Origin: Nitrospira sp.
GTDB taxonomy: Bacteria; Nitrospirota; Nitrospiria; Nitrospirales; Nitrospiraceae
DNA length: 64,000 nucleotides
Assembly: GCA_018242725.1 (NCBI GenBank)
Contig: JAFEBI010000012.1
Span: forward strand, 1 to 64,000
Direction of reading: 5' to 3'
A program made the translations under genes and the position numbers. The notes beneath the pieces are model-generated. The model did no database searches. It saw only the letters and a program-made list of their open reading frames with translations, and was not told where the DNA came from. Below are positions 1 to 64,000 of the stretch, piece after piece. The stretch's first letter is position 1. Every line of letters begins with the position of its first letter.

Positions 1-615
1 GATGCCGTCGGCTCCGCACAGCAAGGCGCTTCCGTTGCGCTGAGCGCCGATGGGAGTACCGCGGTGGTTGGTGGGTGGGGCGATAACGGTGATGTCGGGG
101 CGGCCTGGGTCTATACCCGGACGGCTGGGGTGTGGACCCAGCAAGGGTCGAAACTGGTTGGCACAGATGCCGTCGGCTCCGCATCGCAAGGCTTTTCGGT
201 CGCGCTGAGTGCCGATGGGAATACTGCAGTGGTCGGGGGATTTAGCGATAGCCATAATGTCGGGGCGGCCTGGGTCTATACCCGCACGGCTGGAGTGTGG
301 ACCCAGCAAGGGCCAAAACTGTTGGGCACAGATGATATTGGCACCGCAGGGCAAGGCATGTCCGTCGCGCTGGGCGCCGATGGGAATACCGCGGTAGTCG
401 GTGGGGGGGGCGATAACAGCGGTGTCGGGGCGGCCTGGGTCTATACCCGGACGGCTGGGGTGTGGACCCAGCAAGGGCCGAAACTGGTTGGCACAGATGC
501 TGTCGGCTCCGCAACGCAAGGTTTTTCTATCGCACTGAGCGCCGATGGGAATACCGTGGTGGTCGGTGGGTGGCAAGATAACAGCTATGTCGGCGCGGCC
601 TGGGTCTACGAGCGT
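1..615 (+). repeat. 165-bp in-frame tandem repeat, about 3.7 copies
   Basis: The block beginning gatgccgtcggctcc or a close variant starts at 1, 166, 331 and 496, an exact 165-base period (55 codons). Copies differ by scattered substitutions only and no indel is visible. The array continues upstream of the window and the last copy is truncated by the stop codon. Confidence 0.85.
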
Positions 616-618
616 TAA
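1..618 (+). CDS. FG-GAP-type repeat protein, 3' end only
   Basis: The frame is open from base 1, so the gene begins upstream and only its last 205 codons are present. The protein consists of four copies of a 55-residue module; each contains SVALSADGNTAVVGG-like and GAAWVYTRTAGVWTQQG-like stretches. This resembles the FG-GAP_2/integrin-alpha-like beta-propeller repeats of secreted or surface proteins, where each unit forms a propeller blade. The last copy ends in VGAAWVYER followed by TAA, with no C-terminal anchor or sorting domain after it. Function is unknown; adhesion or an extracellular structural role is a guess. The near-identity of the modules suggests recent expansion by recombination. 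Confidence 0.75.
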   Translation, partial: DAVGSAQQGASVALSADGSTAVVGGWGDNGDVGAAWVYTRTAGVWTQQGSKLVGTDAVGSASQGFSVALSADGNTAVVGGFSDSHNVGAAWVYTRTAGVWTQQGPKLLGTDDIGTAGQGMSVALGADGNTAVVGGGGDNSGVGAAWVYTRTAGVWTQQGPKLVGTDAVGSATQGFSIALSADGNTVVVGGWQDNSYVGAAWVYER

Positions 619-1688
619 GACCCTGTTCATAATATTTTGAGGAAGAGGTGTTCAAACTGTTCTTCTTGGAAAGGTCAGCGTATGCATCAGAATTCCTCAA
701 GTGAGATCAGCCGCGAACCATATCAAGGACGATCTGTTCGAGCTCGCGCGTGAACGAAGACACGTCTCCGCAGGGTAGCTTCTTACGAGATATTCTGTGG
801 CGTGCGTATGTTCTGAACGGCAGGTGCCACTGGTGGAAGCTGCAAGTAGTTCCCCGATGGCGCAGGGGGCACAGGTATTTTCAGCAATGGAGTGCATGGC
901 AGGAGCGTAGCATCAGCTCCCTGGAGGAGGCAGTGAAACAATGTGCTTGGCGGGGTGAGACAACACCATGGTCGGAACGAGAAACCCAGCGTCCTCATCC
1001 TTGACGCACAGCGCGTCAAGAACACGGATACGGCCGAAGAGAAAGAATATGATGGTGTAAGAATTGGGGGCGTGTCTTGTTCTGTGCATGCCGGGATATC
1101 GGGATATCGGGATATGGGGCGTCGGATACCTTTTGGGTCGTAATATGACATCAGTGAAATCGCCCAGCGCAGTCGTCTGGCCCTTCGACGGCTCAGTCCT
1201 TCAACGAGAACGGCGTGAAGTTTGTTTGCCTGTCGTACCAGTCCTCGTTCTTCTGGCGCTTGAGCCACCCGAAGATCACATATGTCACTGGCGTGAAGAC
1301 GACTTCGACAGAGACCTTGAGCGCCCAGTTGAAGGCGATGACCTTTATCATCGTCCCAGGCTGCCAAGTTCCGAGGAAAGCAATCGGGTAGAAGAGGGCG
1401 CTGTCGACGAGTCGGAGAATAGTTCAGGGTCGGATACTGTTCGTGCTCTCTTGGTGGCGCGCTGTTCCCTCTCAGGACTTGGGGCAATGACAGCTTCAGA
1501 GAGACCGACTCCTCGGGAGTTCCCGTGAGCTTCCGCTCTTGCATCCAGAGAAGAGGATCCCAGGCCTTGAGGGAATATGTCTCCCGTGGGGAATCCTCAA
1601 TGGAGAATGCGCCCATTACCTTCGTCACAACATCCTACGGATTATCAACGGCATAGCTCAAGTTCTGTCCGTAGGGGTGCTCTGTCGC
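619..1688. other. Gene-poor, decayed accessory stretch
   Basis: No convincing intact gene is visible in this 1.07 kb. On the minus strand a frame stays open from about 1628 to 783, but its middle lies over a duplicated transporter fragment in the wrong reading frame, so the frame is largely fortuitous. Its first 45 residues (about 1628-1490, beginning MTKVMGAFSIEDSPRETYSL) look protein-like and may be a gene remnant. On the plus strand about 702-780 reads protein-like (KDDLFELARERRHVSAG, then stop) without a start. Around 1090-1117 there is a short GGGATATC-type triple repeat. I read the stretch as debris of past insertions and deletions. Confidence 0.45.
1150..1420 (-). pseudogene. Truncated second copy of the VUT-family transporter 3' end
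   Basis: This segment matches 2424-2690, the last 75 or so codons of the transporter gene plus about 40 bases after its stop, at roughly nine in ten positions by eye. In the transporter frame it is open: it begins near LVDSALFYPIAFLGTW, ends RQTNFTPFSLKD and then stops, so both ends agree with the intact gene. Many differences are synonymous or conservative (for example Phe to Leu, Ile to Val), so the fragment evolved as coding sequence before it was cut. Upstream of about 1420 similarity vanishes, so at least two thirds of the gene is missing. It has no start and cannot encode a transporter. Confidence 0.8.
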
Positions 1689-2048
1689 TTATGCGGCTGT
1701 ACCGATGAGGCTTTCAAGAGGAATGTGCAGCTTCAGATGAAGGCGACGAATCATTTCAAGAGAGAGCCGTCGTTTCCTTGTGAGTACCTCGGATACTCGC
1801 CCTCGTCCCCCGAGCAAGGTTTCTAGATCTTTGTGGGTCAGGCTCATTTGATCCATCCGAAACTTAATCGCCTCAATCGGATCCGGTGGGCAGATCGCGT
1901 AGTGCTTTGCTTCATAGGCTTCAACGAGCGTGGCAAGCACGTCCAATTCATTGCCTGTCTTGGTCCCTGATTTTGCGTCTATGAGCAGTTCGATACGTCG
2001 GAGGGCACGGTCATAGTCTTTCTTCGATTTGATGGGAGCAATTGTCAT
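1689..2048 (-). CDS. higA: HigA-type antitoxin (XRE HTH)
   Basis: A 119-residue protein. The N-terminal half is helical and acidic-rich (NELDVLATLVEAYEAKHYAI); the C-terminal half carries a Cro/C1-type helix-turn-helix around residues 65-110 (LTHKDLETLLGGRGRVSEVL). This is the layout of HigA-family antitoxins, which neutralise HigB and bind the operon's own operator. It lies 14 bases after the toxin gene on the same strand, the usual toxin-first order of higBA. Start is ATG at 2048. It sits between two direct copies of a transporter 3' end, consistent with acquisition by transfer. Confidence 0.85.
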   Translation of the reverse strand: MTIAPIKSKKDYDRALRRIELLIDAKSGTKTGNELDVLATLVEAYEAKHYAICPPDPIEAIKFRMDQMSLTHKDLETLLGGRGRVSEVLTRKRRLSLEMIRRLHLKLHIPLESLIGTAA

Positions 2049-2062
2049 CGAATCCTCACGTC

Positions 2063-2356
2063 TTAAATGGCCCCAAGGTCGATGGCGTCGTAGGCCGCAT
2101 GTGTTCCAATGAACGGGATATAGACGATTCGGTACGGGTAGTTAATCTTCACCAGCAATCGGTATTGGTTTCCAGCGATATTAAACACGACTCTATTACC
2201 CGGCAGGATGCTCGCCGAACGAAAGCGTATTTTCACAGCTGAAGGGGTTGCCAAATCGGCACCTGCGACTTCTTGATGCCAGGCTTCCAAGGCACCTTTG
2301 GCTTTCGGATGCTGTGTCCAAAATACACGAAGCGTCCGTTTGGAGATGCTGCGCAC
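2063..2356 (-). CDS. higB: HigB-type mRNA interferase toxin
   Basis: A 97-residue RelE-superfamily protein of the HigB_toxin family. Members cleave mRNA in the ribosome. Recognisable segments are LRVFWTQHPKAKGALEAWH near the N terminus, the central FRSASILPGNRVVFNIAGN and the C-terminal FIGTHAAYDAID. I chose GTG at 2356 because family members start two or three residues before the (I/V)SK segment; a TTG at 2380 would add eight poorly fitting residues. The antitoxin gene follows directly. A 14-bp palindrome ends on the start codon and is a likely operator. No frameshift or missing family block is seen, so the pair may be active. Confidence 0.85.
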   Translation of the reverse strand: MRSISKRTLRVFWTQHPKAKGALEAWHQEVAGADLATPSAVKIRFRSASILPGNRVVFNIAGNQYRLLVKINYPYRIVYIPFIGTHAAYDAIDLGAI

Positions 2357-2369
2357 GAAAGTACTTTCG
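2356..2369 (-). promoter_or_regulatory. Palindrome at the higB start, candidate HigA operator
   Basis: cgaaagtactttcg is a perfect 14-bp palindrome whose last base is the first base of the proposed higB GTG start. HigA antitoxins repress their own operons at palindromes close to the promoter/start, so this is a plausible binding site. No convincing -35/-10 pair could be assigned around it. Confidence 0.45.
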
Positions 2370-2464
2370 CATGATCCCAATACGGGAGCAGCAGTCTAGG
2401 CGAGGGAAAGTAAAGGGGCAGAATTCAGTGAGATCGCAACGCAGTCGTCTGGTCTGTTGAGGGT

Positions 2465-3196
2465 TCAGTCCTTCAACGAGAACGGCGTGAAGTTTGTCTG
2501 CCTGTCGTACCAGTCCTCGTTCTCCTGGCGCTTGAGCCAGCCGATAAGCACATATGTCACTGGCGTAAAGACGATCTCAACGGAGACCTTGAACGCCCAG
2601 TTGAAGGCAATGACCTTCATCATCGTTCCGGGCTGCCAGGTCCCGAGGAAGGCGATCGGATAGAAGAGGGCGCTGTCGACGAGCTGGCCGATCGCAGTCG
2701 AGCCGATCGTGCGGGTCCAGAGATGACGCCCCTCGGTCCAGACTTTCATCTTTGCCATGACATAGCTGTTCATGAAGTCGCCGCACCAATAGGCGGTGAT
2801 CGACGCGATGACGATCCGCCCGGTGCTTCCGAAGACGACCTCGAGGGCAGGCTGGATCACGGCATTGAAGGGCTCTTTCGGATCTCCCGGCATGTGGATC
2901 ACGAAGAGTCCCATGATAGTTGCGAAGATCATGGAGATGAAACCCGCCCAGATGACCTTGCGTGTGCGCGCATAGCCATAGACCTCCGTCAGCACGTCGC
3001 CGAAGATGTAGGAAATCGGGAAAAAGAGGTTCCCGGCGCCGAACGTGAGGCCGAAGAGGATGCAGGTTTTGCCGGGCCCAATCAGGTTCGAACAGAGCAG
3101 CACCGTTACAAATCCCGCCATGACAAGGTCGTAGTAGCGGTAGTGGCGTGGGTTTGAGGGGAGTTCTGGCTTGAGCAGTTCGGTGGGGGCGGTCAT
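2465..3196 (-). CDS. Queuosine-precursor transporter (VUT/YhhQ family)
   Basis: A 243-residue integral membrane protein with about six hydrophobic segments. It carries the family-typical stretches LFGLTFGAGNLFFPISYI, FGDVLTEVYGY and IGQLVDSALFYPIAFLGTW. The VUT/DUF165 family, including E. coli YhhQ, imports queuosine precursors such as preQ0/preQ1 across the inner membrane; the exact substrate here is inferred from the family. Start is ATG at 3196. The last 75 or so codons and the downstream flank are repeated at 1150-1420 in the same orientation, with higBA between the copies. The gene itself looks intact. Confidence 0.85.
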   Translation of the reverse strand: MTAPTELLKPELPSNPRHYRYYDLVMAGFVTVLLCSNLIGPGKTCILFGLTFGAGNLFFPISYIFGDVLTEVYGYARTRKVIWAGFISMIFATIMGLFVIHMPGDPKEPFNAVIQPALEVVFGSTGRIVIASITAYWCGDFMNSYVMAKMKVWTEGRHLWTRTIGSTAIGQLVDSALFYPIAFLGTWQPGTMMKVIAFNWAFKVSVEIVFTPVTYVLIGWLKRQENEDWYDRQTNFTPFSLKD

Positions 3197-3319
3197 TGCA
3201 GGCTCAGGTTCCTCTCGATCTGTAAGTTTCCTAACCTCGTGCAGGCATTGCCCGGTGCAATCCAGCTCAGGAACTCAGCATAGTCCCCTGAGGGCAGACC
3301 TTCCCTAGTCCTATGATGG

Positions 3320-3823
3320 CTATTGCGGAGTTGTAGAAGAATTTGTTGGTGAGCCGGAGAACATGCCCGGCTCAACAAGTGTGCCTGTATTGGTGAAGGG
3401 CAAGCGCCCTTCTACGCTATGCAGCACACCCTTGATGTCGTACATCAACTCCTGTTTCTGAGAGAACTGGAGCAGTTGGTGCACAATGTCGAGCGTCGAG
3501 GTCGTGGTGTCGATCGTGATCACCGCATCACCCAACCGGGGAATCGTGACCTCCTTACTTCCTAGGCCACGAGCAAGACGTTTCCCGTTCAAAGCCAACG
3601 TGAAATCGATACCCGTCAGGTGATAGTCGAAATCGTTTGGGTTGCGGACCCGGAGATCGACACGGAGGCGCTGTTCAAAGGTCGTCGCGTCCAACGGGGT
3701 GACGTTGGTGACGAGCACCTCGGGAGCCTCGCCTTTTATGAACCAGGAGGCACAGCCGGGAAGCAGGAGGGCTACAGTAAAGGCCAACATGGCTGCTCGG
3801 TGAAGGTGCATAGATGTGATCAT
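3320..3823 (-). CDS. LEA14-like (WHy domain) lipoprotein
   Basis: From the ATG at 3823 the protein has 167 residues and begins with a signal peptide ending in the lipobox LLPG|C at about residue 24, so it should be lipid-anchored. The mature part matches the LEA_2/WHy fold: VLVTNVTPLDATTFEQRLRV, then VRNPNDFDYHLTGIDFTLALNG with the characteristic N-P-N turn. Bacterial WHy proteins are linked to desiccation or stress tolerance, but their molecular role is poorly known. A longer frame runs to 3871, but the extra residues would place the signal peptide internally. ATG at 3811 is an alternative. It appears to be a single-gene unit. Confidence 0.75.
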   Translation of the reverse strand: MITSMHLHRAAMLAFTVALLLPGCASWFIKGEAPEVLVTNVTPLDATTFEQRLRVDLRVRNPNDFDYHLTGIDFTLALNGKRLARGLGSKEVTIPRLGDAVITIDTTTSTLDIVHQLLQFSQKQELMYDIKGVLHSVEGRLPFTNTGTLVEPGMFSGSPTNSSTTPQ

Positions 3824-3980
3824 AGCAAGAGCATCTACGGAAAAGCCACGCGCAGTATAGTGCTCGGGCATTCAGGGGGAGTGGTCATAGGGTGAGGGCG
3901 AGCCTTGCTCTACGCGTCGCAGCATCATGGTCGCTCGTTAGCGTACGGAACACGACTAACCTCAATAGCTGCGTACTTAA

Positions 3981-4388
3981 TTAATAGCAATTTGGATTGG
4001 ACGGCCAACTTCCTGGGGAAGGCAAGCAGTTCGCCGGACGTGGAGGAGGGAGCCTAGCCGGACCCTCCGGTCGTGGTTCCGTCTCGGGGTGGTGGCCATT
4101 CGCTAGGGCCTCATTGACCATCGCCTCAATTTCTGTCTCGGTCAACTCGGGGTGCTCCTGTCTAAATTTGCGCTCAAGGACCGGGCGGGTGGTCGCAATG
4201 TAGTGTTTACGAGCCAGTCGCAGTCCCTCGCGAGCCTGGTCATATAGGGCTCTGCGTTCCTCGGTCTGGGTAGTGCCAATTTGGTCGAAAGTGGTACTGG
4301 GTCTGGAGTCGGGGGCCAGCCCGTCATTGAGGTGGGACCCGTTGCATCCAGTGAGCAGGGGCAAGATGAAAGCCAGAGCGAGTCGCAT
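3981..4388 (-). CDS. Small lipoprotein of unknown function
   Basis: A 135-residue protein starting with MRLALAFILPLLTGC, a short signal peptide with lipobox LLTG|C at residue 15. The mature part contains a predicted amphipathic helical stretch (EERRALYDQAREGLRLARKH and ETEIEAMVNEALANG) and ends in a Pro- and Asn-rich low-complexity tail, PPPRPANCLPSPGSW, with two late cysteines. I do not recognise the family. It lies apart from the WHy lipoprotein by about 160 bases on the same strand. The lipobox and clean start make it a credible gene. Confidence 0.55.
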   Translation of the reverse strand: MRLALAFILPLLTGCNGSHLNDGLAPDSRPSTTFDQIGTTQTEERRALYDQAREGLRLARKHYIATTRPVLERKFRQEHPELTETEIEAMVNEALANGHHPETEPRPEGPARLPPPRPANCLPSPGSWPSNPNCY

Positions 4389-4942
4389 GATGCGGCCTCG
4401 TGGGAAGTTTGATGGTGACCATTCTGGACTGACGAGCCAGTGTAGTCAGCTCGCGCACTCTTCGGCAATAGGTCGCTTCGATCCTGCTCCTTTATACAAC
4501 AGATGATTGAGGTGGCATCCGTTCTGTGCATGCCCGGAGTTAAGAGGGCGGGTACATTTTGAAAGCATCTCCTGACTGATCGCAGGACTAGGATCATTGT
4601 ACTCCATTGGGTTTTCCCTGAAACGTAGCCTCTGTCAACAACAGAAATACCACGTTCCTCAGATGGTGAGGTTCACTGTCTGATCAGTTTTGCAATCAAG
4701 CTGCTCGGGCTGATCAGGCGCATCCAGCGCGGTCGATTCTTCTCCAGGCCATTTCCACTTCAATCGAACGCGATGAGTCAGAGGCATCACAAATGGCGTT
4801 CAGACGAAATGTTTCTTCCAATGGTATTGATGGCAAGCGGGACTTCGTCTCGCGGTCTCTAAATTGCGTCCTCATCTTGACGCTGGCACAATCCTCTGCC
4901 AAAAAGGACATCGGTCTAGAGCAGACATGAAGGAGCACTGTG
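4389..4942. other. Intergenic region between divergent genes
   Basis: About 550 bases separate the lipoprotein (minus strand) from the aminotransferase (plus strand). Frames here are short, lack family features and overlap each other. I see no tRNA, terminator with T-run or strong promoter. The region must contain the two divergent promoters. Confidence 0.4.
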
Positions 4943-6100
4943 ATGCGCACAATTAGTCGACGGATGACGGATTTGGCTCAATCGGAGATTCGCGCCATGA
5001 CTCAGGCCTGTGGCGATGCAAAGGGCCTCAATATGGCGCAGGGGGTCTGTGATACGCCGGTTCCTCCGATCGTGCTCGAAGGAGCTGAGCGAGCGATTCG
5101 TGATGGTTACAACGTCTATACACGGTTTGATGGCTTGCCGGAGTTGCGACAGGCGATTGCCGAGAAGCTCGAACGGTATAACCGAATGCAGGCTGACCCT
5201 GAAAGCGACATTACCGTCAGTGCCGGTGCGACGGGAGCCTTCCATTCTGCTTGTGCTGCGCTGCTGAATCCCGGCGATGAGGTCATCCTGTTTGAGCCCT
5301 ATTACCAATACCACATCAGTGCGCTTGTTGCAGTTGAAGCGGTTCCGGTGGCGGTTTCTATGCAGCCTCCTACTTGGTCCTATTCGATGGCCCAATTGGA
5401 AGAGCTCGTCACTGTCAAAACGAAGGCTATCATTATTAATTCACCAGGTAACCCTTCCGGTAAGGTCTATAGTCAATCTGAACTCGAGGCGTTGGCGGAA
5501 TTTGCCTGTCGGCATGACCTTTTCGTCTTCACGGACGAAATCTATGAATACTTTCTCTACGATGGGCGACGTCATATCAGCATGGCATCGTTGCCGGAGA
5601 TGGCGGAACGAACGATCACAATCGGCGGCTACTCCAAGACGTTTAGTGTGACGGGGTGGCGGATCGGGTACAGCGTCGCATCGCGACGGTGGGCCCAAGC
5701 CATTGGTGCGATGAACGATTTGTTGTACGTGTGTGCTCCTGCGCCGTTGCAGATGGGTGTGGCGCGAGGCATCCGTGAATTGCCGGAGAGTTTCTACGAG
5801 GGCTTGCGGCAAGAATATCAGGGGAAGCGCGAGAGATTTTGTCGCGCGTTGTCTCAAGCTAGGATCACTCCATTCATCCCTCAAGGCGCCTATTACGTTT
5901 TGGCGGATGTCTCTCATCTTCCCGGCCAGACGGGGAAAACACGCGCGATGCTTCTATTAGACAAGACAGGGGTCGCCGGCGTGCCGGGAGAGGCCTTTTT
6001 CACGAGCAAGGTTGGGGCTGATTTTATCCGATTCAGTTATGCCAAGACGGATCAGGATCTAGAAGAGGCCTGTCGGCGACTGACACAGGATGGTGTGTAG
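4943..6100 (+). CDS. Class I/II PLP aminotransferase
   Basis: A 385-residue fold-type I aminotransferase. Visible landmarks are GLPELRQAIAEKL, SAGATGAFHSACAALLNPGD (PLP phosphate region), INSPGNPSGKVYSQSELEAL (Asn contacting PLP), FVFTDEIYEYFLY (Asp) and GGYSKTFSVTGWRIGY, whose Lys at about 232 forms the Schiff base. An Arg near the C terminus (FIRFSYAKTD) would bind the substrate carboxylate. The family includes aspartate, aromatic and kynurenine aminotransferases, and the substrate cannot be assigned. ATG at 4943 lies 7 bases after AAGGAG; GTG at 4940 is too close to it. Monocistronic, convergent with cysQ. Confidence 0.85.
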   Translation: MRTISRRMTDLAQSEIRAMTQACGDAKGLNMAQGVCDTPVPPIVLEGAERAIRDGYNVYTRFDGLPELRQAIAEKLERYNRMQADPESDITVSAGATGAFHSACAALLNPGDEVILFEPYYQYHISALVAVEAVPVAVSMQPPTWSYSMAQLEELVTVKTKAIIINSPGNPSGKVYSQSELEALAEFACRHDLFVFTDEIYEYFLYDGRRHISMASLPEMAERTITIGGYSKTFSVTGWRIGYSVASRRWAQAIGAMNDLLYVCAPAPLQMGVARGIRELPESFYEGLRQEYQGKRERFCRALSQARITPFIPQGAYYVLADVSHLPGQTGKTRAMLLLDKTGVAGVPGEAFFTSKVGADFIRFSYAKTDQDLEEACRRLTQDGV

Positions 6101-6126
6101 CAATACAAGATAGTGAACGGACGCGG

Positions 6127-6921
6127 TTAGCTGGATGCGGGAACCAGTTTCGCCAACGCTTGACTGAGAGAAGCAGGACAACAAGGACTTGTAGCGATGA
6201 TTCCACGGTAGCGAGGGGTTGGTCGGTTGAAAGTCAGGGCCTGTCCGCTTCCATCAGTGATGGACCCACCGGATTCGGTGATCAGCAAGGCTCCAGCCGC
6301 GACGTCCCACTCATTTTCCGGTTCAAACGTGGCCACCGCATCGATGCGGCCGCATGCCGTCAACGCGAGGGCCCAGGCGATAGAAAGCATCGGACGATGT
6401 TGAGTGGATGAGTCGAGCGCTGCAAAACGACCAGTCTGACGCTCCCATGAACTCAGTGCAATCACTGGTTGTTGCGCCATGTCGACTTGTCGTGAAGCTA
6501 CGGGTTTGCGGTTCAGCCGAAGCCCTCCGCCCCGGATAGCCGTGAAGAGTTCATTGGTCGAAGGATTATAGATGGCTCCTACGATGGGATGACTCTGTTC
6601 AATGAGGGCGACGGAAATGCAAAACTCCGGAACTCTGTTGATGAAGGCCTTGGTCCCATCGATCGGATCGACTACCCAGACCCGATCTTTCTGAAGGCGG
6701 ACGGCATCATCCGGGGATTCTTCCGATAGCCACCCGTCGTGGGGAAATGCCGAGAGCAGCTGTGTGTGAAGAATTTGGTTGACCGCGAGGTCTGCCGATG
6801 TGACCGGGGACTGGTCTGGTTTTTTGATCGTCTCGAATCCAGCGGAGGCTAACCGCAAGGCTTCTGTACCGGCGTCTCGCATTGCGTCTTCGAGCCGTGT
6901 GAGTTCCTGAGTCCATTCCAT
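6127..6921 (-). CDS. cysQ: 3'(2'),5'-bisphosphate nucleotidase, inositol-monophosphatase family
   Basis: A 264-residue member of the Mg-dependent, Li-sensitive phosphatase superfamily. The metal site is complete: SEES (Glu67/Glu68), VVDPIDGTKAF (Asp85-Thr90) and the C-terminal EWDVAAGALLITESGG. CysQ removes the 3'-phosphate of PAP from sulfate assimilation; inositol monophosphatase activity is an alternative because the families overlap. A frame continues upstream to 7266 but runs antisense over corA, so ATG at 6921 (MEWTQEL) is the proper start and gives normal family length. It is convergent with the aminotransferase, 26 bases away. Confidence 0.8.
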   Translation of the reverse strand: MEWTQELTRLEDAMRDAGTEALRLASAGFETIKKPDQSPVTSADLAVNQILHTQLLSAFPHDGWLSEESPDDAVRLQKDRVWVVDPIDGTKAFINRVPEFCISVALIEQSHPIVGAIYNPSTNELFTAIRGGGLRLNRKPVASRQVDMAQQPVIALSSWERQTGRFAALDSSTQHRPMLSIAWALALTACGRIDAVATFEPENEWDVAAGALLITESGGSITDGSGQALTFNRPTPRYRGIIATSPCCPASLSQALAKLVPASS

Positions 6922-7014
6922 GACTGCAGCGTACCAGGACGGTCGCTGAATGAAAAGGAACGTACTGGTTCTTGGCTTGACCTTCCGCACGAATCTGCGT
7001 ACAAGCTCGCTATC

Positions 7015-8070
7015 ATGAAGTTGGTCAAAAAGCGTTCGAAGAAGACCGGCCTCTCTCCTGGAACGTTGATCCACATCGGTGAGACACGTACGAACTCTGT
7101 GATCGTGACCCGGTTCAACTATGCCGGCACGCACTGCGACGAGCAGGTCGTGACGGACATGGAGACCCTTCGCCCGCCGGCGGATGAGACGGTGACCTGG
7201 GTCAATGTCGGTGGTGTCCACAAGGTGGAGGTGTTGGAAGGATTTGGCAAACACTTTGGCCTCCATCCTCTTCTACTGGAAGATATCGCCAATACCGATC
7301 AGCGTCCAAAACTGGATGATTACGAGACCTATCTGTTTCTTGTGATGAAGATGCTGACGACCTCCGACCGCGGAGACATTCTGGTTGAACAGGTTAGTTT
7401 TGTTCTTGGGCGGAACTATGTGCTCTCGTTTCAGGAGAACGGTACGGATGTGTTCGGCGCCGTTCGGGATCGTCTCAAAGGCGGCAAAGGTCGACTGCGT
7501 CAAAACGGCTCGGACTATCTGATGTACGCGTTGATCGATGCCGTGGTGGACCAGTATTTTGTCGTGCTCGAAATGCTCGGTGAGCGTATTGAATCGCTCC
7601 AAGAACGGGTGATCGCCGACCCGAATCCGGAGACGTTACAAGACATCCATGCGCTGAAACGGCAGCTGCTCTTTGTGCGTCGAGCCGTGTGGCCGTTACG
7701 GGAAGCGATGAATAATCTCTCGCGTTCGGAATGCCCGTTTCTGCATGAGCCGATGAAGCTGTTTTTCCGAGATGTCTATGACCATGTGGTGCAGATCGTG
7801 GATACGATCGAGACGCTGCGTGAAATGGTTTCAGCCAGTCTCGACATCTATTTGTCCAGCGTGAGCTATCGCCTGAATGCCGTCATGCGGGTACTGACGG
7901 TGATCACGACGATTTTCATGCCGCTCAGTTTCATCGCCGGCATCTATGGGATGAACTTCGAACATATGCCCGAGTTGAAGTGGGAATGGGGCTATCCCAT
8001 GGCGCTCGGGATCATGGGCATCGTCGCTGCGGTCATGCTGATCGGGTTTCGTCGCAAGAGCTGGCTGTAA
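7015..8070 (+). CDS. corA: CorA-family magnesium/cobalt channel
   Basis: A 351-residue inner-membrane divalent-cation channel. The large N-terminal cytoplasmic domain includes HPLLLEDIANTDQRPKLDDYE, typical of CorA, and is followed by a long helix rich in charged residues. Two transmembrane segments lie at the C terminus, with the signature IYGMN at about residues 310-314 just after TM1 (PLSFIAGIYGMNFEHMPE) and a basic tail, FRRKSWL. Family members are pentamers mediating Mg uptake. Start is ATG at 7015. Single gene, divergent from cysQ, with convergent neighbours downstream. Confidence 0.93.
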   Translation: MKLVKKRSKKTGLSPGTLIHIGETRTNSVIVTRFNYAGTHCDEQVVTDMETLRPPADETVTWVNVGGVHKVEVLEGFGKHFGLHPLLLEDIANTDQRPKLDDYETYLFLVMKMLTTSDRGDILVEQVSFVLGRNYVLSFQENGTDVFGAVRDRLKGGKGRLRQNGSDYLMYALIDAVVDQYFVVLEMLGERIESLQERVIADPNPETLQDIHALKRQLLFVRRAVWPLREAMNNLSRSECPFLHEPMKLFFRDVYDHVVQIVDTIETLREMVSASLDIYLSSVSYRLNAVMRVLTVITTIFMPLSFIAGIYGMNFEHMPELKWEWGYPMALGIMGIVAAVMLIGFRRKSWL

Positions 8071-8084
8071 GCAGTGAGGCTCGG

Positions 8085-8435
8085 CTACTCTTGGACTTCC
8101 ACTTTATCCACAAAATACGTCGTGTCCCCGAAGCAGGTGGTCGGGATATAACGGTATTCCTTATAGTGTAAGATGACGCGCTTCCCCATGATCTCGTTCA
8201 ATTGAGCGGCGACTTTGTCGTCCCAGATTGTAAACTGCCACAGGATCGGTGCGGTCCCCGGCACCGTGGTCATGGCCAGCTCTCCTTCGTGTGTTTTGCA
8301 CACCCACCCTTTCGAGGAGAATTTTTGGATGTATCCGGCTCGGTTGCCATCGGAATAGGTCCAGTTGAACACGACGATAAGATAGGCCGCACCGAGAAAC
8401 ACGAGGATGGTCAACAACACTTTCACTGCTTTCAC
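8085..8435 (-). CDS. Membrane-anchored protein of unknown function
   Basis: A 116-residue protein with one N-terminal hydrophobic segment (VKVLLTILVFLGAAYLIVVF, residues 4-23), probably an uncleaved anchor. The soluble domain carries SSKGWVCKTHEGELAM, ILWQFTIWDD and VILHYKEYRYIPTTCFGDTTYFV, with two cysteines. I have the impression of a conserved single-pass family seen in several phyla but cannot name it. It stands 17 bases after leuD on the same strand and may be cotranscribed with leuCD; no functional link to leucine synthesis is evident. Confidence 0.65.
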   Translation of the reverse strand: MKAVKVLLTILVFLGAAYLIVVFNWTYSDGNRAGYIQKFSSKGWVCKTHEGELAMTTVPGTAPILWQFTIWDDKVAAQLNEIMGKRVILHYKEYRYIPTTCFGDTTYFVDKVEVQE

Positions 8436-8452
8436 CGGTATTATTCCCCTTG

Positions 8453-9076
8453 TTATGCGTGAAGGTCGCCGAAGAGCCAGGGCGCCTCAGTCTTTCGACG
8501 CGCCTCATAGGCTGAGATGCTCTGTTCGTGTCGGAGTGTGAGACCGATCGAATCGAGGCCGCGATAGAGACAATCCTTGCGGAAGGGGTCGACCTCGAAC
8601 CGATAGACTGTGTTATCCGGTGTCGTCACCGTTTGGTCGGCGAGATCGACCTTGAGTCGGTATCCTTCCGTGTCAAGGGCCGGTTTCATGAGGGCCAGCA
8701 CTTCGTCGGCTTTCAGCACGACGGGAAGAATACCGTTTTGAAAACAGTTGTTGTAAAAAATATCAGCAAAGCTTGGAGCAATGATGCAACGGAATCCTTG
8801 GTCCAACAGGGCCCAGGGGGCATGTTCACGAGATGAGCCGCACCCAAAATTATCGCGTGTCAACAAGATCGAGGCCGCTTGATAGCGAGATTGATTCAAG
8901 AAGAACTCAGGATCAGGTGATCCATCCTTTTTCTTTCTCCAGTCAAAAAAGAGCCCTTCGCGGAGCCCCGTCCGTTTGATCGTTTTTAAAAACTGCTTCG
9001 GAATAATTTGGTCGGTGTCGACATTGATTTGATCCAATGGGGCCACGAGACCAGTGAGAGTAGTAAACGGTTCCAT
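8453..9076 (-). CDS. leuD: 3-isopropylmalate dehydratase small subunit
   Basis: A 207-residue swivelling subunit of isopropylmalate isomerase in leucine biosynthesis. It interconverts 2- and 3-isopropylmalate with LeuC. Hallmarks are [17 protein letters not shown] at the N terminus, [21 protein letters not shown] (substrate recognition) and [22 protein letters not shown] at 9076 ([11 protein letters not shown]) gives standard length; the frame extends upstream but overlaps leuC. It follows leuC by 7 bases on the same strand, so the two are cotranscribed and made in equal amounts. Confidence 0.95.
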
Positions 9077-9083
9077 AGCGACC

Positions 9084-10487
9084 TCAGCTCCAATGTCGAA
9101 TATCGACGAAGTGCCCTTCGATAGCCGCCGCCACTGCCATAGCAGGAGAGACCAAGTGGGTTCTCCCACCGGCACCTTGGCGTCCTTCGAAGTTGCGATT
9201 GCTGGTGGAGGCACAGCGCTCTCCTGGTTGCAGAACATCGGCATTCATCGCCAGGCACATACTGCACCCTGCCTCTCGCCATTCAAATCCTGCGTCACGA
9301 AACACGCGATCAAGCCCCTCCGCCTCGGCCTGTTGCTTGACGAGTCCCGATCCCGGGACCACCATGGCATGGACGGAGGAGGCTACCTTCCGACCGATGG
9401 CCAGACTGGCCGCCAATCGTAAGTCCTCAATACGCGAGTTGGTGCAGGAACCAATGAAGACTTTGTCGATTTTGATGTCAGTGATCGGCGTATTGGGCGA
9501 CAGACCCATATAGTTCAATGCGCGCTCGGTCGCACTCTTGGTCTTGGCATCAACGATCGTTCGAGGGTCTGGAATTTTTTGATCCACACCCAACACCATT
9601 CCCGGGCTCGTTCCCCAACTGACTTGTGGAGCGATCTCTTCCGCTCGAAGGGTCACGACAGCATCATAGCTGGCATCCTGATCGGTCTTGAGCGATTGCC
9701 ATGCCTGAACCGCCCGTTCGAACAACGTTCCTGTCGGAGTCAGTGGGCGTCCCCTCACATAGGCGATCGTTTTTTCATCGGGGGCCACCAGCCCAGCGCG
9801 GGCTCCTCCCTCGATGGACATGTTGCACAGGGTCATGCGCCCCTCCATGCTCAGTGCGCGAATCGCTGATCCGGTGTATTCGATGACGTACCCAGTGCCG
9901 CCGGCCGTTCCGATTCTCCCGATAATCGCCAAAATGATGTCCTTTGCCGAACAGCGATCAGAAAGGGACCCCTCAACCCGCACTTCCATCGTCTTGGGCC
10001 GTTTTTGCACCAAGCACTGTGTGGCTAATACATGCTCGACTTCGCTGGTCCCAATGCCGAAGGCTAAGGCCCCAAATGCTCCGTGAGTCGATGTGTGAGA
10101 ATCTCCACACACGATCGTCGTTCCCGGAAGCGTGAATCCCTGTTCGGGGCCGATGACGTGGACCACGCCTTGTCGGATGTCGTTCATACCGAAGAAGGTA
10201 ATACCAAAGTCGCGGCAGTTTTCCTCCAGGGTTTGAATCTGCTTCGCACTGATTTGATCGGCAATCGGCAGTGTCCTGTCGGTGGTAGGGACATTGTGAT
10301 CCGGTACCGCAAGTGTGGCTGCGGGACGGCGTGGGCGTCGACCGGCAAGCTTCAAACCCTCAAAGGCTTGCGGCGACGTCACCTCGTGCACGAGTTGCCG
10401 GTCGATGTAGAGAAGGGTAGTCCCGTCAGGTTCCTCGCGAACGATATGAGATTCCCAAATTTTGTCGAACAGCGTCTTCCCGGCCAT
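9084..10487 (-). CDS. leuC: 3-isopropylmalate dehydratase large subunit
   Basis: A 467-residue aconitase-family catalytic subunit carrying the [4Fe-4S] cluster. Typical blocks are [12 protein letters not shown] at the start, [41 protein letters not shown] (first cluster Cys) and [11 protein letters not shown] (the remaining two Cys, CxxC). Length fits the bacterial LeuC family. Start ATG at 10487 is preceded by CAGGAG. With leuD it forms the isomerase. A strong -10 box and a 14-bp palindrome lie just upstream and suggest regulated transcription. The leucine pathway connects with cimA elsewhere in the window, which makes 2-oxobutanoate precursors for isoleucine using the same LeuCD enzyme. Confidence 0.96.
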
Positions 10488-10508
10488 CGGTGCTCCTGTT
10501 TCTTATAA

Positions 10509-10550
10509 AATGGGTACCCATTATACAGAGAAGGCCCCTGGTCTTGACAA
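10509..10550 (-). promoter_or_regulatory. Candidate leuCD promoter with overlapping palindromic operator
   Basis: Reading the minus strand, TTGTCA (10550-10545) is followed after 19 bases by a perfect TATAAT (10525-10520), 33 bases before the leuC start. Overlapping and immediately after the -10 is AATGGGTACCCATT (10522-10509), a perfect 14-bp palindrome. Placement over the -10/+1 region is that of a repressor site. The 19-bp spacer is longer than the optimal 17, which could mean regulated promoter use. Confidence 0.55.
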
Positions 10551-10600
10551 GGTGTCTCTGACGCTTGCCCTTCCCCACATGTCGTGATACCACCACCACC

Positions 10601-11071
10601 GTGAAGACTGCACCGTGGAACGAGCCGCGTATTGTGGAGTGGAGTCAGCTGCTGCTTGACAGTTATCGCCGTTGGATTGGAAAGGAGTTGATTGAGCGGG
10701 TCGGAGATGCCGTGACGCAGGCACAGAGATTGTTCGACGCTTCGTGCGTTGTTGTATCGCATGGTATTGAGCCTGATCCGGTCTTGAACTATGGCAATCG
10801 CACTGCCTTGGCTCTCTGGGAGCTATCGTGGGTGCAATTCATCAAGACGCCGTCTCGAATCACGGCTGAAGCAGATGACCGTGCCGAGCGGGCAAGAATG
10901 TTGAAACACGCACGCCTCAACGGGTACTTCGACGGATATCGGGGAGTGAGAGTCTCTTCAACGGGGAGGCGATTTCTTATCGAGCATGCCGTGATCTGGA
11001 ACGTGATTGACCATGCCGGAAGCTCTGTCGGTCAAGCCGCGATGTTCTCAAAATGGACCAATCTGCCTTGA
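10601..11071 (+). CDS. MEKHLA domain protein
   Basis: About 156 residues from the GTG at 10601. It matches the MEKHLA domain: WSQLLLDSYRRWIGKEL, FVVSHG-type segment VVVSHGIEPDPVLNYGNRTA, LWELSWVQFIKTPSRITAE and VSSTGRRFLIEHAVIWNVID. MEKHLA is a PAS-related sensory fold first described in plant HD-ZIP III proteins and found as single-domain proteins in bacteria; its ligand and role are not established. A TTG at 10565 would add 12 unconvincing residues. Divergent from leuC, convergent with the CBS-domain gene. Confidence 0.8.
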   Translation: MKTAPWNEPRIVEWSQLLLDSYRRWIGKELIERVGDAVTQAQRLFDASCVVVSHGIEPDPVLNYGNRTALALWELSWVQFIKTPSRITAEADDRAERARMLKHARLNGYFDGYRGVRVSSTGRRFLIEHAVIWNVIDHAGSSVGQAAMFSKWTNLP

Positions 11072-11154
11072 TGTGTGAGGCCTGCGGCAAAGCGCATTAG
11101 ACTTGGACGCTCGGTCTTGAGGTGGGTGCTGATGATCCGCCGAATGAGCGAAAG

Positions 11155-11769
11155 TCAGGTCCACAGTTCGAGGGGGCCGTGGTTGGCGATGCCATAAAGC
11201 AGGTCCTGTCTGGAAAGTATCCCGACGAGACGACGATTCTGATCGAGAATCGGAACCGCATGGATCCGTTCCTCGAGCATGACTCGGGCGATTTCACGGA
11301 TCTCCGTGGTAGGGGTTGCCGAGATCACTCGCGGAGTCATGGCCTCGGCAGCGTGTTTGTGGGAAGCCTGTTGCGTATCGGCCGATGTGATCAACTCAGG
11401 GATATGATGGAGGAGATCTTGATACGAGAGCATCCCTACGAGCGTGCCATGTAACGAGGTGATGGGGATATGGTGAAATCCCTTGTGGGACATGATCGTC
11501 CATGCATCAAGTAGTCGACTATCAGACGGAAGCGAGAGCACAGGTGTCGTCATCAAGTCTCGAGCTAGGACTGCCGGCGTCGGATGTGATCGATCGGGAC
11601 CTTGCTGTTGGTAGGCTGTTTGTGCGGCCAAGGCGGAGTGATCCAAGGTCGATGACCGTTGGTCATGATGTTCTCGATCTGCCACAGCCTCCGTGCGGTT
11701 ATACCGTGGGGTCACGAGATTTGTCGGATAGACTTCCGTAATCCCGTTGACTGCCACAATAATGGACAT
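11155..11769 (-). CDS. Tandem CBS-domain protein
   Basis: A 204-residue protein with a low-complexity, His/Gln-rich N-terminal 65 residues and a CBS pair after it. CBS1 (about 70-125) includes ARDLMTTPVLSLPSDSRLLDA and LVGMLSYQDLLHHI; CBS2 (about 140-195) includes AEAMTPRVISATPTTEIREIA and LVGILSRQDLLYGIA. CBS pairs bind adenosine nucleotides and act as energy or redox sensors on partner proteins. With no fused effector domain the partner is unknown. Stand-alone gene. Confidence 0.8.
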   Translation of the reverse strand: MSIIVAVNGITEVYPTNLVTPRYNRTEAVADREHHDQRSSTLDHSALAAQTAYQQQGPDRSHPTPAVLARDLMTTPVLSLPSDSRLLDAWTIMSHKGFHHIPITSLHGTLVGMLSYQDLLHHIPELITSADTQQASHKHAAEAMTPRVISATPTTEIREIARVMLEERIHAVPILDQNRRLVGILSRQDLLYGIANHGPLELWT

Positions 11770-12123
11770 GCTGTAGCTCCGTAACTGTTGTATCGGCAGG
11801 TTGGTGAATTACTTAAGCGGAGGAGTTCAATACAATAGCGCTTGAACGGCGAGGCCACCATTTTAGTGTCCTGGAGGGAAAGTTCTTCTATATGGATGAC
11901 GGTCTTCGGAGTTGGTTGCTTCCGCTTTAACCCCTATGCTATAAGGGCCTTTGTATCATTTGGAATTTGGCGAGCGTTTATATTCGCCTTATAAAGACTA
12001 CGGCAGAAGGGTGTAGAGTCCCAAACGCCTGCACGTCCTCCAGAGTTTGGCGTCATACACACGTAGGTCGCAAGCTTCTATAGTCATCATTCATATCTTC
12101 TTTTCTCGCAAAGGGGGGTAGTC
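11770..12123 (+). other. Upstream region of the cupredoxin gene
   Basis: This 354-base stretch lies between divergent genes and holds no credible reading frame. It includes the promoter candidate at 11967-11995 and ends with a strong ribosome-binding site, AAGGGGGG, 5 bases before the cupredoxin ATG. Most of the region upstream of the promoter candidate is unexplained. Confidence 0.4.
11967..11995 (+). promoter_or_regulatory. Candidate sigma-70-type promoter for the cupredoxin gene
   Basis: TTGGCG at 11967-11972, a 17-base spacer, then TATAAA at 11990-11995. That gives an untranslated leader of roughly 120 bases before the ATG at 12124. Matches are four of six and five of six to the consensus, so this is a plausible but unproven assignment. 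Confidence 0.4.
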
Positions 12124-12603
12124 ATGGGTAAGTCATTGTTGGTAGGCTTTCTCGGCCTCGGAATGGTACTGGCAGGGGTTTCAGGTTCATATGCACTTCA
12201 AGCGGGTGGTGTCGAGACTGGTGATCTAGAATCCGGCTCCGTCGTCGGGCAACCATTCAAAGAGCTCACGGTCGATGCTTCGCTCTTCGCAATCGAAATC
12301 GGCAACATGAAGGTTTGGTATCCTCCTGTGACCGTCATTGATTTCAAGACGCGTCCAGGTGCACCCGTTCTCTTAAAGGTCACAAATAACGCGACGGCTG
12401 AGCATGGATTCCAACTCACTGCAGCAGTGAATAATCAATCGGCGCCAACCGTTTTACATACGAAGCTCGTGCTCAAACCAGGAGAGACGCAATATATTGG
12501 TGTTCCTACCAGCGACCTGTTTTATGCGGCTGGGACTGTTCTGGAGTATAAGTGTCACTTACATCCAGGCCATGTCGGTGGCAAGTTACTCATGCTGAAA
12601 TAG
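12124..12603 (+). CDS. Exported cupredoxin-fold copper protein
   Basis: A 159-residue protein with a signal peptide (hydrophobic residues 4-20, cleavage likely after SYA near 24). The mature part has a cupredoxin layout: a first ligand candidate His94 in AEHGFQL, preceded by APVLLKVTNNATAE, then the C-terminal ligand loop EYKCHLHPGHVGGKL with Cys144, His147 and His150. This loop aligns with the amicyanin/plastocyanin pattern Y-x-C-x-x-H-P-x-M, except that the axial Met position is His150. It is probably a periplasmic electron carrier or copper-binding protein. It has its own promoter and terminator candidates, so it is likely monocistronic. Confidence 0.75.
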   Translation: MGKSLLVGFLGLGMVLAGVSGSYALQAGGVETGDLESGSVVGQPFKELTVDASLFAIEIGNMKVWYPPVTVIDFKTRPGAPVLLKVTNNATAEHGFQLTAAVNNQSAPTVLHTKLVLKPGETQYIGVPTSDLFYAAGTVLEYKCHLHPGHVGGKLLMLK

Positions 12604-12641
12604 TCACGGGCAACGAACAAAGAAAGTCTCAGCGCAGATTT

Positions 12642-12680
12642 ACGGCCTCAAGGGAATCTTCCTTGAGGCCGTTGTATTTT
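12642..12680 (+). terminator. Intrinsic terminator after the cupredoxin gene
   Basis: A 14-bp stem with one mismatch (acggcctcaaggga pairing with ttccttgaggccgt) and a short loop, followed by TGTATTTT. It lies 40 bases after the cupredoxin stop. Confidence 0.75.
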
Positions 12681-12730
12681 CTGGAGGCCTGAAGCAACTA
12701 CAGAGGCATCAAGACTCCCTCCCAAAAAGC

Positions 12731-12766
12731 GGAAGGCCTTGGCTCTGAAGAGAACCAAGGCCTTCC
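12731..12766 (-). terminator. Intrinsic terminator after the ferredoxin gene
   Basis: ggaaggccttgg pairs perfectly with ccaaggccttcc around a 12-base loop. On the minus strand it is followed by GCTTTTTGGG, a short T-run, and it lies just past the ferredoxin stop at 12791. Confidence 0.7.
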
Positions 12767-12790
12767 TGAAACGATAAAAGCCGAGATGAA

Positions 12791-13165
<375 letters not shown>

Positions 13166-13357
13166 TCAATATTGACAAGATCCCACGTCCACCACCATAT
13201 TAATGCCGGAATTGAAGACCGGCAGCGTGGGGACGCATTTTATTCTGCACGTCTTTTCCAAGTCAACAGAACGCGTTTCGGTCAGAAGGCCTAGGGTAGT
13301 TTTACGCATGGGCCATTGGGCCCAGCATGGGGAAAACCGAAGTCGGTACGCTACGAG

Positions 13358-13858
13358 ATGTCCAGGAGTCAGCACCAAGTGAGTGATCGAGAGCAGAAAA
13401 AAAAGCGGATCATCATGATGATCTTGCTGGCGGTGCTGTTGATGAGCGCCTCGGTGTTTCTCGTTGAACGCAAAGAATCGAGTGTGATTATTGTGACGTT
13501 TCCCAGCGGCGTGGAATTGGAGGCCGAGGTGGCCGATACGCCTGAGAAGCTCCTATTCGGACTTGCCTTTCGAGAGGCATTACCAACGAACGGGGGCATG
13601 TTGTATATCTATGAAGAAAATGGTCTTCATCGGGTCACGACGCGGGAGTACCGATTTCCCATCGACGTGCTGTGGGTCGACGAGAGTCATCATGTTGTGC
13701 ATCTGCTTGAGCAGGCAGACCCCTGCGCTAAAGATCCATGCCCACTGTTTGGTCCGCCACCTGAAGCGGCTCGCTATGTGATACAGGCGGAATCCGGCTT
13801 CATTAAAAAGTCAGGCGTGGCAAAAAACGACGAACTCAAATACGCTCTTCGCCTCTAG
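13358..13858 (+). CDS. DUF192 protein, membrane-anchored
   Basis: About 166 residues from the ATG at 13358; the frame is also open from 13316. A basic stretch (REQKKKR) precedes one hydrophobic segment (IIMMILLAVLLMSASVFLV), so it is anchored or exported. The rest is DUF192: VELEAEVADTPEKLLFGLAFRE, GGMLYIYEENG, FPIDVLWVDESHHVVHL and YVIQAESGF. Family members are small beta-barrel proteins of unknown biochemical role. A small insert containing two Cys (DPCAKDPCPLFGPP) sits before the last strand. Confidence 0.78.
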   Translation: MSRSQHQVSDREQKKKRIIMMILLAVLLMSASVFLVERKESSVIIVTFPSGVELEAEVADTPEKLLFGLAFREALPTNGGMLYIYEENGLHRVTTREYRFPIDVLWVDESHHVVHLLEQADPCAKDPCPLFGPPPEAARYVIQAESGFIKKSGVAKNDELKYALRL

Positions 13859-14090
13859 GCAGGGAGAAGCTCAATCGGTTAATACGGACAAACCATGGTT
13901 GGGATGTGCCGTATGCCACTCACGACGATGACATCGGGATGCTCAAAAAGGTTATCCGGCAGGGCCGCAGCGAACGACGAGGTGAGGCGTACTTGTCGGG
14001 ACGTTGAGCATTTGAGTGATGTGCGAGAACGTTTCCGGCGGACTTGCTCAGCATCCTGCATAGGCCGTGCGGCACACCAAGGGGATACAC

Positions 14091-14411
14091 ATGATGGATG
14101 GGTTTCAAAAAGTCGCTCAGGTTGAAGACGTCCCTCCGGGACAGTCGAAGATCGTCAAAGTCAATGATCGACCGATTGCCTTGTTCAATATCGATGGGAA
14201 GTTTTACGCCATCCATAATAGCTGCCCGCATGAAGGGGGGCCTCTTATCGAAGGCCGGCTCAAGGGCTACGTCATTGCCTGTCCGTGGCACGACCTTGCG
14301 TTCGACATCCGAAATGGACAAGGTACGGATGGAGGCGGGTATTGTGTAGGAAGTTACGAGGTGCGAGTGGAGGGAAGCGAGATCATGATCGGTCCGCGAA
14401 AAAAACCATGA
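14091..14411 (+). CDS. Rieske-type [2Fe-2S] ferredoxin
   Basis: A 106-residue protein with the full Rieske binding set: NSCPHEGGPL (Cys and His) and ACPWHDLAFD (Cys and His), spaced as in small biphenyl-dioxygenase-type and NirD-like ferredoxins. No signal peptide, so cytoplasmic. Start ATG at 14091 follows AAGGGG; ATG at 14094 is also possible, and an upstream GTG at 14067 would add eight unlikely residues. The stop overlaps the ATG of a 19-codon frame (ATGA). No oxygenase or nitrite reductase gene is nearby, so its partner is unknown. Confidence 0.88.
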   Translation: MMDGFQKVAQVEDVPPGQSKIVKVNDRPIALFNIDGKFYAIHNSCPHEGGPLIEGRLKGYVIACPWHDLAFDIRNGQGTDGGGYCVGSYEVRVEGSEIMIGPRKKP

Positions 14412-14467
14412 AGAGTTCCAAGGAAATGCGCATAACCGTGACGAACGTACAGAGGATGCCGGTGTGA
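14408..14467 (+). CDS. Possible 19-codon coupling ORF
   Basis: ATG at 14408 overlaps the Rieske stop as ATGA, and the frame ends in TGA at 14465-14467, which overlaps the GTG start of the next gene as GTGA. It would encode MKSSKEMRITVTNVQRMPV. Ribosomes reading it would be delivered directly to the next start. It has no ribosome-binding site of its own and no homology I recognise, so it may be chance. Confidence 0.25.
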   Translation: MKSSKEMRITVTNVQRMPV

Positions 14468-14802
14468 ATACCGTTGGCGTTGAGCCTGTGTCGATAGGGG
14501 AGACCGGAGATTCCCGCAAGGTCATGATTGATCAACCCTTCGTCCTTCAATTATGGGAAGATCGGACAAGAGGTGAGCAGTGGGTTGCGTCGTATGACAC
14601 TAAGGGACTCGCGCTGCTCGGCGATGAATTTCTTCGCATCGCCAGTAATAACGCCGTCGACAACGGACAACGAATCTTTGAATTTAAGGCCGTGCAGCCG
14701 GGTGTCTATCGTATCGTGTTTGAAAAACGCATGGGGTGGAAATTCACCTCGGAAGATCGCCGGATCTTCACGATAGAGGCGCAGCCACTCACCGGGAATT
14801 GA
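14464..14802 (+). CDS. Chagasin-like (I42) protease-inhibitor domain protein
   Basis: A 112-residue protein resembling the Ig-like I42 inhibitor fold: DQPFVLQLWEDRTRGEQWVAS in place of the NPTTGYxW loop, then NGQRIFEFKAVQPGVYRIVFE (the GxxxxxF strand) and KRMGWK in place of the RPW loop. Chagasin family members block papain-like cysteine peptidases. The inhibitory loops are clearly divergent here (RTRGEQW, KRMGW), so inhibition is uncertain. No signal peptide is seen from the GTG start, which is the only usable start after the upstream stop. It lies between the Rieske gene and dat, 4 bases before the latter. Confidence 0.6.
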   Translation: MNTVGVEPVSIGETGDSRKVMIDQPFVLQLWEDRTRGEQWVASYDTKGLALLGDEFLRIASNNAVDNGQRIFEFKAVQPGVYRIVFEKRMGWKFTSEDRRIFTIEAQPLTGN

Positions 14803-14806
14803 GTCC

Positions 14807-15646
14807 ATGCCAGATATCGCTTTTATCAATGGGCGCTTCCTTCCATGGCAAGACGCGACGGTTTCCATCGATGACCGCGGATTCCAATTCGGCGATGCGG
14901 TCTATGAAGTGATTCGAACGTATCGAGGGTCCCCCTTCGAAATGGGTGCGCATCTTGACCGGCTTGATCGAAGCGCAACGCAACTCTCCATTCCCCAGCC
15001 CTATACCAGAAGGCAATGGACGCAATGGATTCACCAAGGACTGAGTCTGGCTGGGTATCAGGATGCCAAGATTTATATCCAGGTGACACGAGGAGTAGCT
15101 CCCCGCGAGCATAACTTTCCTTCCGAGAGTCGCCCGACGGTTGTCATGACGATTCGAGCCATCCATCCGCTCAGTGTTGAAATACGCCGCACCGGCGTGA
15201 CGGCCTGTACGCACGAAGACCTGCGATGGGGACGATGCGATATCAAAAGCGTGAATTTGCTGGCCAACGTCCTGGCTCGTGAGGAGGCAAGAAAAGCGGG
15301 TGTATTTGAGGCTATCTTAGTTCGTGACGGCTTGGTCATGGAGGGTGCCGTAAGTAATGTGATGGCCATTCAGGGAGGCGTACTCGTGACGGCTCCCGAA
15401 AGCCCGCGTATTCTGTCCGGGGTTACTAGGACGGTCGTCCTGCAGTTAGCAAGAAAAGAAGAGATCGCTGTCGAGGAACGATTCATGTCGATCGACTCCC
15501 TCTACCAGGCAGACGAGGTTTTTCTCACCGGGACCACGCTCGAAGTACTCGGAGTCGTTCAGATCGATGGGAAACCCATTAGTAACGGTTGCCCCGGTCC
15601 AGTGACCCAGGCCTTGGCGGCTCGATGGGCGTTACTGACGGGCTAG
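14807..15646 (+). CDS. dat: D-amino-acid aminotransferase, fold-type IV
   Basis: A 279-residue class IV PLP aminotransferase. Characteristic segments are RGFQFGDAVYEVIRTYRG at residues 24-41, VTRGVAPREHNFP, the Lys region RWGRCDIKSVNLLANVLAREEA (Lys in DIKS forms the Schiff base), EGAVSNVMAI and FLTGTTLEV. The pattern fits D-alanine transaminase, which makes D-glutamate and D-alanine for peptidoglycan, better than branched-chain IlvE, but I cannot exclude 4-amino-4-deoxychorismate lyase-like activity. ATG at 14807 follows the previous stop by 4 bases, so it is cotranscribed with it. Confidence 0.82.
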   Translation: MPDIAFINGRFLPWQDATVSIDDRGFQFGDAVYEVIRTYRGSPFEMGAHLDRLDRSATQLSIPQPYTRRQWTQWIHQGLSLAGYQDAKIYIQVTRGVAPREHNFPSESRPTVVMTIRAIHPLSVEIRRTGVTACTHEDLRWGRCDIKSVNLLANVLAREEARKAGVFEAILVRDGLVMEGAVSNVMAIQGGVLVTAPESPRILSGVTRTVVLQLARKEEIAVEERFMSIDSLYQADEVFLTGTTLEVLGVVQIDGKPISNGCPGPVTQALAARWALLTG

Positions 15647-15691
15647 TCCCCTTGCATTGCTTAGGGGTGCGTGCTATGGTACCGCCTCTGT

Positions 15692-15716
15692 AAGTGGGCG
15701 CATGCCCACTTTTTTG
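15692..15716 (+). terminator. Hairpin with T-run between dat and rimP
   Basis: agtgggc and gcccact form a perfect stem around gcat, followed by TTTTTTG. It closes the dat unit and lies 50 bases before the rimP start. In enterobacteria the rimP-nusA-infB operon has a terminator-bearing leader, so this could also act as an attenuator; I see no promoter that proves which. Confidence 0.75.
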
Positions 15717-15766
15717 TTTGGTCACGTGTCAAGAGGACATGAAGGTTGAGGACAGCGGGGAGTAGT

Positions 15767-16234
15767 GTGCAACCGGTTATCGACCGATTGCACGAAATTA
15801 TTTCGCCGATTCTATGGACGCTCGGACTCGAATTGATCGATGTTGTCTGCGTTGGACGCGGTCCTCGGTCTGTTGTTCGTGTGTTGGTCGATAAACCGGG
15901 TGGCGTGACCATCACCGACTGTGAGCAAGCACATAAGGCTCTAGGGCTGGCGCTTGATGTCGCCGATCCGTTCCCTCACGCCTATACGCTTGAAGTCTCA
16001 TCTCCAGGTTTGGATCGCCCGTTCCAGAGAACTCAGGACTATCAAAGGGCGATTGGAAAACAGGTGAATCTCAAGCTTCGACAGCCTCTCGAAGGTCAGT
16101 GGCGGATTACTGGAGAATTGATGCAAGCAGACGAGACTTTCGTCGTGCTGGAGGTCGGTGCGCATCGAGCTCCTCTGACGATTCAGCTCAGCCGTGAGAG
16201 CATTGCAGAAGCGAAATTGGTTGTGAAAATCTAA
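15767..16234 (+). CDS. rimP: Ribosome maturation factor RimP
   Basis: A 155-residue protein needed for 30S subunit assembly. Typical features are LGLELIDVVCVGRG, VRVLVDKPGGVTITDCEQAHKAL, LEVSSPGLDRPF with the family signature SPGLDRPL/F, and a C-terminal SH3-like domain ending in AEAKLVVKI. GTG at 15767 follows GGGGAG by 5 bases and matches the usual family start (VQPVIDRL); an upstream TTG at 15746 is unlikely. It opens the nusA-infB operon, as in most bacteria. Confidence 0.93.
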   Translation: MQPVIDRLHEIISPILWTLGLELIDVVCVGRGPRSVVRVLVDKPGGVTITDCEQAHKALGLALDVADPFPHAYTLEVSSPGLDRPFQRTQDYQRAIGKQVNLKLRQPLEGQWRITGELMQADETFVVLEVGAHRAPLTIQLSRESIAEAKLVVKI

Positions 16235-16285
16235 GTATATGGGGTAAGGCGCTGTGGGCGGAAACCGGATGCAGGAGCGTGAGGT

Positions 16286-17443
16286 ATGAACCGAGAACTG
16301 ATTTCAGTAATTGACGAAATCGGGCGCCAAAAAGGAATCGACAAGGCGCGCGTGATCGGAGCCATCGAATCCGCTCTGCAGACTGCCGCCAAAAAGCGTT
16401 TTGGGCAGGCAGAGAACATTCAGGTTGAGATTGATCCAAAAACCGGAGAAATTTCTGTCGTCTCGAAGAAGACGATCGTCGAGACGGTCAGTAATCCTAA
16501 GGCTGAAATTTCACTGCGAGAAGCGCGCCAATATGACAGCGAGGCCGAAGTAGGAGACGAAATCGGATCTCTGATTGAAATGAATGAATTGGGGAGGATT
16601 GCCGCTCAGACCGCCAAGCAAGTCATTTTTCAGAAGGTTCGTGAGGCAGAATGGGAGGCGGTTCAGAAAGAATACTCCACGAAGCAGGGCGATTTGGTCA
16701 CCGGCATCATTCTCGGCATGGAGCGCCGCAATTACCTGGTGGATCTCGGGAAGACTGAGGCGATTCTCCCGATACAAGAGCAGATCCCACGTGAAACGTA
16801 CCGGCGTGGTGATCGTGTGAAGGCCATGCTGCTGGAAGTTCGTCGGACCCCGAAGGATGTGCAGGTGATCGTGTCGCGAAGTCATCCTCAATTTGTGGCA
16901 AAGCTCTTTGAGCTCGAAGTGCCTGAGATTATGGAGAAGATTATCGAAATCAAGTCGGTTGTTCGAGAGCCTGGAGATCGCACTAAGATTGCTGTGACAT
17001 CACGGGAAAAAGCGGTGGATCCGGTGGGTGCTTGTGTCGGTATTAAAGGCTCCCGTGTGCAGGCGGTCGTCCGTGAGTTGCGTGGTGAGAAGATCGATAT
17101 CATTACCTGGACGCAAGATCCGCGCGTATTTATCGCAGAGGCGTTAAATCCCGCTACGATCGAAAAGGTCGGTATCGACGAGGAGAAAAAATCGGCGCTG
17201 GTGGTTGCCGCCGATTCGCAATTGTCTTTGGCGATCGGCAAGAATGGCCAAAATGTCAGGCTTGCGGCGCGTTTAACGGGATGGAAGATCGACATCATCA
17301 GCGCGACGGAGTACGAAAAGGAAAAGGTGGAACGCGATAAGGAAATCAAAGCGGCGCTGGCGGAAGAGACGGAGGCGCAGCGACTGCAAGAAGAGGCCCG
17401 TCAGGCTGCGAGAGCGGAAGAGGCACTGAACGGATCAGAGTAG
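16286..17443 (+). CDS. nusA: Transcription termination/antitermination factor NusA
   Basis: A 385-residue protein in the order N-terminal RNA-polymerase-binding domain (1-125), S1 domain (about 135-200, [21 protein letters not shown]), KH1 (about 230-280, with [22 protein letters not shown]) and KH2 (about 300-345, with [20 protein letters not shown]). It lacks the C-terminal acidic repeats of E. coli NusA, as in most phyla outside Gammaproteobacteria. The tail is Ala/Glu-rich and helical. It controls pausing, termination and rRNA antitermination. Start ATG at 16286; infB follows after 16 bases. Confidence 0.96.
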
Positions 17444-17459
17444 GATACGGAATCGTCCG

Positions 17460-20030
17460 ATGGCAATGCGTGTATACGAATTGGCAAAGAAGCTAGGCAT
17501 GGAAAATCGCGTGCTCATCCCAGAGCTCAAGAAAATGGGTGTGTCAGTGACCTCCCATAGTAGCGCACTGGACGATGGGATCGTGGAGAAGGTGTTGGGA
17601 AAGCTCGCTCCGCAGTCGAAAGGCCAGGGAGCCGGAGGCGAGGGCGGTTCTTCATTCAAGTCGGTCCTCGGTACAGGTCAAGGCAAGAATCAGCCGACCG
17701 AAGAGTCCGCCAAACCAGACAAGCGTCGCATTCTGATCAAGCGCAAGAAGGAAGAGGAGCCGGCGGAGGCTGTCTCGTCATCCTCGATCGTTGAAATTGA
17801 ACATGCAGTTCCGTCTGAACAATCAGCTGAGTCGATCGCCGAACCATCAGTGCCTTTGGAGCAGCCTATTACTGAAGAGATCGTCACTCCCGGCTCAGGT
17901 GTAGGGGACGTTCGAGAAGAAGTTGTGGTGCTACCACAGCCTACGGTGATACCTCCGGTGGTGGTTGCGAAACCGGAACCAGCTCAGTCTAAATCGGTCG
18001 TCGCTCCACCACCTGTTGCGACCACGACCGTTGAATCCGTTTTGGGTAAGAAGAAAAGCATGGCATTTGAGGCCATTGAAGCCGAAGGGCAGAAGGATAA
18101 GCTCAAAAAAGCCAAAAAAGTAGGTAGACCTAAGGATGATCAGCAAGATGTGAAGTTCAGGGAAGATGCCGCGCGTTGGCAAGATCTCCGAGCCATTCCG
18201 GTCCAACGTCGTGACGAGCGATCCAAGCATCTGCATCATAGTGCTCCATCTGAAGTGACGAAGCCGCGTCGAAAGAGTGTCAAGATCACTCCGAGAACGA
18301 CGGTCAAGGAATTTGCGGAGTTGATCGGTCAGCGCCCTGCGGATATTGTCCGTAAACTCATGGAGATGGGGCAAATGCTGACCTTTCACCAGCCCATGAA
18401 TCTTGACGCGGCGTCAATGTTGGCTGAGGAGAGTGGTGTCAAGATCGATGTCGCAATTGAAAAAGTAGGGGACGACTTGTTGCAAGACGTACTGGAGACC
18501 GGCGGTGAGGAACGACCTGAGCCTCGCCCGCCCGTCGTGACGATCATGGGTCATGTCGATCACGGGAAAACATCGCTGCTCGACGCTATTCGTCAAACCA
18601 ATGTTGCGGAGGGAGAGGCTGGAGGCATCACGCAACATATTGGGGCCTATACGGTTTCCGTGCGAGGCAAACAGCTGACCTTCTTGGATACGCCAGGCCA
18701 TGAGGCTTTCACAGCCATGAGAGCCCGTGGGGCTAAGGTCACGGATGTCGTCATTCTGGTCGTTGCCGCAGACGATGGGGTTATGCCTCAAACCATTGAA
18801 GCCATCCATCATGCGAAAGCCGCCGGCGTTCCACTCATCGTCGCGATGAACAAAATTGATAAGCCCACCGCCAATCCTGATCGGGTCAAGAATGCGCTTT
18901 CAGAACATGGACTCATTTCTGAAGCGTGGGGTGGCGATACGATTATGGTGGAAGTGTCGGCTAAGCAAAAAACAGGTTTGGATACCCTCTTGGAGATGAT
19001 TCTTCTGCAGGCTGAAGTGCTTGAGCTCAAGGCAGATCCACACCGGCAAGCGAGAGGTACGGTCATCGAGGCTAAGATTGAACGAGGGAGGGGGCCGGTT
19101 GCGACGGTACTGGTACAGAGTGGGACGTTACGGGGTGGCGATGCGTATGTCGTGGGTACGTTTAGTGGCCGTGTGCGAGCGCTCATCAATGATCGTGGTG
19201 AGAAAGTCCAGCAGGCCGGGCCGTCTATTCCCGTCGAAGTCATTGGCTTGCCGGGTGTCCCGTCGGCAGGAGATGTCTTCCATGTCGTCTCGAATGAGCG
19301 GGTAGCCAGGGAGATTGCCGAAGAGCGAGCGCAAAAACGTCGGGCAGCCGAGTTGACCAGTCCGACGAAGGTTTCGCTTGATGACCTTTTTGCGAAAATC
19401 CAAGAAGGGTCGGTGAAGGAGTTGGCCATCGTCATCAAAGCCGACGTACAAGGATCGTCGGAAGCGTTGGCTGGAGCGGTTGAAAAATTATCGACCGACG
19501 CGGTCAAGCTCCGGGTCATTCATAACGCCGTCGGCGGAATCATGGAATCCGATGTCCTGCTTGCGGCTGCGTCGCGGGCGATCATCATCGGTTTCAATAT
19601 CAGGCCTGAGCCAAAGGCCACGGCATTGGCTGAACAGCAAGGCGTCGATGTCCGGCTCTATACGATTATCTATGACGCTATTGCCGACATCAAAGCTGCC
19701 ATGGAAGGCTTGCTTGAGCCGACGCTGAAGGAGCGAGTCCTGGGACGTGCAGAGGTACGCCAGGTCTTTATGATCCCAAAGGTTGGTGCAGTGGCAGGCG
19801 CCTATGTGGTGGATGGCCTCATCTCCCGCACGAGTGCCGGGGTCCGCGTGATTCGTGACAATGTAGTGGTGTATCAAGGTAAATTTGGCTCGTTGAGGCG
19901 ATTCAAAGATGATGTGCGTGAGGTTCAGCAGGGGTATGAGTGTGGATTGAGCATCGAGAATTTCAATGATGTGAAAGCGGGTGATATTGTCGAAGCGTAT
20001 ACGATCGACAAAATTGCGACCAAGCTATAA
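17460..20030 (+). CDS. infB: Translation initiation factor IF-2
   Basis: An 856-residue GTPase that places initiator tRNA on the 30S subunit. The N terminus ([15 protein letters not shown]) is the IF2_N domain, followed by a long low-complexity linker rich in Pro, Glu and Val (about 50-280) and a second IF2_N-like block (about 280-330). The G domain has GHVDHGKTS (about 364), DTPGHEAF and NKIDKP. Domains II to IV follow, ending with [15 protein letters not shown]. Start ATG at 17460 is 16 bases after nusA. All GTPase motifs are intact. Confidence 0.97.
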
Positions 20031-20142
20031 ATGTCGATCCGAATCATGACGGAATGAAGTATCGCTGGGTCTGGAAGGAATATGTTGCGAGGCGCTCTCG
20101 CGGAGACTAGCTCAGGTGAAAGGCACTTTATAGGCAATCATT

Positions 20143-20424
20143 ATGGTGGTGGGGCTCTGTACGGTCGAGTTGTTCATCGCGGAGAGCCAATCCTTGAAGG
20201 ATAAGCGGCAGGTTCTGCATGGACTCAAAGACCGACTGCGAAGTAAGTTTAACCTCTCTGTGGCCGAAGTCGATGGCCAGGATCTCTGGCAGAAAGCTGT
20301 TCTTGCAATGGCCTGTGTGGCTAGTGAGGGGCGGTTTGTGAGCCAAGTCTTGGAGCAGGCGCTGAACCTGATCAAGAGCATGCCGGTTCTTGAGGTGGTC
20401 CGGACTCAACAGGAGTTGCTCTAG
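20143..20424 (+). CDS. DUF503 (YlxP-like) protein
   Basis: A 93-residue DUF503 member: MVVGLCTVELFI, then SLKDKRQVLHGLKDRLRSKF and LSVAEVDGQDLWQKAVLAMA. The family is small, ferredoxin-like in fold and nearly always lies between infB and rbfA, which is exactly the position here. YlxP has been linked to ribosome function but no activity is established. Start ATG at 20143, 112 bases after infB; rbfA follows 43 bases later. Confidence 0.88.
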   Translation: MVVGLCTVELFIAESQSLKDKRQVLHGLKDRLRSKFNLSVAEVDGQDLWQKAVLAMACVASEGRFVSQVLEQALNLIKSMPVLEVVRTQQELL

Positions 20425-20467
20425 CCTTCGGTCCCATATCGCTACCCCTGAGGACCATCATCTTACG

Positions 20468-20878
20468 ATGTCTAAAGCAACCTACAAACGGGCTGATCGA
20501 GTGGCCGATCAGATTCGCATGGAAGTAGCCGATATTCTCATGCGTAAAATCAAAGATCCTCGGGTGCATGGTGTCACAGTGACGGATGTCGAACTCACGG
20601 GTGATTTGCGTGTCGCCCATGTCTTTGTCACGACCATGGAGCAGGACTCGGCTGAGCGTGAAGTCTTTGCGGGGCTGTCAAAGGCGAGTGGGTTTGTGCG
20701 GGCTGAATTAGGGCGCCGTTTGTCGCTCCGTTACCTCCCGGATATTATTTTCAAGAAGGATGTGAGCGGCATACGCGGTGATCGGATTGAACAGCTATTG
20801 GCAGGATTGCACGGTGCCGCCGGAGAACGACAAGTCTTGGAAGACTCCACTAAAGAATCGAGTGTTTCAGAGGCTTGA
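20468..20878 (+). CDS. rbfA: Ribosome-binding factor A
   Basis: A 136-residue KH-like protein needed for 16S rRNA 5'-end processing and 30S maturation. Typical segments are RADRVADQIRMEVADILMRKIKDPR, VTVTDVELTGDLRVAHVFV, and LRYLPDIIFKKD. ATG at 20468 (MSKATYKRADR) is the right start; the frame extends back to 20390 over the end of DUF503 without similarity. A polar tail follows the domain. truB begins 4 bases after the stop. Confidence 0.95.
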   Translation: MSKATYKRADRVADQIRMEVADILMRKIKDPRVHGVTVTDVELTGDLRVAHVFVTTMEQDSAEREVFAGLSKASGFVRAELGRRLSLRYLPDIIFKKDVSGIRGDRIEQLLAGLHGAAGERQVLEDSTKESSVSEA

Positions 20879-20882
20879 CGCT

Positions 20883-21833
20883 ATGACCAGTACTGCTACG
20901 AGGCTTGCACAGAGGGGGGTACAAGACGGTGTTCTTATTGTTCACAAAGAAGCCGGTTGGACGTCGCATGATGTCGTCGCAAAAGTTCGAGCTCTGTTGA
21001 GAGAAAGCAAAGTTGGGCACGCAGGAACATTGGATCCAAGTGCCACAGGGGTTTTGCCGATTCTCGTGGGGCGAGCCACAAGAATTGCCGAATATCTGGT
21101 TGATTGGGATAAGGAGTACCAAGCTCGGTTGCGGCTCGGAGAAACGACGGACACTCAGGATGCGACCGGTCGGCTGTTGGCAAGCAATGATCCAAGTAAA
21201 GTCACAGAAGGCGATCTTCAATCGGTGCTCACTGGATTCCGGGGCAACCAACGGCAACTGCCGCCGATGTACTCGGCGGTGAAGGTCGGAGGACAACGAC
21301 TGTACAAGGCCGCCAGAGCCGGCAAGACGATCGACCGGGCTGAACGCTCTATCGTGATTCATACGCTGGAACTCATGTCCTTTGATGGTCGAGATGCAAT
21401 GTTGCGAGTTGTGTGCTCGAAAGGCACCTATGTGCGTACGCTTTGCGCCGATATTGGTCAGGCTTTGGGTGTCGGGGGACACCTATTTGCGCTGGAGCGG
21501 CGCCGTGTGGGGCCACTTTCGATCGAGCGTGCATTGACGGTCGAGCAAGTTGCTTCTCACCTCGCGGCGAGTACTCTCGCATCGCAATTTCTTTCGCTCG
21601 ACGAACTACTCTTTGAGCTTCCTGCTGTGGTGGTCAACGAGGAACAGGCAGCGCGAGTGTTGCACGGGACACCCGTGTCCCCGGTGGAGAATGGGCAGTT
21701 TCTCTCTTCCTTGAGGGATGGCAATGTACGACTGAAGGATGAAGCCGGGCGACTATTAGCAATTGGAACTCATGACCAGACCGGTCTGGGCACGATTAAA
21801 GTGCGTAAAGTATTGAGTCTCTCGAGTCATTAA
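20883..21833 (+). CDS. truB: tRNA pseudouridine(55) synthase
   Basis: A 316-residue enzyme that makes pseudouridine 55 in the T-loop of tRNAs. Landmarks: [36 protein letters not shown] with the catalytic Asp in [26 protein letters not shown] and the [15 protein letters not shown] segment; a C-terminal PUA-like extension follows. I use ATG at 20883, 4 bases after rbfA, because the longer frame from 20778 lies inside rbfA. The order rbfA-truB-rpsO-pnp is conserved in bacteria. Confidence 0.95.
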
Positions 21834-21849
21834 TGGAGAAGGAGTGGTT

Positions 21850-22119
21850 ATGGCGTTATTGAAGGAAGCAAAAGCAGCACTGATTCAGCAATATCAGCAG
21901 CACGACAAAGATTCCGGCTCTCCGGAAGTCCAAATAGCCGTCTTGACGAATCGCATCACCTATCTGACCGAGCATTTTAAGACTCACAAGAAAGATCATC
22001 ACTCGCGCCGTGGATTGTTACAACTGGTCGGACGACGGCGTCGATTGTTGGACTATCTTCGCGGAGTCGATGAGGCTCGTTACCGTGCCATTATCGATCG
22101 CCTCGGTATACGCAAGTAA
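21850..22119 (+). CDS. rpsO: 30S ribosomal protein S15
   Basis: An 89-residue protein, the standard S15 length. It binds 16S rRNA in the platform. Family segments [35 protein letters not shown] and [11 protein letters not shown] are intact. ATG at 21850 follows GGAGAAGGAG; a GTG at 21844 is in frame but inside the spacing. It is followed by a 220-base structured intergenic region and pnp. Confidence 0.97.
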
Positions 22120-22172
22120 CCGGTCGTTCCAAGAATGGCGTGGACCGGCGCCATCGCATTACTCGCATGTCC

Positions 22173-22315
22173 CACAGATGAACACCGATATGCGCTTTGT
22201 TTCTCCACTGCCCGGGAAATTACCCCGGCAGTGGATGGCAGGCGCATCGCCCATTCGCGTGATCGGCTGAGCGGCGAGGATCGTCGACCAGAGCGCATCT
22301 CAGTGGGCATCTGTG
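22173..22315 (+). promoter_or_regulatory. Nested inverted repeats in the rpsO-pnp intergenic region
   Basis: Three properly nested stems can be drawn: CACAGATG (22173-22180) with CATCTGTG (22308-22315); ATGCGCT (22190-22196) with AGCGCAT (22292-22298); and CCACTGCC (22205-22212) with GGCAGTGG (22227-22234) closing a C/G-rich hairpin. The whole lies in the pnp leader, ending 25 bases before the pnp start. In E. coli an RNase III-cut stem in this region allows PNPase to control its own mRNA; the same logic could apply here. Confidence 0.55.
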
Positions 22316-22339
22316 GACCTAACCAGAGGGAGACCATAG

Positions 22340-24457
22340 ATGATACATGTCGTAGAATTAGAAATCGCCGGTCGCACGCTTCGGCTTGAAACCGGTCGCG
22401 TCGCGAAACAAGCCGATGGATCAATTTGGGCTTCGTACGGTGATACCGTAGTGCTCGCTACGGCTGTCTCGGCCCAAACGGCCAAACCCGGGATCGACTT
22501 TCTTCCATTGACGGTCGACTACCAGGAAAAAGCCTATGCGGCAGGCAAGATTCCGGGAGGCTACTTTAAACGAGAAGGACGACCGGCTGAGAAGGAGGTC
22601 TTGACAAGCCGATTGATCGATCGTCCTCTCCGTCCGCTCTTCCCCGAAGGGTTCTATTTCGAAACCCAGGTCATCGCCTCGGTCCTCTCCGCCGACAAGA
22701 CGGGTTCGTCCGATGTAATCGGAATCACCGCTGCCTCGGCTGCGCTGGCCGTGTCCAATATTCCATTCGATGGACCCGTCGCAGGAGTAAAAATCGGCTG
22801 TATTAAGGGACAGCTCGTCGTGAATCCGGATCTCGAAGCGATGGAGCAAAGCGACCTCCATCTTGTGGTGGCCGGGACGGCAGATGCGGTCATGATGGTC
22901 GAGGCGGGTGCCAATGAGCTTTCTGAACAGACCATGCTGCAGGCACTGGAATTAGCTCACAACGAGATCAAGAAGATTGTTCAGAAGATTGATGAATTGG
23001 CTAGGAAAGTGGGGCGCGTCAAGCGAAACGTCGTGCAGGAGTCGATTGATCCCGCGCTGCAGGCGGAGATTAAATCACTGGTGGCCCAGCCGATTCGCGA
23101 CGCCATTATGATTTCCAACAAGAGCGCGCGGCAGGAGCGATTGGATCAAATCCTTGCGGAGACCATTCAGAAGCTTCAAAAACCAGAAGATTCTTCACGT
23201 GAGCGGCATGTCAAAATAGTCTTTCATCAGCTGGAGTACACGGAAGTCCGGAAAATGATTTTGGAGAAACAGTCACGAGCAGACGGACGTGGGCCATCCG
23301 ACATCCGTCCGATCACCTGTGAAGTCGGCGCCTTGCCGCGCGCGCATGGGTCAGCAATTTTTACTCGCGGAGAAACCCAGAGCCTAGCCGTCGTGACATT
23401 GGGGACGACGGACGATGAGCAGCGGATTGATGCGCTAGAAGGGGAGTATACCCGTACCTTCATGCTGCATTACAATTTCCCTCCCTTCAGTGTCGGTGAA
23501 GCGAGACCGCTTCGCTCGCCGGGTAGACGTGAGGTCGGCCACGGCGCGTTGGCGGAGAGGGCGTTGAAGCCTGTCATCCCCGGTAAAGATGTTTTCCCAT
23601 ACACTCTGCGGATTGTTTCAGAGATTCTCGAATCCAATGGGTCTTCCTCAATGGCCACGGTTTGTGGGGGAACGTTGGCCATGATGGACGCTGGTGTTCC
23701 GATCAAGGAACCGGTTGCCGGTATTGCGATGGGGCTCATCAAAGAAGGAAACGATGTCATCATCTTGTCCGACATTCTCGGACTTGAAGATCACTTGGGT
23801 GATATGGACTTCAAAGTGTGCGGGACGAAGAACGGGGTCACCGCACTTCAAATGGACATCAAGATCGGCGGGATTACCACCACCTTGATGCAACAAGCAT
23901 TGGAACAAGCTCGATCGGGGCGTCTCCATATTCTGAGTCGCATGTCGAATGCGCTGCCGAGCTCACGGACGGATCTCTCACCCTTCGCGCCACGCATCCA
24001 TACGTTGAAGGTCAAACAGGACAAAATCAGGGATATTATCGGGCAGGGAGGGAAGACGATCCGTGGGATTCAGGCCGATTGTGGCGTCAAGATCAGCGTT
24101 GAAGACAGCGGCATTGTCACGATCGCGTCATCGGACGGTGCGTCCTTGCAAAAAGCCAAGGATATCATCAACCGCTTGACCGAGGAGGTCGAAGTCGGAA
24201 AGGTATATTCCGGCACGGTGAGAAAAATCATGGACTTTGGCGCCTTCGTCGAGGTCCTGCCGGGTACGGACGGGCTCGTACACATCTCGCAGCTCGCCCA
24301 CCATCGTGTGAAAGCGGTTTCGGATGAAGTGGCCGAAGGGGACCAAATTTTGGTCAAAGTGCTTGAAATCGATAAGCAAGGGAAAATCCGCCTCAGTCGA
24401 AAAGAAACTATTCCAGCACCGACTACCGGTGGTGCGCCTGATCCAGCGGGTGGGTAA
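22340..24457 (+). CDS. pnp: Polyribonucleotide nucleotidyltransferase (PNPase)
   Basis: A 705-residue phosphorolytic 3'-5' exoribonuclease and degradosome component. Two RNase PH domains are visible: the first with RLIDRPLRPLFPEGF, the second with SRADGRGPSDIRPITCEVG and DAGVPIKEPVAGIAMGLI. A KH domain (about 560-615, IRDIIGQGGKTIRGIQ) and an S1 domain (about 630-695, GTVRKIMDFGAFVEVLPG) end the protein. Start ATG at 22340 after GAGGGAG. Its leader carries nested inverted repeats that could serve autoregulation. Confidence 0.97.
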   Translation: MIHVVELEIAGRTLRLETGRVAKQADGSIWASYGDTVVLATAVSAQTAKPGIDFLPLTVDYQEKAYAAGKIPGGYFKREGRPAEKEVLTSRLIDRPLRPLFPEGFYFETQVIASVLSADKTGSSDVIGITAASAALAVSNIPFDGPVAGVKIGCIKGQLVVNPDLEAMEQSDLHLVVAGTADAVMMVEAGANELSEQTMLQALELAHNEIKKIVQKIDELARKVGRVKRNVVQESIDPALQAEIKSLVAQPIRDAIMISNKSARQERLDQILAETIQKLQKPEDSSRERHVKIVFHQLEYTEVRKMILEKQSRADGRGPSDIRPITCEVGALPRAHGSAIFTRGETQSLAVVTLGTTDDEQRIDALEGEYTRTFMLHYNFPPFSVGEARPLRSPGRREVGHGALAERALKPVIPGKDVFPYTLRIVSEILESNGSSSMATVCGGTLAMMDAGVPIKEPVAGIAMGLIKEGNDVIILSDILGLEDHLGDMDFKVCGTKNGVTALQMDIKIGGITTTLMQQALEQARSGRLHILSRMSNALPSSRTDLSPFAPRIHTLKVKQDKIRDIIGQGGKTIRGIQADCGVKISVEDSGIVTIASSDGASLQKAKDIINRLTEEVEVGKVYSGTVRKIMDFGAFVEVLPGTDGLVHISQLAHHRVKAVSDEVAEGDQILVKVLEIDKQGKIRLSRKETIPAPTTGGAPDPAGG

Positions 24458-24460
24458 CAC

Positions 24461-25744
24461 TTGTACCGCAAGGTCATCCTCAACAACGGGATTCGCTTGG
24501 TCACAGAGCGAATCCCGACCGTCAAGTCCGTCACCATAGGTCTTTGGGTGAATGTCGGCTCTCGGGACGAACGTCCCGAAGAAGCTGGCTATGCTCACTT
24601 CATCGAGCATATGCTGTTCAAGGGAACAGCGTCGCGGTCGGCGACGGATATCTCCCGTGAAATTGACGCGCTCGGCGGAGAAATGAATGCGTTTACCACG
24701 CGAGAGACGACCACTTTCTATGTCAAAGTTCTTGATCAGCATCTACCTCAAGCCTTGGATCTTCTCTCGGATCTGTTCTTGCGCTCTCGCCTGAATCAGA
24801 AGGAAATTGAAAAAGAGAAGCAGGTCGTCCTCGAAGAAATTCGCATGGTGCAAGATGACCCTGAGGATCTCATTCAGGAATTACACACGAAGCTGGTGAT
24901 GGGTACGCACCCATTGAGTCGTCCTATTCTTGGGAAAGCATCCACGATCGTTCACATTCGCCGTCAGGATCTCCTCGAGTACATGAATCAGCATTATCGC
25001 CCTGAAGGCATCGTCATTGCGGTTGCCGGGAATTTCGATCAACGCACGCTTGAAAAGACGATGGCCCGATTGTTTGGGCGCTATCAAGCCTCAACGGGTT
25101 CCAGTTCAGGGACACGGTGGCCGGCCGAACTGCACGGTGGTGTGACGATGAAGCAGAAGCCTTTGGAACAGGTTCATCTCTGTGTGGGGCTCCAAGGGAT
25201 CGCGGCCGGGCATGAGGATCGATATGTGATCTATGCGCTCAACAGTGTCTTCGGAGGGAGCGTTAGCTCAAGGCTCTTCCAAGAGGTCAGAGAGAAACGT
25301 GGCTTATCCTACTCAATTTATTCGTTCTTATCGGGCTATTCTGATACCGGTACCGTCACCGTGTATGCCGGAACCAGAGCCGGAGAGGTTGCGCGCGTTC
25401 TGAGTCTAGTCAGTCGAGAAATTGAGAAAATGGCCAGGCGGGGAATGACCAGTGAGGAACTCAAGCGGACCAAGGAGCAAATGAAAGGCGGGTTGATGTT
25501 GAGTTTAGAGAGTTCACATAGCCGTATGAACAAACTTGCCAAGGATGAACTCATTGCCGGCAAGCATACCTCTTTGGAGGACATGATTTCAGAAATTGAT
25601 GCCGTGACGGAAGAGCAGGTCAGTCGAGTGGCACGCACCATCTTTACTACCGACAATATGGCGTTGACGGGATTGGGACCGCTTTCATCTCGGCAGATGG
25701 AGATACTGAGACGACAGTTGCCTGTATCGACGGCCGAATCGTGA
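24461..25744 (+). CDS. M16 family zinc peptidase
   Basis: A 427-residue pitrilysin-type peptidase of the processing-peptidase subgroup (YmxG/PqqL-like). The inverted zinc motif HFIEH is at residues 46-50 (AGYAHFIEHMLFKG) and the distal Glu ligand lies in the EIEKEKQVVLEEI helix about 75 residues later. The C-terminal half has VFGGSVSSRLFQEVREKRGLSYSIYS, the substrate-binding domain with the conserved R-Y/S pair. No signal peptide. The frame begins at TTG 24461, 3 bases after pnp. A pnp-M16 neighbourhood is common in bacteria and suggests coexpression; the substrate is unknown. Confidence 0.9.
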   Translation: MYRKVILNNGIRLVTERIPTVKSVTIGLWVNVGSRDERPEEAGYAHFIEHMLFKGTASRSATDISREIDALGGEMNAFTTRETTTFYVKVLDQHLPQALDLLSDLFLRSRLNQKEIEKEKQVVLEEIRMVQDDPEDLIQELHTKLVMGTHPLSRPILGKASTIVHIRRQDLLEYMNQHYRPEGIVIAVAGNFDQRTLEKTMARLFGRYQASTGSSSGTRWPAELHGGVTMKQKPLEQVHLCVGLQGIAAGHEDRYVIYALNSVFGGSVSSRLFQEVREKRGLSYSIYSFLSGYSDTGTVTVYAGTRAGEVARVLSLVSREIEKMARRGMTSEELKRTKEQMKGGLMLSLESSHSRMNKLAKDELIAGKHTSLEDMISEIDAVTEEQVSRVARTIFTTDNMALTGLGPLSSRQMEILRRQLPVSTAES

Positions 25745-26035
25745 GAGAGTGCTGGAGCATAGAAGCCTGTAAGCCATTGTTTTCTTATTGCTCCTTGTAG
25801 TATTTTCGAAACTGAGGTTCTGTGTGACGAAACATTCCCTTGACAGGACAGCTCAGTTTCAGTACCGTTCGACTGTAATTATCCTGATTTGAGGTTCATG
25901 ACGTGAGCAGTGATCAAACACATGACGCGAGTGAGCCAGTTGAAAATAATTTACTCTACCGAATAATCATCTGCTGAACGTGATCAATAATTTAGGAAGA
26001 CACTAGTTATCAATTTGATGAAGGAGGGACGAGGT

Positions 26036-26551
26036 ATGAAAAGGGCTGTCATTCTAGCTGCCGCCGTAGTATGTACCGGTTTCGGCTTGCTAGCGGCCGA
26101 GTTTTCATTCGCCGCTGGAGGCATTGAGCACCTTGGTCTTGCGGATGCCGTCGTTGGTGGGAAGCCACTGAAGGCCGAGGCCGCAGTTAAGACTCTGCAA
26201 GGGCGTGTCTGGTCTCAGTGGGCAGATAATCCAGATGCAGAACTGCTGTTTGGGATTCAGTACTGGAATTCAGGAGAACCAGGCTCTGGAGAAGGGGGTG
26301 GCCGATCGTCGACCATGCTCGATGTGAAACCGCCGGACCCCCTCTTTAGCTGTTGCGCCTGGGGCTTTGTCGGAGGGGCAGAGAAGAACTCAGCCTATTC
26401 CGGTTGGTACCATGCAGCCACGACGGTTCGGCTCGCCGTGAAAGATAAGGCGCTGATGGATAAAATCATCAAGGCCTCACAAGAGTTGGTCGCTATGGAG
26501 GTCACTCTCGACGGTCGAACCATCACCGGCTTCAAGATACTGAAAGACTAG
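26036..26551 (+). CDS. Exported protein of unknown function, paired with the next gene
   Basis: A 171-residue protein with a signal peptide (hydrophobic residues 4-22, likely cleaved after FSFA). The mature part contains VKTLQGRVWSQWADNP, a Gly-rich stretch (GEPGSGEGGGRSS), a vicinal Cys pair in LFSCCAWGF and a basic C-terminal segment. I do not recognise a family. ATG at 26036 follows AAGGAGG by 8 bases. The next gene encodes another exported protein that shares the LQGRV motif, so the two may be diverged relatives or partners acting in the periplasm. Confidence 0.65.
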   Translation: MKRAVILAAAVVCTGFGLLAAEFSFAAGGIEHLGLADAVVGGKPLKAEAAVKTLQGRVWSQWADNPDAELLFGIQYWNSGEPGSGEGGGRSSTMLDVKPPDPLFSCCAWGFVGGAEKNSAYSGWYHAATTVRLAVKDKALMDKIIKASQELVAMEVTLDGRTITGFKILKD

Positions 26552-26590
26552 CCACCCTTAGTACAGCACGTTGTTGTGAAGGAGGACGCG

Positions 26591-27256
26591 ATGATGATGT
26601 CTTATAAGCAAGGTGGAGCCATCCTGGCAGCCATTGCTCTCGTAACTGGTATGGCGTCGACCGCCTCGGCCATTGAGTCATTTCAAGAGCGGTTTGAGTG
26701 GGGCGATATGAGCAAGCCCACTACGCTACAAGGGCGAGTAATTGTCCTTGACCCGTATGATGAAGCAGTATGGGTCAACGTGGCCGTGTTTGGTGGTAAT
26801 GCCGAAAGTGGCTTGTATTGGCAGAAAGTTCACCCCGGTAAGAACCTGAAGTTCTATGCCGAGAAATCTGTCTGGCAAGAATTGCAGAAAATGGGGCGTC
26901 CTCATGCGGGACCGGCTGCTGCAAAGGAAGTTCCTCCAGGCAGCACGACAGATCTAATTGAATTTGTCGTCACAGAAATAGAACAGAACCATCGTGTAAT
27001 TTCTTCGGTGAAGCGGGTTCCCGAAGTATCCGGCACGATGGGGAAACCTCTGAGCATGTCCGCGCTTCGACTCAAGGAATGCGCCGGGAAGAACGAATTC
27101 GAGTCATCTTGCAACAAAGCTAAGACCGGACTCAACACTTCTCCGGTTACACCGGATGGAAGCAATGTCGGCATGCAATATGATGTGATGCTTCCTGGTG
27201 GGAAGACCCTCGGTGGTTTGATCCCCTGGACTGCACAGTATAATCTGGCTCACTGA
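26591..27256 (+). CDS. Exported protein of unknown function
   Basis: A 221-residue protein with a signal peptide (GGAILAAIALVTGMASTASA, cleavage near residue 27). The mature region starts FQERFEWGDMSKPTTLQGRVIVLDP and continues with AVWVNVAVFGGNAESGLYWQK, reminiscent of an OB-like or beta-rich module; two later Cys (ECAGKNEFESSC) could form a disulfide. No family is recognised. ATG at 26591 is preceded by GAAGGAGG. Located 39 bases after the preceding exported protein, with a terminator behind it, so the two form one unit. Confidence 0.65.
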   Translation: MMMSYKQGGAILAAIALVTGMASTASAIESFQERFEWGDMSKPTTLQGRVIVLDPYDEAVWVNVAVFGGNAESGLYWQKVHPGKNLKFYAEKSVWQELQKMGRPHAGPAAAKEVPPGSTTDLIEFVVTEIEQNHRVISSVKRVPEVSGTMGKPLSMSALRLKECAGKNEFESSCNKAKTGLNTSPVTPDGSNVGMQYDVMLPGGKTLGGLIPWTAQYNLAH

Positions 27257-27280
27257 AGACCCTATCAAAGGGCAGAGGGG

Positions 27281-27314
27281 GCGGCATTCCTTGCAGGGAT
27301 GCCGCCCTTTTCTT
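27281..27314 (+). terminator. Intrinsic terminator after the exported-protein pair
   Basis: gggcggcat and atgccgccc form a 9-bp perfect stem (extended by partial pairing) followed by TTTTCTTT. It lies 25 bases after the stop of the second gene. Confidence 0.85.
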
Positions 27315-27517
27315 TGAGCCTGGACTGCACGGTTGATCCAGAGGTATGGTCTATAGCGTTAGGCATTCCCGAAGAGAGTCTGTACCCAGTTTCATTGGTG
27401 CAGTTGTTCAAAGCCGACAATGTCAGAATATCAACGGTCGCCGGCATCTGGGAAAATGTGTTGTGATCAGCCAGTTATTACCGGGGAGTATAGACCGACG
27501 GTGTGAAAGTGGCAGCA

Positions 27518-30175
27518 TTATTGGCTGACCGTTGGTTCGGTTGTGTCTATTCTAGCTATTCGTTGCAGCTCAGCAAGGCGATTAAGGGCATCGAGTGGAG
27601 TTATTGAAAACAGATCGATCTGTTTAACCTCCTCTATCAACGGGTGGGGCTGAGGAAGTGTCTGGGCAGCTTGTTGGAGTTGAACGGAAGAGGAGACGGT
27701 GGAGGAATCCTTGGGTCGTTCAAGTTGCGATAAGACTACTTGAGCGCGACCGACCACCTCCGGGGGAAGCCCCGCGAGTTTGGCTACATGAATGCCATAA
27801 CTGCGGTCGGCCTTTCCGGCGACGATCTTTCTCAGAAACACGATGTCTCCATCGCATTCCTGGACGGCCACCCGATAGTTTCTAATTCCAATACGTTGAG
27901 ACTCCAATTGGGTCATCTCGTGATAGTGGGTGGCAAAGAGTGTGCGCGCACCCAGCTTGGTACAGTCGTGGATATACTCTGCAATGGCCCACGCAAGGCT
28001 GAGACCATCATAGGTGCTGGTCCCGCGGCCAATTTCATCCAATAACAGCAAACTCCGTTGAGTGGCGTGCCGGAGAATATTCGCTGTTTCAACCATTTCG
28101 ACCATGAAGGTACTTTGCCCTCCGGCCAAATTGTCGGATGCACCCACTCTGGTGAAAATCCGATCGGCCAAACCGATGTGAGCTTCTGTTGCCGGGACAA
28201 AGCTCCCTATCTGGGCCATTAGAACAATCAAAGCCACCTGGCGAAGGTAAGTGCTCTTTCCGGCCATATTGGGGCCTGTCATGATGAGCAGTCGCTCAGT
28301 TCCAAGATCTAAGGTGGTGTCGTTGGGGACAAAAACCGAATCGTGGCAGATTCGTTCAACGACGGGATGTCGGCCTTCTCTGATCGTAATGGAACCACCA
28401 TCTGTGACGATCGGCTTTGAATAGCGATAGAGCGCCGCAGCCTCTGCTAAACCGGCTACGACATCAATCAGAGCCAATAGCGTCGCCATTCTATCCAAGC
28501 GATGCGTCTCTGCCGCCAGCCGGGAGCGAAGAGTTGTGAAGGCCTCCTGTTCAGATGCGAGAAGTTTGACATCGGCACCGATGACTCGCTCTTCCAGGTC
28601 TTGTAGCTCCGCCGTTGTAAACCGCTCTGCATTGACAAGTGTTTGCTTCCGAATGTAGTCGGGTGGGATACGGCTCAGGTTGGCTTTGGTAATCTCAATG
28701 TAATAGCCAAATACTTGATTGTAACGAACCTTCAACGACTCAATTCCTGTTCGTGCGCGTTCCCTGCCTTCCAACGCGGCAATCCATTCTTTCCCTTCCT
28801 TGCTGGCTTTTCGAAGCTCATCGATGTCAGGGGCATAGCCCTCCTTAATGATATTGCCGTCGCGTAGGGAAAGCGGGGCATCGGGGCGGATTGCTCGTTC
28901 AATCAGATCGTACAGATCCTCAGCGGGATCCCATGTTCCCAAGGATTCAACCAATAGTCGGCTGTGAAGTGATGTCAGTTGGGCGGAGATCTCAGGTAGG
29001 GCGGCGAGCGACTGTTTCAAAGCCAGCAATTCACGCGGGTTCGCTAACCCAAGTGTGATACGCGTGCCCAACCGTGCAATGTCCTGAACCTCCCGCAACG
29101 CTCGGCGCAAGGAGGTTCGTACGAACAAGGACTCCTTGAGTTCCTCGACGGCATCAAGACGTGCTCGGATGAGCTCACAACGTAACAGAGGCCTAACCAA
29201 CCACTGACGCAACAGCCGACAACCCATTGCGGTGACCGTGTGGTCCAACACGGACAACAGCGTTAAGGAACCCGTTGTATCTGTCTGTTCTTTGGCAAAC
29301 AAGGGTTTCAGAAGTTCAAGATTTCGAATGGTCGTCCCATCGAGATGCATGACTTCGTCGTTCCCCCGAACGGATAATCGGCGGATGTGGTCCAATCGTA
29401 CGGTGGGATGGGTCTCACGGAAATAGTCCAGCACCGCACCGGCTGCACCGAGGGCGGCTGGGAGTTCCTGACAGCCAAAACTTTCAAGCGAGGTGCAACG
29501 GAAATGATTCGTCAAGATGTGCATCGCACGTTGTGGCTCAAATGGAGCCGCCGGGCGTTCGCACAAGCGCGGACCGGCGATCTGCCTGACCCATCGCAAG
29601 CTCAGGCTATCGAGGCCTGTTGGGAAGATCAGCTCTCGGGGATCGAGCCGAGACAATTCATTCAGAACCTGGCTCACCGCCTGTGAGCCGTGAAACTCCA
29701 TCAACCAGAACTCCCCGGTCGACACTTCGAGGCTGGCAAGTCCAATCCGCTCAGCGAAATCAGTATCGGGACGAACGGCGAGGGCGGCCAGATAGTTGAG
29801 TTCTCCCGGAACCAGGAACTCGGTGTCCACCAGCGTACCAGGTGTGTACAGCCGGACGACCTCGCGCCTTACCAGACCTTTGGCAGACTTCGGGTCTTCC
29901 ACTTGTTCACATAAGGCAACCAAGCGACCGGCGCTGAGCAATTTTGCAATGTAACCCGTGGCCGAATGGTAGGGGACACCGCACAGTGGGATTGGATGAG
30001 GGCTGTTCTTGTCTCGGGAGGTCAATGCGATGGAAAGGAGCCGGGAGGCTTCCAGCGCGTCTTCATAAAACATCTCGTAAAAATCCCCGACACGGAAAAA
30101 CAAAATCGCGTCAGGGTACCCCTGCTTGATGTCCCGAAACTGACGCATGAGAGGGCTGAGCGTTGTCTCACTCAT
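27518..30175 (-). CDS. mutS: DNA mismatch repair protein MutS
   Basis: An 885-residue MutS. The mismatch-recognition domain begins near the N terminus with VGDFYEMF (Phe-x-Glu wedge). The ABC-type ATPase near the C terminus has TGPNMAGKSTYLRQ (Walker A), LLLDEIGRGTSTYDGLS (Walker B) and TLFATHYHE. ATG at 30175 (MSETTLSPLMRQF) is used; an upstream extension to 30238 lies inside the preceding gene. The start overlaps the end of the LapA-like gene by 8 bases, so translation is probably coupled. No mutL is in the window. Confidence 0.96.
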   Translation of the reverse strand: MSETTLSPLMRQFRDIKQGYPDAILFFRVGDFYEMFYEDALEASRLLSIALTSRDKNSPHPIPLCGVPYHSATGYIAKLLSAGRLVALCEQVEDPKSAKGLVRREVVRLYTPGTLVDTEFLVPGELNYLAALAVRPDTDFAERIGLASLEVSTGEFWLMEFHGSQAVSQVLNELSRLDPRELIFPTGLDSLSLRWVRQIAGPRLCERPAAPFEPQRAMHILTNHFRCTSLESFGCQELPAALGAAGAVLDYFRETHPTVRLDHIRRLSVRGNDEVMHLDGTTIRNLELLKPLFAKEQTDTTGSLTLLSVLDHTVTAMGCRLLRQWLVRPLLRCELIRARLDAVEELKESLFVRTSLRRALREVQDIARLGTRITLGLANPRELLALKQSLAALPEISAQLTSLHSRLLVESLGTWDPAEDLYDLIERAIRPDAPLSLRDGNIIKEGYAPDIDELRKASKEGKEWIAALEGRERARTGIESLKVRYNQVFGYYIEITKANLSRIPPDYIRKQTLVNAERFTTAELQDLEERVIGADVKLLASEQEAFTTLRSRLAAETHRLDRMATLLALIDVVAGLAEAAALYRYSKPIVTDGGSITIREGRHPVVERICHDSVFVPNDTTLDLGTERLLIMTGPNMAGKSTYLRQVALIVLMAQIGSFVPATEAHIGLADRIFTRVGASDNLAGGQSTFMVEMVETANILRHATQRSLLLLDEIGRGTSTYDGLSLAWAIAEYIHDCTKLGARTLFATHYHEMTQLESQRIGIRNYRVAVQECDGDIVFLRKIVAGKADRSYGIHVAKLAGLPPEVVGRAQVVLSQLERPKDSSTVSSSVQLQQAAQTLPQPHPLIEEVKQIDLFSITPLDALNRLAELQRIARIDTTEPTVSQ

Positions 30176-30512
30176 CGGCGAAATGTCTCGCGGGTTCCAA
30201 GTCTGTGGGGGCGGGGGTTCGTCCGGACACTTTCTCAAGCGATTGTCGAAGGCGTTCTAAGTCCACCTCCGCTTGTTGCAGTGCCTTGGTCTTTCGGCGT
30301 AGCTGAATACGGCTGCGCACCCAAGGAGGGCAGAGTAGGATGGCGGAAACCAGGAGCCCCACGGCAAACCCGGCCATAACGGGTTTATAAATCGGGGTGG
30401 AGGCCTCAAGTAAGCCGAAGAAATACCGCAGCGTGACTTCCTGCTCCTGGTTTTGCAGGACAAACGCCAGGGAAAGGAGCAAGAGGATGCCGACGAGAAT
30501 CAGGCGTGTCAT
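30168..30512 (-). CDS. LapA-domain (DUF1049) membrane protein
   Basis: A 114-residue inner-membrane protein with two transmembrane segments (LILVGILLLLSLAFVLQN, residues 4-21, and VMAGFAVGLLVSAILLC, about 45-61) and a C-terminal coiled-coil-like helix (ALQQAEVDLERLRQSLEK). This is the arrangement of LapA/YciS, which helps assemble or control lipopolysaccharide. ATG at 30512 overlaps the tsaE stop as ATGA, and its own end overlaps mutS, so tsaE-lapA-mutS read as one coupled unit. Confidence 0.75.
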   Translation of the reverse strand: MTRLILVGILLLLSLAFVLQNQEQEVTLRYFFGLLEASTPIYKPVMAGFAVGLLVSAILLCPPWVRSRIQLRRKTKALQQAEVDLERLRQSLEKVSGRTPAPTDLEPARHFADE

Positions 30513-31060
30513 CGAAGTGATGCCTTTCTCTTTCCACGAGGTCCTGGACGTGGCGGTTGACCGTGTTTTTGCACCGACGGCACGGCCCTTCTGATGCGTG
30601 CCAACAGCGAACGGGCGCGTGTCCCCTGTGCCGTAAACTGAACCGATCGAGTGCTGAAGGTTCTGTGACTCAACCGCACTTCGAGTCGGTCGGACGGGAG
30701 TAGGGTTGGAAATCGGTCGGCCCACTCAATGGCCATCACCGCGTCGTCGGTAAAGGCTTCAGCAAGGCCAACGGCCTCGGCCTCTTCAGCACTCTTCAAT
30801 CGATAGAGATCCATATGAGTCAACGGGAGTCGCCCCTGGTATCGATGCATCAACATGAATGTCGGACTGGTGACGACGCTGGGGGGCGCATTAAGACCAG
30901 AGACGATTCCATGGACTAACGCCGTCTTCCCAGCCCCCAGATCACCGATCAATGCAATCACATCTCCTTCGCGAAGGACCCGCCCGATGGCTTCTCCTAT
31001 CAACTCCGTCTCACGTCGCGAGTTCAGGACAAGACCACGGGAGTTAGCTGGTCGGGCCAT
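30509..31060 (-). CDS. tsaE: tRNA threonylcarbamoyladenosine ATPase TsaE
   Basis: A 183-residue P-loop protein required with TsaB and TsaD for t6A37 in tRNA. Walker A is GDLGAGKT at residues 39-46; VTSPTFMLMHRYQGR and the HMDLYRL strand are typical, as is IEWADRF. The C-terminal 35 residues (basic, Pro/Arg-rich) exceed the family length and look disordered. The stop overlaps the LapA-like start by 4 bases. Confidence 0.92.
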   Translation of the reverse strand: MARPANSRGLVLNSRRETELIGEAIGRVLREGDVIALIGDLGAGKTALVHGIVSGLNAPPSVVTSPTFMLMHRYQGRLPLTHMDLYRLKSAEEAEAVGLAEAFTDDAVMAIEWADRFPTLLPSDRLEVRLSHRTFSTRSVQFTAQGTRARSLLARIRRAVPSVQKHGQPPRPGPRGKRKASLR

Positions 31061-31083
31061 AGCGATGCCGTTCTACCAGACCG

Positions 31084-32667
31084 TTAGATGCCCGGGCGGA
31101 CATGGTTCGAGGGGGCCGCAAGAATCTTGTTCAGCGCAGGGGGAATGTGCTCAAGCAGGTCCCCTGCGATCATGCCCATTTCCCCCTTCAGAGCGGCAGC
31201 CAGATCGCCGGCTGCTCCGTGCAGGTAGGTTGCCGCGCAGGCAGCTTCCCATGACGGCAAGCCTTGCGCCAGCAGACCCACGACCATCCCTGTCAGCACA
31301 TCTCCGGTGCCGGCGGTTGCCATCCCAGGGTTACCGGTTGGACAGATCGCAACGGCACCATCCGGTCGGGCAATAACCGTTCGTGCTCCCTTCAGGATGA
31401 CGAACAAACCACGCTCTCGGGCAAATCGAGTGGCGGTACCGATTCGATCACGATTAACTGTCTGAGGAGTGGCCTCAGCCTCCAACCGAGCCATTTCACC
31501 TGGATGGGGAGTGATGATCGGAGGTGTTTTGCATGAAGCGAGGATCGCGGTACGTCCAGTCAAGGCATTCAGCGCATCAGCATCAAGCACCGCTGGTCGG
31601 TCGAGTCGTGCGGTCAACGCCTGGACGAGTTCAACCGTCTCATGATGAGTTGATAATCCTGGGCCAATCGCCACCGCATCTCTGGTCGCCATGAAGGCGA
31701 GGAGACGGTCTAAGGCGGCGCGTGAAAACGTTTTGGCCTTCGTCTCCGGCATCGGGAGGGTCATGACTTCCAAGAGCTTGGCTTCCAAGGTATCGTTGAC
31801 ACTTGAAGGCGTCGCGACGGTGACGAGGCCGGCTCCTACGCGCAGCGCGGCTTGCGCAGCCAGCGCTGCCGCTCCGGTTTTTCCGATAGACCCTGCAATG
31901 ATCCCGGCATGTCCGTATGTCCCCTTGTGACCTGATCGCTCACGGCGTGGGAAAAGTCCGTGAACCCACTGAGGTGTGAGTAAGGCCACTCGACTTTCTA
32001 TGGCATCGACATAAGACGACGGTATTCCGATATCAACAAGGTTGATGTTCCCAGCCAAATCAATCCCTTGATTCTGGTACAGCCCGGCCTTGGGGAGGGC
32101 AAAGGTGACCGTGAGCGTGGCACGAACAGCCTGGCCAAACGCGGTTCCGGTATCTGCGTGAAGGCCAGAAGGCAAATCAACAGCCACGATGGGACGGTTG
32201 ACCTCATTCATGCTCTCAATGATCTCGCCGTAGCGACCCGTGACAGCCGAAGACAATCCCGTTCCAAGCAGCGCGTCCACAAGCAGGTCGCTCTCTTGAA
32301 AAATCAATTGCGACACATCCTTGGACTTATAGGGGATGACAGAAGACTTGCCGGCGGTCTTCACAAACTGCTTATACATCAACGCAGCGTCTCGGCTTAA
32401 TTCGGATAGGGGTGCCATCGTCAGGACACGGACATTGGCACGGCGTCGCCGAAGCAGCCGAGCCGCGACGAACCCGTCGCCGCCATTATTCCCTTTTCCG
32501 CAGACCACGGTAATCGTCTTCCCGCTGACGGTACCGATCCACTGTTCGATGCATGAGACCACGCCTGACCCCGCTCGCTCCATCAACGTGGTCGAAGGGA
32601 TGCGGGCTTCACCGATGGTTCGGCGCTCAAGCTCCTGCATTTGTGCCGCAGTGATGATCTTGATCAT
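31084..32667 (-). CDS. nnrD: Bifunctional NAD(P)HX repair enzyme (epimerase + ADP-dependent dehydratase)
   Basis: A 527-residue fusion. Residues 1-215 are the YjeF_N epimerase: MIKIITAAQMQELERRTI, then VVCGKGNNGGDGFVAARLL. Residues 230-515 are the ribokinase-like dehydratase: GHAGIIAGSIGKTGAAALAAQ, LDADALNALTG, ITPHPGEMARL and the Asp of GTGDVLTGMV. It repairs hydrated NADH/NADPH. The same fusion occurs as E. coli Nnr (YjeF), often next to tsaE as here. The two genes are 23 bases apart. Confidence 0.94.
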   Translation of the reverse strand: MIKIITAAQMQELERRTIGEARIPSTTLMERAGSGVVSCIEQWIGTVSGKTITVVCGKGNNGGDGFVAARLLRRRRANVRVLTMAPLSELSRDAALMYKQFVKTAGKSSVIPYKSKDVSQLIFQESDLLVDALLGTGLSSAVTGRYGEIIESMNEVNRPIVAVDLPSGLHADTGTAFGQAVRATLTVTFALPKAGLYQNQGIDLAGNINLVDIGIPSSYVDAIESRVALLTPQWVHGLFPRRERSGHKGTYGHAGIIAGSIGKTGAAALAAQAALRVGAGLVTVATPSSVNDTLEAKLLEVMTLPMPETKAKTFSRAALDRLLAFMATRDAVAIGPGLSTHHETVELVQALTARLDRPAVLDADALNALTGRTAILASCKTPPIITPHPGEMARLEAEATPQTVNRDRIGTATRFARERGLFVILKGARTVIARPDGAVAICPTGNPGMATAGTGDVLTGMVVGLLAQGLPSWEAACAATYLHGAAGDLAAALKGEMGMIAGDLLEHIPPALNKILAAPSNHVRPGI

Positions 32668-32719
32668 GGCAAGCTGTCGGTCGCCAGCATGACGAAGGCT
32701 GGCAGGCGAGGACGTTCCC

Positions 32720-33433
32720 CTAGCCCAGCAACACCTTCATCTCTTTGACCGCTTGCACCAGCCCCACAAGGACCGCGCGCGCGATAATGCTATGACCGAT
32801 GTTGTATTCCACGATTTCAGGAATATGCGTCAGCCGTTTGATATTACGGTAGTTCAGCCCATGTCCCGCGTTCACACCGATTCCGAGTTTATACGCGAGC
32901 TTCGCGGCGAGGCTAATGGCCTCGAATTCGGTGTCGGCTTCTTTCGATCGCGTGGCGTTGGCGTAGCGACCGGTGTGCAGCTCCACAAAATCCACTCCGA
33001 TTTTATGGGCGGCTTTAATGTGGTTCAAGTCCGGCTCAATGAAGACGCATACCGGGATGCCGCCGTTGCGGAGCAAGTTCACAATGTTCTGAATGCGCTC
33101 TCGTTCACCCAGGACATCGAGTCCACCCTCCGTGGTGAGTTCCTGCCGTTTTTCAGGCACCAGAGTGACAAGATCCGGTTTGATATTGAGGGCGATCTTT
33201 GCGATGTCGACGTCCGTCGACATTTCAAGATCCAGCTTTGTCCGGGAGAGTTCGCGAAGAAGATGGAGGTCTCGATCTTGAATGTGACGGCGGTCTTCTC
33301 GAAGATGAACGACGAGACCATCAGCCCCTGCCAGTTCAACGAGAACGGCGGCCGCCAACGGATCAGGATCGGTTCCCCCACGAGCCTGTCTCAAGGTCGC
33401 CACATGGTCGATATTCACGCCGAGCCGAGCCAT
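32720..33433 (-). CDS. pdxJ: Pyridoxine 5'-phosphate synthase
   Basis: A 237-residue TIM-barrel enzyme that condenses 1-deoxyxylulose 5-phosphate with 3-amino-2-oxopropyl phosphate in DXP-dependent vitamin B6 synthesis. Hallmarks: RLGVNIDHVATLRQARGG, VHLREDRRHIQDRDL, FIEPDLNHIKAAHKIGVDFVELHTG and GHGLNYRNI. Start ATG at 33433. It heads the run pdxJ-nnrD-tsaE-lapA-mutS, 52 bases before nnrD, and is divergent from the alaC-like gene; the shared region carries both promoters. B6 supply is relevant to the several PLP enzymes encoded nearby, but no regulatory link is seen. Confidence 0.95.
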   Translation of the reverse strand: MARLGVNIDHVATLRQARGGTDPDPLAAAVLVELAGADGLVVHLREDRRHIQDRDLHLLRELSRTKLDLEMSTDVDIAKIALNIKPDLVTLVPEKRQELTTEGGLDVLGERERIQNIVNLLRNGGIPVCVFIEPDLNHIKAAHKIGVDFVELHTGRYANATRSKEADTEFEAISLAAKLAYKLGIGVNAGHGLNYRNIKRLTHIPEIVEYNIGHSIIARAVLVGLVQAVKEMKVLLG

Positions 33434-33725
33434 TCACCCTCCTTAACAACAGCGATGCGACTGGGTAAAATTAAAGACAAGAAACAGACGAGCGAGATAC
33501 TCCCGATACTATTAGTAGCAGAAAGGGGGGAAAGGGGGCAAGAACGGCTTGGACAGAAAATCTTCTTCGGAGGATTCTCGTCTCCCAACGGGAAGTCTTT
33601 TAAAAACATGGGAAATTGACTGGACTAGACTGCTCCATTAGAATAGGCGCTTCGTAAACTTCCACGCTCGTTTGCCACGGTGCGTCGGGTGAGCATTCTT
33701 TCGTACGAACAGTCAAAGGAACTTC

Positions 33726-34922
33726 ATGGGGTTGGGCGACGGGTTTTATCGGATCAAGCGATTGCCGCCGTATGTCTTCGCGCAGGTTCAAGCACTGAAG
33801 CTGGAAGCACGGCAACGGGGTGAAGACATCATCGATTTTGGTATGGGGAATCCCGATCAGCCTACCCCCACGCACATTATCGAGAAGATGATCGAAGCCG
33901 CACGTAAAGGGAAGAATCATCGCTACTCCGCATCGCGAGGGATCACCAAGCTTCGGCACGCCATTTGCGGGTGGTACAAACGAAACTATAATGTCGATCT
34001 CGACCCGGAGACGGAAGCGATCGTCACGATCGGATCAAAAGAAGGCCTCGCGCACCTCGCTCTGGCCATCATCGGTCCCGGCGACGTGGTCATGACTCCC
34101 ACGCCGACCTATCCTATTCATATGTACAGCTTCATCATTGCCGGCGGTGAAGTTTGCGGCATAGAGCTTCGCCAGGACAGCGATTTCTTTGAAGATCTCA
34201 CTCGCGTCTATCGGCAAACTTTCCCGCGACCCAAGATCCTGGTCATCAATTTTCCGCACAACCCCACGACGGCGGTGGCTGATCTTGGATTTTTCAAGAA
34301 GATCGTGGCGTTTGCCAAGGAACACAATGTCATCGTCATCCATGACCTCGCCTATGCCGATCTGGTCTTTGACGGGTATAAGGCCCCAAGTTTTCTCCAG
34401 GTTCCAGGAGCGAAAGATTGTGGGGTGGAGTTTTATACCCTATCGAAAGCCTACAACATGCCGGGTTGGCGCGTCGGCTTCTGTGTCGGTAATCGAGAAG
34501 TCGTCGGTGCATTGGCGAAGATCAAGAGCTATCTCGATTACGGTATTTTCCAACCACTTCAAATTGCCAGCGTGATCGCACTGAACGGCCCACAGGATTG
34601 TGTCAAAGAAACTGTGCATCGATATCAGAAACGTCGTGATGTGCTGGTGGGCGGGCTGAACCGAATCGGGTGGCAAGTCGCGAAGCCGTTGGCGACGATG
34701 TTCGTATGGGCACGCATTCCATTGCCGTATCGCCACATGGGGTCGTTGGAGTTTTCGAAACTTCTCCTCAAAGAAGCCAAAGTCGCAGTTTCGCCGGGGA
34801 TCGGATTCGGTGAAGGGGGCGATGAGTACGTGCGATTTGGACTCGTCGAGAACGAACATCGTACGCGACAAGCGGTGCGCGGGATCCGCAAAACCCTCAA
34901 GCTTGAGGGAGGTGAGGAATGA
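33726..34922 (+). CDS. alaC: Alanine/glutamate-type aminotransferase, AlaC-like
   Basis: A 398-residue fold-type I aminotransferase that aligns well with E. coli AlaC (YfdZ): [65 protein letters not shown] and the Lys motif [16 protein letters not shown]. AlaC makes alanine from pyruvate and glutamate; LL-diaminopimelate aminotransferases are related and cannot be fully excluded, which matters because lysC is in the same operon. ATG at 33726 follows AAAGGA. The stop overlaps the hom start (ATGA), showing operon organisation. Confidence 0.82.
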
Positions 34923-36232
34923 AGTCCCAGATCGGAGTGGGGATCATCGGGTTTGGGACCGTCGGCACCGGGGTTGCCAAGACACTGCTCAACAATGCCG
35001 ATCTCATCCGCCGCCGAGTCGGCGTGCCGATCGAATTGGTTCGCGTGGCAGACCTGGACATTGTCAAGGACCGTGGGGTGACGGTGGCTCCAGGGGTCCT
35101 CACGACCGATGCGAAGCAAGTCCTGGCGGATCCCGATATCGATATCGTGATCGAACTGATCGGCGGGTACGACACAGCGAAGCGGATCATATTGGAAGCC
35201 ATCGCCGCCGGAAAGCATGTGGTCACGGCGAACAAGGCGCTCTTAGCGTTGCACGGGGAAGAAATCTTTGCTGCTGCAACCCGGAAGGGTGTGGAGTTGG
35301 GGTTCGAGGCCAGCGTGGGTGGTGGAATCCCCGTGCTTCGAGCGTTGACGGAAGGGCTCGCAGGCAATACCATCGAGTCCGTTTACGGGATCATCAATGG
35401 GACATCCAACTATATCTTGTCGAGAATGACCCAAGAAGGGCACGACTTTCAGGCGGTGCTCACGGACGCCCAGCAGGCGGGCTATGCGGAAGCGGATCCG
35501 ACGTTTGATGTCGCCGGAGTCGACTCTGCGCACAAACTCGCCATTCTCGTGAGTCTTGCCTATGGTACTCCCGTCAACTTCAAGGACATTTATACGGAAG
35601 GGATCACGAACATCACGCCGACCGATATCGCATACGCCAAACAGTTCGGCTGCACGATTAAGTTGCTGGGCATCGCGAAGTATGTGAACGGAGAAATCGA
35701 AGCGCGGGTGCATCCCACAATGCTTCCGTCCACCTCTCCCATTGCACAAGTTGAAGATGTGTACAATGCCATCCAACTCGTCGGCGATGCCGTCGGCGAT
35801 GTCGTCCTTTATGGGCGTGGGGCCGGATCCATGCCGACCGGGAGCGCGGTGGTCAGCGACGTGATTGCCACCGGACGCAATATTCTCAAAGGTGCGATCG
35901 GCCGGGTGCCGGTTGCCTCGTTTCAGCAAGACCATCGGCGACCGTTACGGCTTCGGGCCATGGAAGAGATTAGTTCACTCTACTATCTCCGGTTTACCGT
36001 GGTGGACCGGCCTGGAGTCTTGGCGCAGATTGCGGGTGAACTCGGGCGCTGCGGGATCAGCATCTCCTCGATGGTTCAACAGGGGCGTCGTGAGGGGCAG
36101 ACCGTGCCGGTCGTCATTAAGACTCACATGGCCAAAGAACGTGACGTGCAAACCGCGCTTCGCGAAATCAACCGGCAAGCATTCGTGGCTGAACCGACGA
36201 GACTGATTCGGGTGGAAGGCAAAGATGAGTAA
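34919..36232 (+). CDS. hom: Homoserine dehydrogenase
   Basis: A 437-residue monofunctional enzyme reducing aspartate semialdehyde to homoserine. Rossmann motif [17 protein letters not shown] at residues 6-22; catalytic domain with [44 protein letters not shown] and [15 protein letters not shown]; a C-terminal ACT domain (about 350-430, [18 protein letters not shown]) that usually binds threonine for feedback inhibition. ATG at 34919 overlaps the alaC stop. thrC begins 4 bases after. Confidence 0.95.
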
Positions 36233-36235
36233 CCG

Positions 36236-37294
36236 ATGAATCGTTGGCGAGGGATCATAGAGGAGTACCGTAAGTTCCTCCCTGTTACCGAAAAGACACC
36301 CATCATTAGTTTGGGGGAGGGGAATACTCCGTTGATTCGGGCTGCGCGATTGGCGAAAGCCATTGCGCCGGGGATTGAACTCTATCTCAAGTTTGAGGGT
36401 GTCAATCCTACCGGTTCGTTTAAGGACCGTGGGATGACCTTTGCCATCTCGAAGGCCGTCGAGGCCGGCGCACGCGCCGTCATGTGCGCGTCGACGGGGA
36501 ATACGTCAGCTTCCGCCGCCGCCTATGGAGCTCGAGCCGGATTGTCGGTGTACGTGTTGATTCCAGCCGGTAAGATCGCCATGGGCAAGTTGTCTCAAGC
36601 CATGATGCATCAGGCCACGGTCATTCAGATTGAAGGAAACTTTGATCAGGCCCTCACCCTCGTCAAAGACCTATCGGCCTCACTTCATATCGAACTCGTG
36701 AATTCCGTGAATCCGTACAGGATTGAAGGGCAGAAAACCGCGGCCTTTGAGGTCTGCGATCAGCTCGGCGATGCTCCTGCCTTCCACGTCTTGCCGGTGG
36801 GGAATGCAGGAAATATCACGGCGTATTGGAAAGGCTATACGGAGTATCGCGCCGCCAGTCAGATCACACGACTGCCTCGCATGATGGGATTTCAAGCGGC
36901 AGGTGCGGCTCCCATCGTATTGGGGAAGGTCGTTGAACAGCCACAAACCGTTGCGACCGCTATTCGGATCGGCAATCCAGCGAGTTGGTCCTCGGCCTTG
37001 AAAGCTGTGGAGGAGTCATCCGGCGCGATCGATATGGTGACAGACGACGAGATTCTTCAGGCCTATACGTTGGTCGCTGCCACGGAAGGAGTCTTTTGTG
37101 AGCCGGCTTCGGCTGCCTCGGTGGCTGGCGTGGCCAAACTCCATCGTACCAAGGCTCTACGGGAAGGTGACGCGGTGGTCTGTACTCTGACAGGACATGG
37201 GTTGAAGGATGCCGATACGGCTATCTCCGTGTCAAAACAACCACTCACTGTCAAGGCGACGCGAGAGGATGTCGTCAGACTATTGAACGTGTGA
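36236..37294 (+). CDS. thrC: Threonine synthase
   Basis: A 352-residue fold-type II PLP enzyme converting O-phosphohomoserine to threonine. The PLP lysine is Lys63 in NPTGSFKDRGMT; CASTGNTSASAAAYGARAG follows and LPVGNAGNITAYWKGY is the phosphate-binding loop. Length and motifs fit the short (class II) ThrC. Start ATG at 36236, 4 bases after hom. The substrate must be made by a homoserine kinase, yet no recognisable thrB is in the window; the next gene is the candidate replacement. Confidence 0.94.
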   Translation: MNRWRGIIEEYRKFLPVTEKTPIISLGEGNTPLIRAARLAKAIAPGIELYLKFEGVNPTGSFKDRGMTFAISKAVEAGARAVMCASTGNTSASAAAYGARAGLSVYVLIPAGKIAMGKLSQAMMHQATVIQIEGNFDQALTLVKDLSASLHIELVNSVNPYRIEGQKTAAFEVCDQLGDAPAFHVLPVGNAGNITAYWKGYTEYRAASQITRLPRMMGFQAAGAAPIVLGKVVEQPQTVATAIRIGNPASWSSALKAVEESSGAIDMVTDDEILQAYTLVAATEGVFCEPASAASVAGVAKLHRTKALREGDAVVCTLTGHGLKDADTAISVSKQPLTVKATREDVVRLLNV

Positions 37295-37310
37295 AAGGCG
37301 CGTAGATTCG

Positions 37311-38519
37311 ATGAAATATGTGATCGTGCATGCTGGCGGGATGGCGGACCATCCACAAGCAGAACTCAATGGCCGAACCCCACTGCAAGCGGCAGCCACT
37401 CCCCATCTCGATCAGCTCGCTCAAATCGGAGAACTCGGGCAACTGATGATTCCAAACGAGGGGATTCGTCATGGAGGCGGATTGCTCGGTGCAGCGATCC
37501 TCGGCTATGACCCGAAGAAATACTATCAAGGTCCTGGGCCTCTGGAAGCCGCAAGTTTGGGCGTCTCGGTGACGGAACACGACGTGGTTTATCGCTGCAC
37601 GATGGTCACCTTGCGTTCTGATGGTGGAAAGGGCGCGGAGATTAAGAAGTTGGGGCCGAATGTCATCATGGACGATGCGACAGCCGGTTTGATCGAGACC
37701 GAAGAGGCTCGTGAATTGCTTGAGGCGATCAATGAGCAACTCGGTTCCGAAACTATTCAGTTTTATCCGGGCGCCGGTCATCGCCATCTCATGGTCTGGG
37801 TCAATGGTAAGCCGCGAGCGCTCTGTCACGATCCGCAATCCGTCCTTGGTCGATCCATCGCGGATGCTTTGCCTACGGGGGACGGCGCGGACATCCTTCG
37901 CAAGCTCATGGATGCGGCGCATGTGATCATGCGCGATCATCCGGTCAACGATGAACGGATGGCCGAGGGGAAGAAAGCGGCAAATTGTGTCTGGCTGTGG
38001 GGTGAGGGACGAGCCGTCATGTGGCCGAGCCTGACCGAAAAGTACGACATCGCCGGGGCCATAGTGGCGACCAGCGATGTCTATCGCGGCGTCGGGATCT
38101 GCGCGGGACTTGCGGCAGTCGATACCGAACAACTCGCCGACGGAGATCTTCGCACCAGAGCCGCTGTGGCGCTCGCCGAATTCGCCAAGAAGGATTTTGT
38201 GTATGTTCACGCCAGACTGACGGATGAGATCATCCACGGCACCGATATCAAAGCGAAAGTGCACGGCGTCGAAGAGTTCGATCGTCATCTGGTTGGTCCG
38301 CTCGTTGAGGGGCTGGCCAAACAAGGACCCTTTCGGTTCATGGTCGTGTGCGAGCACGGACGAGGAGTCAATGGTCAACCCTTTTATGCGTTCGGCGAGG
38401 GAGCCAAGCAAGCTGGTGGATCAGCTGGTCGTCGCTTCACCGAGGTGGATGCTCAGGCCGCAGGGATGCCCGCCCGTGACGCGACGAAGTTCGTGAATAA
38501 GTTCTTCTCCAAAAGCTGA
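37311..38519 (+). CDS. ApgM-like protein in the threonine operon, catalytic residues altered
   Basis: A 402-residue alkaline-phosphatase-superfamily protein of the archaeal-type phosphoglycerate mutase family: [40 protein letters not shown] and [11 protein letters not shown] are clear. Relatives lying next to hom/thrC have been proposed as homoserine kinases. Here the N-terminal GDGMAD motif reads AGGMAD (metal Asp to Gly9), the loop that should hold the nucleophilic Ser (GSD) reads HGGGLLG (residues 54-60), and the later D-H pair is E348-H349. The D-E-x-x-H-x-x-D triad (305-312) remains. It may be a pseudoenzyme or have a new activity. It lies 16 bases after thrC. Confidence 0.8.
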
Positions 38520-38524
38520 CCATC

Positions 38525-39748
38525 GTGGCACTCATCGTTCAGAAATACGGCGGCACGTCGGTCGGAACGATCGAGCGTATCCGACGGGTGGCCGATCGTG
38601 TCGAGAAAACGCAGCGAGACGGCCATCAAGTCGTCGTCGTGCTCTCCGCGATGAGCGGTGAAACAGATCGCCTCATTAAACTCGCCCACGAAGTGACCGC
38701 GACTCCGGATGATCGGGAGATGGATATGCTGCTCTCCACCGGCGAGCGCGTCACCATTGCGTTGTTGGCGATGGAATTACGTGGCAGAGGTGTTGACGCA
38801 CGCTCGTTTACAGGTCGACAGGTGGGTATCATGACCGACAGTGCCCATACCAAGGCACGGATCGCGCGCGTGACGTCCGGACGGCTTCGCGAGGCTCTGG
38901 ATCAAGGAGTCGTGCCCGTGGTGGCGGGCTTTCAAGGTATCAACGAACGGTCCGATGTGACGACGCTGGGCCGAGGTGGGTCCGATCTTTCCGCCGTTGC
39001 GGTGGCGGCGGCGCTCAAAGCCGATCGCTGCATTATCTTTACCGATGTCGACGGGGTCTATACCGCCGACCCCAATATTGTCCCGGCAGCGAAACGCATC
39101 GACAAGATTTCCTATGAAGAGATGCTCGAAATGGCCAGTCTTGGCGCCAAAGTCCTGCAGACTCGATCGGTGGAATTCGCGGCCAAGTTCAATGTACCGG
39201 TCGAAGTGAATTCCAGCTTCAAAGAAGGAAAGGGAACGCTCGTGACAAAGGAAGATCCGGATATGGAAGCGGCGGCGGTTGCCGGAGTCACGGGTGACCG
39301 GAACCAGGCAAAGATCACGATCATCGGTGTCCCGGATAAGCCGGGCATTGCCGCCCGGATCTTCGGACCTGTGGCCGAGGCCAATATCAATGTCGATATG
39401 ATCATTCAGAACATCAGCCAAGCAGCCCTGACGGATCTCTCCTTTACCGTCCCACGGGCGGATCTCAAAAAAGCCGTGCCTCTCATCCAAGGCGTGGCGA
39501 AGGACATCGAGGCCAAGTCAGTCTCCGTTACCGAAGCCATTGCAAAAGTTTCGCTCATCGGTGTCGGCATGCGGTCGCATTCCGGCGTAGCAGCCAAGAT
39601 GTTCAACGTGTTGTCGCACGAGGGGGTCAACATCATGATGATCAGCACGTCGGAGATCAAAATCTCTTGCGTGATCGATGAGAAGTACCTCGAACTGGCC
39701 ATGCGCTCGCTCCACTCGGCGTTCGGGCTGGATCAAGTTCAGTCCTGA
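38525..39748 (+). CDS. lysC: Aspartate kinase
   Basis: A 407-residue aspartokinase, the first enzyme of lysine, threonine and methionine synthesis. Kinase part: [40 protein letters not shown] and [16 protein letters not shown]. Two C-terminal ACT domains (about 265-400) include [20 protein letters not shown] and [15 protein letters not shown], which would bind lysine and/or threonine. Start is GTG at 38525, 5 bases after the apgM-like gene, so coexpressed with hom and thrC. Confidence 0.95.
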
Positions 39749-40190
39749 TACCAGCCGGAATAAGACTAGCACTCGACCACCATCACGTGGTTCGGCTTTC
39801 GTCGGACGCAGCTGCTTCACAATAAACCTGCCTCTTGTTGCCGGCTAAAGAAATCAGCAGGGCTTCTTTCGAGGAATTCTTGGACTGCCACATGATTTCT
39901 TCCTGAGATAATAGAAGTCTAGTCACGTCAGACCCTGGGAGGGGCATCGATCAGTACCATTAGGCTGGATGGATTCGAATCTCGCGACCCTGGTTGTGAT
40001 GGTAAACGCGCGAGAGGTAATTGCAAACCCATAAGTAGGCAGTCGCCGGGTGATGGTCAGAACCGTACGGTCGCCAGACGCGAGTCGTAAACCCTGGTCA
40101 GCCCATTCAGAAATCGGTCGGGTGATGATGCACATCGCTTGGGCGTGACGTCTCGACAGAAGAGCCCTTCTCCTGATACCCTTTCCCGTC
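39749..40190. other. Intergenic region before cimA
   Basis: The 442 bases between lysC and cimA hold no reading frame with family features, no tRNA and no clear terminator. A leader or attenuator before cimA would be natural in branched-chain pathways, but I find no Leu/Ile-rich leader peptide or T-box specifier structure. Confidence 0.35.
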
Positions 40191-41840
40191 ATGGCTAGAA
40201 ATACCAAACAATCACGTACTTCCCGCGCTGCCCGTGAACAGGCTCCGGTTGCTGTTCAAAGTCCGTCCGCCGAGCAGGCGGCGAAATTAGAAATCTATGA
40301 CACCACGCTGCGTGACGGCGCGCAGGCGGAGGATGTCAGTTTTTCAGCGGAAGACAAGGTTCTGATCGCGCAGAAGTTGGATAGTCTGGGCGTGCATTTT
40401 ATTGAAGGTGGATGGCCCGGCGCGAATCCAAAAGACATTGAATTTTTCCGGATGATCAAGACGATTCCGCTGAAACATGCGGACGTCATCGCGTTCGGGT
40501 CGACAAGGAAAGCCAGCAATACGGTTCGCAAGGATCCGAATCTGCAGGCCTTACTCGGCGCGGACACCAAGATTATTACGCTCTTTGGGAAGACCTGGTC
40601 GTTTCATGTCACCGATGCGCTCGGTATCTCCCTCCACAAAAATCTTGAGTTGATCGGTGACTCCATCGGCTATCTCCGAGGGAAGGGACGCCGTGTCTTC
40701 TACGATGCAGAGCATTTCTTCGACGGCTATAAGACCAACCCGGACTATGCCTTGAAGACGATCAGGAAGGCGGTCGAGGCCGGTGCGGAGCGAGTGATTC
40801 TTTGTGATACCAACGGGGGCACGATGCCGTGGGAAATCCGTGAGATCTGCGGCGTGGTGCAGCAGGAGTGTGGGGTGCCGCTCGGTATCCACGCGCATAA
40901 CGATTGTGAAATGGCCGTGGCGAACTCCCTTGTGGCGATCGAGATGGGTATTCAGCAGGTACAGGGGACGATCAATGGAATCGGGGAACGCTGTGGAAAC
41001 GCCAACCTCTGCTCCATTATTCCGAATCTCGAGCTGAAAATGAAACGCCAGGCCCTGAGCAATACCCTGAGTCATCTCAAGGATGTATCCGGATTCGTCA
41101 CGGAGATCGCCAATCTGATGCCTAATAAGCATCAGCCCTATGTCGGAGATTCCGCGTTCGCCCATAAAGGCGGAGTGCATATTCACGCGGTACTGAAGAA
41201 CTCGGCGACCTATGAGCACATCGATCCGGCCCGCGTCGGCAATCGGCAGCGGATGTTGATCTCCGACTATGGCGGACGGAGCGGTCTGCTCGACAAAATC
41301 GAAGCCTACGGGATCATGCTTTCGAAAAACCACGCGAAGGTTGATGAGCTGATCCATACCTTGAAGGAACGAGAAAGCCAGGGTTATCAATTCGAAGGGG
41401 CCGAGGGCTCCTTTGAATTGCTGATGCGAAAGGCGATGGGAAGTCACACGTCATCATTTCGATTGCTGGGGTTTCGCGTGATCGTCGAGAAGAAACAGGA
41501 GGATGGATCCCTGCTTTCCGAAGCGACGGTGATGGTCAAGGTTGGGGATGCGGTTGAGCACACGGCGGCGGTTGGAGCGGGGCCGGTAAATGCGCTGGAT
41601 CATGCGTTGCGCAAAGCCTTGGAAAAGTTCTATCCGCAGCTTCGAGAGGTGAAACTCCTCGACTATAAAGTCCGGGTGCTGGCAGCGAATCGGGGGACGG
41701 AATCAAAAGTGCGTGTCTTAATCGAGTCTGGCGACCACAAAGACACATGGGGAACGGTGGGGGTCTCTGAAAATATCATTGAAGCGACGTGGCAAGCTCT
41801 CGTCGATAGCATCGAATATAAGCTGCTGTCCAAAAACTAG
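40191..41840 (+). CDS. cimA: (R)-citramalate synthase
   Basis: A 549-residue member of the DRE-TIM metallolyase family. After a 30-residue polar N-terminal extension come LEIYDTTLRDGAQAEDVSF, FIEGGWPGANPKD, ILCDTNGGTMPWEI, IHAHNDCEMAVANSL (metal His), and GTINGIGERCGNANLCSII; the C-terminal regulatory domain (about 400-545) is the LeuA dimerisation type. The GWPGANPKD form matches CimA rather than isopropylmalate synthase. It condenses pyruvate and acetyl-CoA and starts the threonine-independent isoleucine route, using leuCD downstream. Confidence 0.9.
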   Translation: MARNTKQSRTSRAAREQAPVAVQSPSAEQAAKLEIYDTTLRDGAQAEDVSFSAEDKVLIAQKLDSLGVHFIEGGWPGANPKDIEFFRMIKTIPLKHADVIAFGSTRKASNTVRKDPNLQALLGADTKIITLFGKTWSFHVTDALGISLHKNLELIGDSIGYLRGKGRRVFYDAEHFFDGYKTNPDYALKTIRKAVEAGAERVILCDTNGGTMPWEIREICGVVQQECGVPLGIHAHNDCEMAVANSLVAIEMGIQQVQGTINGIGERCGNANLCSIIPNLELKMKRQALSNTLSHLKDVSGFVTEIANLMPNKHQPYVGDSAFAHKGGVHIHAVLKNSATYEHIDPARVGNRQRMLISDYGGRSGLLDKIEAYGIMLSKNHAKVDELIHTLKERESQGYQFEGAEGSFELLMRKAMGSHTSSFRLLGFRVIVEKKQEDGSLLSEATVMVKVGDAVEHTAAVGAGPVNALDHALRKALEKFYPQLREVKLLDYKVRVLAANRGTESKVRVLIESGDHKDTWGTVGVSENIIEATWQALVDSIEYKLLSKN

Positions 41841-41872
41841 AGTATTTTCGTAAGCATTCGCCAAATTTATTC

Positions 41873-41901
41873 TTGACAGGTGTCATAACCTCACGTAACT
41901 T
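41873..41901 (+). promoter_or_regulatory. Candidate promoter for the IHF/HU gene
   Basis: A consensus TTGACA at 41873-41878, 17 bases, then TAACTT at 41896-41901 (weak -10). It lies 79 bases before the start at 41980, after the cimA stop. Confidence 0.35.
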
Positions 41902-41979
41902 AAGACAAACTTACCGCTATGAGGGGATGATTCTAGCGGGGCAGGCGGTGAGTGGTCGTCGTCATGTAGGGGGGATGGC

Positions 41980-42255
41980 ATGAGAAAGGCGGATATCGCT
42001 GAGGAAATTTTTAAGCAGGTCGGGATTTCAAAAAATGAAGCGGCTGATATCGTCGAATTTGTGTTGAATCTCCTCAAGTCGGTACTGCAGAAGGGAGAAT
42101 CGGTTAAAATCGCAGGGTTCGGCAATTTTGTCGTTCGGAGCAAAGGCGCCCGGAAGGGACGCAACCCACGGACCGGAGAAGAGATTGGGATTACCCCCCG
42201 GCGAGTCGTTACATTTCGTCCAAGCCAGGTATTCAAGAAGTACGTCAATTCGTAA
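41980..42255 (+). CDS. ihfA: IHF-alpha/HU-family DNA-bending protein
   Basis: A 91-residue nucleoid protein. MRKADIAEEIFKQVGISKNEA forms the dimerisation helices and FGNFVVRSKGARKGRNPRTGEEI the DNA-intercalating arm, including the R-N-P-R-T-G motif with the intercalating Pro. GITPRRVVTFRPSQVFKK closes the fold. Sequence fits the IHF-alpha class, although HU cannot be excluded. It precedes the MerR-type gene by 42 bases and may be cotranscribed, an arrangement (ihfA-merR) also common in proteobacteria. Confidence 0.9.
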   Translation: MRKADIAEEIFKQVGISKNEAADIVEFVLNLLKSVLQKGESVKIAGFGNFVVRSKGARKGRNPRTGEEIGITPRRVVTFRPSQVFKKYVNS

Positions 42256-42285
42256 GGCGACTTCACCCACATTGTCGACCGCACC

Positions 42286-42648
42286 GTGAGGCCGGTCATG
42301 GGAATTGAGCCCAGGCTGGGCAGCAAGGTTTTCTATAAGATCGGCGAGGTGAGTCGGCTGACAAGGCTTCCCTCGTACGTACTCCGTTTCTGGGAATCTC
42401 AATTTACTTTTTTAAAACCCAAGAAGAGTCGAGGCAATCAACGACTGTACGTTCAACGCGATATCGAAACCGTCTTGCAAATCAAGCGCATGCTGTATGA
42501 AGAAGGGCATACGCTGGAGGGCGTGAAACGGTATTGGGTCCGTCGTGGGAGGGCTGCTACCCGTCGGCTGAGGCCGAGGGAGATCGCCAAAAAGCTGAGA
42601 GGCGACCTGCAAGTCATTCTGAAGATCATCGATTCGCATTCATCATAA
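42286..42648 (+). CDS. MerR-family transcriptional regulator
   Basis: A 120-residue protein (116 from the ATG at 42298). The N-terminal winged HTH is typical of MerR: FYKIGEVSRLTRLPSYVLRFWESQF, then KKSRGNQRLYVQRDIETVLQIKRM. The remaining 45 residues are a dimerisation helix without metal- or drug-binding Cys. The short form with LPSYVLRFWE next to ihfA resembles the DNA-binding proteins encoded downstream of ihfA in many genomes. Targets are unknown. GTG at 42286 is the longer option. Confidence 0.88.
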   Translation: MRPVMGIEPRLGSKVFYKIGEVSRLTRLPSYVLRFWESQFTFLKPKKSRGNQRLYVQRDIETVLQIKRMLYEEGHTLEGVKRYWVRRGRAATRRLRPREIAKKLRGDLQVILKIIDSHSS

Positions 42649-42729
42649 ATCAAAAGAGACGGTGCATTTCACCGAAGACAATCACGAGAGAATCTGCGAC
42701 AATCACCGGCTCAAGAGTCGAGAACATGT

Positions 42730-42806
42730 CGGGGCGTAGCGCAGCCCGGTAGCGCACTCGCTTGGGGTGCGAGTGGTCGTGGGTTCAAATCCCGCCGCCC
42801 CGACCA
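42730..42806 (+). tRNA. tRNA-Pro, anticodon GGG
   Basis: The cloverleaf is complete. Acceptor stem CGGGGCG pairs with CGCCCCG; the D-arm is GCGCAGCCCGGTAGCGC; the anticodon stem CTCGC/GCGAG encloses loop TTGGGGT, giving anticodon GGG; the T-arm holds GTGGGTTCAAATCCCGC. Discriminator A and the CCA tail are encoded. It decodes CCC and CCU. Confidence 0.96.
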
Positions 42807-42860
42807 GTTTGCAGAGTCTTGAAGGGATGAGGGAAGAAAACGAATCTCTTAGTTCCGTCG

Positions 42861-42883
42861 AAGCTGCCTCGGGCAGCTTTTTT
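42861..42883 (+). terminator. Intrinsic terminator after tRNA-Pro
   Basis: aagctgcc and ggcagctt form a perfect 8-bp stem around a short loop, followed by TTTTTTATT. It ends 15 bases before surE, so surE needs its own promoter or read-through. Confidence 0.8.
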
Positions 42884-42897
42884 ATTGTAGTCCTTCC

Positions 42898-43710
42898 ATG
42901 CGTATCCTAGTGACGAACGACGACGGTATCCAGTCTCCAGGGATCACAGCCTTGGCACAAACACTGGCTGCCATTGGGGAAGTGTGGGTTGTGGCTCCGG
43001 ATCGGGAGCGCACCGCCGTCGCTCACGCCGTGACCTTACACAAGCCATTGCGTGTTCACCGCGTGGCTCCCCGGACCTATTCCGTCAATGGGACCCCAGT
43101 GGATTGTGTGAATCTGGCCCTGCTCAAGGTCATGCCCAAACCTCCGGCCATCGTCGTGTCCGGCATCAACAAAGGTGTGAACCTTGGCGACGATGTCATG
43201 TACTCGGGGACGGTATCAGCGGCGATGGAAGGCACCATTCTTGGTGTACCGTCTCTTGCCGTTTCGCAGGAAGGGCAGGGGGTGTTTCGCTTCGATATGG
43301 GCGCGATCTACGCCGCTCGTGTTGCCAGACTTGTGATGGACCAAGGTCTTCCGGACGAAACTCTCTTGAACCTCAATATTCCAGATCGGGCTCAATCCAA
43401 GATTCGAGGAGTACGGATTACCTGTCTGAGCCGGCGACGATTCCACGATCCGATCATTGAAAAAATCGATCCCCATGGGCGTACGTATTACTGGATTGCC
43501 GGCAAGCGGGTTTCGTGGAGTCGCAGCAAGGATGCGGATCACGAGGCACTTGAGGACGGGTACGTGTCCGTTACACCGATCCACTTGGATATCACCAACC
43601 ATGCAGTACTGGATCATTTCAGATCATGGGAACCCCTCATTGCACGAAGTGCCAACAAGGGGGCTGTCTCGCGCTCTATCCGCCGTCCGGCTAAGGCGGT
43701 GGGGAGATGA
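42898..43710 (+). CDS. surE: 5'/3'-nucleotidase SurE
   Basis: A 270-residue metal-dependent nucleotidase/exopolyphosphatase. The N-terminal metal motif is MRILVTNDDGIQSPGI (Asp-Asp); VAPDRERTAVAHAVTLHKPLR and VVSGINKGVNLGDDVMYSGTV supply further metal and active-site residues. SurE hydrolyses nucleoside monophosphates and has been linked to stationary-phase survival. ATG at 42898. The last 4 bases overlap dedA (ATGA). The 15 basic C-terminal residues exceed the domain. Confidence 0.93.
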   Translation: MRILVTNDDGIQSPGITALAQTLAAIGEVWVVAPDRERTAVAHAVTLHKPLRVHRVAPRTYSVNGTPVDCVNLALLKVMPKPPAIVVSGINKGVNLGDDVMYSGTVSAAMEGTILGVPSLAVSQEGQGVFRFDMGAIYAARVARLVMDQGLPDETLLNLNIPDRAQSKIRGVRITCLSRRRFHDPIIEKIDPHGRTYYWIAGKRVSWSRSKDADHEALEDGYVSVTPIHLDITNHAVLDHFRSWEPLIARSANKGAVSRSIRRPAKAVGR

Positions 43711-44348
43711 TCGGAAGTTTGATTGAGTCGATTATTGGTGAACTGAGCCGATTCATCATCGCCTGCATTTCGAGGTTTGGGTATGGAGGGATTCTCTTCA
43801 CGATGGCGGTTGAGAGTGCCTGCATCCCTCTCCCAAGCGAAATCATCATGCCGTTCTCTGGGTACCTCGTGATGACCGGGGAGTTTACGATGTGGGGTGT
43901 GACCCTGGCCGGCGCAGTCGGCAATGTGCTTGGCTCGATTATCGCCTACTATGTTGGAGTGTGGGGAGGACGGCCGTTTGCCGAACGCTTTGGCCCCTAT
44001 TTCTTGGTCTCTCACCATGATCTCGATGTCGCCGATCGCTGGTTTGCCAAATACGGAGAGGCGGCCGTCTTTTTCGGCAGAATGCTCCCTGTGGTCCGCA
44101 CCTTCATTTCCCTCCCGGCTGGCATCGCAAGGATGAATTTCCCACGATTCGTCATCTTCACCTTTGTCGGGGCCTTGCCGTGGTGCTATCTCTTGGCGTA
44201 CATCGGGCTTCGGATGGGCGAACAATGGGAACATCTGCGGGATTATTTTCATCAATTTGACATCGTCATTGGGCTCGTCCTCGCTGTCGCGATCGGCTAC
44301 TTCCTCTGGTCTCACTGGCCGAGACGGCGAACAAGTCCTGGGGCATAA
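43707..44348 (+). CDS. DedA/SNARE-associated family membrane protein
   Basis: A 213-residue inner-membrane protein with the family's GFxxPxPxE-type segment: ESACIPLPSEIIMPFSGYL, followed by AGAVGNVLGSIIAYYVG. The reentrant loop motif FFGRMLPVVRTFISLPAGIARM with its two Arg residues is well conserved. Some DedA proteins are undecaprenyl-phosphate or phospholipid translocases; the exact substrate here is not known. ATG at 43707 overlaps surE by 4 bases, so it is coupled. Confidence 0.9.
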   Translation: MIGSLIESIIGELSRFIIACISRFGYGGILFTMAVESACIPLPSEIIMPFSGYLVMTGEFTMWGVTLAGAVGNVLGSIIAYYVGVWGGRPFAERFGPYFLVSHHDLDVADRWFAKYGEAAVFFGRMLPVVRTFISLPAGIARMNFPRFVIFTFVGALPWCYLLAYIGLRMGEQWEHLRDYFHQFDIVIGLVLAVAIGYFLWSHWPRRRTSPGA

Positions 44349-44353
44349 CTCTC

Positions 44354-45835
44354 ATGCTCAAACTCTTCAATACCCTGACAGGCCGGCAAGAAGTATTCGA
44401 GCCGATAGAGCCGAACAAGGTCGGCATGTACGTCTGTGGCGTGACGGTCTATGACTATTGCCACATCGGTCATGCGCGCAGTGCCTTGGTCTTTGACGTC
44501 TTCCGTCGTTACCTGGAGTCTTGTGGTTATGCCGTAACTTTCGTGAAGAATTTCACGGATGTCGACGACAAGATCATTAAGAGGGCACAGGAACAGGGTG
44601 TCTCTTGTGACGCCGTTACGACCAAATACATTCGGGCGTATCACGAAGACATGGGTAAATTGGGAATTCGAGTTGCGACGGAAGAGCCAAAAGCGACGGA
44701 ACATATTGCCGACATCATTCAGCTCACTGAGCGATTGGTCGCAAAAGGATTGGCGTATGTCGTGGACGGAGATGTGTATTTTGAAGTCGCGAAATATCCA
44801 GAATACGGACGACTGTCAAAACGGCGACTTGAGGACTTACAAGCCGGTGCGCGGGTAGACGTGGATGAGCGTAAACGTCATCCGATGGATTTTGCCTTGT
44901 GGAAGAGTAGTAAGCCTGGTGAACCGGCGTGGCAGAGTCCCTGGGGGCCGGGTCGTCCGGGCTGGCATATTGAATGTTCTGCCATGTCGATCCGTCATCT
45001 CGGTGAAACCTTCGATATTCATGGCGGTGGGATGGATCTCATTTTCCCACACCATGAGAACGAAATCGCCCAATCATGTGGCTCAACGGGAAAAGATTTC
45101 GCACGCTATTGGGTGCACAATGGCTTTGTGCAGGTCAACCAAGAGAAGATGTCGAAATCACTGGGAAACTTTTTCACGATTCGGGAGATTTTTGAAAAGT
45201 CCGAATGGTCTGAGGAAGTGACCGGTGAGATTCTCCGATACTTCCTTCTTTCGACTCACTACCACGGCCCGTTGGATTTTTCCGATCAAGCATTGAAAGA
45301 GGCCAAGAATGCCTTGAATGGGTTCTATGATCTCTTTGGGCGACTAGCTGAGCCGAGTGGAGAGACAGAGTCGGATCAAATTCTGAGCCAGGCTATCGAT
45401 CGTTGTAGGGTGACATTCAAGGCTGCACTGGACGACGATCTCAATACGCCTGTGGCGATTGCCGCGTTACAGGGGCTACGAAGCGACGTAAATAAATTAA
45501 CGGAAAAAGGTTTATCAAGCGAAGGCCGCAAGAAGGTCAGGCAGGAGTTCCACGTGCTCGGCAATGTTTTAGGACTCTTTCAATCGGACAAGTGGCAATT
45601 TGGTGGTCCGTTTGTGGCGCCGATTGGCCAAGCAAGGGAGACCGACGTGGCATTGTCGGTCGGTGTGAAACAGTCCGGACTAAGTGATAGCGAAATAGAA
45701 GATTTGTTGCGGGAGAGAAACGAGGCACGCGGGAAGAAACACTTCAAGCGGGCTGATGAAATTCGGCACTCGCTGGCCGCTCACGGTATCATCATCGAGG
45801 ACAAGCCCGATGGCACCAGCCGCTGGAAGCGCTAG
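44354..45835 (+). CDS. cysS: Cysteinyl-tRNA synthetase
   Basis: A 493-residue class I synthetase. MYVCGVTVYDYCHIGHARS contains the HIGH motif and the first zinc-binding Cys; GRPGWHIECSAMS and FPHHENEIAQS give the remaining Zn ligands; KMSKSLGNFFTIREI is the KMSKS loop. The C-terminal anticodon-binding helices follow. Full length. The ATG at 44354 follows dedA by 5 bases. The gene's 3' end overlaps the start of rlmB by 26 bases. Confidence 0.97.
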   Translation: MLKLFNTLTGRQEVFEPIEPNKVGMYVCGVTVYDYCHIGHARSALVFDVFRRYLESCGYAVTFVKNFTDVDDKIIKRAQEQGVSCDAVTTKYIRAYHEDMGKLGIRVATEEPKATEHIADIIQLTERLVAKGLAYVVDGDVYFEVAKYPEYGRLSKRRLEDLQAGARVDVDERKRHPMDFALWKSSKPGEPAWQSPWGPGRPGWHIECSAMSIRHLGETFDIHGGGMDLIFPHHENEIAQSCGSTGKDFARYWVHNGFVQVNQEKMSKSLGNFFTIREIFEKSEWSEEVTGEILRYFLLSTHYHGPLDFSDQALKEAKNALNGFYDLFGRLAEPSGETESDQILSQAIDRCRVTFKAALDDDLNTPVAIAALQGLRSDVNKLTEKGLSSEGRKKVRQEFHVLGNVLGLFQSDKWQFGGPFVAPIGQARETDVALSVGVKQSGLSDSEIEDLLRERNEARGKKHFKRADEIRHSLAAHGIIIEDKPDGTSRWKR

Positions 45836-46628
45836 TCCTGAAGAGCTGCTGTATGGGCTCCATGCGGTACGCGAAGCGCTGAAGGCTGGAAACAGACAGC
45901 TCCAGCGGATCCTGGTTCTTCGGATCGACAAACAGTTCACAGATCTTGTCCACTTAGCCCGATCTCGCCGGGTCCCGGTTCATATCCAGCCCCTTGCGTC
46001 GCTCGACCGGCTCGTTCCCAATGGCAAGCACCAAGGCATTGTCGCTTTTACTGCGGCAAAATCCTATCAGACTCAAGAGGAGATTTTGGATCGTGCGGCT
46101 CAGCGCCAGGAGCCTCCCTTACTGGTGGTCCTCGATGGGGTCGAAGACCCGCACAATCTCGGGGCTATTCTTCGGACGGCGGAGGGGGCTGGAGCGCATG
46201 GCGTCTTTATCCCGGAACGAAGGGCTGCGGGACTGACCTCCGTGGTTGCAAAGGCTTCGGCCGGCGCCATTGACCATATCCCGGTAGCGCGTGTGACCAA
46301 CCTGAGCAGACTGCTGGACTCGCTGAAGACAGCCGGCGTATGGATCTATGGCGTGACACCGTCAGCTCAAAAAATATATACGGACATTGACTATCGAGGA
46401 CCAGTCGGATTCGTACTTGGGGCCGAGGGGACTGGAATTCGATCAGGCGTGATCCAGCACTGTGACGAGTGCGTGCGTATCCCACTCCGGGGCAAGGTCC
46501 AATCCCTCAATGTGTCAGCTTCTGCGGCGATCGTCTTGTACGAGGTACTGCGACAACGGGAGCAGATCAACCACGCGGTAGGCCGTTCAACGGACTCGGA
46601 GCGCACCCCCCTGGATAGCCGTCTTTAG
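45810..46628 (+). CDS. rlmB: 23S rRNA (guanosine-2'-O)-methyltransferase RlmB-type
   Basis: A 272-residue SPOUT methyltransferase. The N-terminal substrate-binding domain (EELLYGLHAVREALKAGNRQL, then VPVHIQPLASLDRL) is followed by the catalytic domain: LDGVEDPHNLGAILRTAEGAG (Asn-Arg motif), FVLGAEGTGIRSGVIQHCDECV and RIPLRGKVQSLNVSASAAIVLYE, the SAM-binding knot. It methylates a guanosine of 23S rRNA. ATG at 45810 lies inside cysS by 26 bases, and the 3' end overlaps the LuxR-type gene on the other strand by 42 bases. Confidence 0.92.
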   Translation: MAPAAGSASPEELLYGLHAVREALKAGNRQLQRILVLRIDKQFTDLVHLARSRRVPVHIQPLASLDRLVPNGKHQGIVAFTAAKSYQTQEEILDRAAQRQEPPLLVVLDGVEDPHNLGAILRTAEGAGAHGVFIPERRAAGLTSVVAKASAGAIDHIPVARVTNLSRLLDSLKTAGVWIYGVTPSAQKIYTDIDYRGPVGFVLGAEGTGIRSGVIQHCDECVRIPLRGKVQSLNVSASAAIVLYEVLRQREQINHAVGRSTDSERTPLDSRL

Positions 46629-46865
46629 CAGTTGGGCCGTATTCGACACGCGCATCTTCTTCATCATGTTGGCACGGTGGGCTTCGACTGTTTTGACACT
46701 GATCTTCAAGCGCTGACCGATTTCTTTATTCTTGAACCCGGCCCAAATCAGCTCAAGAATCTCCTGCTCTCGTGAGGTCAGGGATTCCGGACGGCGGGGA
46801 CGTGGTGGAGGTTGAAGATCAGCAAGCGATTTCCGAGGACGAGTCTTTGCAGCTGTCTTAGCCAT
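46587..46865 (-). CDS. Single-domain LuxR/GerE-type regulator
   Basis: A 92-residue protein: a basic Pro-rich N-terminal 25 residues, then a full LuxR HTH, SLTSREQEILELIWAGFKNKEI, KISVKTVEAHRANMMKKM and VSNTAQLLKTAIQGG. There is no receiver or ligand-binding domain, so it must be controlled by its own level or a partner. ATG at 46865 follows AAGGAG. The 3' end overlaps rlmB by 42 bases. An inverted repeat 40-60 bases upstream may be its operator. It borders the type IV pilus locus, but no target is proven. Confidence 0.85.
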   Translation of the reverse strand: MAKTAAKTRPRKSLADLQPPPRPRRPESLTSREQEILELIWAGFKNKEIGQRLKISVKTVEAHRANMMKKMRVSNTAQLLKTAIQGGALRVR

Positions 46866-46905
46866 GATGTTGAGTTCTCCTTTGATCGTACGCAGTTTCA
46901 GGTAT

Positions 46906-46923
46906 ACTCGATTTCATTCGAGT
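46906..46923 (-). promoter_or_regulatory. Inverted repeat upstream of the LuxR-type gene
   Basis: ACTCGA and TCGAGT form a perfect 6-bp inverted repeat separated by 6 bases, 41-58 bases before the start of the LuxR-type gene and about 100 bases before pilD. It is compatible with dimer binding of a GerE-type HTH, but short enough to occur by chance. Confidence 0.3.
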
Positions 46924-47021
46924 TCAGACGGCGGCAATTATGGGACGTCGCTCGAAAAAAGTAAAGAACGGCAATTCGGCCCTAGTGGGGTTGCTAGGTA
47001 GGGAAAGAACTCTGAGCAATT

Positions 47022-47807
47022 ATGCATGATAACCACGACCTGTTGCTGCTGCTGTTGAGTGGTTTCTTTGGGGCCGTCGTCGGTAGTTTTCTCAATGTCT
47101 GTATTTATCGATTGCCGAGGCGAGAATCAGTGGCCTGGCCAGGGTCGCATTGTCCCACCTGCTCTCATGCCATTGCGTGGTACGACAATATTCCGATCCT
47201 GAGTTATGTGGCATTGACCGGACGGTGCCGACAGTGCGGGGTGCGCATTCCGTTACAATACCCGGCGGTGGAAATACTGAACGGTCTTGGTTATGTGGGT
47301 ATCCTATGGTTTTTTGGACTCACCTGGACTACGGTGGTCTATTGGGGGCTTTATTCCGCGCTGCTCGTAGTCGCAGGAACCGACCTCTCCCATAAAATCA
47401 TCCCGAACACGATTACATTCCCGGGAATTGTGCTCGGCCTGATCAGTGCAGGTACGATCTTACCGCTTGGACTTGTCAACGGCATCATCGGGTTGCTCGT
47501 CGGTGGGGGGATTCTCTGGCTGCTTGCTTGGGCCAGCCCATACCTTTTTGGTAAAGAGGGAATGGGTGGGGGAGATATCAAGCTGCTCGCAATGATCGGA
47601 GCGTTTTTGGGGTGGAAACCGGCCGTCATGACCATCATGCTGGGGTCATTTCTGGGATCGGTCGTCGGGGTGACCCTCATCGCTTCAAAGGTAATTAAGA
47701 GGGAAGACTATATCCCCTTTGGGCCGTTTCTTGTTTGTGGTGCGCTGGTTTCTCTCTTCTTTGGTCAGTCACTCCTTGACTGGTACCAGAGCCTATTGGC
47801 AGGATAA
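47022..47807 (+). CDS. pilD: Prepilin peptidase / N-methyltransferase
   Basis: A 261-residue inner-membrane aspartyl protease (A24). The N-terminal domain has VVGSFLNVCIYRLPRRESVAWP and two CxxC pairs (CPTCSHAIAWY and CRQCG), a zinc site. The catalytic Asp residues are in GTDLSHKIIPN and GGGDIKLL, both in membrane segments. It trims the leader of the class III prepilins encoded immediately downstream and methylates the new N terminus. ATG at 47022. About 290 bases separate it from the minor pilin genes. Confidence 0.95.
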   Translation: MHDNHDLLLLLLSGFFGAVVGSFLNVCIYRLPRRESVAWPGSHCPTCSHAIAWYDNIPILSYVALTGRCRQCGVRIPLQYPAVEILNGLGYVGILWFFGLTWTTVVYWGLYSALLVVAGTDLSHKIIPNTITFPGIVLGLISAGTILPLGLVNGIIGLLVGGGILWLLAWASPYLFGKEGMGGGDIKLLAMIGAFLGWKPAVMTIMLGSFLGSVVGVTLIASKVIKREDYIPFGPFLVCGALVSLFFGQSLLDWYQSLLAG

Positions 47808-48095
47808 TGGCTCTGCTGGCCGATTCCAAGCGATTCAACTGTATCTTTTCTGTTGAGAACTGTATCTCTTTGGTTTGGTGCTTCGCATTCTTCCGGTGAC
47901 TCCCTCGCAGACGTGATTCTCTGCAGCCTCACTCTCCAGAAGTGCAGGTTTCTCTCACTATTTCAGTAGCTTGCACTAGTCAAATTTATGCCGTCCTTGT
48001 CAAGAACACGACTCACGCCGGACTGATTTCGGAGCGGCACGAGTCTTGAGATACCGCCACATCAGTCGATCGGATAGAGAGCTGGAGAGGAAGAC

Positions 48096-48527
48096 ATGAC
48101 GCAAGAAGGGAAGACGGTAACGGAACTCCTGGTCGTGGTCAGCATAGTCGCTATCGTGGCGGGTATGGCGCTGCCCAACTTTATGAGCCTCAATTCCCGC
48201 ACACAGATTCGCTGTGTTGCTGAGGAGATCGCTTCTGAACTTCGTCTAGCCAAGCAGTTAGCCCTTACTCACCAAGATCGTGTGCGGGTTCTCATCGATC
48301 CGGACCAGCGCGAGCTTGTCACACAGTTTGTCCAGAGTGGGCTCACACATCACGTCTATCGTTACAGCGACAAGCAACTCGTCATCGAAGAGCCGAGTGC
48401 AGGACCGGAGATCCTTTTTCATTCAAGCGGACGGTCTGCCACGGCGACGACGATTCACCTCCATGGCCAAGCGGGTCCGAGTCAAAAACTTACCGTGAGT
48501 ATCACAGGTCGGGTATCCATCCTATGA
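48096..48527 (+). CDS. FimT/GspH-like minor pseudopilin, set 1
   Basis: A 143-residue class III prepilin. The leader ends at G5 in MTQEG|KTVTELLVVVSIVAIVAG, with Glu at +5 and a hydrophobic helix, but the usual Phe/Met at +1 is Lys. The globular part is small and beta-rich (VRVLIDPDQRELVTQF, ILFHSSGRSA), as in FimT/GspH. Such proteins sit at the pilus tip complex. Start ATG at 48096 after GAGGAAG. The stop overlaps the next start by 4 bases, opening a four-gene run. Confidence 0.8.
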   Translation: MTQEGKTVTELLVVVSIVAIVAGMALPNFMSLNSRTQIRCVAEEIASELRLAKQLALTHQDRVRVLIDPDQRELVTQFVQSGLTHHVYRYSDKQLVIEEPSAGPEILFHSSGRSATATTIHLHGQAGPSQKLTVSITGRVSIL

Positions 48528-49009
48528 AACAGACGCTGAATAGTCGTGGCATCAGCTTGGTCGAGGTCATGGTGGCGATGATGATTTCCGGCATCGCCCT
48601 GATGGGGACGTTGGGCGCGGTGGAGATCTCTTCCAGATACGCTCAGCAGAGTGTGATGAACAGTCATGCATTAGAGTTGGTACAGGGGAGGCTGGAAGTG
48701 AAGCGCTCTGTTCGATGGTCGTTGCTGCTGGAAGACGATCTTGATCGAGACGGTATTTCCGAAACCCATATGACTGATGACGGCACAGGCTTCGACGTCG
48801 CACCGGGCGATGGCATCTATACCGCTATGTACGAGCGGGATGGAATCACTCTGGTCTGGACGATCGAAACGGATCGCGTCGGACCATTGAATGCAACCGG
48901 AATGGTCAGGATTCAGGCTGTGGCATCCTATCTGGGGCGGAACAGGGAGAAGCGGGAGGTTCAGATGGCGACGATGCGGGCGAATCCCAGCTATGTGGGG
49001 CAACGATGA
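48524..49009 (+). CDS. PilV-like minor pilin, set 1
   Basis: A 161-residue prepilin with the leader MKQTLNSRG|ISLVEVMVAMM (Ile at +1, Glu at +5) and PilV-type helix SGIALMGTLGAVEIS. The C-terminal half has two Asp/Gly-rich stretches (LEDDLDRDGISET and FDVAPGDGIYTAMYE) that may bind calcium. It likely forms part of the tip/initiation complex with the neighbouring pseudopilins. Overlaps with both neighbours (ATGA) show tight coupling. Confidence 0.8.
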   Translation: MKQTLNSRGISLVEVMVAMMISGIALMGTLGAVEISSRYAQQSVMNSHALELVQGRLEVKRSVRWSLLLEDDLDRDGISETHMTDDGTGFDVAPGDGIYTAMYERDGITLVWTIETDRVGPLNATGMVRIQAVASYLGRNREKREVQMATMRANPSYVGQR

Positions 49010-49764
49010 GTCGCGGCAAGTCCATTCCACATCCAGGCTGGCGGCAACCAGTGTACGAAACGCTGTTTGGCCAGTCTGGGTTCACCATGATTGAGCTGAT
49101 ACTCAGTCTCGCTATCGGTGTAACAGTGTTGGCTGCCACCTTGGACATCTTCACCGTGGCGAAAACCCAGGCAGACAAACAGTTCAGATCAATAAGACAA
49201 CAGCAAGATATGCGACTAGGTCTGGAAGTCTTCGAGCAGGAGGTTCGGCTTGCGACCGCCGAATCGATCCAGATTGCGGATTCGGATCGGATTCTGTTCC
49301 ATGCGAATCTCGGCGCACTTCGGACCAATACGACCGGTACCCTTCTCCCGGGGCAGTCTGTGATTGCCGTGCAGGATGGCAGTGGATGGGGGGTAGGAAA
49401 GACCATCATGATTTGTGGTCTGTCAAATTGTGAATCACATCGGCTCGCGCGGGCGGGGCAACGGAATCAATTGACATTGCTTGAACCGATTGGAGCAACC
49501 TTCTCTGCGGGAGCGGCTGTGGAAGTTCGCAATCGGGTCCTGTACTACGCCAAGCGGGATGAGAACGGAATCATGCACCTTATGCGCATGGTCGATGGAG
49601 GGGCAAGTGTGATGATCGGGCATCTTATGGATATTCGGCTGGCGTATTGGGACGAGATGGGGAAAAGCACGAACGCGATTTCCCACGTGAAGCGGATCGT
49701 ATTAGAAATTCATTCTGATCAACCCCGGAGCCGGATGCTGCGGGATGTTTCTATTCAATCATAA
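49006..49764 (+). CDS. PilW-like minor pilin, set 1
   Basis: A 252-residue class III prepilin. Its leader is long (about 25 residues, ending at SG|FTMIELILSLAIGVTV) with Phe +1 and Glu +5. The rest has the PilW-like layout (QQQDMRLGLEVFEQEVRLA and a late IRLAYWDEMGKSTN). Two Cys in MICGLSNCESH could form a disulfide. ATG at 49006 overlaps the previous stop. Part of a cotranscribed set. Confidence 0.8.
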   Translation: MSRGKSIPHPGWRQPVYETLFGQSGFTMIELILSLAIGVTVLAATLDIFTVAKTQADKQFRSIRQQQDMRLGLEVFEQEVRLATAESIQIADSDRILFHANLGALRTNTTGTLLPGQSVIAVQDGSGWGVGKTIMICGLSNCESHRLARAGQRNQLTLLEPIGATFSAGAAVEVRNRVLYYAKRDENGIMHLMRMVDGGASVMIGHLMDIRLAYWDEMGKSTNAISHVKRIVLEIHSDQPRSRMLRDVSIQS

Positions 49765-49779
49765 GCAAGGAAGAACACC

Positions 49780-51249
49780 ATGTCCCACGGAATTCTCACA
49801 GGAAAACAACAAGGAATTGCACTTCTCGGAGCGATGGTCATCGTTCTGCTGGTATCGCTCTTGGCGTCAACCCTCTTCAACCTCTCCGGCCAGGAGGTCG
49901 TCAGTGCTCGTGCCGGAAATCAGGGGGCCGTCGCTCAGCAGCTTGCCGATGCGGCAGCCGAACTGACAGTGGCATGGTTTCATGACCCACAGTCAACCGC
50001 AAGTCATCCGCAGCTCAGTCTACTTCGAGAAAAGCGACAGCATGATGGTGAAGGAGGACCGTCTTTCTTTGATCTTAATGGGCGTTCGCAGTTTGCCGGT
50101 ACAAGCGAACAGCCAGATGTTGCGCTCCTTGCAGAGAATCCTGCGGATGAAAGACTCTTGAACGATCCGGAAGTCGGCATCTTCCGTGCGATGCGTCATT
50201 TAGGACATGTCGAAGCGGTCAAGGTCTATGCACCATCGAATCCGGGTTTATTGTGTACTGTTGATGCCACGATCGCCACAGGTACAACTCTATCGGTCAA
50301 GCAGTCCGTTTTACTACAGCTGGGCGCATTGAACCTTCGCCCGCTGAAGGCTGCGGTGCAAGTGACACGACATCTGGGGGAATTCCGGCAAGGAAGTGAA
50401 TCAGCGGTCAGAGTTCATTGGGGAAATTTGCGAGTGGGGGAAACTCTCGTCCTCAGTCATGAGAACGATATTCCGACCAAGAGTGTGATGGCAACGGTAA
50501 CGGGGCAGAGCTATGACGAGACGGCACAGCGAGAAGATCGCTGGATGGAAGCATGGGTTGGGGGGCAGGTTCTGGTGACTCAACCGGATCCAGAGCAGGC
50601 ACCGGGTCTTCCATCAAATATTCACGAAAGGCAATCGCCGATTCCAGGGGTGCGGCTGGATCAATGGACCTACGAAGAGCTGAAACTCATGGCTAAGCGA
50701 TTCGGGCGTTACTTCGCGATTGACCGAGAGGGACTCTTATATCCACAAGGTGTAGTAGAAGCGGGTCGAGGACTTTCTCCAGATGAGGTATTGAGGTCTC
50801 AAGTACCGGGTGATCAACAGGGGTTACTCTTCATCGATACGCTGGACCAACTGCCACCACGCGTGGACAACCTCGGAGTTCTACGTTTGCAGGCCTCCTA
50901 TCTCGAAGCCACGGTCGTCATGCAGGGTCATGTTCACCTCAATCCGCGTGGATCTGGAGCCACCCTCACGGCACTTAGCCCGCCCAGAACCGATCTCAAT
51001 GATACCCTGGTTCGGATGCCCGTTCAGCTCTCAGGCATTCAGCTCAACGGAGTGCTGTATGCCGCCGGCAATATCACGGTGACAGGAAAAACAAAAATGT
51101 ATGGGGCAGTAGTCAGTAATGGGACGATTACGGGAATAGATTCACGTGATGTTCTCGAAGTTTGGTACGACCATGATATGGGACAAGGGTGGTTCCGAGG
51201 CCTGCCGGTCGTCCATCGTGCTCCTGGAACATGGGTCGCCAAATATTGA
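49780..51249 (+). CDS. PilX-like pilus protein, set 1, with extended domain
   Basis: A 489-residue protein. The N terminus QQGIALLGAMVIVLLVSLLAST resembles PilX-type pilins (Gly before I-A-L-L, no Glu at +5), followed by a helix (SGQEVVSARAGNQGAVAQQLADAA). The remaining 400 residues are far longer than PilX. The last 130 look like a repeated beta-strand/beta-helix region (ITVTGKTKMYGAVVSNGTI). I cannot assign the extra region to a family; it may form a tip adhesin. 15 bases after the PilW-like gene. Confidence 0.7.
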   Translation: MSHGILTGKQQGIALLGAMVIVLLVSLLASTLFNLSGQEVVSARAGNQGAVAQQLADAAAELTVAWFHDPQSTASHPQLSLLREKRQHDGEGGPSFFDLNGRSQFAGTSEQPDVALLAENPADERLLNDPEVGIFRAMRHLGHVEAVKVYAPSNPGLLCTVDATIATGTTLSVKQSVLLQLGALNLRPLKAAVQVTRHLGEFRQGSESAVRVHWGNLRVGETLVLSHENDIPTKSVMATVTGQSYDETAQREDRWMEAWVGGQVLVTQPDPEQAPGLPSNIHERQSPIPGVRLDQWTYEELKLMAKRFGRYFAIDREGLLYPQGVVEAGRGLSPDEVLRSQVPGDQQGLLFIDTLDQLPPRVDNLGVLRLQASYLEATVVMQGHVHLNPRGSGATLTALSPPRTDLNDTLVRMPVQLSGIQLNGVLYAAGNITVTGKTKMYGAVVSNGTITGIDSRDVLEVWYDHDMGQGWFRGLPVVHRAPGTWVAKY

Positions 51250-51327
51250 ACTGCGAAGGGGGTGCTCAGTACATACGCACGAATCCAAAAACCCATTCTA
51301 GTTGTCGAGACACAAGGAAGAGCCACA

Positions 51328-53154
51328 ATGATTGCACAAGCCGCTGGGGCACAGAACAAACGAGAAGTCTTATCCATTGCGACACTGAAGAAGCCTCCGA
51401 TGAACAAGGCACCTCGAAAAAAGACCATAGAACGGAGTCTCCTGGATTGCATTGCCTATCGTGGGCTGGTAAGCCCGGTCGAATTGGATTCGGCGGTGGA
51501 AGAATCCCTCTCTCGAGAAGTCGATCTAGAGACTGTTCTGATAGACAAATATCGTGTCCCTAAACCTGTGCTCGGGTCAGCATTGAGCGAGTTTTATCAA
51601 TGTCCCTACGTTCCGTACGACGAACGGACCATTCTTGATCCGGAGCTCTTAAAAAACCTCAGCTTCGATTACCTCAGAAGAAACGCTTGGATTCCCATGA
51701 AGCGGCAGGGCCCGGTGCTCGACATCGTCACCAATGATCCTCACGATCTCGAAAAAGGCTTCGATATTCGCCGCGCATTTCCAGGGACAACGATTCGCTT
51801 TGCAGTTGGGCTTCGGCGGGACATCGAACAATATTTACTTGTAGCAACAGGTCAAGCGACTGGCGGCTCGATCACGGATATCCTTGGAGAACTGGTCGAT
51901 GAAGCCCGGAGCGAACAAAACGCCGAAGCAGAACGAAGAGAGATCGATGAAAATGATTCAGCCATCGTGCGCCTGGCAAACCAGATTATCGCTGAGGCAT
52001 ATCGTTTAGCGGCCTCGGACGTCCACATCGAACCCTATTCGGACCGTAAAGAAACCGCGGTACGGTTCCGCGTCGATGGGACCTGCTTCACCTATATGAA
52101 GATTCCGGCAGCCTATCGGCGAGCCATTGTCTCGCGGTTGAAGATTATGGCTAATTTGGATATCGCCGAGCGGCGGAAGCCTCAAGATGGAAAGATTCAG
52201 TACAAGTTAGCGAAGGACCGTGAAATTGAATTGCGGGTGGCGACGCTGCCGACGGCGGGGAACAATGAAGATGTCGTGCTACGGCTCTTGACCGCCAAGG
52301 AAACCATGCCGTTGGAAGCGATGGATTTTTCCCCTGGTGTGTTGCAGACCGTGAAGGAGCTTTCTGAACATCCCTATGGCATTTTTCTGTGTGTGGGGCC
52401 GACTGGATCAGGGAAGACCACTACGCTTCATGCCGTGATGAAACACATCAACACAGATGAACGGAAAATTTGGACGGCGGAAGATCCCATCGAGGTAACA
52501 CAGGAAGGGTTGCGGCAAGTACAAGTGCATTCAAAGATCGGGTTTACCTTTGCCTCGGCGATGCGCGCATTCCTACGTGCTGATCCAGATGTCATCATGA
52601 TCGGAGAGATGCGCGACAAGGAAACCGCGGACATTGCGATTGAAGCGTCACTCACCGGTCATCTCGTGATGAGCACGTTGCATACCAATAGTGCGGTAGA
52701 AACTGTGACGCGATTGCTTGACATGGGCTGTGATTCGTTTAACTTTTCTGATGCGATGTTGGGCATTCTCGCCATGCGGCTCTGTAAACGGACCTGTTCC
52801 CAATGCAAAGAAGAGTACCATCCGACACAGCAGGAGTTTGACGAGCTGGTGCAGGGATACGGGATGAGACATTGGGAAAGGCTGGGAGTCACTTACACTG
52901 AGGATCTCAGGCTTAGTCGTGGGAAAGGGTGCGAAGCCTGCAATCAAACCGGATTTAAGGGGCGGGTAGCACTGCATGAACTCCTGGTCGGCTCAGAAGA
53001 GATCAAGAATCTCATTCAAATCCGGGCGCGCACAGCAGAAATTCTCACGGTCGCCATGCGGGATGGGATGGTCACCCTTCTGCAAGATGGTATTCAGAAA
53101 GTACTCAAGGGACTGACGACGTATCGACAAGTCCGGGCCGTGGCAGTTAAGTAG
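51328..53154 (+). CDS. pilB: Type IV pilus extension ATPase, PilB/GspE family
   Basis: A 608-residue secretion ATPase. The N-terminal MshEN-type domain (LLDCIAYRGLVSPVELDSAVE, VLDIVTNDPHD) may bind c-di-GMP. The core has SDVHIEPYSDRKETAVRFRVDG, Walker A GPTGSGKTTT (about 357), the Asp box WTAEDPIE, DPDVIMIGEMRDKETADIA (Walker B) and HLVMSTLHTN. A zinc tetracysteine follows (CKRTCSQC and CEACNQTGFKGR). ATG at 51328 is chosen; GTG at 51262 would extend into the preceding gap. No pilT or pilC is visible in this window. Confidence 0.92.
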   Translation: MIAQAAGAQNKREVLSIATLKKPPMNKAPRKKTIERSLLDCIAYRGLVSPVELDSAVEESLSREVDLETVLIDKYRVPKPVLGSALSEFYQCPYVPYDERTILDPELLKNLSFDYLRRNAWIPMKRQGPVLDIVTNDPHDLEKGFDIRRAFPGTTIRFAVGLRRDIEQYLLVATGQATGGSITDILGELVDEARSEQNAEAERREIDENDSAIVRLANQIIAEAYRLAASDVHIEPYSDRKETAVRFRVDGTCFTYMKIPAAYRRAIVSRLKIMANLDIAERRKPQDGKIQYKLAKDREIELRVATLPTAGNNEDVVLRLLTAKETMPLEAMDFSPGVLQTVKELSEHPYGIFLCVGPTGSGKTTTLHAVMKHINTDERKIWTAEDPIEVTQEGLRQVQVHSKIGFTFASAMRAFLRADPDVIMIGEMRDKETADIAIEASLTGHLVMSTLHTNSAVETVTRLLDMGCDSFNFSDAMLGILAMRLCKRTCSQCKEEYHPTQQEFDELVQGYGMRHWERLGVTYTEDLRLSRGKGCEACNQTGFKGRVALHELLVGSEEIKNLIQIRARTAEILTVAMRDGMVTLLQDGIQKVLKGLTTYRQVRAVAVK

Positions 53155-53173
53155 CGGCAGCCTGCACCCTTGG

Positions 53174-53489
53174 CTAGGGAGTGTGCTCAAGTACGAAGCC
53201 AAATGAGCCTGACTGGTTCAGCATCTCTGGCGAGATCCGGATAAACTCGAATCCACATCGCTGCTCAGAAACCCACCGAACTCCCGCAAGTTCACTTTCG
53301 ACGGGCGTGTTGCTGTCCAGTAAATCGATCCACAGCGCAAGATAGGACGAGACCGATGGCGGTTGTACCGTCATCACGGCGCAGCCTTGTGCAGAGAGAT
53401 TCAGAATCGGTCCTTACAATTTGTAAGCGTGATTGCCAAGTGTGCATAGAAGTTGGATGGCAAACCGCCGAAGCTCTCGGTTGTTTCAA
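53174..53489 (-). pseudogene. PilZ-domain gene remnant with in-frame stops
   Basis: In one frame of the minus strand the sequence reads NNRELRRFAIQLLCTLGNHAYKL, then TAA, then GPILNLSAQGCAVMTVQPP and LAGVRWVSEQRCGFEFIRI, which is a PilZ domain (c-di-GMP-binding RxxxR-like start and the D/N-x-S-x-x-G motif as NLSAQG). A second stop, TGA, stands just before NNREL and no start codon lies between the two stops. So the gene cannot be translated whole. It may be a decayed regulator of the pilus locus it lies in. Confidence 0.55.
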
Positions 53490-53798
53490 GACATCATGGA
53501 TCGTTCCATATGAACCATATAACGAGTAGGTATTCCCTTATGATCGTAATAGGTACAGGCGTCGTGGTCCTGGTGCCACTCCACAAAATCCTCAAATCTG
53601 CGTGTGCGAAACCGTACAACATGTCAGCCGAAAATTGTTGCTCCTGAGCACGAAAAACGACCAAGGCAATGGGCTCTCAATAGAAAGAGAACACCATCAA
53701 TTCAAGAGGTTAAGTGTCGGCAGTAGGTTGTTTGGAACGGCATGCCCCTTGCTTTGTCTTTGCGCGTAACGGGGTGTCTCTTTAAGGGCAATTTAAAT
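53490..53798. other. Intergenic region before the second pilin set
   Basis: About 310 bases without a convincing gene. A plus-strand frame of 64 codons (53453-53647) has no family resemblance and overlaps the PilZ remnant. The promoter of the second pilin set is expected here, but I find no clear -35/-10 or sigma-54-type element. Confidence 0.3.
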
Positions 53799-54257
53799 AT
53801 GACTGGTGGTCAGTTGCGCGATGCTAAAGGGTTTACCCTGATTGAGATGGCGGTTGTCGGTGCCATCGTAGGCATCACGACCATGATTGCGGTTCCATCT
53901 TTTACGCAGTGGAAGGCAAGGTATCAGATGAAGCAGGCTGCAACGGAGTTGGTAGGAAATTTGAACCTGGCCCGTGCGGCAGCGATGAGCCGAGGAGTCG
54001 GTATTACGGTTACCACGGCGGTGATGAGCGGGAGAGCCACGGTGACGTTCGGTGGCGTATTCCCACCGGTCACCCTCAACGAGGGAGTCGCCAATATTTC
54101 AGCGGCGAACTTTGGGTTCAATATGTTTGGGCTACGGTCTGGTGGTGGTTCGACCGACACACTGATTACCTTAACTCCCACACAAGGGACAATGTATTCG
54201 GTTGCGGTGACTCCTTCAGGAAAAGTCGATTGGTGTCCCAAGGCAACCTGCCCATAA
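53799..54257 (+). CDS. FimT/GspH-like minor pseudopilin, set 2
   Basis: A 152-residue class III prepilin. Leader: MTGGQLRDAKG|FTLIEMAVVGAIVGI with canonical Phe +1 and Glu +5. It continues with KARYQMKQAATELVGNLNLARAAAMSRG, the standard FimT/GspH helix, and a small beta-rich domain ending in DWCPKATCP, two Cys that may form a disulfide loop. ATG at 53799 follows AAGGG; the frame is open from 53742 but the upstream part gives an implausibly long leader. This opens the second minor-pilin set. Confidence 0.85.
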   Translation: MTGGQLRDAKGFTLIEMAVVGAIVGITTMIAVPSFTQWKARYQMKQAATELVGNLNLARAAAMSRGVGITVTTAVMSGRATVTFGGVFPPVTLNEGVANISAANFGFNMFGLRSGGGSTDTLITLTPTQGTMYSVAVTPSGKVDWCPKATCP

Positions 54258-54282
54258 CGTGACAACTCAGGAAACTTCCCGT

Positions 54283-54786
54283 ATGAACTATCCGCGAACG
54301 ATTGGAAATGACGGCGGCTTTACCCTGATTGAAGCGGTCATGGCCGGAGCCGTCCTGGCCATCACCATGCTGGGGCTTGCCGGTTTTCAAGGAGCATCAT
54401 TTGCGAAGAACGCCCAGTCAAAAGACAGCACGGTGGTGACGAATTTCGGCGTTGAAATGCTGGAGCGCATACAGAGTAATCGTCAACGGGTATTGGACTA
54501 CCATAACATTGATACAACTGCCGCAACGCCTTGTCCGCAAACTGGAGCTCAGCGACAAGCGCTTGCGGATTGCCAGCAGTGGCGAGCCGCTCTGACAGCC
54601 TCCAACATAAGCGGTGTGCGAGGAACCGTAACGGCTATCCTGGGCGATCCTGCCCCGACGTTGGGTGTGCCGAGCCTGAATCGTACCAATGTCGTCATCA
54701 CGGTAACGTGGAATACGTCAGCCGGGAGCGGGACATCACTGCAGTCCAAGACCATGACCTTTCGGACGGTGGTCGCTCCAGAATGA
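54283..54786 (+). CDS. PilV-like minor pilin, set 2
   Basis: About 167 residues from ATG 54283 (GTG at 54259 also possible). Leader ends GG|FTLIEAVMAGAVLAITMLG with Phe +1 and Glu +5; then GASFAKNAQSKDSTVVTNFGVEMLERIQSNRQRV, the typical PilV segment. A Cys pair (CPQTG and CQQW) lies in the globular part. Probably part of the priming tip complex with FimT, PilW and PilX. It follows the FimT-like gene by 25 bases and precedes PilW by 22. Confidence 0.85.
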   Translation: MNYPRTIGNDGGFTLIEAVMAGAVLAITMLGLAGFQGASFAKNAQSKDSTVVTNFGVEMLERIQSNRQRVLDYHNIDTTAATPCPQTGAQRQALADCQQWRAALTASNISGVRGTVTAILGDPAPTLGVPSLNRTNVVITVTWNTSAGSGTSLQSKTMTFRTVVAPE

Positions 54787-54808
54787 CGGTGCGGGAGATT
54801 TTCTATAG

Positions 54809-55924
54809 ATGAAAATTGATCGAGCCACCAGGTGCCCCTTAAGTTATGAAGCCGGCATGACGTTGATTGAGTTGATGATTGCCGCCGCCGTAGGACTTGG
54901 CGTCATTGGTGCAGCCCTATCCATGCTGGTCATGAGCCAGAAAGCCACCACGGTCAACGAGCAGGTGGTTGAGACTCAGCAGAATGTCAGAGTGGCGATG
55001 GAGATGCTGGCTCGTGACATGCGGCTGGCCAGCTATAACTATGTGGGGAATGTGCCAGGCGCGCCGACTGTCGGGACATGCAGCGTGACCAATGGAGCCT
55101 TTTCCCGTCCGGTCGGTCTTCGTCCCAGGGATCAGAATCCTACAGGTGCTGATACTGGTCCTGATAGTATTTCGATGGTCGTGCCGCTCCTCACTGATGT
55201 CGTTACACCCTGGGTTCTCTCAGCCAATGTCGGAGGAACAGGAATTGATCCAGTCCCGTTCAACGCACTCCCTATTGCCGCGGCGGTTATCACCGATATG
55301 GTTAGTCAAGGGTTAGTTGCCGGGTCTGTGGTCTCCATCGGTGGAAGTGTGGTGAGGGCCGTTGGTACAGTCAGCGCAACTTCTCTCACGCTCTCCAGTA
55401 GCATCGACGGGAAGTTTCCTGCCGGGACGCCAGTCTATTTACTTCAATGCGTGACGTACGCGGTTGGAACCACAACGGCTATATGCGGAACGGGGAGCAC
55501 GGCATGCCTAACCAGAAATGGAGTACCTCTGGTCGATGGAATCGAGGACCTTCAATTCTCGTACGGCTGCGATGGCTGCAGTACTGCCGCACCGAATCCA
55601 CTGTCGCCTGATGGTGTGCTCGACGAAATAGATGGTGTCAATACGACAAGCGTGCCATCGATTAATGACTTTGTGACCAACAGTGCCTGGAATGTGCCGC
55701 CGATGTCGCCTGAGATGATCAAACAAGTCCAGATCAGTGTGGTAGGCAGGCAAATGACGCCGGACCAAGGATTTAGCGAACGCTATACGTCGGGAGTCAA
55801 TACGAGCGGACCGGTAATCATGAGCGATCACAACCCTTCAGCCGATACCGGATATGATGCGTCGGCCTATTCGAAGTTGAGACGTCGGGTTGTGACCAGA
55901 GTGATTCAGCCAAGGAACATGTGA
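54809..55924 (+). CDS. PilW-like minor pilin, set 2
   Basis: A 371-residue prepilin. Leader MKIDRATRCPLSYEAG|MTLIELMIAAAVGLG has Met +1 and Glu +5. VVETQQNVRVAMEMLARDMRLA is the shared PilW helix, longer than in the set 1 paralogue and followed by a Ser/Thr/Val-rich globular region with a Cys-rich segment (YGCDGCSTAAP). The stop TGA overlaps the first codon of the next frame. It is 120 residues longer than its set 1 counterpart. Confidence 0.82.
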   Translation: MKIDRATRCPLSYEAGMTLIELMIAAAVGLGVIGAALSMLVMSQKATTVNEQVVETQQNVRVAMEMLARDMRLASYNYVGNVPGAPTVGTCSVTNGAFSRPVGLRPRDQNPTGADTGPDSISMVVPLLTDVVTPWVLSANVGGTGIDPVPFNALPIAAAVITDMVSQGLVAGSVVSIGGSVVRAVGTVSATSLTLSSSIDGKFPAGTPVYLLQCVTYAVGTTTAICGTGSTACLTRNGVPLVDGIEDLQFSYGCDGCSTAAPNPLSPDGVLDEIDGVNTTSVPSINDFVTNSAWNVPPMSPEMIKQVQISVVGRQMTPDQGFSERYTSGVNTSGPVIMSDHNPSADTGYDASAYSKLRRRVVTRVIQPRNM

Positions 55925-55935
55925 GGGCATGCACG

Positions 55936-56562
55936 ATGGGAGTCAGGGAGGAAGCAGGAGTGCGGCTAGCCAATCAAGACAGAAAGGGGGAGCGAGGGGT
56001 CGCATTGCTGACCGTCATGATCATTATGCTCTTGATGGTGGTATTGGCGATCTCCGCGATTACCGTCACTGGGTTGGAGACCAGGATGTCCGGATTCGTC
56101 AGTACCAAGGAAGCGATGTCGACTGCCGCGGAATCTTGCGAGGGGACTGCGGTGAACATTATTCAGCAAACGTTGTATTACTCAGAAATACAGCCTCAGT
56201 TTCTCAGCACCGCGACTCCCTCGGGACCGATTCCAGCATCCAATAGCGCCATCCTCTACAGCGAGATTTCGGGTCAGCCACTCCCTCCTCCCGCAGCGGC
56301 GAACACAATCGGAGAAAACTATGGGGACAATGCCGACTCTGTGCCGAATCTGACCATCACGAGTATTCCAGGATTAACAGTCAACGGGGATATTGATCGA
56401 TTGTTCAAGCGTCGCAAAGAAGGTGCGGGAGAGCTCAAAGAGATTGTCTATCGCATCACCTGTATCGCTTCCAACACAGCTGCGGGGACGAAGAGCACAG
56501 TCACGTCCGTGTACAGCTGCACCGTCGGCGAAACCTGCATGAAAAAGATCGGAGCTTCCTAG
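55936..56562 (+). CDS. PilX-like minor pilin, set 2
   Basis: A 208-residue protein with ERGVALLTVMIIMLLMVVLAISA, a PilX N-terminal hydrophobic helix, followed by TGLETRMSGFVSTKEAMSTAAESCEG, a strongly family-typical segment. The C terminus carries a Cys pair (YSCTVGETC). GTG at 55960 has the best ribosome-binding site (AGGGAGG, 9 bases away) and ATG at 55936 is the alternative; GTG at 55921 overlaps the previous stop. PilX proteins link pilus aggregation and PilY1 presentation. Confidence 0.78.
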   Translation: MGVREEAGVRLANQDRKGERGVALLTVMIIMLLMVVLAISAITVTGLETRMSGFVSTKEAMSTAAESCEGTAVNIIQQTLYYSEIQPQFLSTATPSGPIPASNSAILYSEISGQPLPPPAAANTIGENYGDNADSVPNLTITSIPGLTVNGDIDRLFKRRKEGAGELKEIVYRITCIASNTAAGTKSTVTSVYSCTVGETCMKKIGAS

Positions 56563-56573
56563 GAGGTGGGCTG

Positions 56574-56897
56574 ATGAACAGGGCAAGACTGCTCAGAGGT
56601 TACGCGATCGTAGCGTTCATTCTGGGGATTTATTTACCCCTCGTCACGCCCTCTGTGAGGGGCGAGATGTTACCCGCGATGAAGCTGGCAACCTACAAGG
56701 TGGGAACGGTTGATGCCATTTATACGTCATCGATCAGAATTAGCGGGACGGATTACCGAGTCCAGTCTGACGCAAAGATCATGAATCACAAGGAGAATGA
56801 GATCACCTTGGAGGAAGTGTTCTTGCGGTCCGAGGCGAAGTTTCATCTCAATAAGATGGGCGAGATCGATCTGATGGTTGTCATGAGACCTCAATAG
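56574..56897 (+). CDS. Small exported protein between pilX and pilY1
   Basis: A 107-residue protein with a single N-terminal hydrophobic segment (YAIVAFILGIYLPLVTPSVRG) that is likely a signal peptide. The remainder is a compact beta-rich domain: YKVGTVDAIYTSSIRISGTDYRVQSDAKIMNHK and KFHLNKMGEIDLMVVMRPQ. Family not recognised, although small proteins of this type are seen beside pilY1 in other genomes. AGGAGG precedes ATG at 56574. It may help PilY1 export or tip assembly. Confidence 0.65.
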   Translation: MNRARLLRGYAIVAFILGIYLPLVTPSVRGEMLPAMKLATYKVGTVDAIYTSSIRISGTDYRVQSDAKIMNHKENEITLEEVFLRSEAKFHLNKMGEIDLMVVMRPQ

Positions 56898-56994
56898 AGG
56901 CAAGGAGTGCGATGTGAGTTGCGAACAGAGTTCTCATCAACCTTGCATCTGCAACAATGACACAAGGTGTGCGGCCGAGTGGTAGGAGGACGAC

Positions 56995-59900
56995 ATGACG
57001 GAACGATGGACCATGAAGACGTTTGCGACCATGATATTCGTCGTCATCGGAGCCTGGTTCGTGCCGAACGTTGTCCAAGCAGCCGTGCCAGTACGCGTCA
57101 ATGCCGACTATACAGCCTCGCCACCGTTCGTTTCTAACATTGCCACACCAAACATCCTGGTCATCATGGACAATTCGGGGAGTATGGCCAATCGGGCTTG
57201 TGAATCCGCAAGCTGCGGCATATTACCGGATGGGACGACGTCCACCGTCACAACCTTCGTGGCAACAACTCGATACAACGGTTACGCCGATCCTCTGCGC
57301 TGCTATGTGTGGGATGCAACCGACAACCGGTTTGAGAACGGCTCGGCCAAAGCAGCCCTCAATACCGCCTGTCCCAGCACGCAATGGGACGGCAACTTCG
57401 TCAATTGGGCCTCTTTCCGTCGCTTCGACGCGGTCAAGAAGGCCATGACAGGTGGCAACTGTTGGCACCCAACTATATCGCCGGTCCGTAATGCGGATGG
57501 GACCTGTAAACCATCCGGCACACCTTCGTTGCCGACCGTCAGAGTCCAAAACCTTGGAACGGGTACCGAGGTGACGATAGCAGTTCCGTACAGCGGAGGA
57601 ACCGGGAATGCAAGCTATGTCGGTCGGATTCCAACTGCCGTTCACACAGGAAACCCTTCAAATATCTATGTGCAAATCCAGAGCACCGGAAACCTCTGTA
57701 TTGATGACGATAACGGCGGTGGTTGTCCGGACGGCGGCGGGTTCACGGAAACCGTGCTGCCGGCGATTGCCTTCGCGATGTATAGCGAACCGACTGGAGT
57801 GATTCAGCAGATCGGGGACAAGGCCCGCTTCGGACTCGCCGTCTTCAACGGTTCCAGTTCCGACAATGGTATCCAGGTCTTGACCGGCATCGGCTCCCGG
57901 CAATCCATCAATTTCGCTGGAACCACGGTTGAAACGTTCAACACGAATACGGCGGCGATGGTTGATGCGGTCGATGAATCCTATCCAGCGACCTGGACGC
58001 CTCTTGCGGAGAGTCTGTACGATGCGGCTCGGTACGTGGCCCAAATCAACTCCGCCTATTATCCGACCGCTTACGCGTTTCCCATCGCGTTTTCCGGAGG
58101 GAGTTCAAATGGCGTCGCTTTTAAAGGGACCGGCGCCGGCTCGATTGGCGGTAGTGAAATCTCCGCACTGATTTCCGGAGAAAATTGTCCACCCGGGTAT
58201 ATTACCAGCGCCTGCGGACGCGACCCCTACTTCTTCGGGGCCAATCACACACCGGCTTGGGCGAGCACCTCCCAAGTCGTCAGTTGCTGTAAAACGTTCA
58301 TTCTTATCTTTACAGATGGAGAGCCGACACAGGATCAGAATATTCCAAGTGGGTTGCGGGATAATGCCTACAACGGTGTCGACTGCACCAACAGTGATGG
58401 TTCTGCTCCCCCCCGCCCGGTCGACGGAACCTGCAATACTCATCCCTTGACGCCCTTCAGCAACTTATTAAGCGAGCACAAGACGGATTATGCCGACAAT
58501 GGTAGCGGATATCTGGATTCGGTCGCCTTTTGGGCACACACCAACGACTTACGTCCTTGCAGCGGGACCAGCGATGGGACGATTGCCGTGATTGGTGTGA
58601 CCGGCCACTGTTTGCCCGGTAAGCAAAACGTCACGGTCTATACCTTTTTTGCCTTCGGAAACATCAACGGGCGCGGTATCCTCGCGCAAACAGCCAGGTT
58701 GGGCGCATTTGACGATGCGAACGCGAACGGTATTCCGGACTCCGGTGAATGGGACAAGGAGAATAACTATACCGGGGCGACCGGCGCGGACGGCATCCCT
58801 GATGCCTATTTCGAGTCATCCGACGTCGACGATATTCAGGATAAAATGCTGGCTACGCTCTCCAGTATTATCAGGAAGAGCTCGTCCGGTGCGGCGGTCT
58901 CCGTCTTGGCCACCTCCAGTACCGGTGAGGGCGCACTCTACCAAGCCTATTTCTATCCAAGCACCCTGGAGGTGGTGACAAACAAGGATGTGACATGGAC
59001 CGGGTATACCCAGAGTCTCTGGGTGGATACCTTCGGAAACATGCGTGAGGATACAAACGGCGATGGGAAACAGGACTACAAGATCGATCTTATCGTCAAG
59101 ACACGTCTCGATTCCGTGACCAGTATCGTCTACGTCGATAAGTACAGAGATACTGATGGGAATGGGATTGCGGACGATGTGAATGGAGATGGAGTCATCA
59201 CCCAGGCAGATTGTTATGAGTGCAGCAAGTTGCTCAGTGATATGAAGCCGATCTGGGAGGCGGGAAAGCAGCTCGCGTTGAAGGATGCGAATACGAGGAC
59301 GATTCTAACGTGGGTCGACCTCAATAATAACAAGATAGTCGATTCGGCAGAGCAGATGGACTTCACGACGGCCAACGCCGCAACGTTGAGTCCATATATC
59401 CGGGCCGGTGCGGCTCCTTATACGGCTGATGCCATTATCAATTTTATTCGTGGATGCGAACCTTCAACTTGTACCGATCAGGCAAGCTTGCGAGATCGTC
59501 GCCTCACGGTCAGTAGTAGCGGGCTCAAGACGTGGAAGCTCGGGGATGTTATTAATGCTCCTCCCACGATCGTGGCTGCCCCAAAGGATCGGTATGACAT
59601 TATCGAAGGAGATCCTAGCTACACGGACTTCTTCGTCAAATATCGAACGCGCCGACAGGTGGTATATGTCGGTGCCAATGATGGGATGCTTCATGCCTTT
59701 AATGCAGGTTTTTATCACTCAGGAGACGATCCGAGTACTACGACAGTCACCGAGCACGGTTGGTTCACCCGCACATCGACGGACAACAGTGGTGGCCCCT
59801 TGTTGGGCGAAGAGCTTTGGGGCTTTATCCCATACGAACTGTTGCCGCACTTGCAGTGGTTGACGCGGTCGGACTATCAGCATGTGTATTATGTTGACAT

Positions 59901-61374
59901 GCCTCCTGTGATCAAGGATGTCAGGATTTTTACCAGCGATACGGACCATCCAAACGGATGGGGCACCGTGTTGATCGGTGGATTCCGCTTAGGTGGGAGC
60001 TGCGGGGCCTGTACGCCAGGGGGAGGTGGTCCGCCCATGGGGGTCACCATCAGCGGGACTGACCGGTATTTCTACAGTGCTTACTTCGTCTTGGATATTA
60101 CCAATCCAGAAGTCCACCCAAAACTTCTGTGGTCGTTCTCGGACAGTAACCTTGGACTTACCTCGAGTGTACCGACGGTCGTGCGGGTCAGCCCATTGAC
60201 TGACTTTCATGCCGACAATACCAATGCTAAGTGGCATCTGCTCGCTGGTTCAGGGCCGACCGGTTACGATGGCCGTGCCACACAGAACGCCAAGGTGTTT
60301 GCTATCAACATGAAAACAGGGCCGGGGAGTGCGAATGCTCTGGTCAGCAACTTTCCGATCGGGACCTGGACTTCGTTCGTTGGAGATATGACCGCGTTCG
60401 ATCGGAACCTCGATTATCGGACTGATGTTGTATATTTCGGTCGGACCATCATGGATGATACACCCACTGTTGGTCCTCCATGGAGAGGCAAGGTTTATCG
60501 ACTGACGATGGGGGCGACTCCTCCATTCGGCGGGCAGACAGATCCTGGATCGTGGGGAATCTCCGAGGGAGGTAACCGAGTGCCGACGGAAATGCTCGAT
60601 ACGATCGGAACTTCAACGCCGGTCGAGATGGGCCCTGTCATGGCTGCACCGAGTATTACGGTCGATGATGCCGCACGGGCTTGGGTCTTTGTGGGCAGTG
60701 GGCGGTATTTCGGAGCCGCAGACAAGACCGATAAATCGACGCAATATTTTGTCGGGCTGAAAGATTCGGTCATCAATGGGGGTTGCGCGCAATCTTCTTC
60801 GACCTCCTGCTATGAGAATGACCTGGTCGATGTAACGACTGCGACAATTTGTGTCGTGGGGTATGGAAACTGTGGGCAGACCTCCGGGACGAGCCAAGTG
60901 ACCGGCGTGACCGGTGCGACCACAATGGAGCAACTTATCACTCTCGTCGGGACTAAAGACGGATGGGTCACAAAACTTTTGCCGACGACGGGATCTGGGG
61001 TAGGCGAACGGGTCTTGAGTGCTGCCACGGTTTTCGGGGGCATTGTGTTTTTCCCCACGTTCACGCCGATGGACGACATCTGTGCTTCATCGGGAAGCAG
61101 TAGCTTATATGCGCTCTTCTACAAGACCGGCGGTCCCCATACGTCACCAATCGTCGGTTCGACGACCGGAACCGGGGGGATTGTAAATGTAAACCGGTCC
61201 ACCTCTCTTGGCGATGGATTGGCGTTTGGGGCGGTTCCACACGTCGGTTCAGGGGCCGATGGGACCAGTCCGTACAAATTATTCATCAATACCAGCACCG
61301 GTGCTTTGGACGGAAGGGATGTGAACTTGGCGATTGATCCAAGAGCGCATTTCGCTTCATGGATCAATATGTAA
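56995..61374 (+). CDS. pilY1: PilY1-family tip-associated protein
   Basis: A 1459-residue exported protein with a signal peptide (about 1-30, cleavage near VQA). An N-terminal von Willebrand A-like domain carries the MIDAS sequence NILVIMDNSGSMAN. Residues about 570-780 hold four Asp/Asn-rich loops of EF-hand/dockerin type (ANANGIPDSGEWD, DTNGDGKQD, DGNGIADDVNGDG, DLNNNKIVDS). The C-terminal half (about 860-1450) is the PilY beta-propeller, starting INAPPTIVAAPKDRYDI and including VYVGANDGMLHAFNAGF, with the calcium-type loop FDRNLDYRTDVVYFG. RBS AGGAGGA is 5 bases before ATG. PilY1 proteins mediate adhesion and control pilus dynamics. Confidence 0.92.
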   Translation: MTERWTMKTFATMIFVVIGAWFVPNVVQAAVPVRVNADYTASPPFVSNIATPNILVIMDNSGSMANRACESASCGILPDGTTSTVTTFVATTRYNGYADPLRCYVWDATDNRFENGSAKAALNTACPSTQWDGNFVNWASFRRFDAVKKAMTGGNCWHPTISPVRNADGTCKPSGTPSLPTVRVQNLGTGTEVTIAVPYSGGTGNASYVGRIPTAVHTGNPSNIYVQIQSTGNLCIDDDNGGGCPDGGGFTETVLPAIAFAMYSEPTGVIQQIGDKARFGLAVFNGSSSDNGIQVLTGIGSRQSINFAGTTVETFNTNTAAMVDAVDESYPATWTPLAESLYDAARYVAQINSAYYPTAYAFPIAFSGGSSNGVAFKGTGAGSIGGSEISALISGENCPPGYITSACGRDPYFFGANHTPAWASTSQVVSCCKTFILIFTDGEPTQDQNIPSGLRDNAYNGVDCTNSDGSAPPRPVDGTCNTHPLTPFSNLLSEHKTDYADNGSGYLDSVAFWAHTNDLRPCSGTSDGTIAVIGVTGHCLPGKQNVTVYTFFAFGNINGRGILAQTARLGAFDDANANGIPDSGEWDKENNYTGATGADGIPDAYFESSDVDDIQDKMLATLSSIIRKSSSGAAVSVLATSSTGEGALYQAYFYPSTLEVVTNKDVTWTGYTQSLWVDTFGNMREDTNGDGKQDYKIDLIVKTRLDSVTSIVYVDKYRDTDGNGIADDVNGDGVITQADCYECSKLLSDMKPIWEAGKQLALKDANTRTILTWVDLNNNKIVDSAEQMDFTTANAATLSPYIRAGAAPYTADAIINFIRGCEPSTCTDQASLRDRRLTVSSSGLKTWKLGDVINAPPTIVAAPKDRYDIIEGDPSYTDFFVKYRTRRQVVYVGANDGMLHAFNAGFYHSGDDPSTTTVTEHGWFTRTSTDNSGGPLLGEELWGFIPYELLPHLQWLTRSDYQHVYYVDMPPVIKDVRIFTSDTDHPNGWGTVLIGGFRLGGSCGACTPGGGGPPMGVTISGTDRYFYSAYFVLDITNPEVHPKLLWSFSDSNLGLTSSVPTVVRVSPLTDFHADNTNAKWHLLAGSGPTGYDGRATQNAKVFAINMKTGPGSANALVSNFPIGTWTSFVGDMTAFDRNLDYRTDVVYFGRTIMDDTPTVGPPWRGKVYRLTMGATPPFGGQTDPGSWGISEGGNRVPTEMLDTIGTSTPVEMGPVMAAPSITVDDAARAWVFVGSGRYFGAADKTDKSTQYFVGLKDSVINGGCAQSSSTSCYENDLVDVTTATICVVGYGNCGQTSGTSQVTGVTGATTMEQLITLVGTKDGWVTKLLPTTGSGVGERVLSAATVFGGIVFFPTFTPMDDICASSGSSSLYALFYKTGGPHTSPIVGSTTGTGGIVNVNRSTSLGDGLAFGAVPHVGSGADGTSPYKLFINTSTGALDGRDVNLAIDPRAHFASWINM

Positions 61375-62378
61375 CTAAGCAAAATGGATTGCGCGAGGTA
61401 GGGAGGGGTTTCCCCATCCTTGCCTCGTTGGATACCCCTCCCATGGTGCTTATCCTCCTGGTCGTGTTGACCGTCTTCGCCGGTTGTTCACGGCCTGATG
61501 ACAATAACTCTACGCCCGTCAGCCAGCGAGCCCCTGACCAGCTGTCTTTATCTGGAATCAAGCGCATCGGGATTGTTCCAAGCCCAATGGCTCGAACCTC
61601 ACCGCTGACCGTTTTGATCGAGAAGGATGAGGCCCAAGGAGAGGGGTCTTCCTATCGGTATCAATGGTTCGTGAACAAGATCGCTGTGCAAGGCGCGACT
61701 GCGTCCTCATTCGATACGTCTACTCTTCATCGGGGTGATAGGGTCCACGTGGTCGTGACACCTTCCGATGTCAAGGGCAATGGCGCATCCCTCCAAGCAC
61801 CACCTATCACAGTCCCGAATGCTCCACCAGTCATTCGGAGCGTTACGCTCGAACAGGAGGTTACGTCGGCAGGCAGCCGCCTCCTCGCGAAAGTGGAAGC
61901 GTTCGATGCCGATCAGGACGACATCCACTTCCAGTTTCGCTGGTTGCGAAACGATAAAATTGTATCGGAAGAATCAGAAAATACAGTCGTTCTATCGGAG
62001 CTCGCACAGAACGACTCGGTGACAGTGGAAGTGACACCTTATGACCATGACGGCGCTGGGAAACCCCTCCGTGCGGCTCCGTTACTCGTCGGCAATAACC
62101 CTCCCAAAATTCTTTCCGTCCCGATGATGATGTCTAGCGGGGAACTATATGAATATGCCGTTCGAGCGGAAGATCCTGATGGAGATCCGGTGTCGTTTGA
62201 ATTGGAGGGTGCACCGAATGGGATGACAATCGATCGTGTCTCCGGAAAAGTCGTCTGGAGGCCTGGTTCCGGCATCAGCGGGGCGCATCATGTCAAGATC
62301 ATCGCAGCCGATGGGAAGGGAGCAAGGGCATGGCAAGAGTTTGATGTATCCGTGCCAACGACGCCACAATCTCCGTAA
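61359..62378 (+). CDS. Lipoprotein with Ig/cadherin-like repeats
   Basis: A 339-residue frame whose first ATG overlaps the last 16 bases of pilY1. A lipobox VFAG|C lies after LILLVVLTVFAGC, so the ATG at 61443 may be the true start, giving a short signal peptide. The mature part has three Ig-like or PKD/cadherin-like units: GSSYRYQWFVNKIAVQGA, DIHFQFRWLRNDKIVSE and, last, GELYEYAVRAEDPDGDPVSFEL, which is the typical cadherin-like/BIG-type D-x-D-G-D-x-V motif. It is likely cell-surface or periplasmic and linked to pilus function by position only. Confidence 0.75.
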   Translation: MDQYVTKQNGLREVGRGFPILASLDTPPMVLILLVVLTVFAGCSRPDDNNSTPVSQRAPDQLSLSGIKRIGIVPSPMARTSPLTVLIEKDEAQGEGSSYRYQWFVNKIAVQGATASSFDTSTLHRGDRVHVVVTPSDVKGNGASLQAPPITVPNAPPVIRSVTLEQEVTSAGSRLLAKVEAFDADQDDIHFQFRWLRNDKIVSEESENTVVLSELAQNDSVTVEVTPYDHDGAGKPLRAAPLLVGNNPPKILSVPMMMSSGELYEYAVRAEDPDGDPVSFELEGAPNGMTIDRVSGKVVWRPGSGISGAHHVKIIAADGKGARAWQEFDVSVPTTPQSP

Positions 62379-62495
62379 GCGCTGCCAGCTATTCACGGAA
62401 TACGCAACACCATTTTGGGGCGTGTCATTCACTCACTTGTTCGTGCAAGACGTATTTTGATAAAGTGAGCTGGAGAGAGGATACGAAGACTGGGC

Positions 62496-63563
62496 GTGCG
62501 TAAACTCAAACTACGAGAAGGTACCAATACTGCCGTCCTGTTCGGTTATCATGACCGTCATCTCAAGCTCATCGAAGACGAGTTGGGCGTGCGGCTCTCC
62601 GCACGCGGTGAAGAGCTGACACTCGATGGCCTGCCTGAGGCTGTCCGCCAAGCCGAGCGCATTCTCCTTGAACTTGCTTCACTGACACACGAAGGCATTA
62701 CCCTCCAAGCAGAAGATGTCACCCACGCCCTCACTGCGTTGCGCGGGACACCTGAGGCGTCTCTTCGAGACCTTCTCGATAAGTCAGCAATGATCGTCAC
62801 CAAAAAACGGTTCATCGGTCCAAAATCTCCGACTCAAAAATCCTACATTGAAGCGATCGAGCAGCACGATATCGTGATCGCGATTGGACCGGCCGGGACA
62901 GGGAAGACCTATCTTGCGATGGCGATGGCCGTGAGTGCGCTCCTGAATAAGGAAGTCAGTCGGATCATCCTCGCCCGGCCTGCGGTTGAGGCGGGAGAAA
63001 AACTCGGTTTTCTACCCGGTGATATCTATGAAAAGGTGAACCCCTACCTGCGTCCGTTGTACGACGCCCTCTTCGACATGATGGAGATGGAGCGGGCGAA
63101 TCGATTGATTGAGCGAGGCGATATTGAAATTGCGCCGCTGGCCTTCATGCGGGGGCGAACACTGAACGACTCATTCGTGATTTTGGATGAGGCCCAGAAC
63201 GCAACCGCTGAACAAATGAAGATGTTTCTGACTCGACTCGGTTTTCATTCGAAAGTTGTCGTCACCGGCGATATCACGCAGGTGGACCTACCGAATGACC
63301 GCGTGTCCGGACTCATTCAAGTCAAAGACATCCTTCGTGGCATCGAAGGAATAGCCTTTGTCTACTTTGATGAGAAAGATGTCGTGCGGCATCGGCTGGT
63401 ACAGGAGATTATTAAGGCATACGACCGTCACCAGACCGTCCAGAGCGCTGATCCTCGAGAGTCGCGAGAACAGCGTCCATTCTCCCAGCGCCGCAATTCT
63501 CGCTCACGTCCTTCGCCTACCACTGGGCCATCGGCCACAGAGGACGCAGAAAGCTCAGAGTGA
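62496..63563 (+). CDS. phoH: PhoH-like ATPase
   Basis: A 355-residue protein: an N-terminal KH-like region (1-85, including LIEDELGVRLSARGEELTL), then the P-loop ATPase with Walker A GPAGTGKTYLAMAMA, LARPAVEAGEKLGFLPGD, FVILDEAQNATAEQMKMFLTR (Walker B) and VVVTGDITQVDLP. The C-terminal 40 residues are Ser/Arg-rich and not conserved. PhoH proteins are linked to RNA metabolism and ribosome maturation, and typically precede ybeY. GTG start at 62496. The stop overlaps the ybeY start (TGATG). Confidence 0.93.
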   Translation: MRKLKLREGTNTAVLFGYHDRHLKLIEDELGVRLSARGEELTLDGLPEAVRQAERILLELASLTHEGITLQAEDVTHALTALRGTPEASLRDLLDKSAMIVTKKRFIGPKSPTQKSYIEAIEQHDIVIAIGPAGTGKTYLAMAMAVSALLNKEVSRIILARPAVEAGEKLGFLPGDIYEKVNPYLRPLYDALFDMMEMERANRLIERGDIEIAPLAFMRGRTLNDSFVILDEAQNATAEQMKMFLTRLGFHSKVVVTGDITQVDLPNDRVSGLIQVKDILRGIEGIAFVYFDEKDVVRHRLVQEIIKAYDRHQTVQSADPRESREQRPFSQRRNSRSRPSPTTGPSATEDAESSE

Positions 63564-64000
63564 TGGCCATCTATCTTCGTGTGAGCCTGACGCGACACCT
63601 CGTACGGCAGGTGAAGTTGGTCGAATTGGCTCAACGAGTCCTGACGGTTGTCGGCGAAACGGAATCGGAACTCAGCCTGGAACTCATCGGTGATCGTCGT
63701 ATGCACCGGCTCAATTGCGAATATCGCAAACGGAATCGTACGACCGATGTCCTGGCATTTTCTGCACGCGAGGCCGTTGTGCCTAAGGGGCTCTCATGTC
63801 CGACAAGCCTGCTCGGCGATGTCGTGATCTCGCTGCCGACGACCATTCGCCAAGCCAAGGCGGCGGGACGATCGATCGATGAGGAGCTGGCGATACTCTT
63901 AGTGCATGGGGTGCTTCATCTCTGCGGCTACGACCACGAACGGAATGCGCGCGAAGCAGAGCGGATGTCACGTCGGGAACAGGCTGTTCTGCGTCGAATC
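63563..64000 (+). CDS. ybeY: Endoribonuclease YbeY, 5' part
   Basis: 146 codons from ATG 63563 to the window edge, with no stop. YbeY is a zinc-dependent endoribonuclease for 16S rRNA 3'-end maturation and quality control. The family signature appears as LLVHGVLHLCGYDHERN (three His ligands), preceded by YRKRNRTTDVLAFSAREA and LGDVVISLPTTIRQAK. The start overlaps the phoH stop by one base (TGATG), the conserved phoH-ybeY pairing. Confidence 0.92.
   Translation, partial: MAIYLRVSLTRHLVRQVKLVELAQRVLTVVGETESELSLELIGDRRMHRLNCEYRKRNRTTDVLAFSAREAVVPKGLSCPTSLLGDVVISLPTTIRQAKAAGRSIDEELAILLVHGVLHLCGYDHERNAREAERMSRREQAVLRRI

Follow-up and report, generated by a model that had tools for sequence, protein, structure and literature searches.

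The window, i.e., the whole stretch of 64,000 nucleotides of Nitrospira sp. DNA analysed here, carries on its forward strand the tight gene cluster aminotransferase-hom-thrC-apgM-lysC, followed by cimA, in which an open reading frame of 402 aa with an ATG start encodes an ApgM-like product. The genes, together with the evidence for each of them, are the following:

33726..34922, + strand: aminotransferase, first gene of the cluster, overlapping hom (open reading frame; conserved order in relatives)
34919..36232, + strand: hom, homoserine dehydrogenase (NF004976, 547.7 bits)
36236..37294, + strand: thrC, threonine synthase (TIGR00260, 322.7 bits)
37311..38519, + strand: ApgM-like/TIGR02535-like protein of 402 aa, presumably catalytically dead (NCBIfam matches, AlphaFold2 model, PDB fold matches)
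38525..39748, + strand: lysC, aspartate kinase (NF005155, 641.6 bits)
40191..41840, + strand: cimA, citramalate synthase, next downstream (TIGR00977, 746.7 bits)

The end of thrC is separated by 16 bases from the ApgM-like gene, which is followed after 5 bases by lysC. This placement between thrC and lysC, pointed out in a preliminary description of the DNA, is borne out by the coordinates of the reading frames and by the profile matches, and the order aminotransferase-hom-thrC-apgM-lysC has been found fixed in the relatives' contigs examined. Linkage to threonine synthesis genes, one of the marks of the proposed homoserine kinase family TIGR02535, is seen for the window gene and its relatives alike (hom-thrC-apgM-lysC).

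Regarding its family, the window protein scores 327.5 bits against TIGR00306 (apgM subfamily), just above the cut-off of 320, and remains below the cut-offs of TIGR02535 (318.1 vs. 446.3 bits) and PRK04200 (325.5 vs. 426); in the profile search of Nitrospirota genomes, no ApgM-like match from the Nitrospirales exceeds the TIGR02535 cut-off. The fold prediction that had been proposed in the preliminary description has yielded a confident model of the ApgM fold (AlphaFold2, 43 sequences, pLDDT 90.9, pTM 0.89), whose best PDB matches are the archaeal-type cofactor-independent phosphoglycerate mutases 3kd8, 3idd, and 2zkt (Foldseek E 1e-26 to 3kd8, TM-score 0.71 to 2zkt_B). For TIGR02535 the reference is BT2402 of Bacteroides thetaiotaomicron, which has been predicted as ThrB2 from gene context (PMC9026213), and whose zinc sites are fully conserved, with D9 as the Asp equivalent to the first position considered below (PMC9765024). 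The window protein resembles this family in fold, length, the thrC-apgM-lysC slot of the relatives and the absence of thrB, but differs in its lower score and in lacking the nucleophile and most of the metal ligands. With the archaeal-type mutases of TIGR00306 it shares the fold, the cap domain and the broad subfamily cut-off, whereas the Ser nucleophile, Asp9 and the last His are absent, and both the operon context and a separate GpmA speak against a mutase function.

Archaeal-type phosphoglycerate mutases employ a Ser nucleophile within a G-S-D loop and metal-binding Asp and His residues, and for the iPGM of B. stearothermophilus we take the reference residues to be D12, S62, D403, H407, D444, H445, and H462. 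Residue roles have been assigned from the alignment with relatives and 2zkt, from published work on BT2402 (PMC9765024) and from general iPGM knowledge, metal-site geometry being judged from the alignment only. The corresponding sites in the window are:

37335..37337, + strand: codon of Gly9, which replaces a metal-ligand Asp (alignment; equivalent to D9 in BT2402, PMC9765024)
37473..37481, + strand: codons of Gly55-Gly56-Gly57, which replace the G-S-D nucleophile loop (alignment)
38223..38237, + strand: codons of D305 to H309, with two remaining metal-1-type ligands (alignment)
38352..38357, + strand: codons of E348-H349, which replace the D-H pair (alignment); a deletion further downstream removes the last metal-site His

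The alterations at Gly9, Gly55-57, and E348-H349 that had been read by eye in the preliminary description are all present as given there, and the alignment places them at catalytic positions: Gly9 corresponds to the metal-ligand Asp, Gly56 to the nucleophilic Ser, Gly57 to the loop Asp and Glu348 to the Asp of the D-H pair. A further loss had been overlooked, as the last metal-site His, found in the 'THTxDPVP' motif of the relatives, lies inside a deletion. D305, H309, and H349 remain, so that the two-metal site that marks TIGR02535 is incomplete (D9 is G, D348 is E, the last His is deleted). The motif D305-E-x-x-H309-x-x-D312, previously regarded as remaining, holds for the ligand positions D305 and H309; D312 is not a ligand position, because it varies among D, N, S, and E in intact relatives. 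A shifted Ser or Thr nucleophile next to an intact metal site has been looked for in the alignment and not found: residues 55-57 are G-G-G, the loop contains neither Ser nor Thr, and the Ser nucleophile expected of TIGR02535 is missing. Across 40 relatives with intact sites, drawn from other classes and phyla, conservation of D9, G55, S56, D57, D305, H309, D348, and H349 reaches 95% or more, so that the pattern of residue loss is not due to chance. The window protein is very probably no longer a metal-dependent phosphotransferase.

These losses also weigh against the reading that the protein is the cell's phosphoglycerate mutase and its linkage to threonine genes accidental. The passing of the broad TIGR00306 cut-off and the absence of GpmI from those genomes of the window's genus that were searched would agree with such a role, but the iPGM mechanism requires precisely the nucleophile and metal ligands that are missing, the gene is kept in the hom-thrC-lysC slot throughout, and a search of the same genome for other pgm genes, as had been suggested beforehand, has revealed a clear GpmA-type dPGM (G000:C3:190803-191384; TIGR01258 274 bits, cut-off 81.7). 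The role of the cell's working mutase, which the preliminary description named, in combination with a canonical thrB, as a result that would overturn its claim, is rejected on the grounds of this GpmA, and the reading as a whole is extremely improbable. Family f2 (L032, L033, and further genomes) has a canonical GpmI, and the type of mutase may differ between f2 and the window's family.

Among the Nitrospiraceae copies examined, every one lacks some of the eight positions, and the missing subset varies. The window's clade is characterised by G9/G56/G57/E348, the rest of its genus group by G9 and G57 with S56 either kept or not, and L068, the nearest relative outside the window clade, retains S56 and D348. 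The N. defluvii group has Pro instead of H349 and keeps D9, S56, and D57, with six of the eight positions present, and in the N. lenta group Tyr replaces H309 and Ser or other residues replace H349. Family f2 shows D348 changed to Asn, with Ser, Gly, or Thr at position 56 (six or seven of eight present), and f3 has lost nearly all eight. With the ligand columns excluded from its construction, a maximum-likelihood tree requires a minimum of 15 changes at S56, 10 at H349, 8 each at D9 and H309, 6 at D57, 5 at D348, and 2 each at D305 and the last His. The catalytic residues have thus been lost by repeated independent changes in the Nitrospiraceae copies. Ligand losses extend through the whole of the window's order, including the nitrite-oxidising Nitrospira, in contrast to the intact sites outside it. 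Not every copy need be dead, given the six of eight positions in the N. defluvii group and the six or seven in f2.

The gene itself is missing or disrupted in places. Three genera of the window's order (g3, g4, g8) have the hom-thrC-lysC-cimA operon and no apgM-like gene, and in G082 the slot between intact thrC and lysC is occupied by a pseudogene with in-frame stops and a frame change. Two tested genomes of the window's own genus also have no apgM-like gene; as a close thrC match is missing there too, the operon is probably missing from these two assemblies. Outside the window's order, a genome that has ThrB (G258, locus L196) shows a separate degeneration in the same slot, with N9 and P309 as substitutions and loss of the last His.

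In order to find the source of O-phosphohomoserine, the genomes have been searched for other enzymes of this step. The preliminary description had seen no thrB in the window, and this holds genome-wide: canonical ThrB above cut-off is absent from the profile search of 98 relatives, the one weak match in the own genome is IspE, and no APH-type ThrB (TIGR00938) exceeds its cut-off. A canonical thrB, one half of the second result that would have contradicted the earlier claim, has therefore not been found. A second shikimate-kinase-like enzyme, for which the homoserine kinase DvMF_0971 of Desulfovibrio is the model (PMC5764234), has been considered and rejected, as the own genome has only one shikimate kinase. 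In contrast to these absences, all 16 Nitrospirales genomes tested have a ThrH (TIGR02137) above cut-off. In the window's own genome, which is one of the 16, it is encoded on another contig (G000:C13:14263-14850; 292 bits, cut-off 223.4; NF010109, 303 bits) and is 59% identical to the characterised ThrH of P. aeruginosa (PDB 1rku). The latter acts as a phosphoserine phosphatase and, in addition, as a phosphotransferase from phosphoserine to homoserine (PMC1079889). The ThrH of the window's genome, a protein of an unrelated HAD-type fold, is the probable functional replacement, and it is likely that ThrH supplies O-phosphohomoserine in these cells, although it may serve there as phosphoserine phosphatase only. 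The missing homoserine kinase implied beforehand is accordingly real with respect to thrB, and the gap is probably filled by ThrH from outside the window. Our literature search has retrieved no paper naming both Nitrospira and ThrH.

Across 245 Nitrospirota genomes, TIGR02535 is found above cut-off in 117, ThrB in 36 and ThrH in 76 (75 above cut-off, the remaining one truncated at the end of its contig); all three are lacking from 18 genomes. Two genomes combine TIGR02535 with ThrB, and ThrH co-occurs with neither TIGR02535 nor ThrB in any genome. Intact TIGR02535, ThrB, and ThrH thus exclude one another almost exactly, in a profile that amounts to few independent events, and to very few for TIGR02535 against ThrH, because the distributions are mostly clade-wide. 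ThrH coincides with the window's order, in which every ApgM-like match falls below the TIGR02535 cut-off. The reduced Nitrospiraceae genome G246 (1.7 Mb) has an ApgM-like gene below cut-off and no ThrH match, the sole such case in the order among the sampled genomes.

The decay of the TIGR02535 site in genomes with ThrH makes this distribution indirect evidence that intact TIGR02535 proteins make O-phosphohomoserine. It bears on a further reading, according to which neither the canonical-looking copies nor the window protein have ever been homoserine kinases. BT2402 fits this in that it is required for growth without threonine and nevertheless fails to rescue a thrB mutant of E. coli (PMC7311316). 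However, all 30 copies read among the TIGR02535 loci above cut-off keep the complete metal site, with all eight positions intact, and ThrB and ThrH are for the most part not found alongside the family, as would be expected for one interchangeable step; the reading is very unlikely. In related bacteria, the gene's product probably carries out a step of threonine synthesis.

In spite of the lost catalytic residues, the protein is kept. The dN/dS of the apgM-like gene (0.05-0.18), compared with 0.02-0.10 for hom, thrC, and lysC, indicates purifying but weaker selection, and the full-length open frames are 67-94% identical across the window's genus. The constraint is strongest in one region:

37563..38030, + strand: cap (PhosphMutase, PF10143) region, taken as residues 85-240 (Pfam match residues 37-213; lower dN; kept residues)

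In five of six comparisons, dN of this region is lower than that of the core. The cap residues D91, D122, R158, W163, N213, R216, N225, W228, and W230 are kept in nearly all copies, and they are joined by family-specific invariant replacements, e.g., N97T, Y157H, P174D, and S226C. Such conserved residues and invariant replacements suggest a new, constrained role that would be non-catalytic. One may alternatively regard the gene as a decaying relic without function on its way to loss, as its faster evolution relative to the operon neighbours, its absence in g3, g4, and g8 and the pseudogene of G082 would allow. The low dN/dS, the intact frames, the invariant cap residues specific to the family and the confident fold speak against this, and we consider it unlikely.

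The same conservation could be claimed for an enzyme that is still the cell's homoserine kinase and works by an altered mechanism, such as phosphoryl transfer that bypasses a Ser intermediate and relies on a single metal at D305/H309/E348/H349, or metal-free chemistry in the cap domain. The operon slot and the family, the absence of thrB, the low dN/dS, the retention of the putative ligand residues R158, N213, R216, and N225 and the D305/H309/D348/H349 set, mostly kept in the window's genus, are all compatible with it. The retained copies, however, have no residual metal site in common: f3 lacks D305 and H309, the N. defluvii group lacks H349, and the N. lenta group lacks both H309 and H349. 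Moreover, g3, g4, and g8 manage without the gene, and ThrH is available. An altered-mechanism kinase is therefore rather unlikely, and it is decidedly doubtful that homoserine phosphorylation persists without the alkaline-phosphatase metal site by having moved into the conserved cap domain, which, if true, would constitute a new type of phosphotransferase.

Taken together, the protein is probably a former homoserine kinase that has turned non-catalytic and been retained as a ligand-binding or regulatory protein, O-phosphohomoserine being supplied by ThrH. Of the two possibilities offered in the preliminary description, an altered mechanism or a pseudoenzyme regulating the pathway, the pseudoenzyme has become much the better supported, because the lost residues differ by lineage, because sister genera that share the operon either lack the gene or have a broken copy of it, and because ThrH is present; the altered mechanism has been weakened. 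The regulatory part, drawn from retention, purifying selection, and the conservation of the cap domain, is less firm, and a binding or regulatory function has only a slight edge in our judgement. The ancestor would have been a metal-dependent, Ser-nucleophile phosphotransferase of TIGR02535, with its gene between thrC and lysC, the slot seen phylum-wide in relatives. ThrH may have become available to the ancestor of the Nitrospirales and could have formed O-phosphohomoserine with phosphoserine and homoserine as substrates. The old catalytic site would then have come under relaxed selection; Ser and metal ligands have been lost repeatedly, some genera have deleted the gene, and one genome carries it in broken form. 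The Nitrospira lineage has kept the protein under purifying selection, strongest in the cap domain, most likely as a folded, non-catalytic member of the threonine pathway that might, for example, bind a pathway phospho-metabolite and modulate Hom, ThrC, or LysC.

That ThrB, TIGR02535, and ThrH, which are unrelated, substitute for each other within one phylum amounts to a natural experiment on the missing homoserine kinase, a gap of long standing. It points to ThrH as the candidate source of O-phosphohomoserine for Nitrospira and to proteins of the window type as candidate pathway pseudoenzymes with a fixed place in the operon. Such genes are probably misannotated when they are called phosphoglycerate mutase or homoserine kinase.

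Outside the threonine operon, the f3 genome G091 encodes a second, very divergent ApgM-like protein (L049:7000-8239; 431 aa, 25% identical), in which the D-H and H-S-x-D-P-V-P motifs are kept. Several genomes of the order also have a second, divergent ThrC-like protein of roughly 413-425 aa, which shares 37-39% identity with the operon ThrC and is likewise encoded outside the operon (L160, G063:C1:886375-903379; G001:C278:36276-37298; G026:C124:683-1693).
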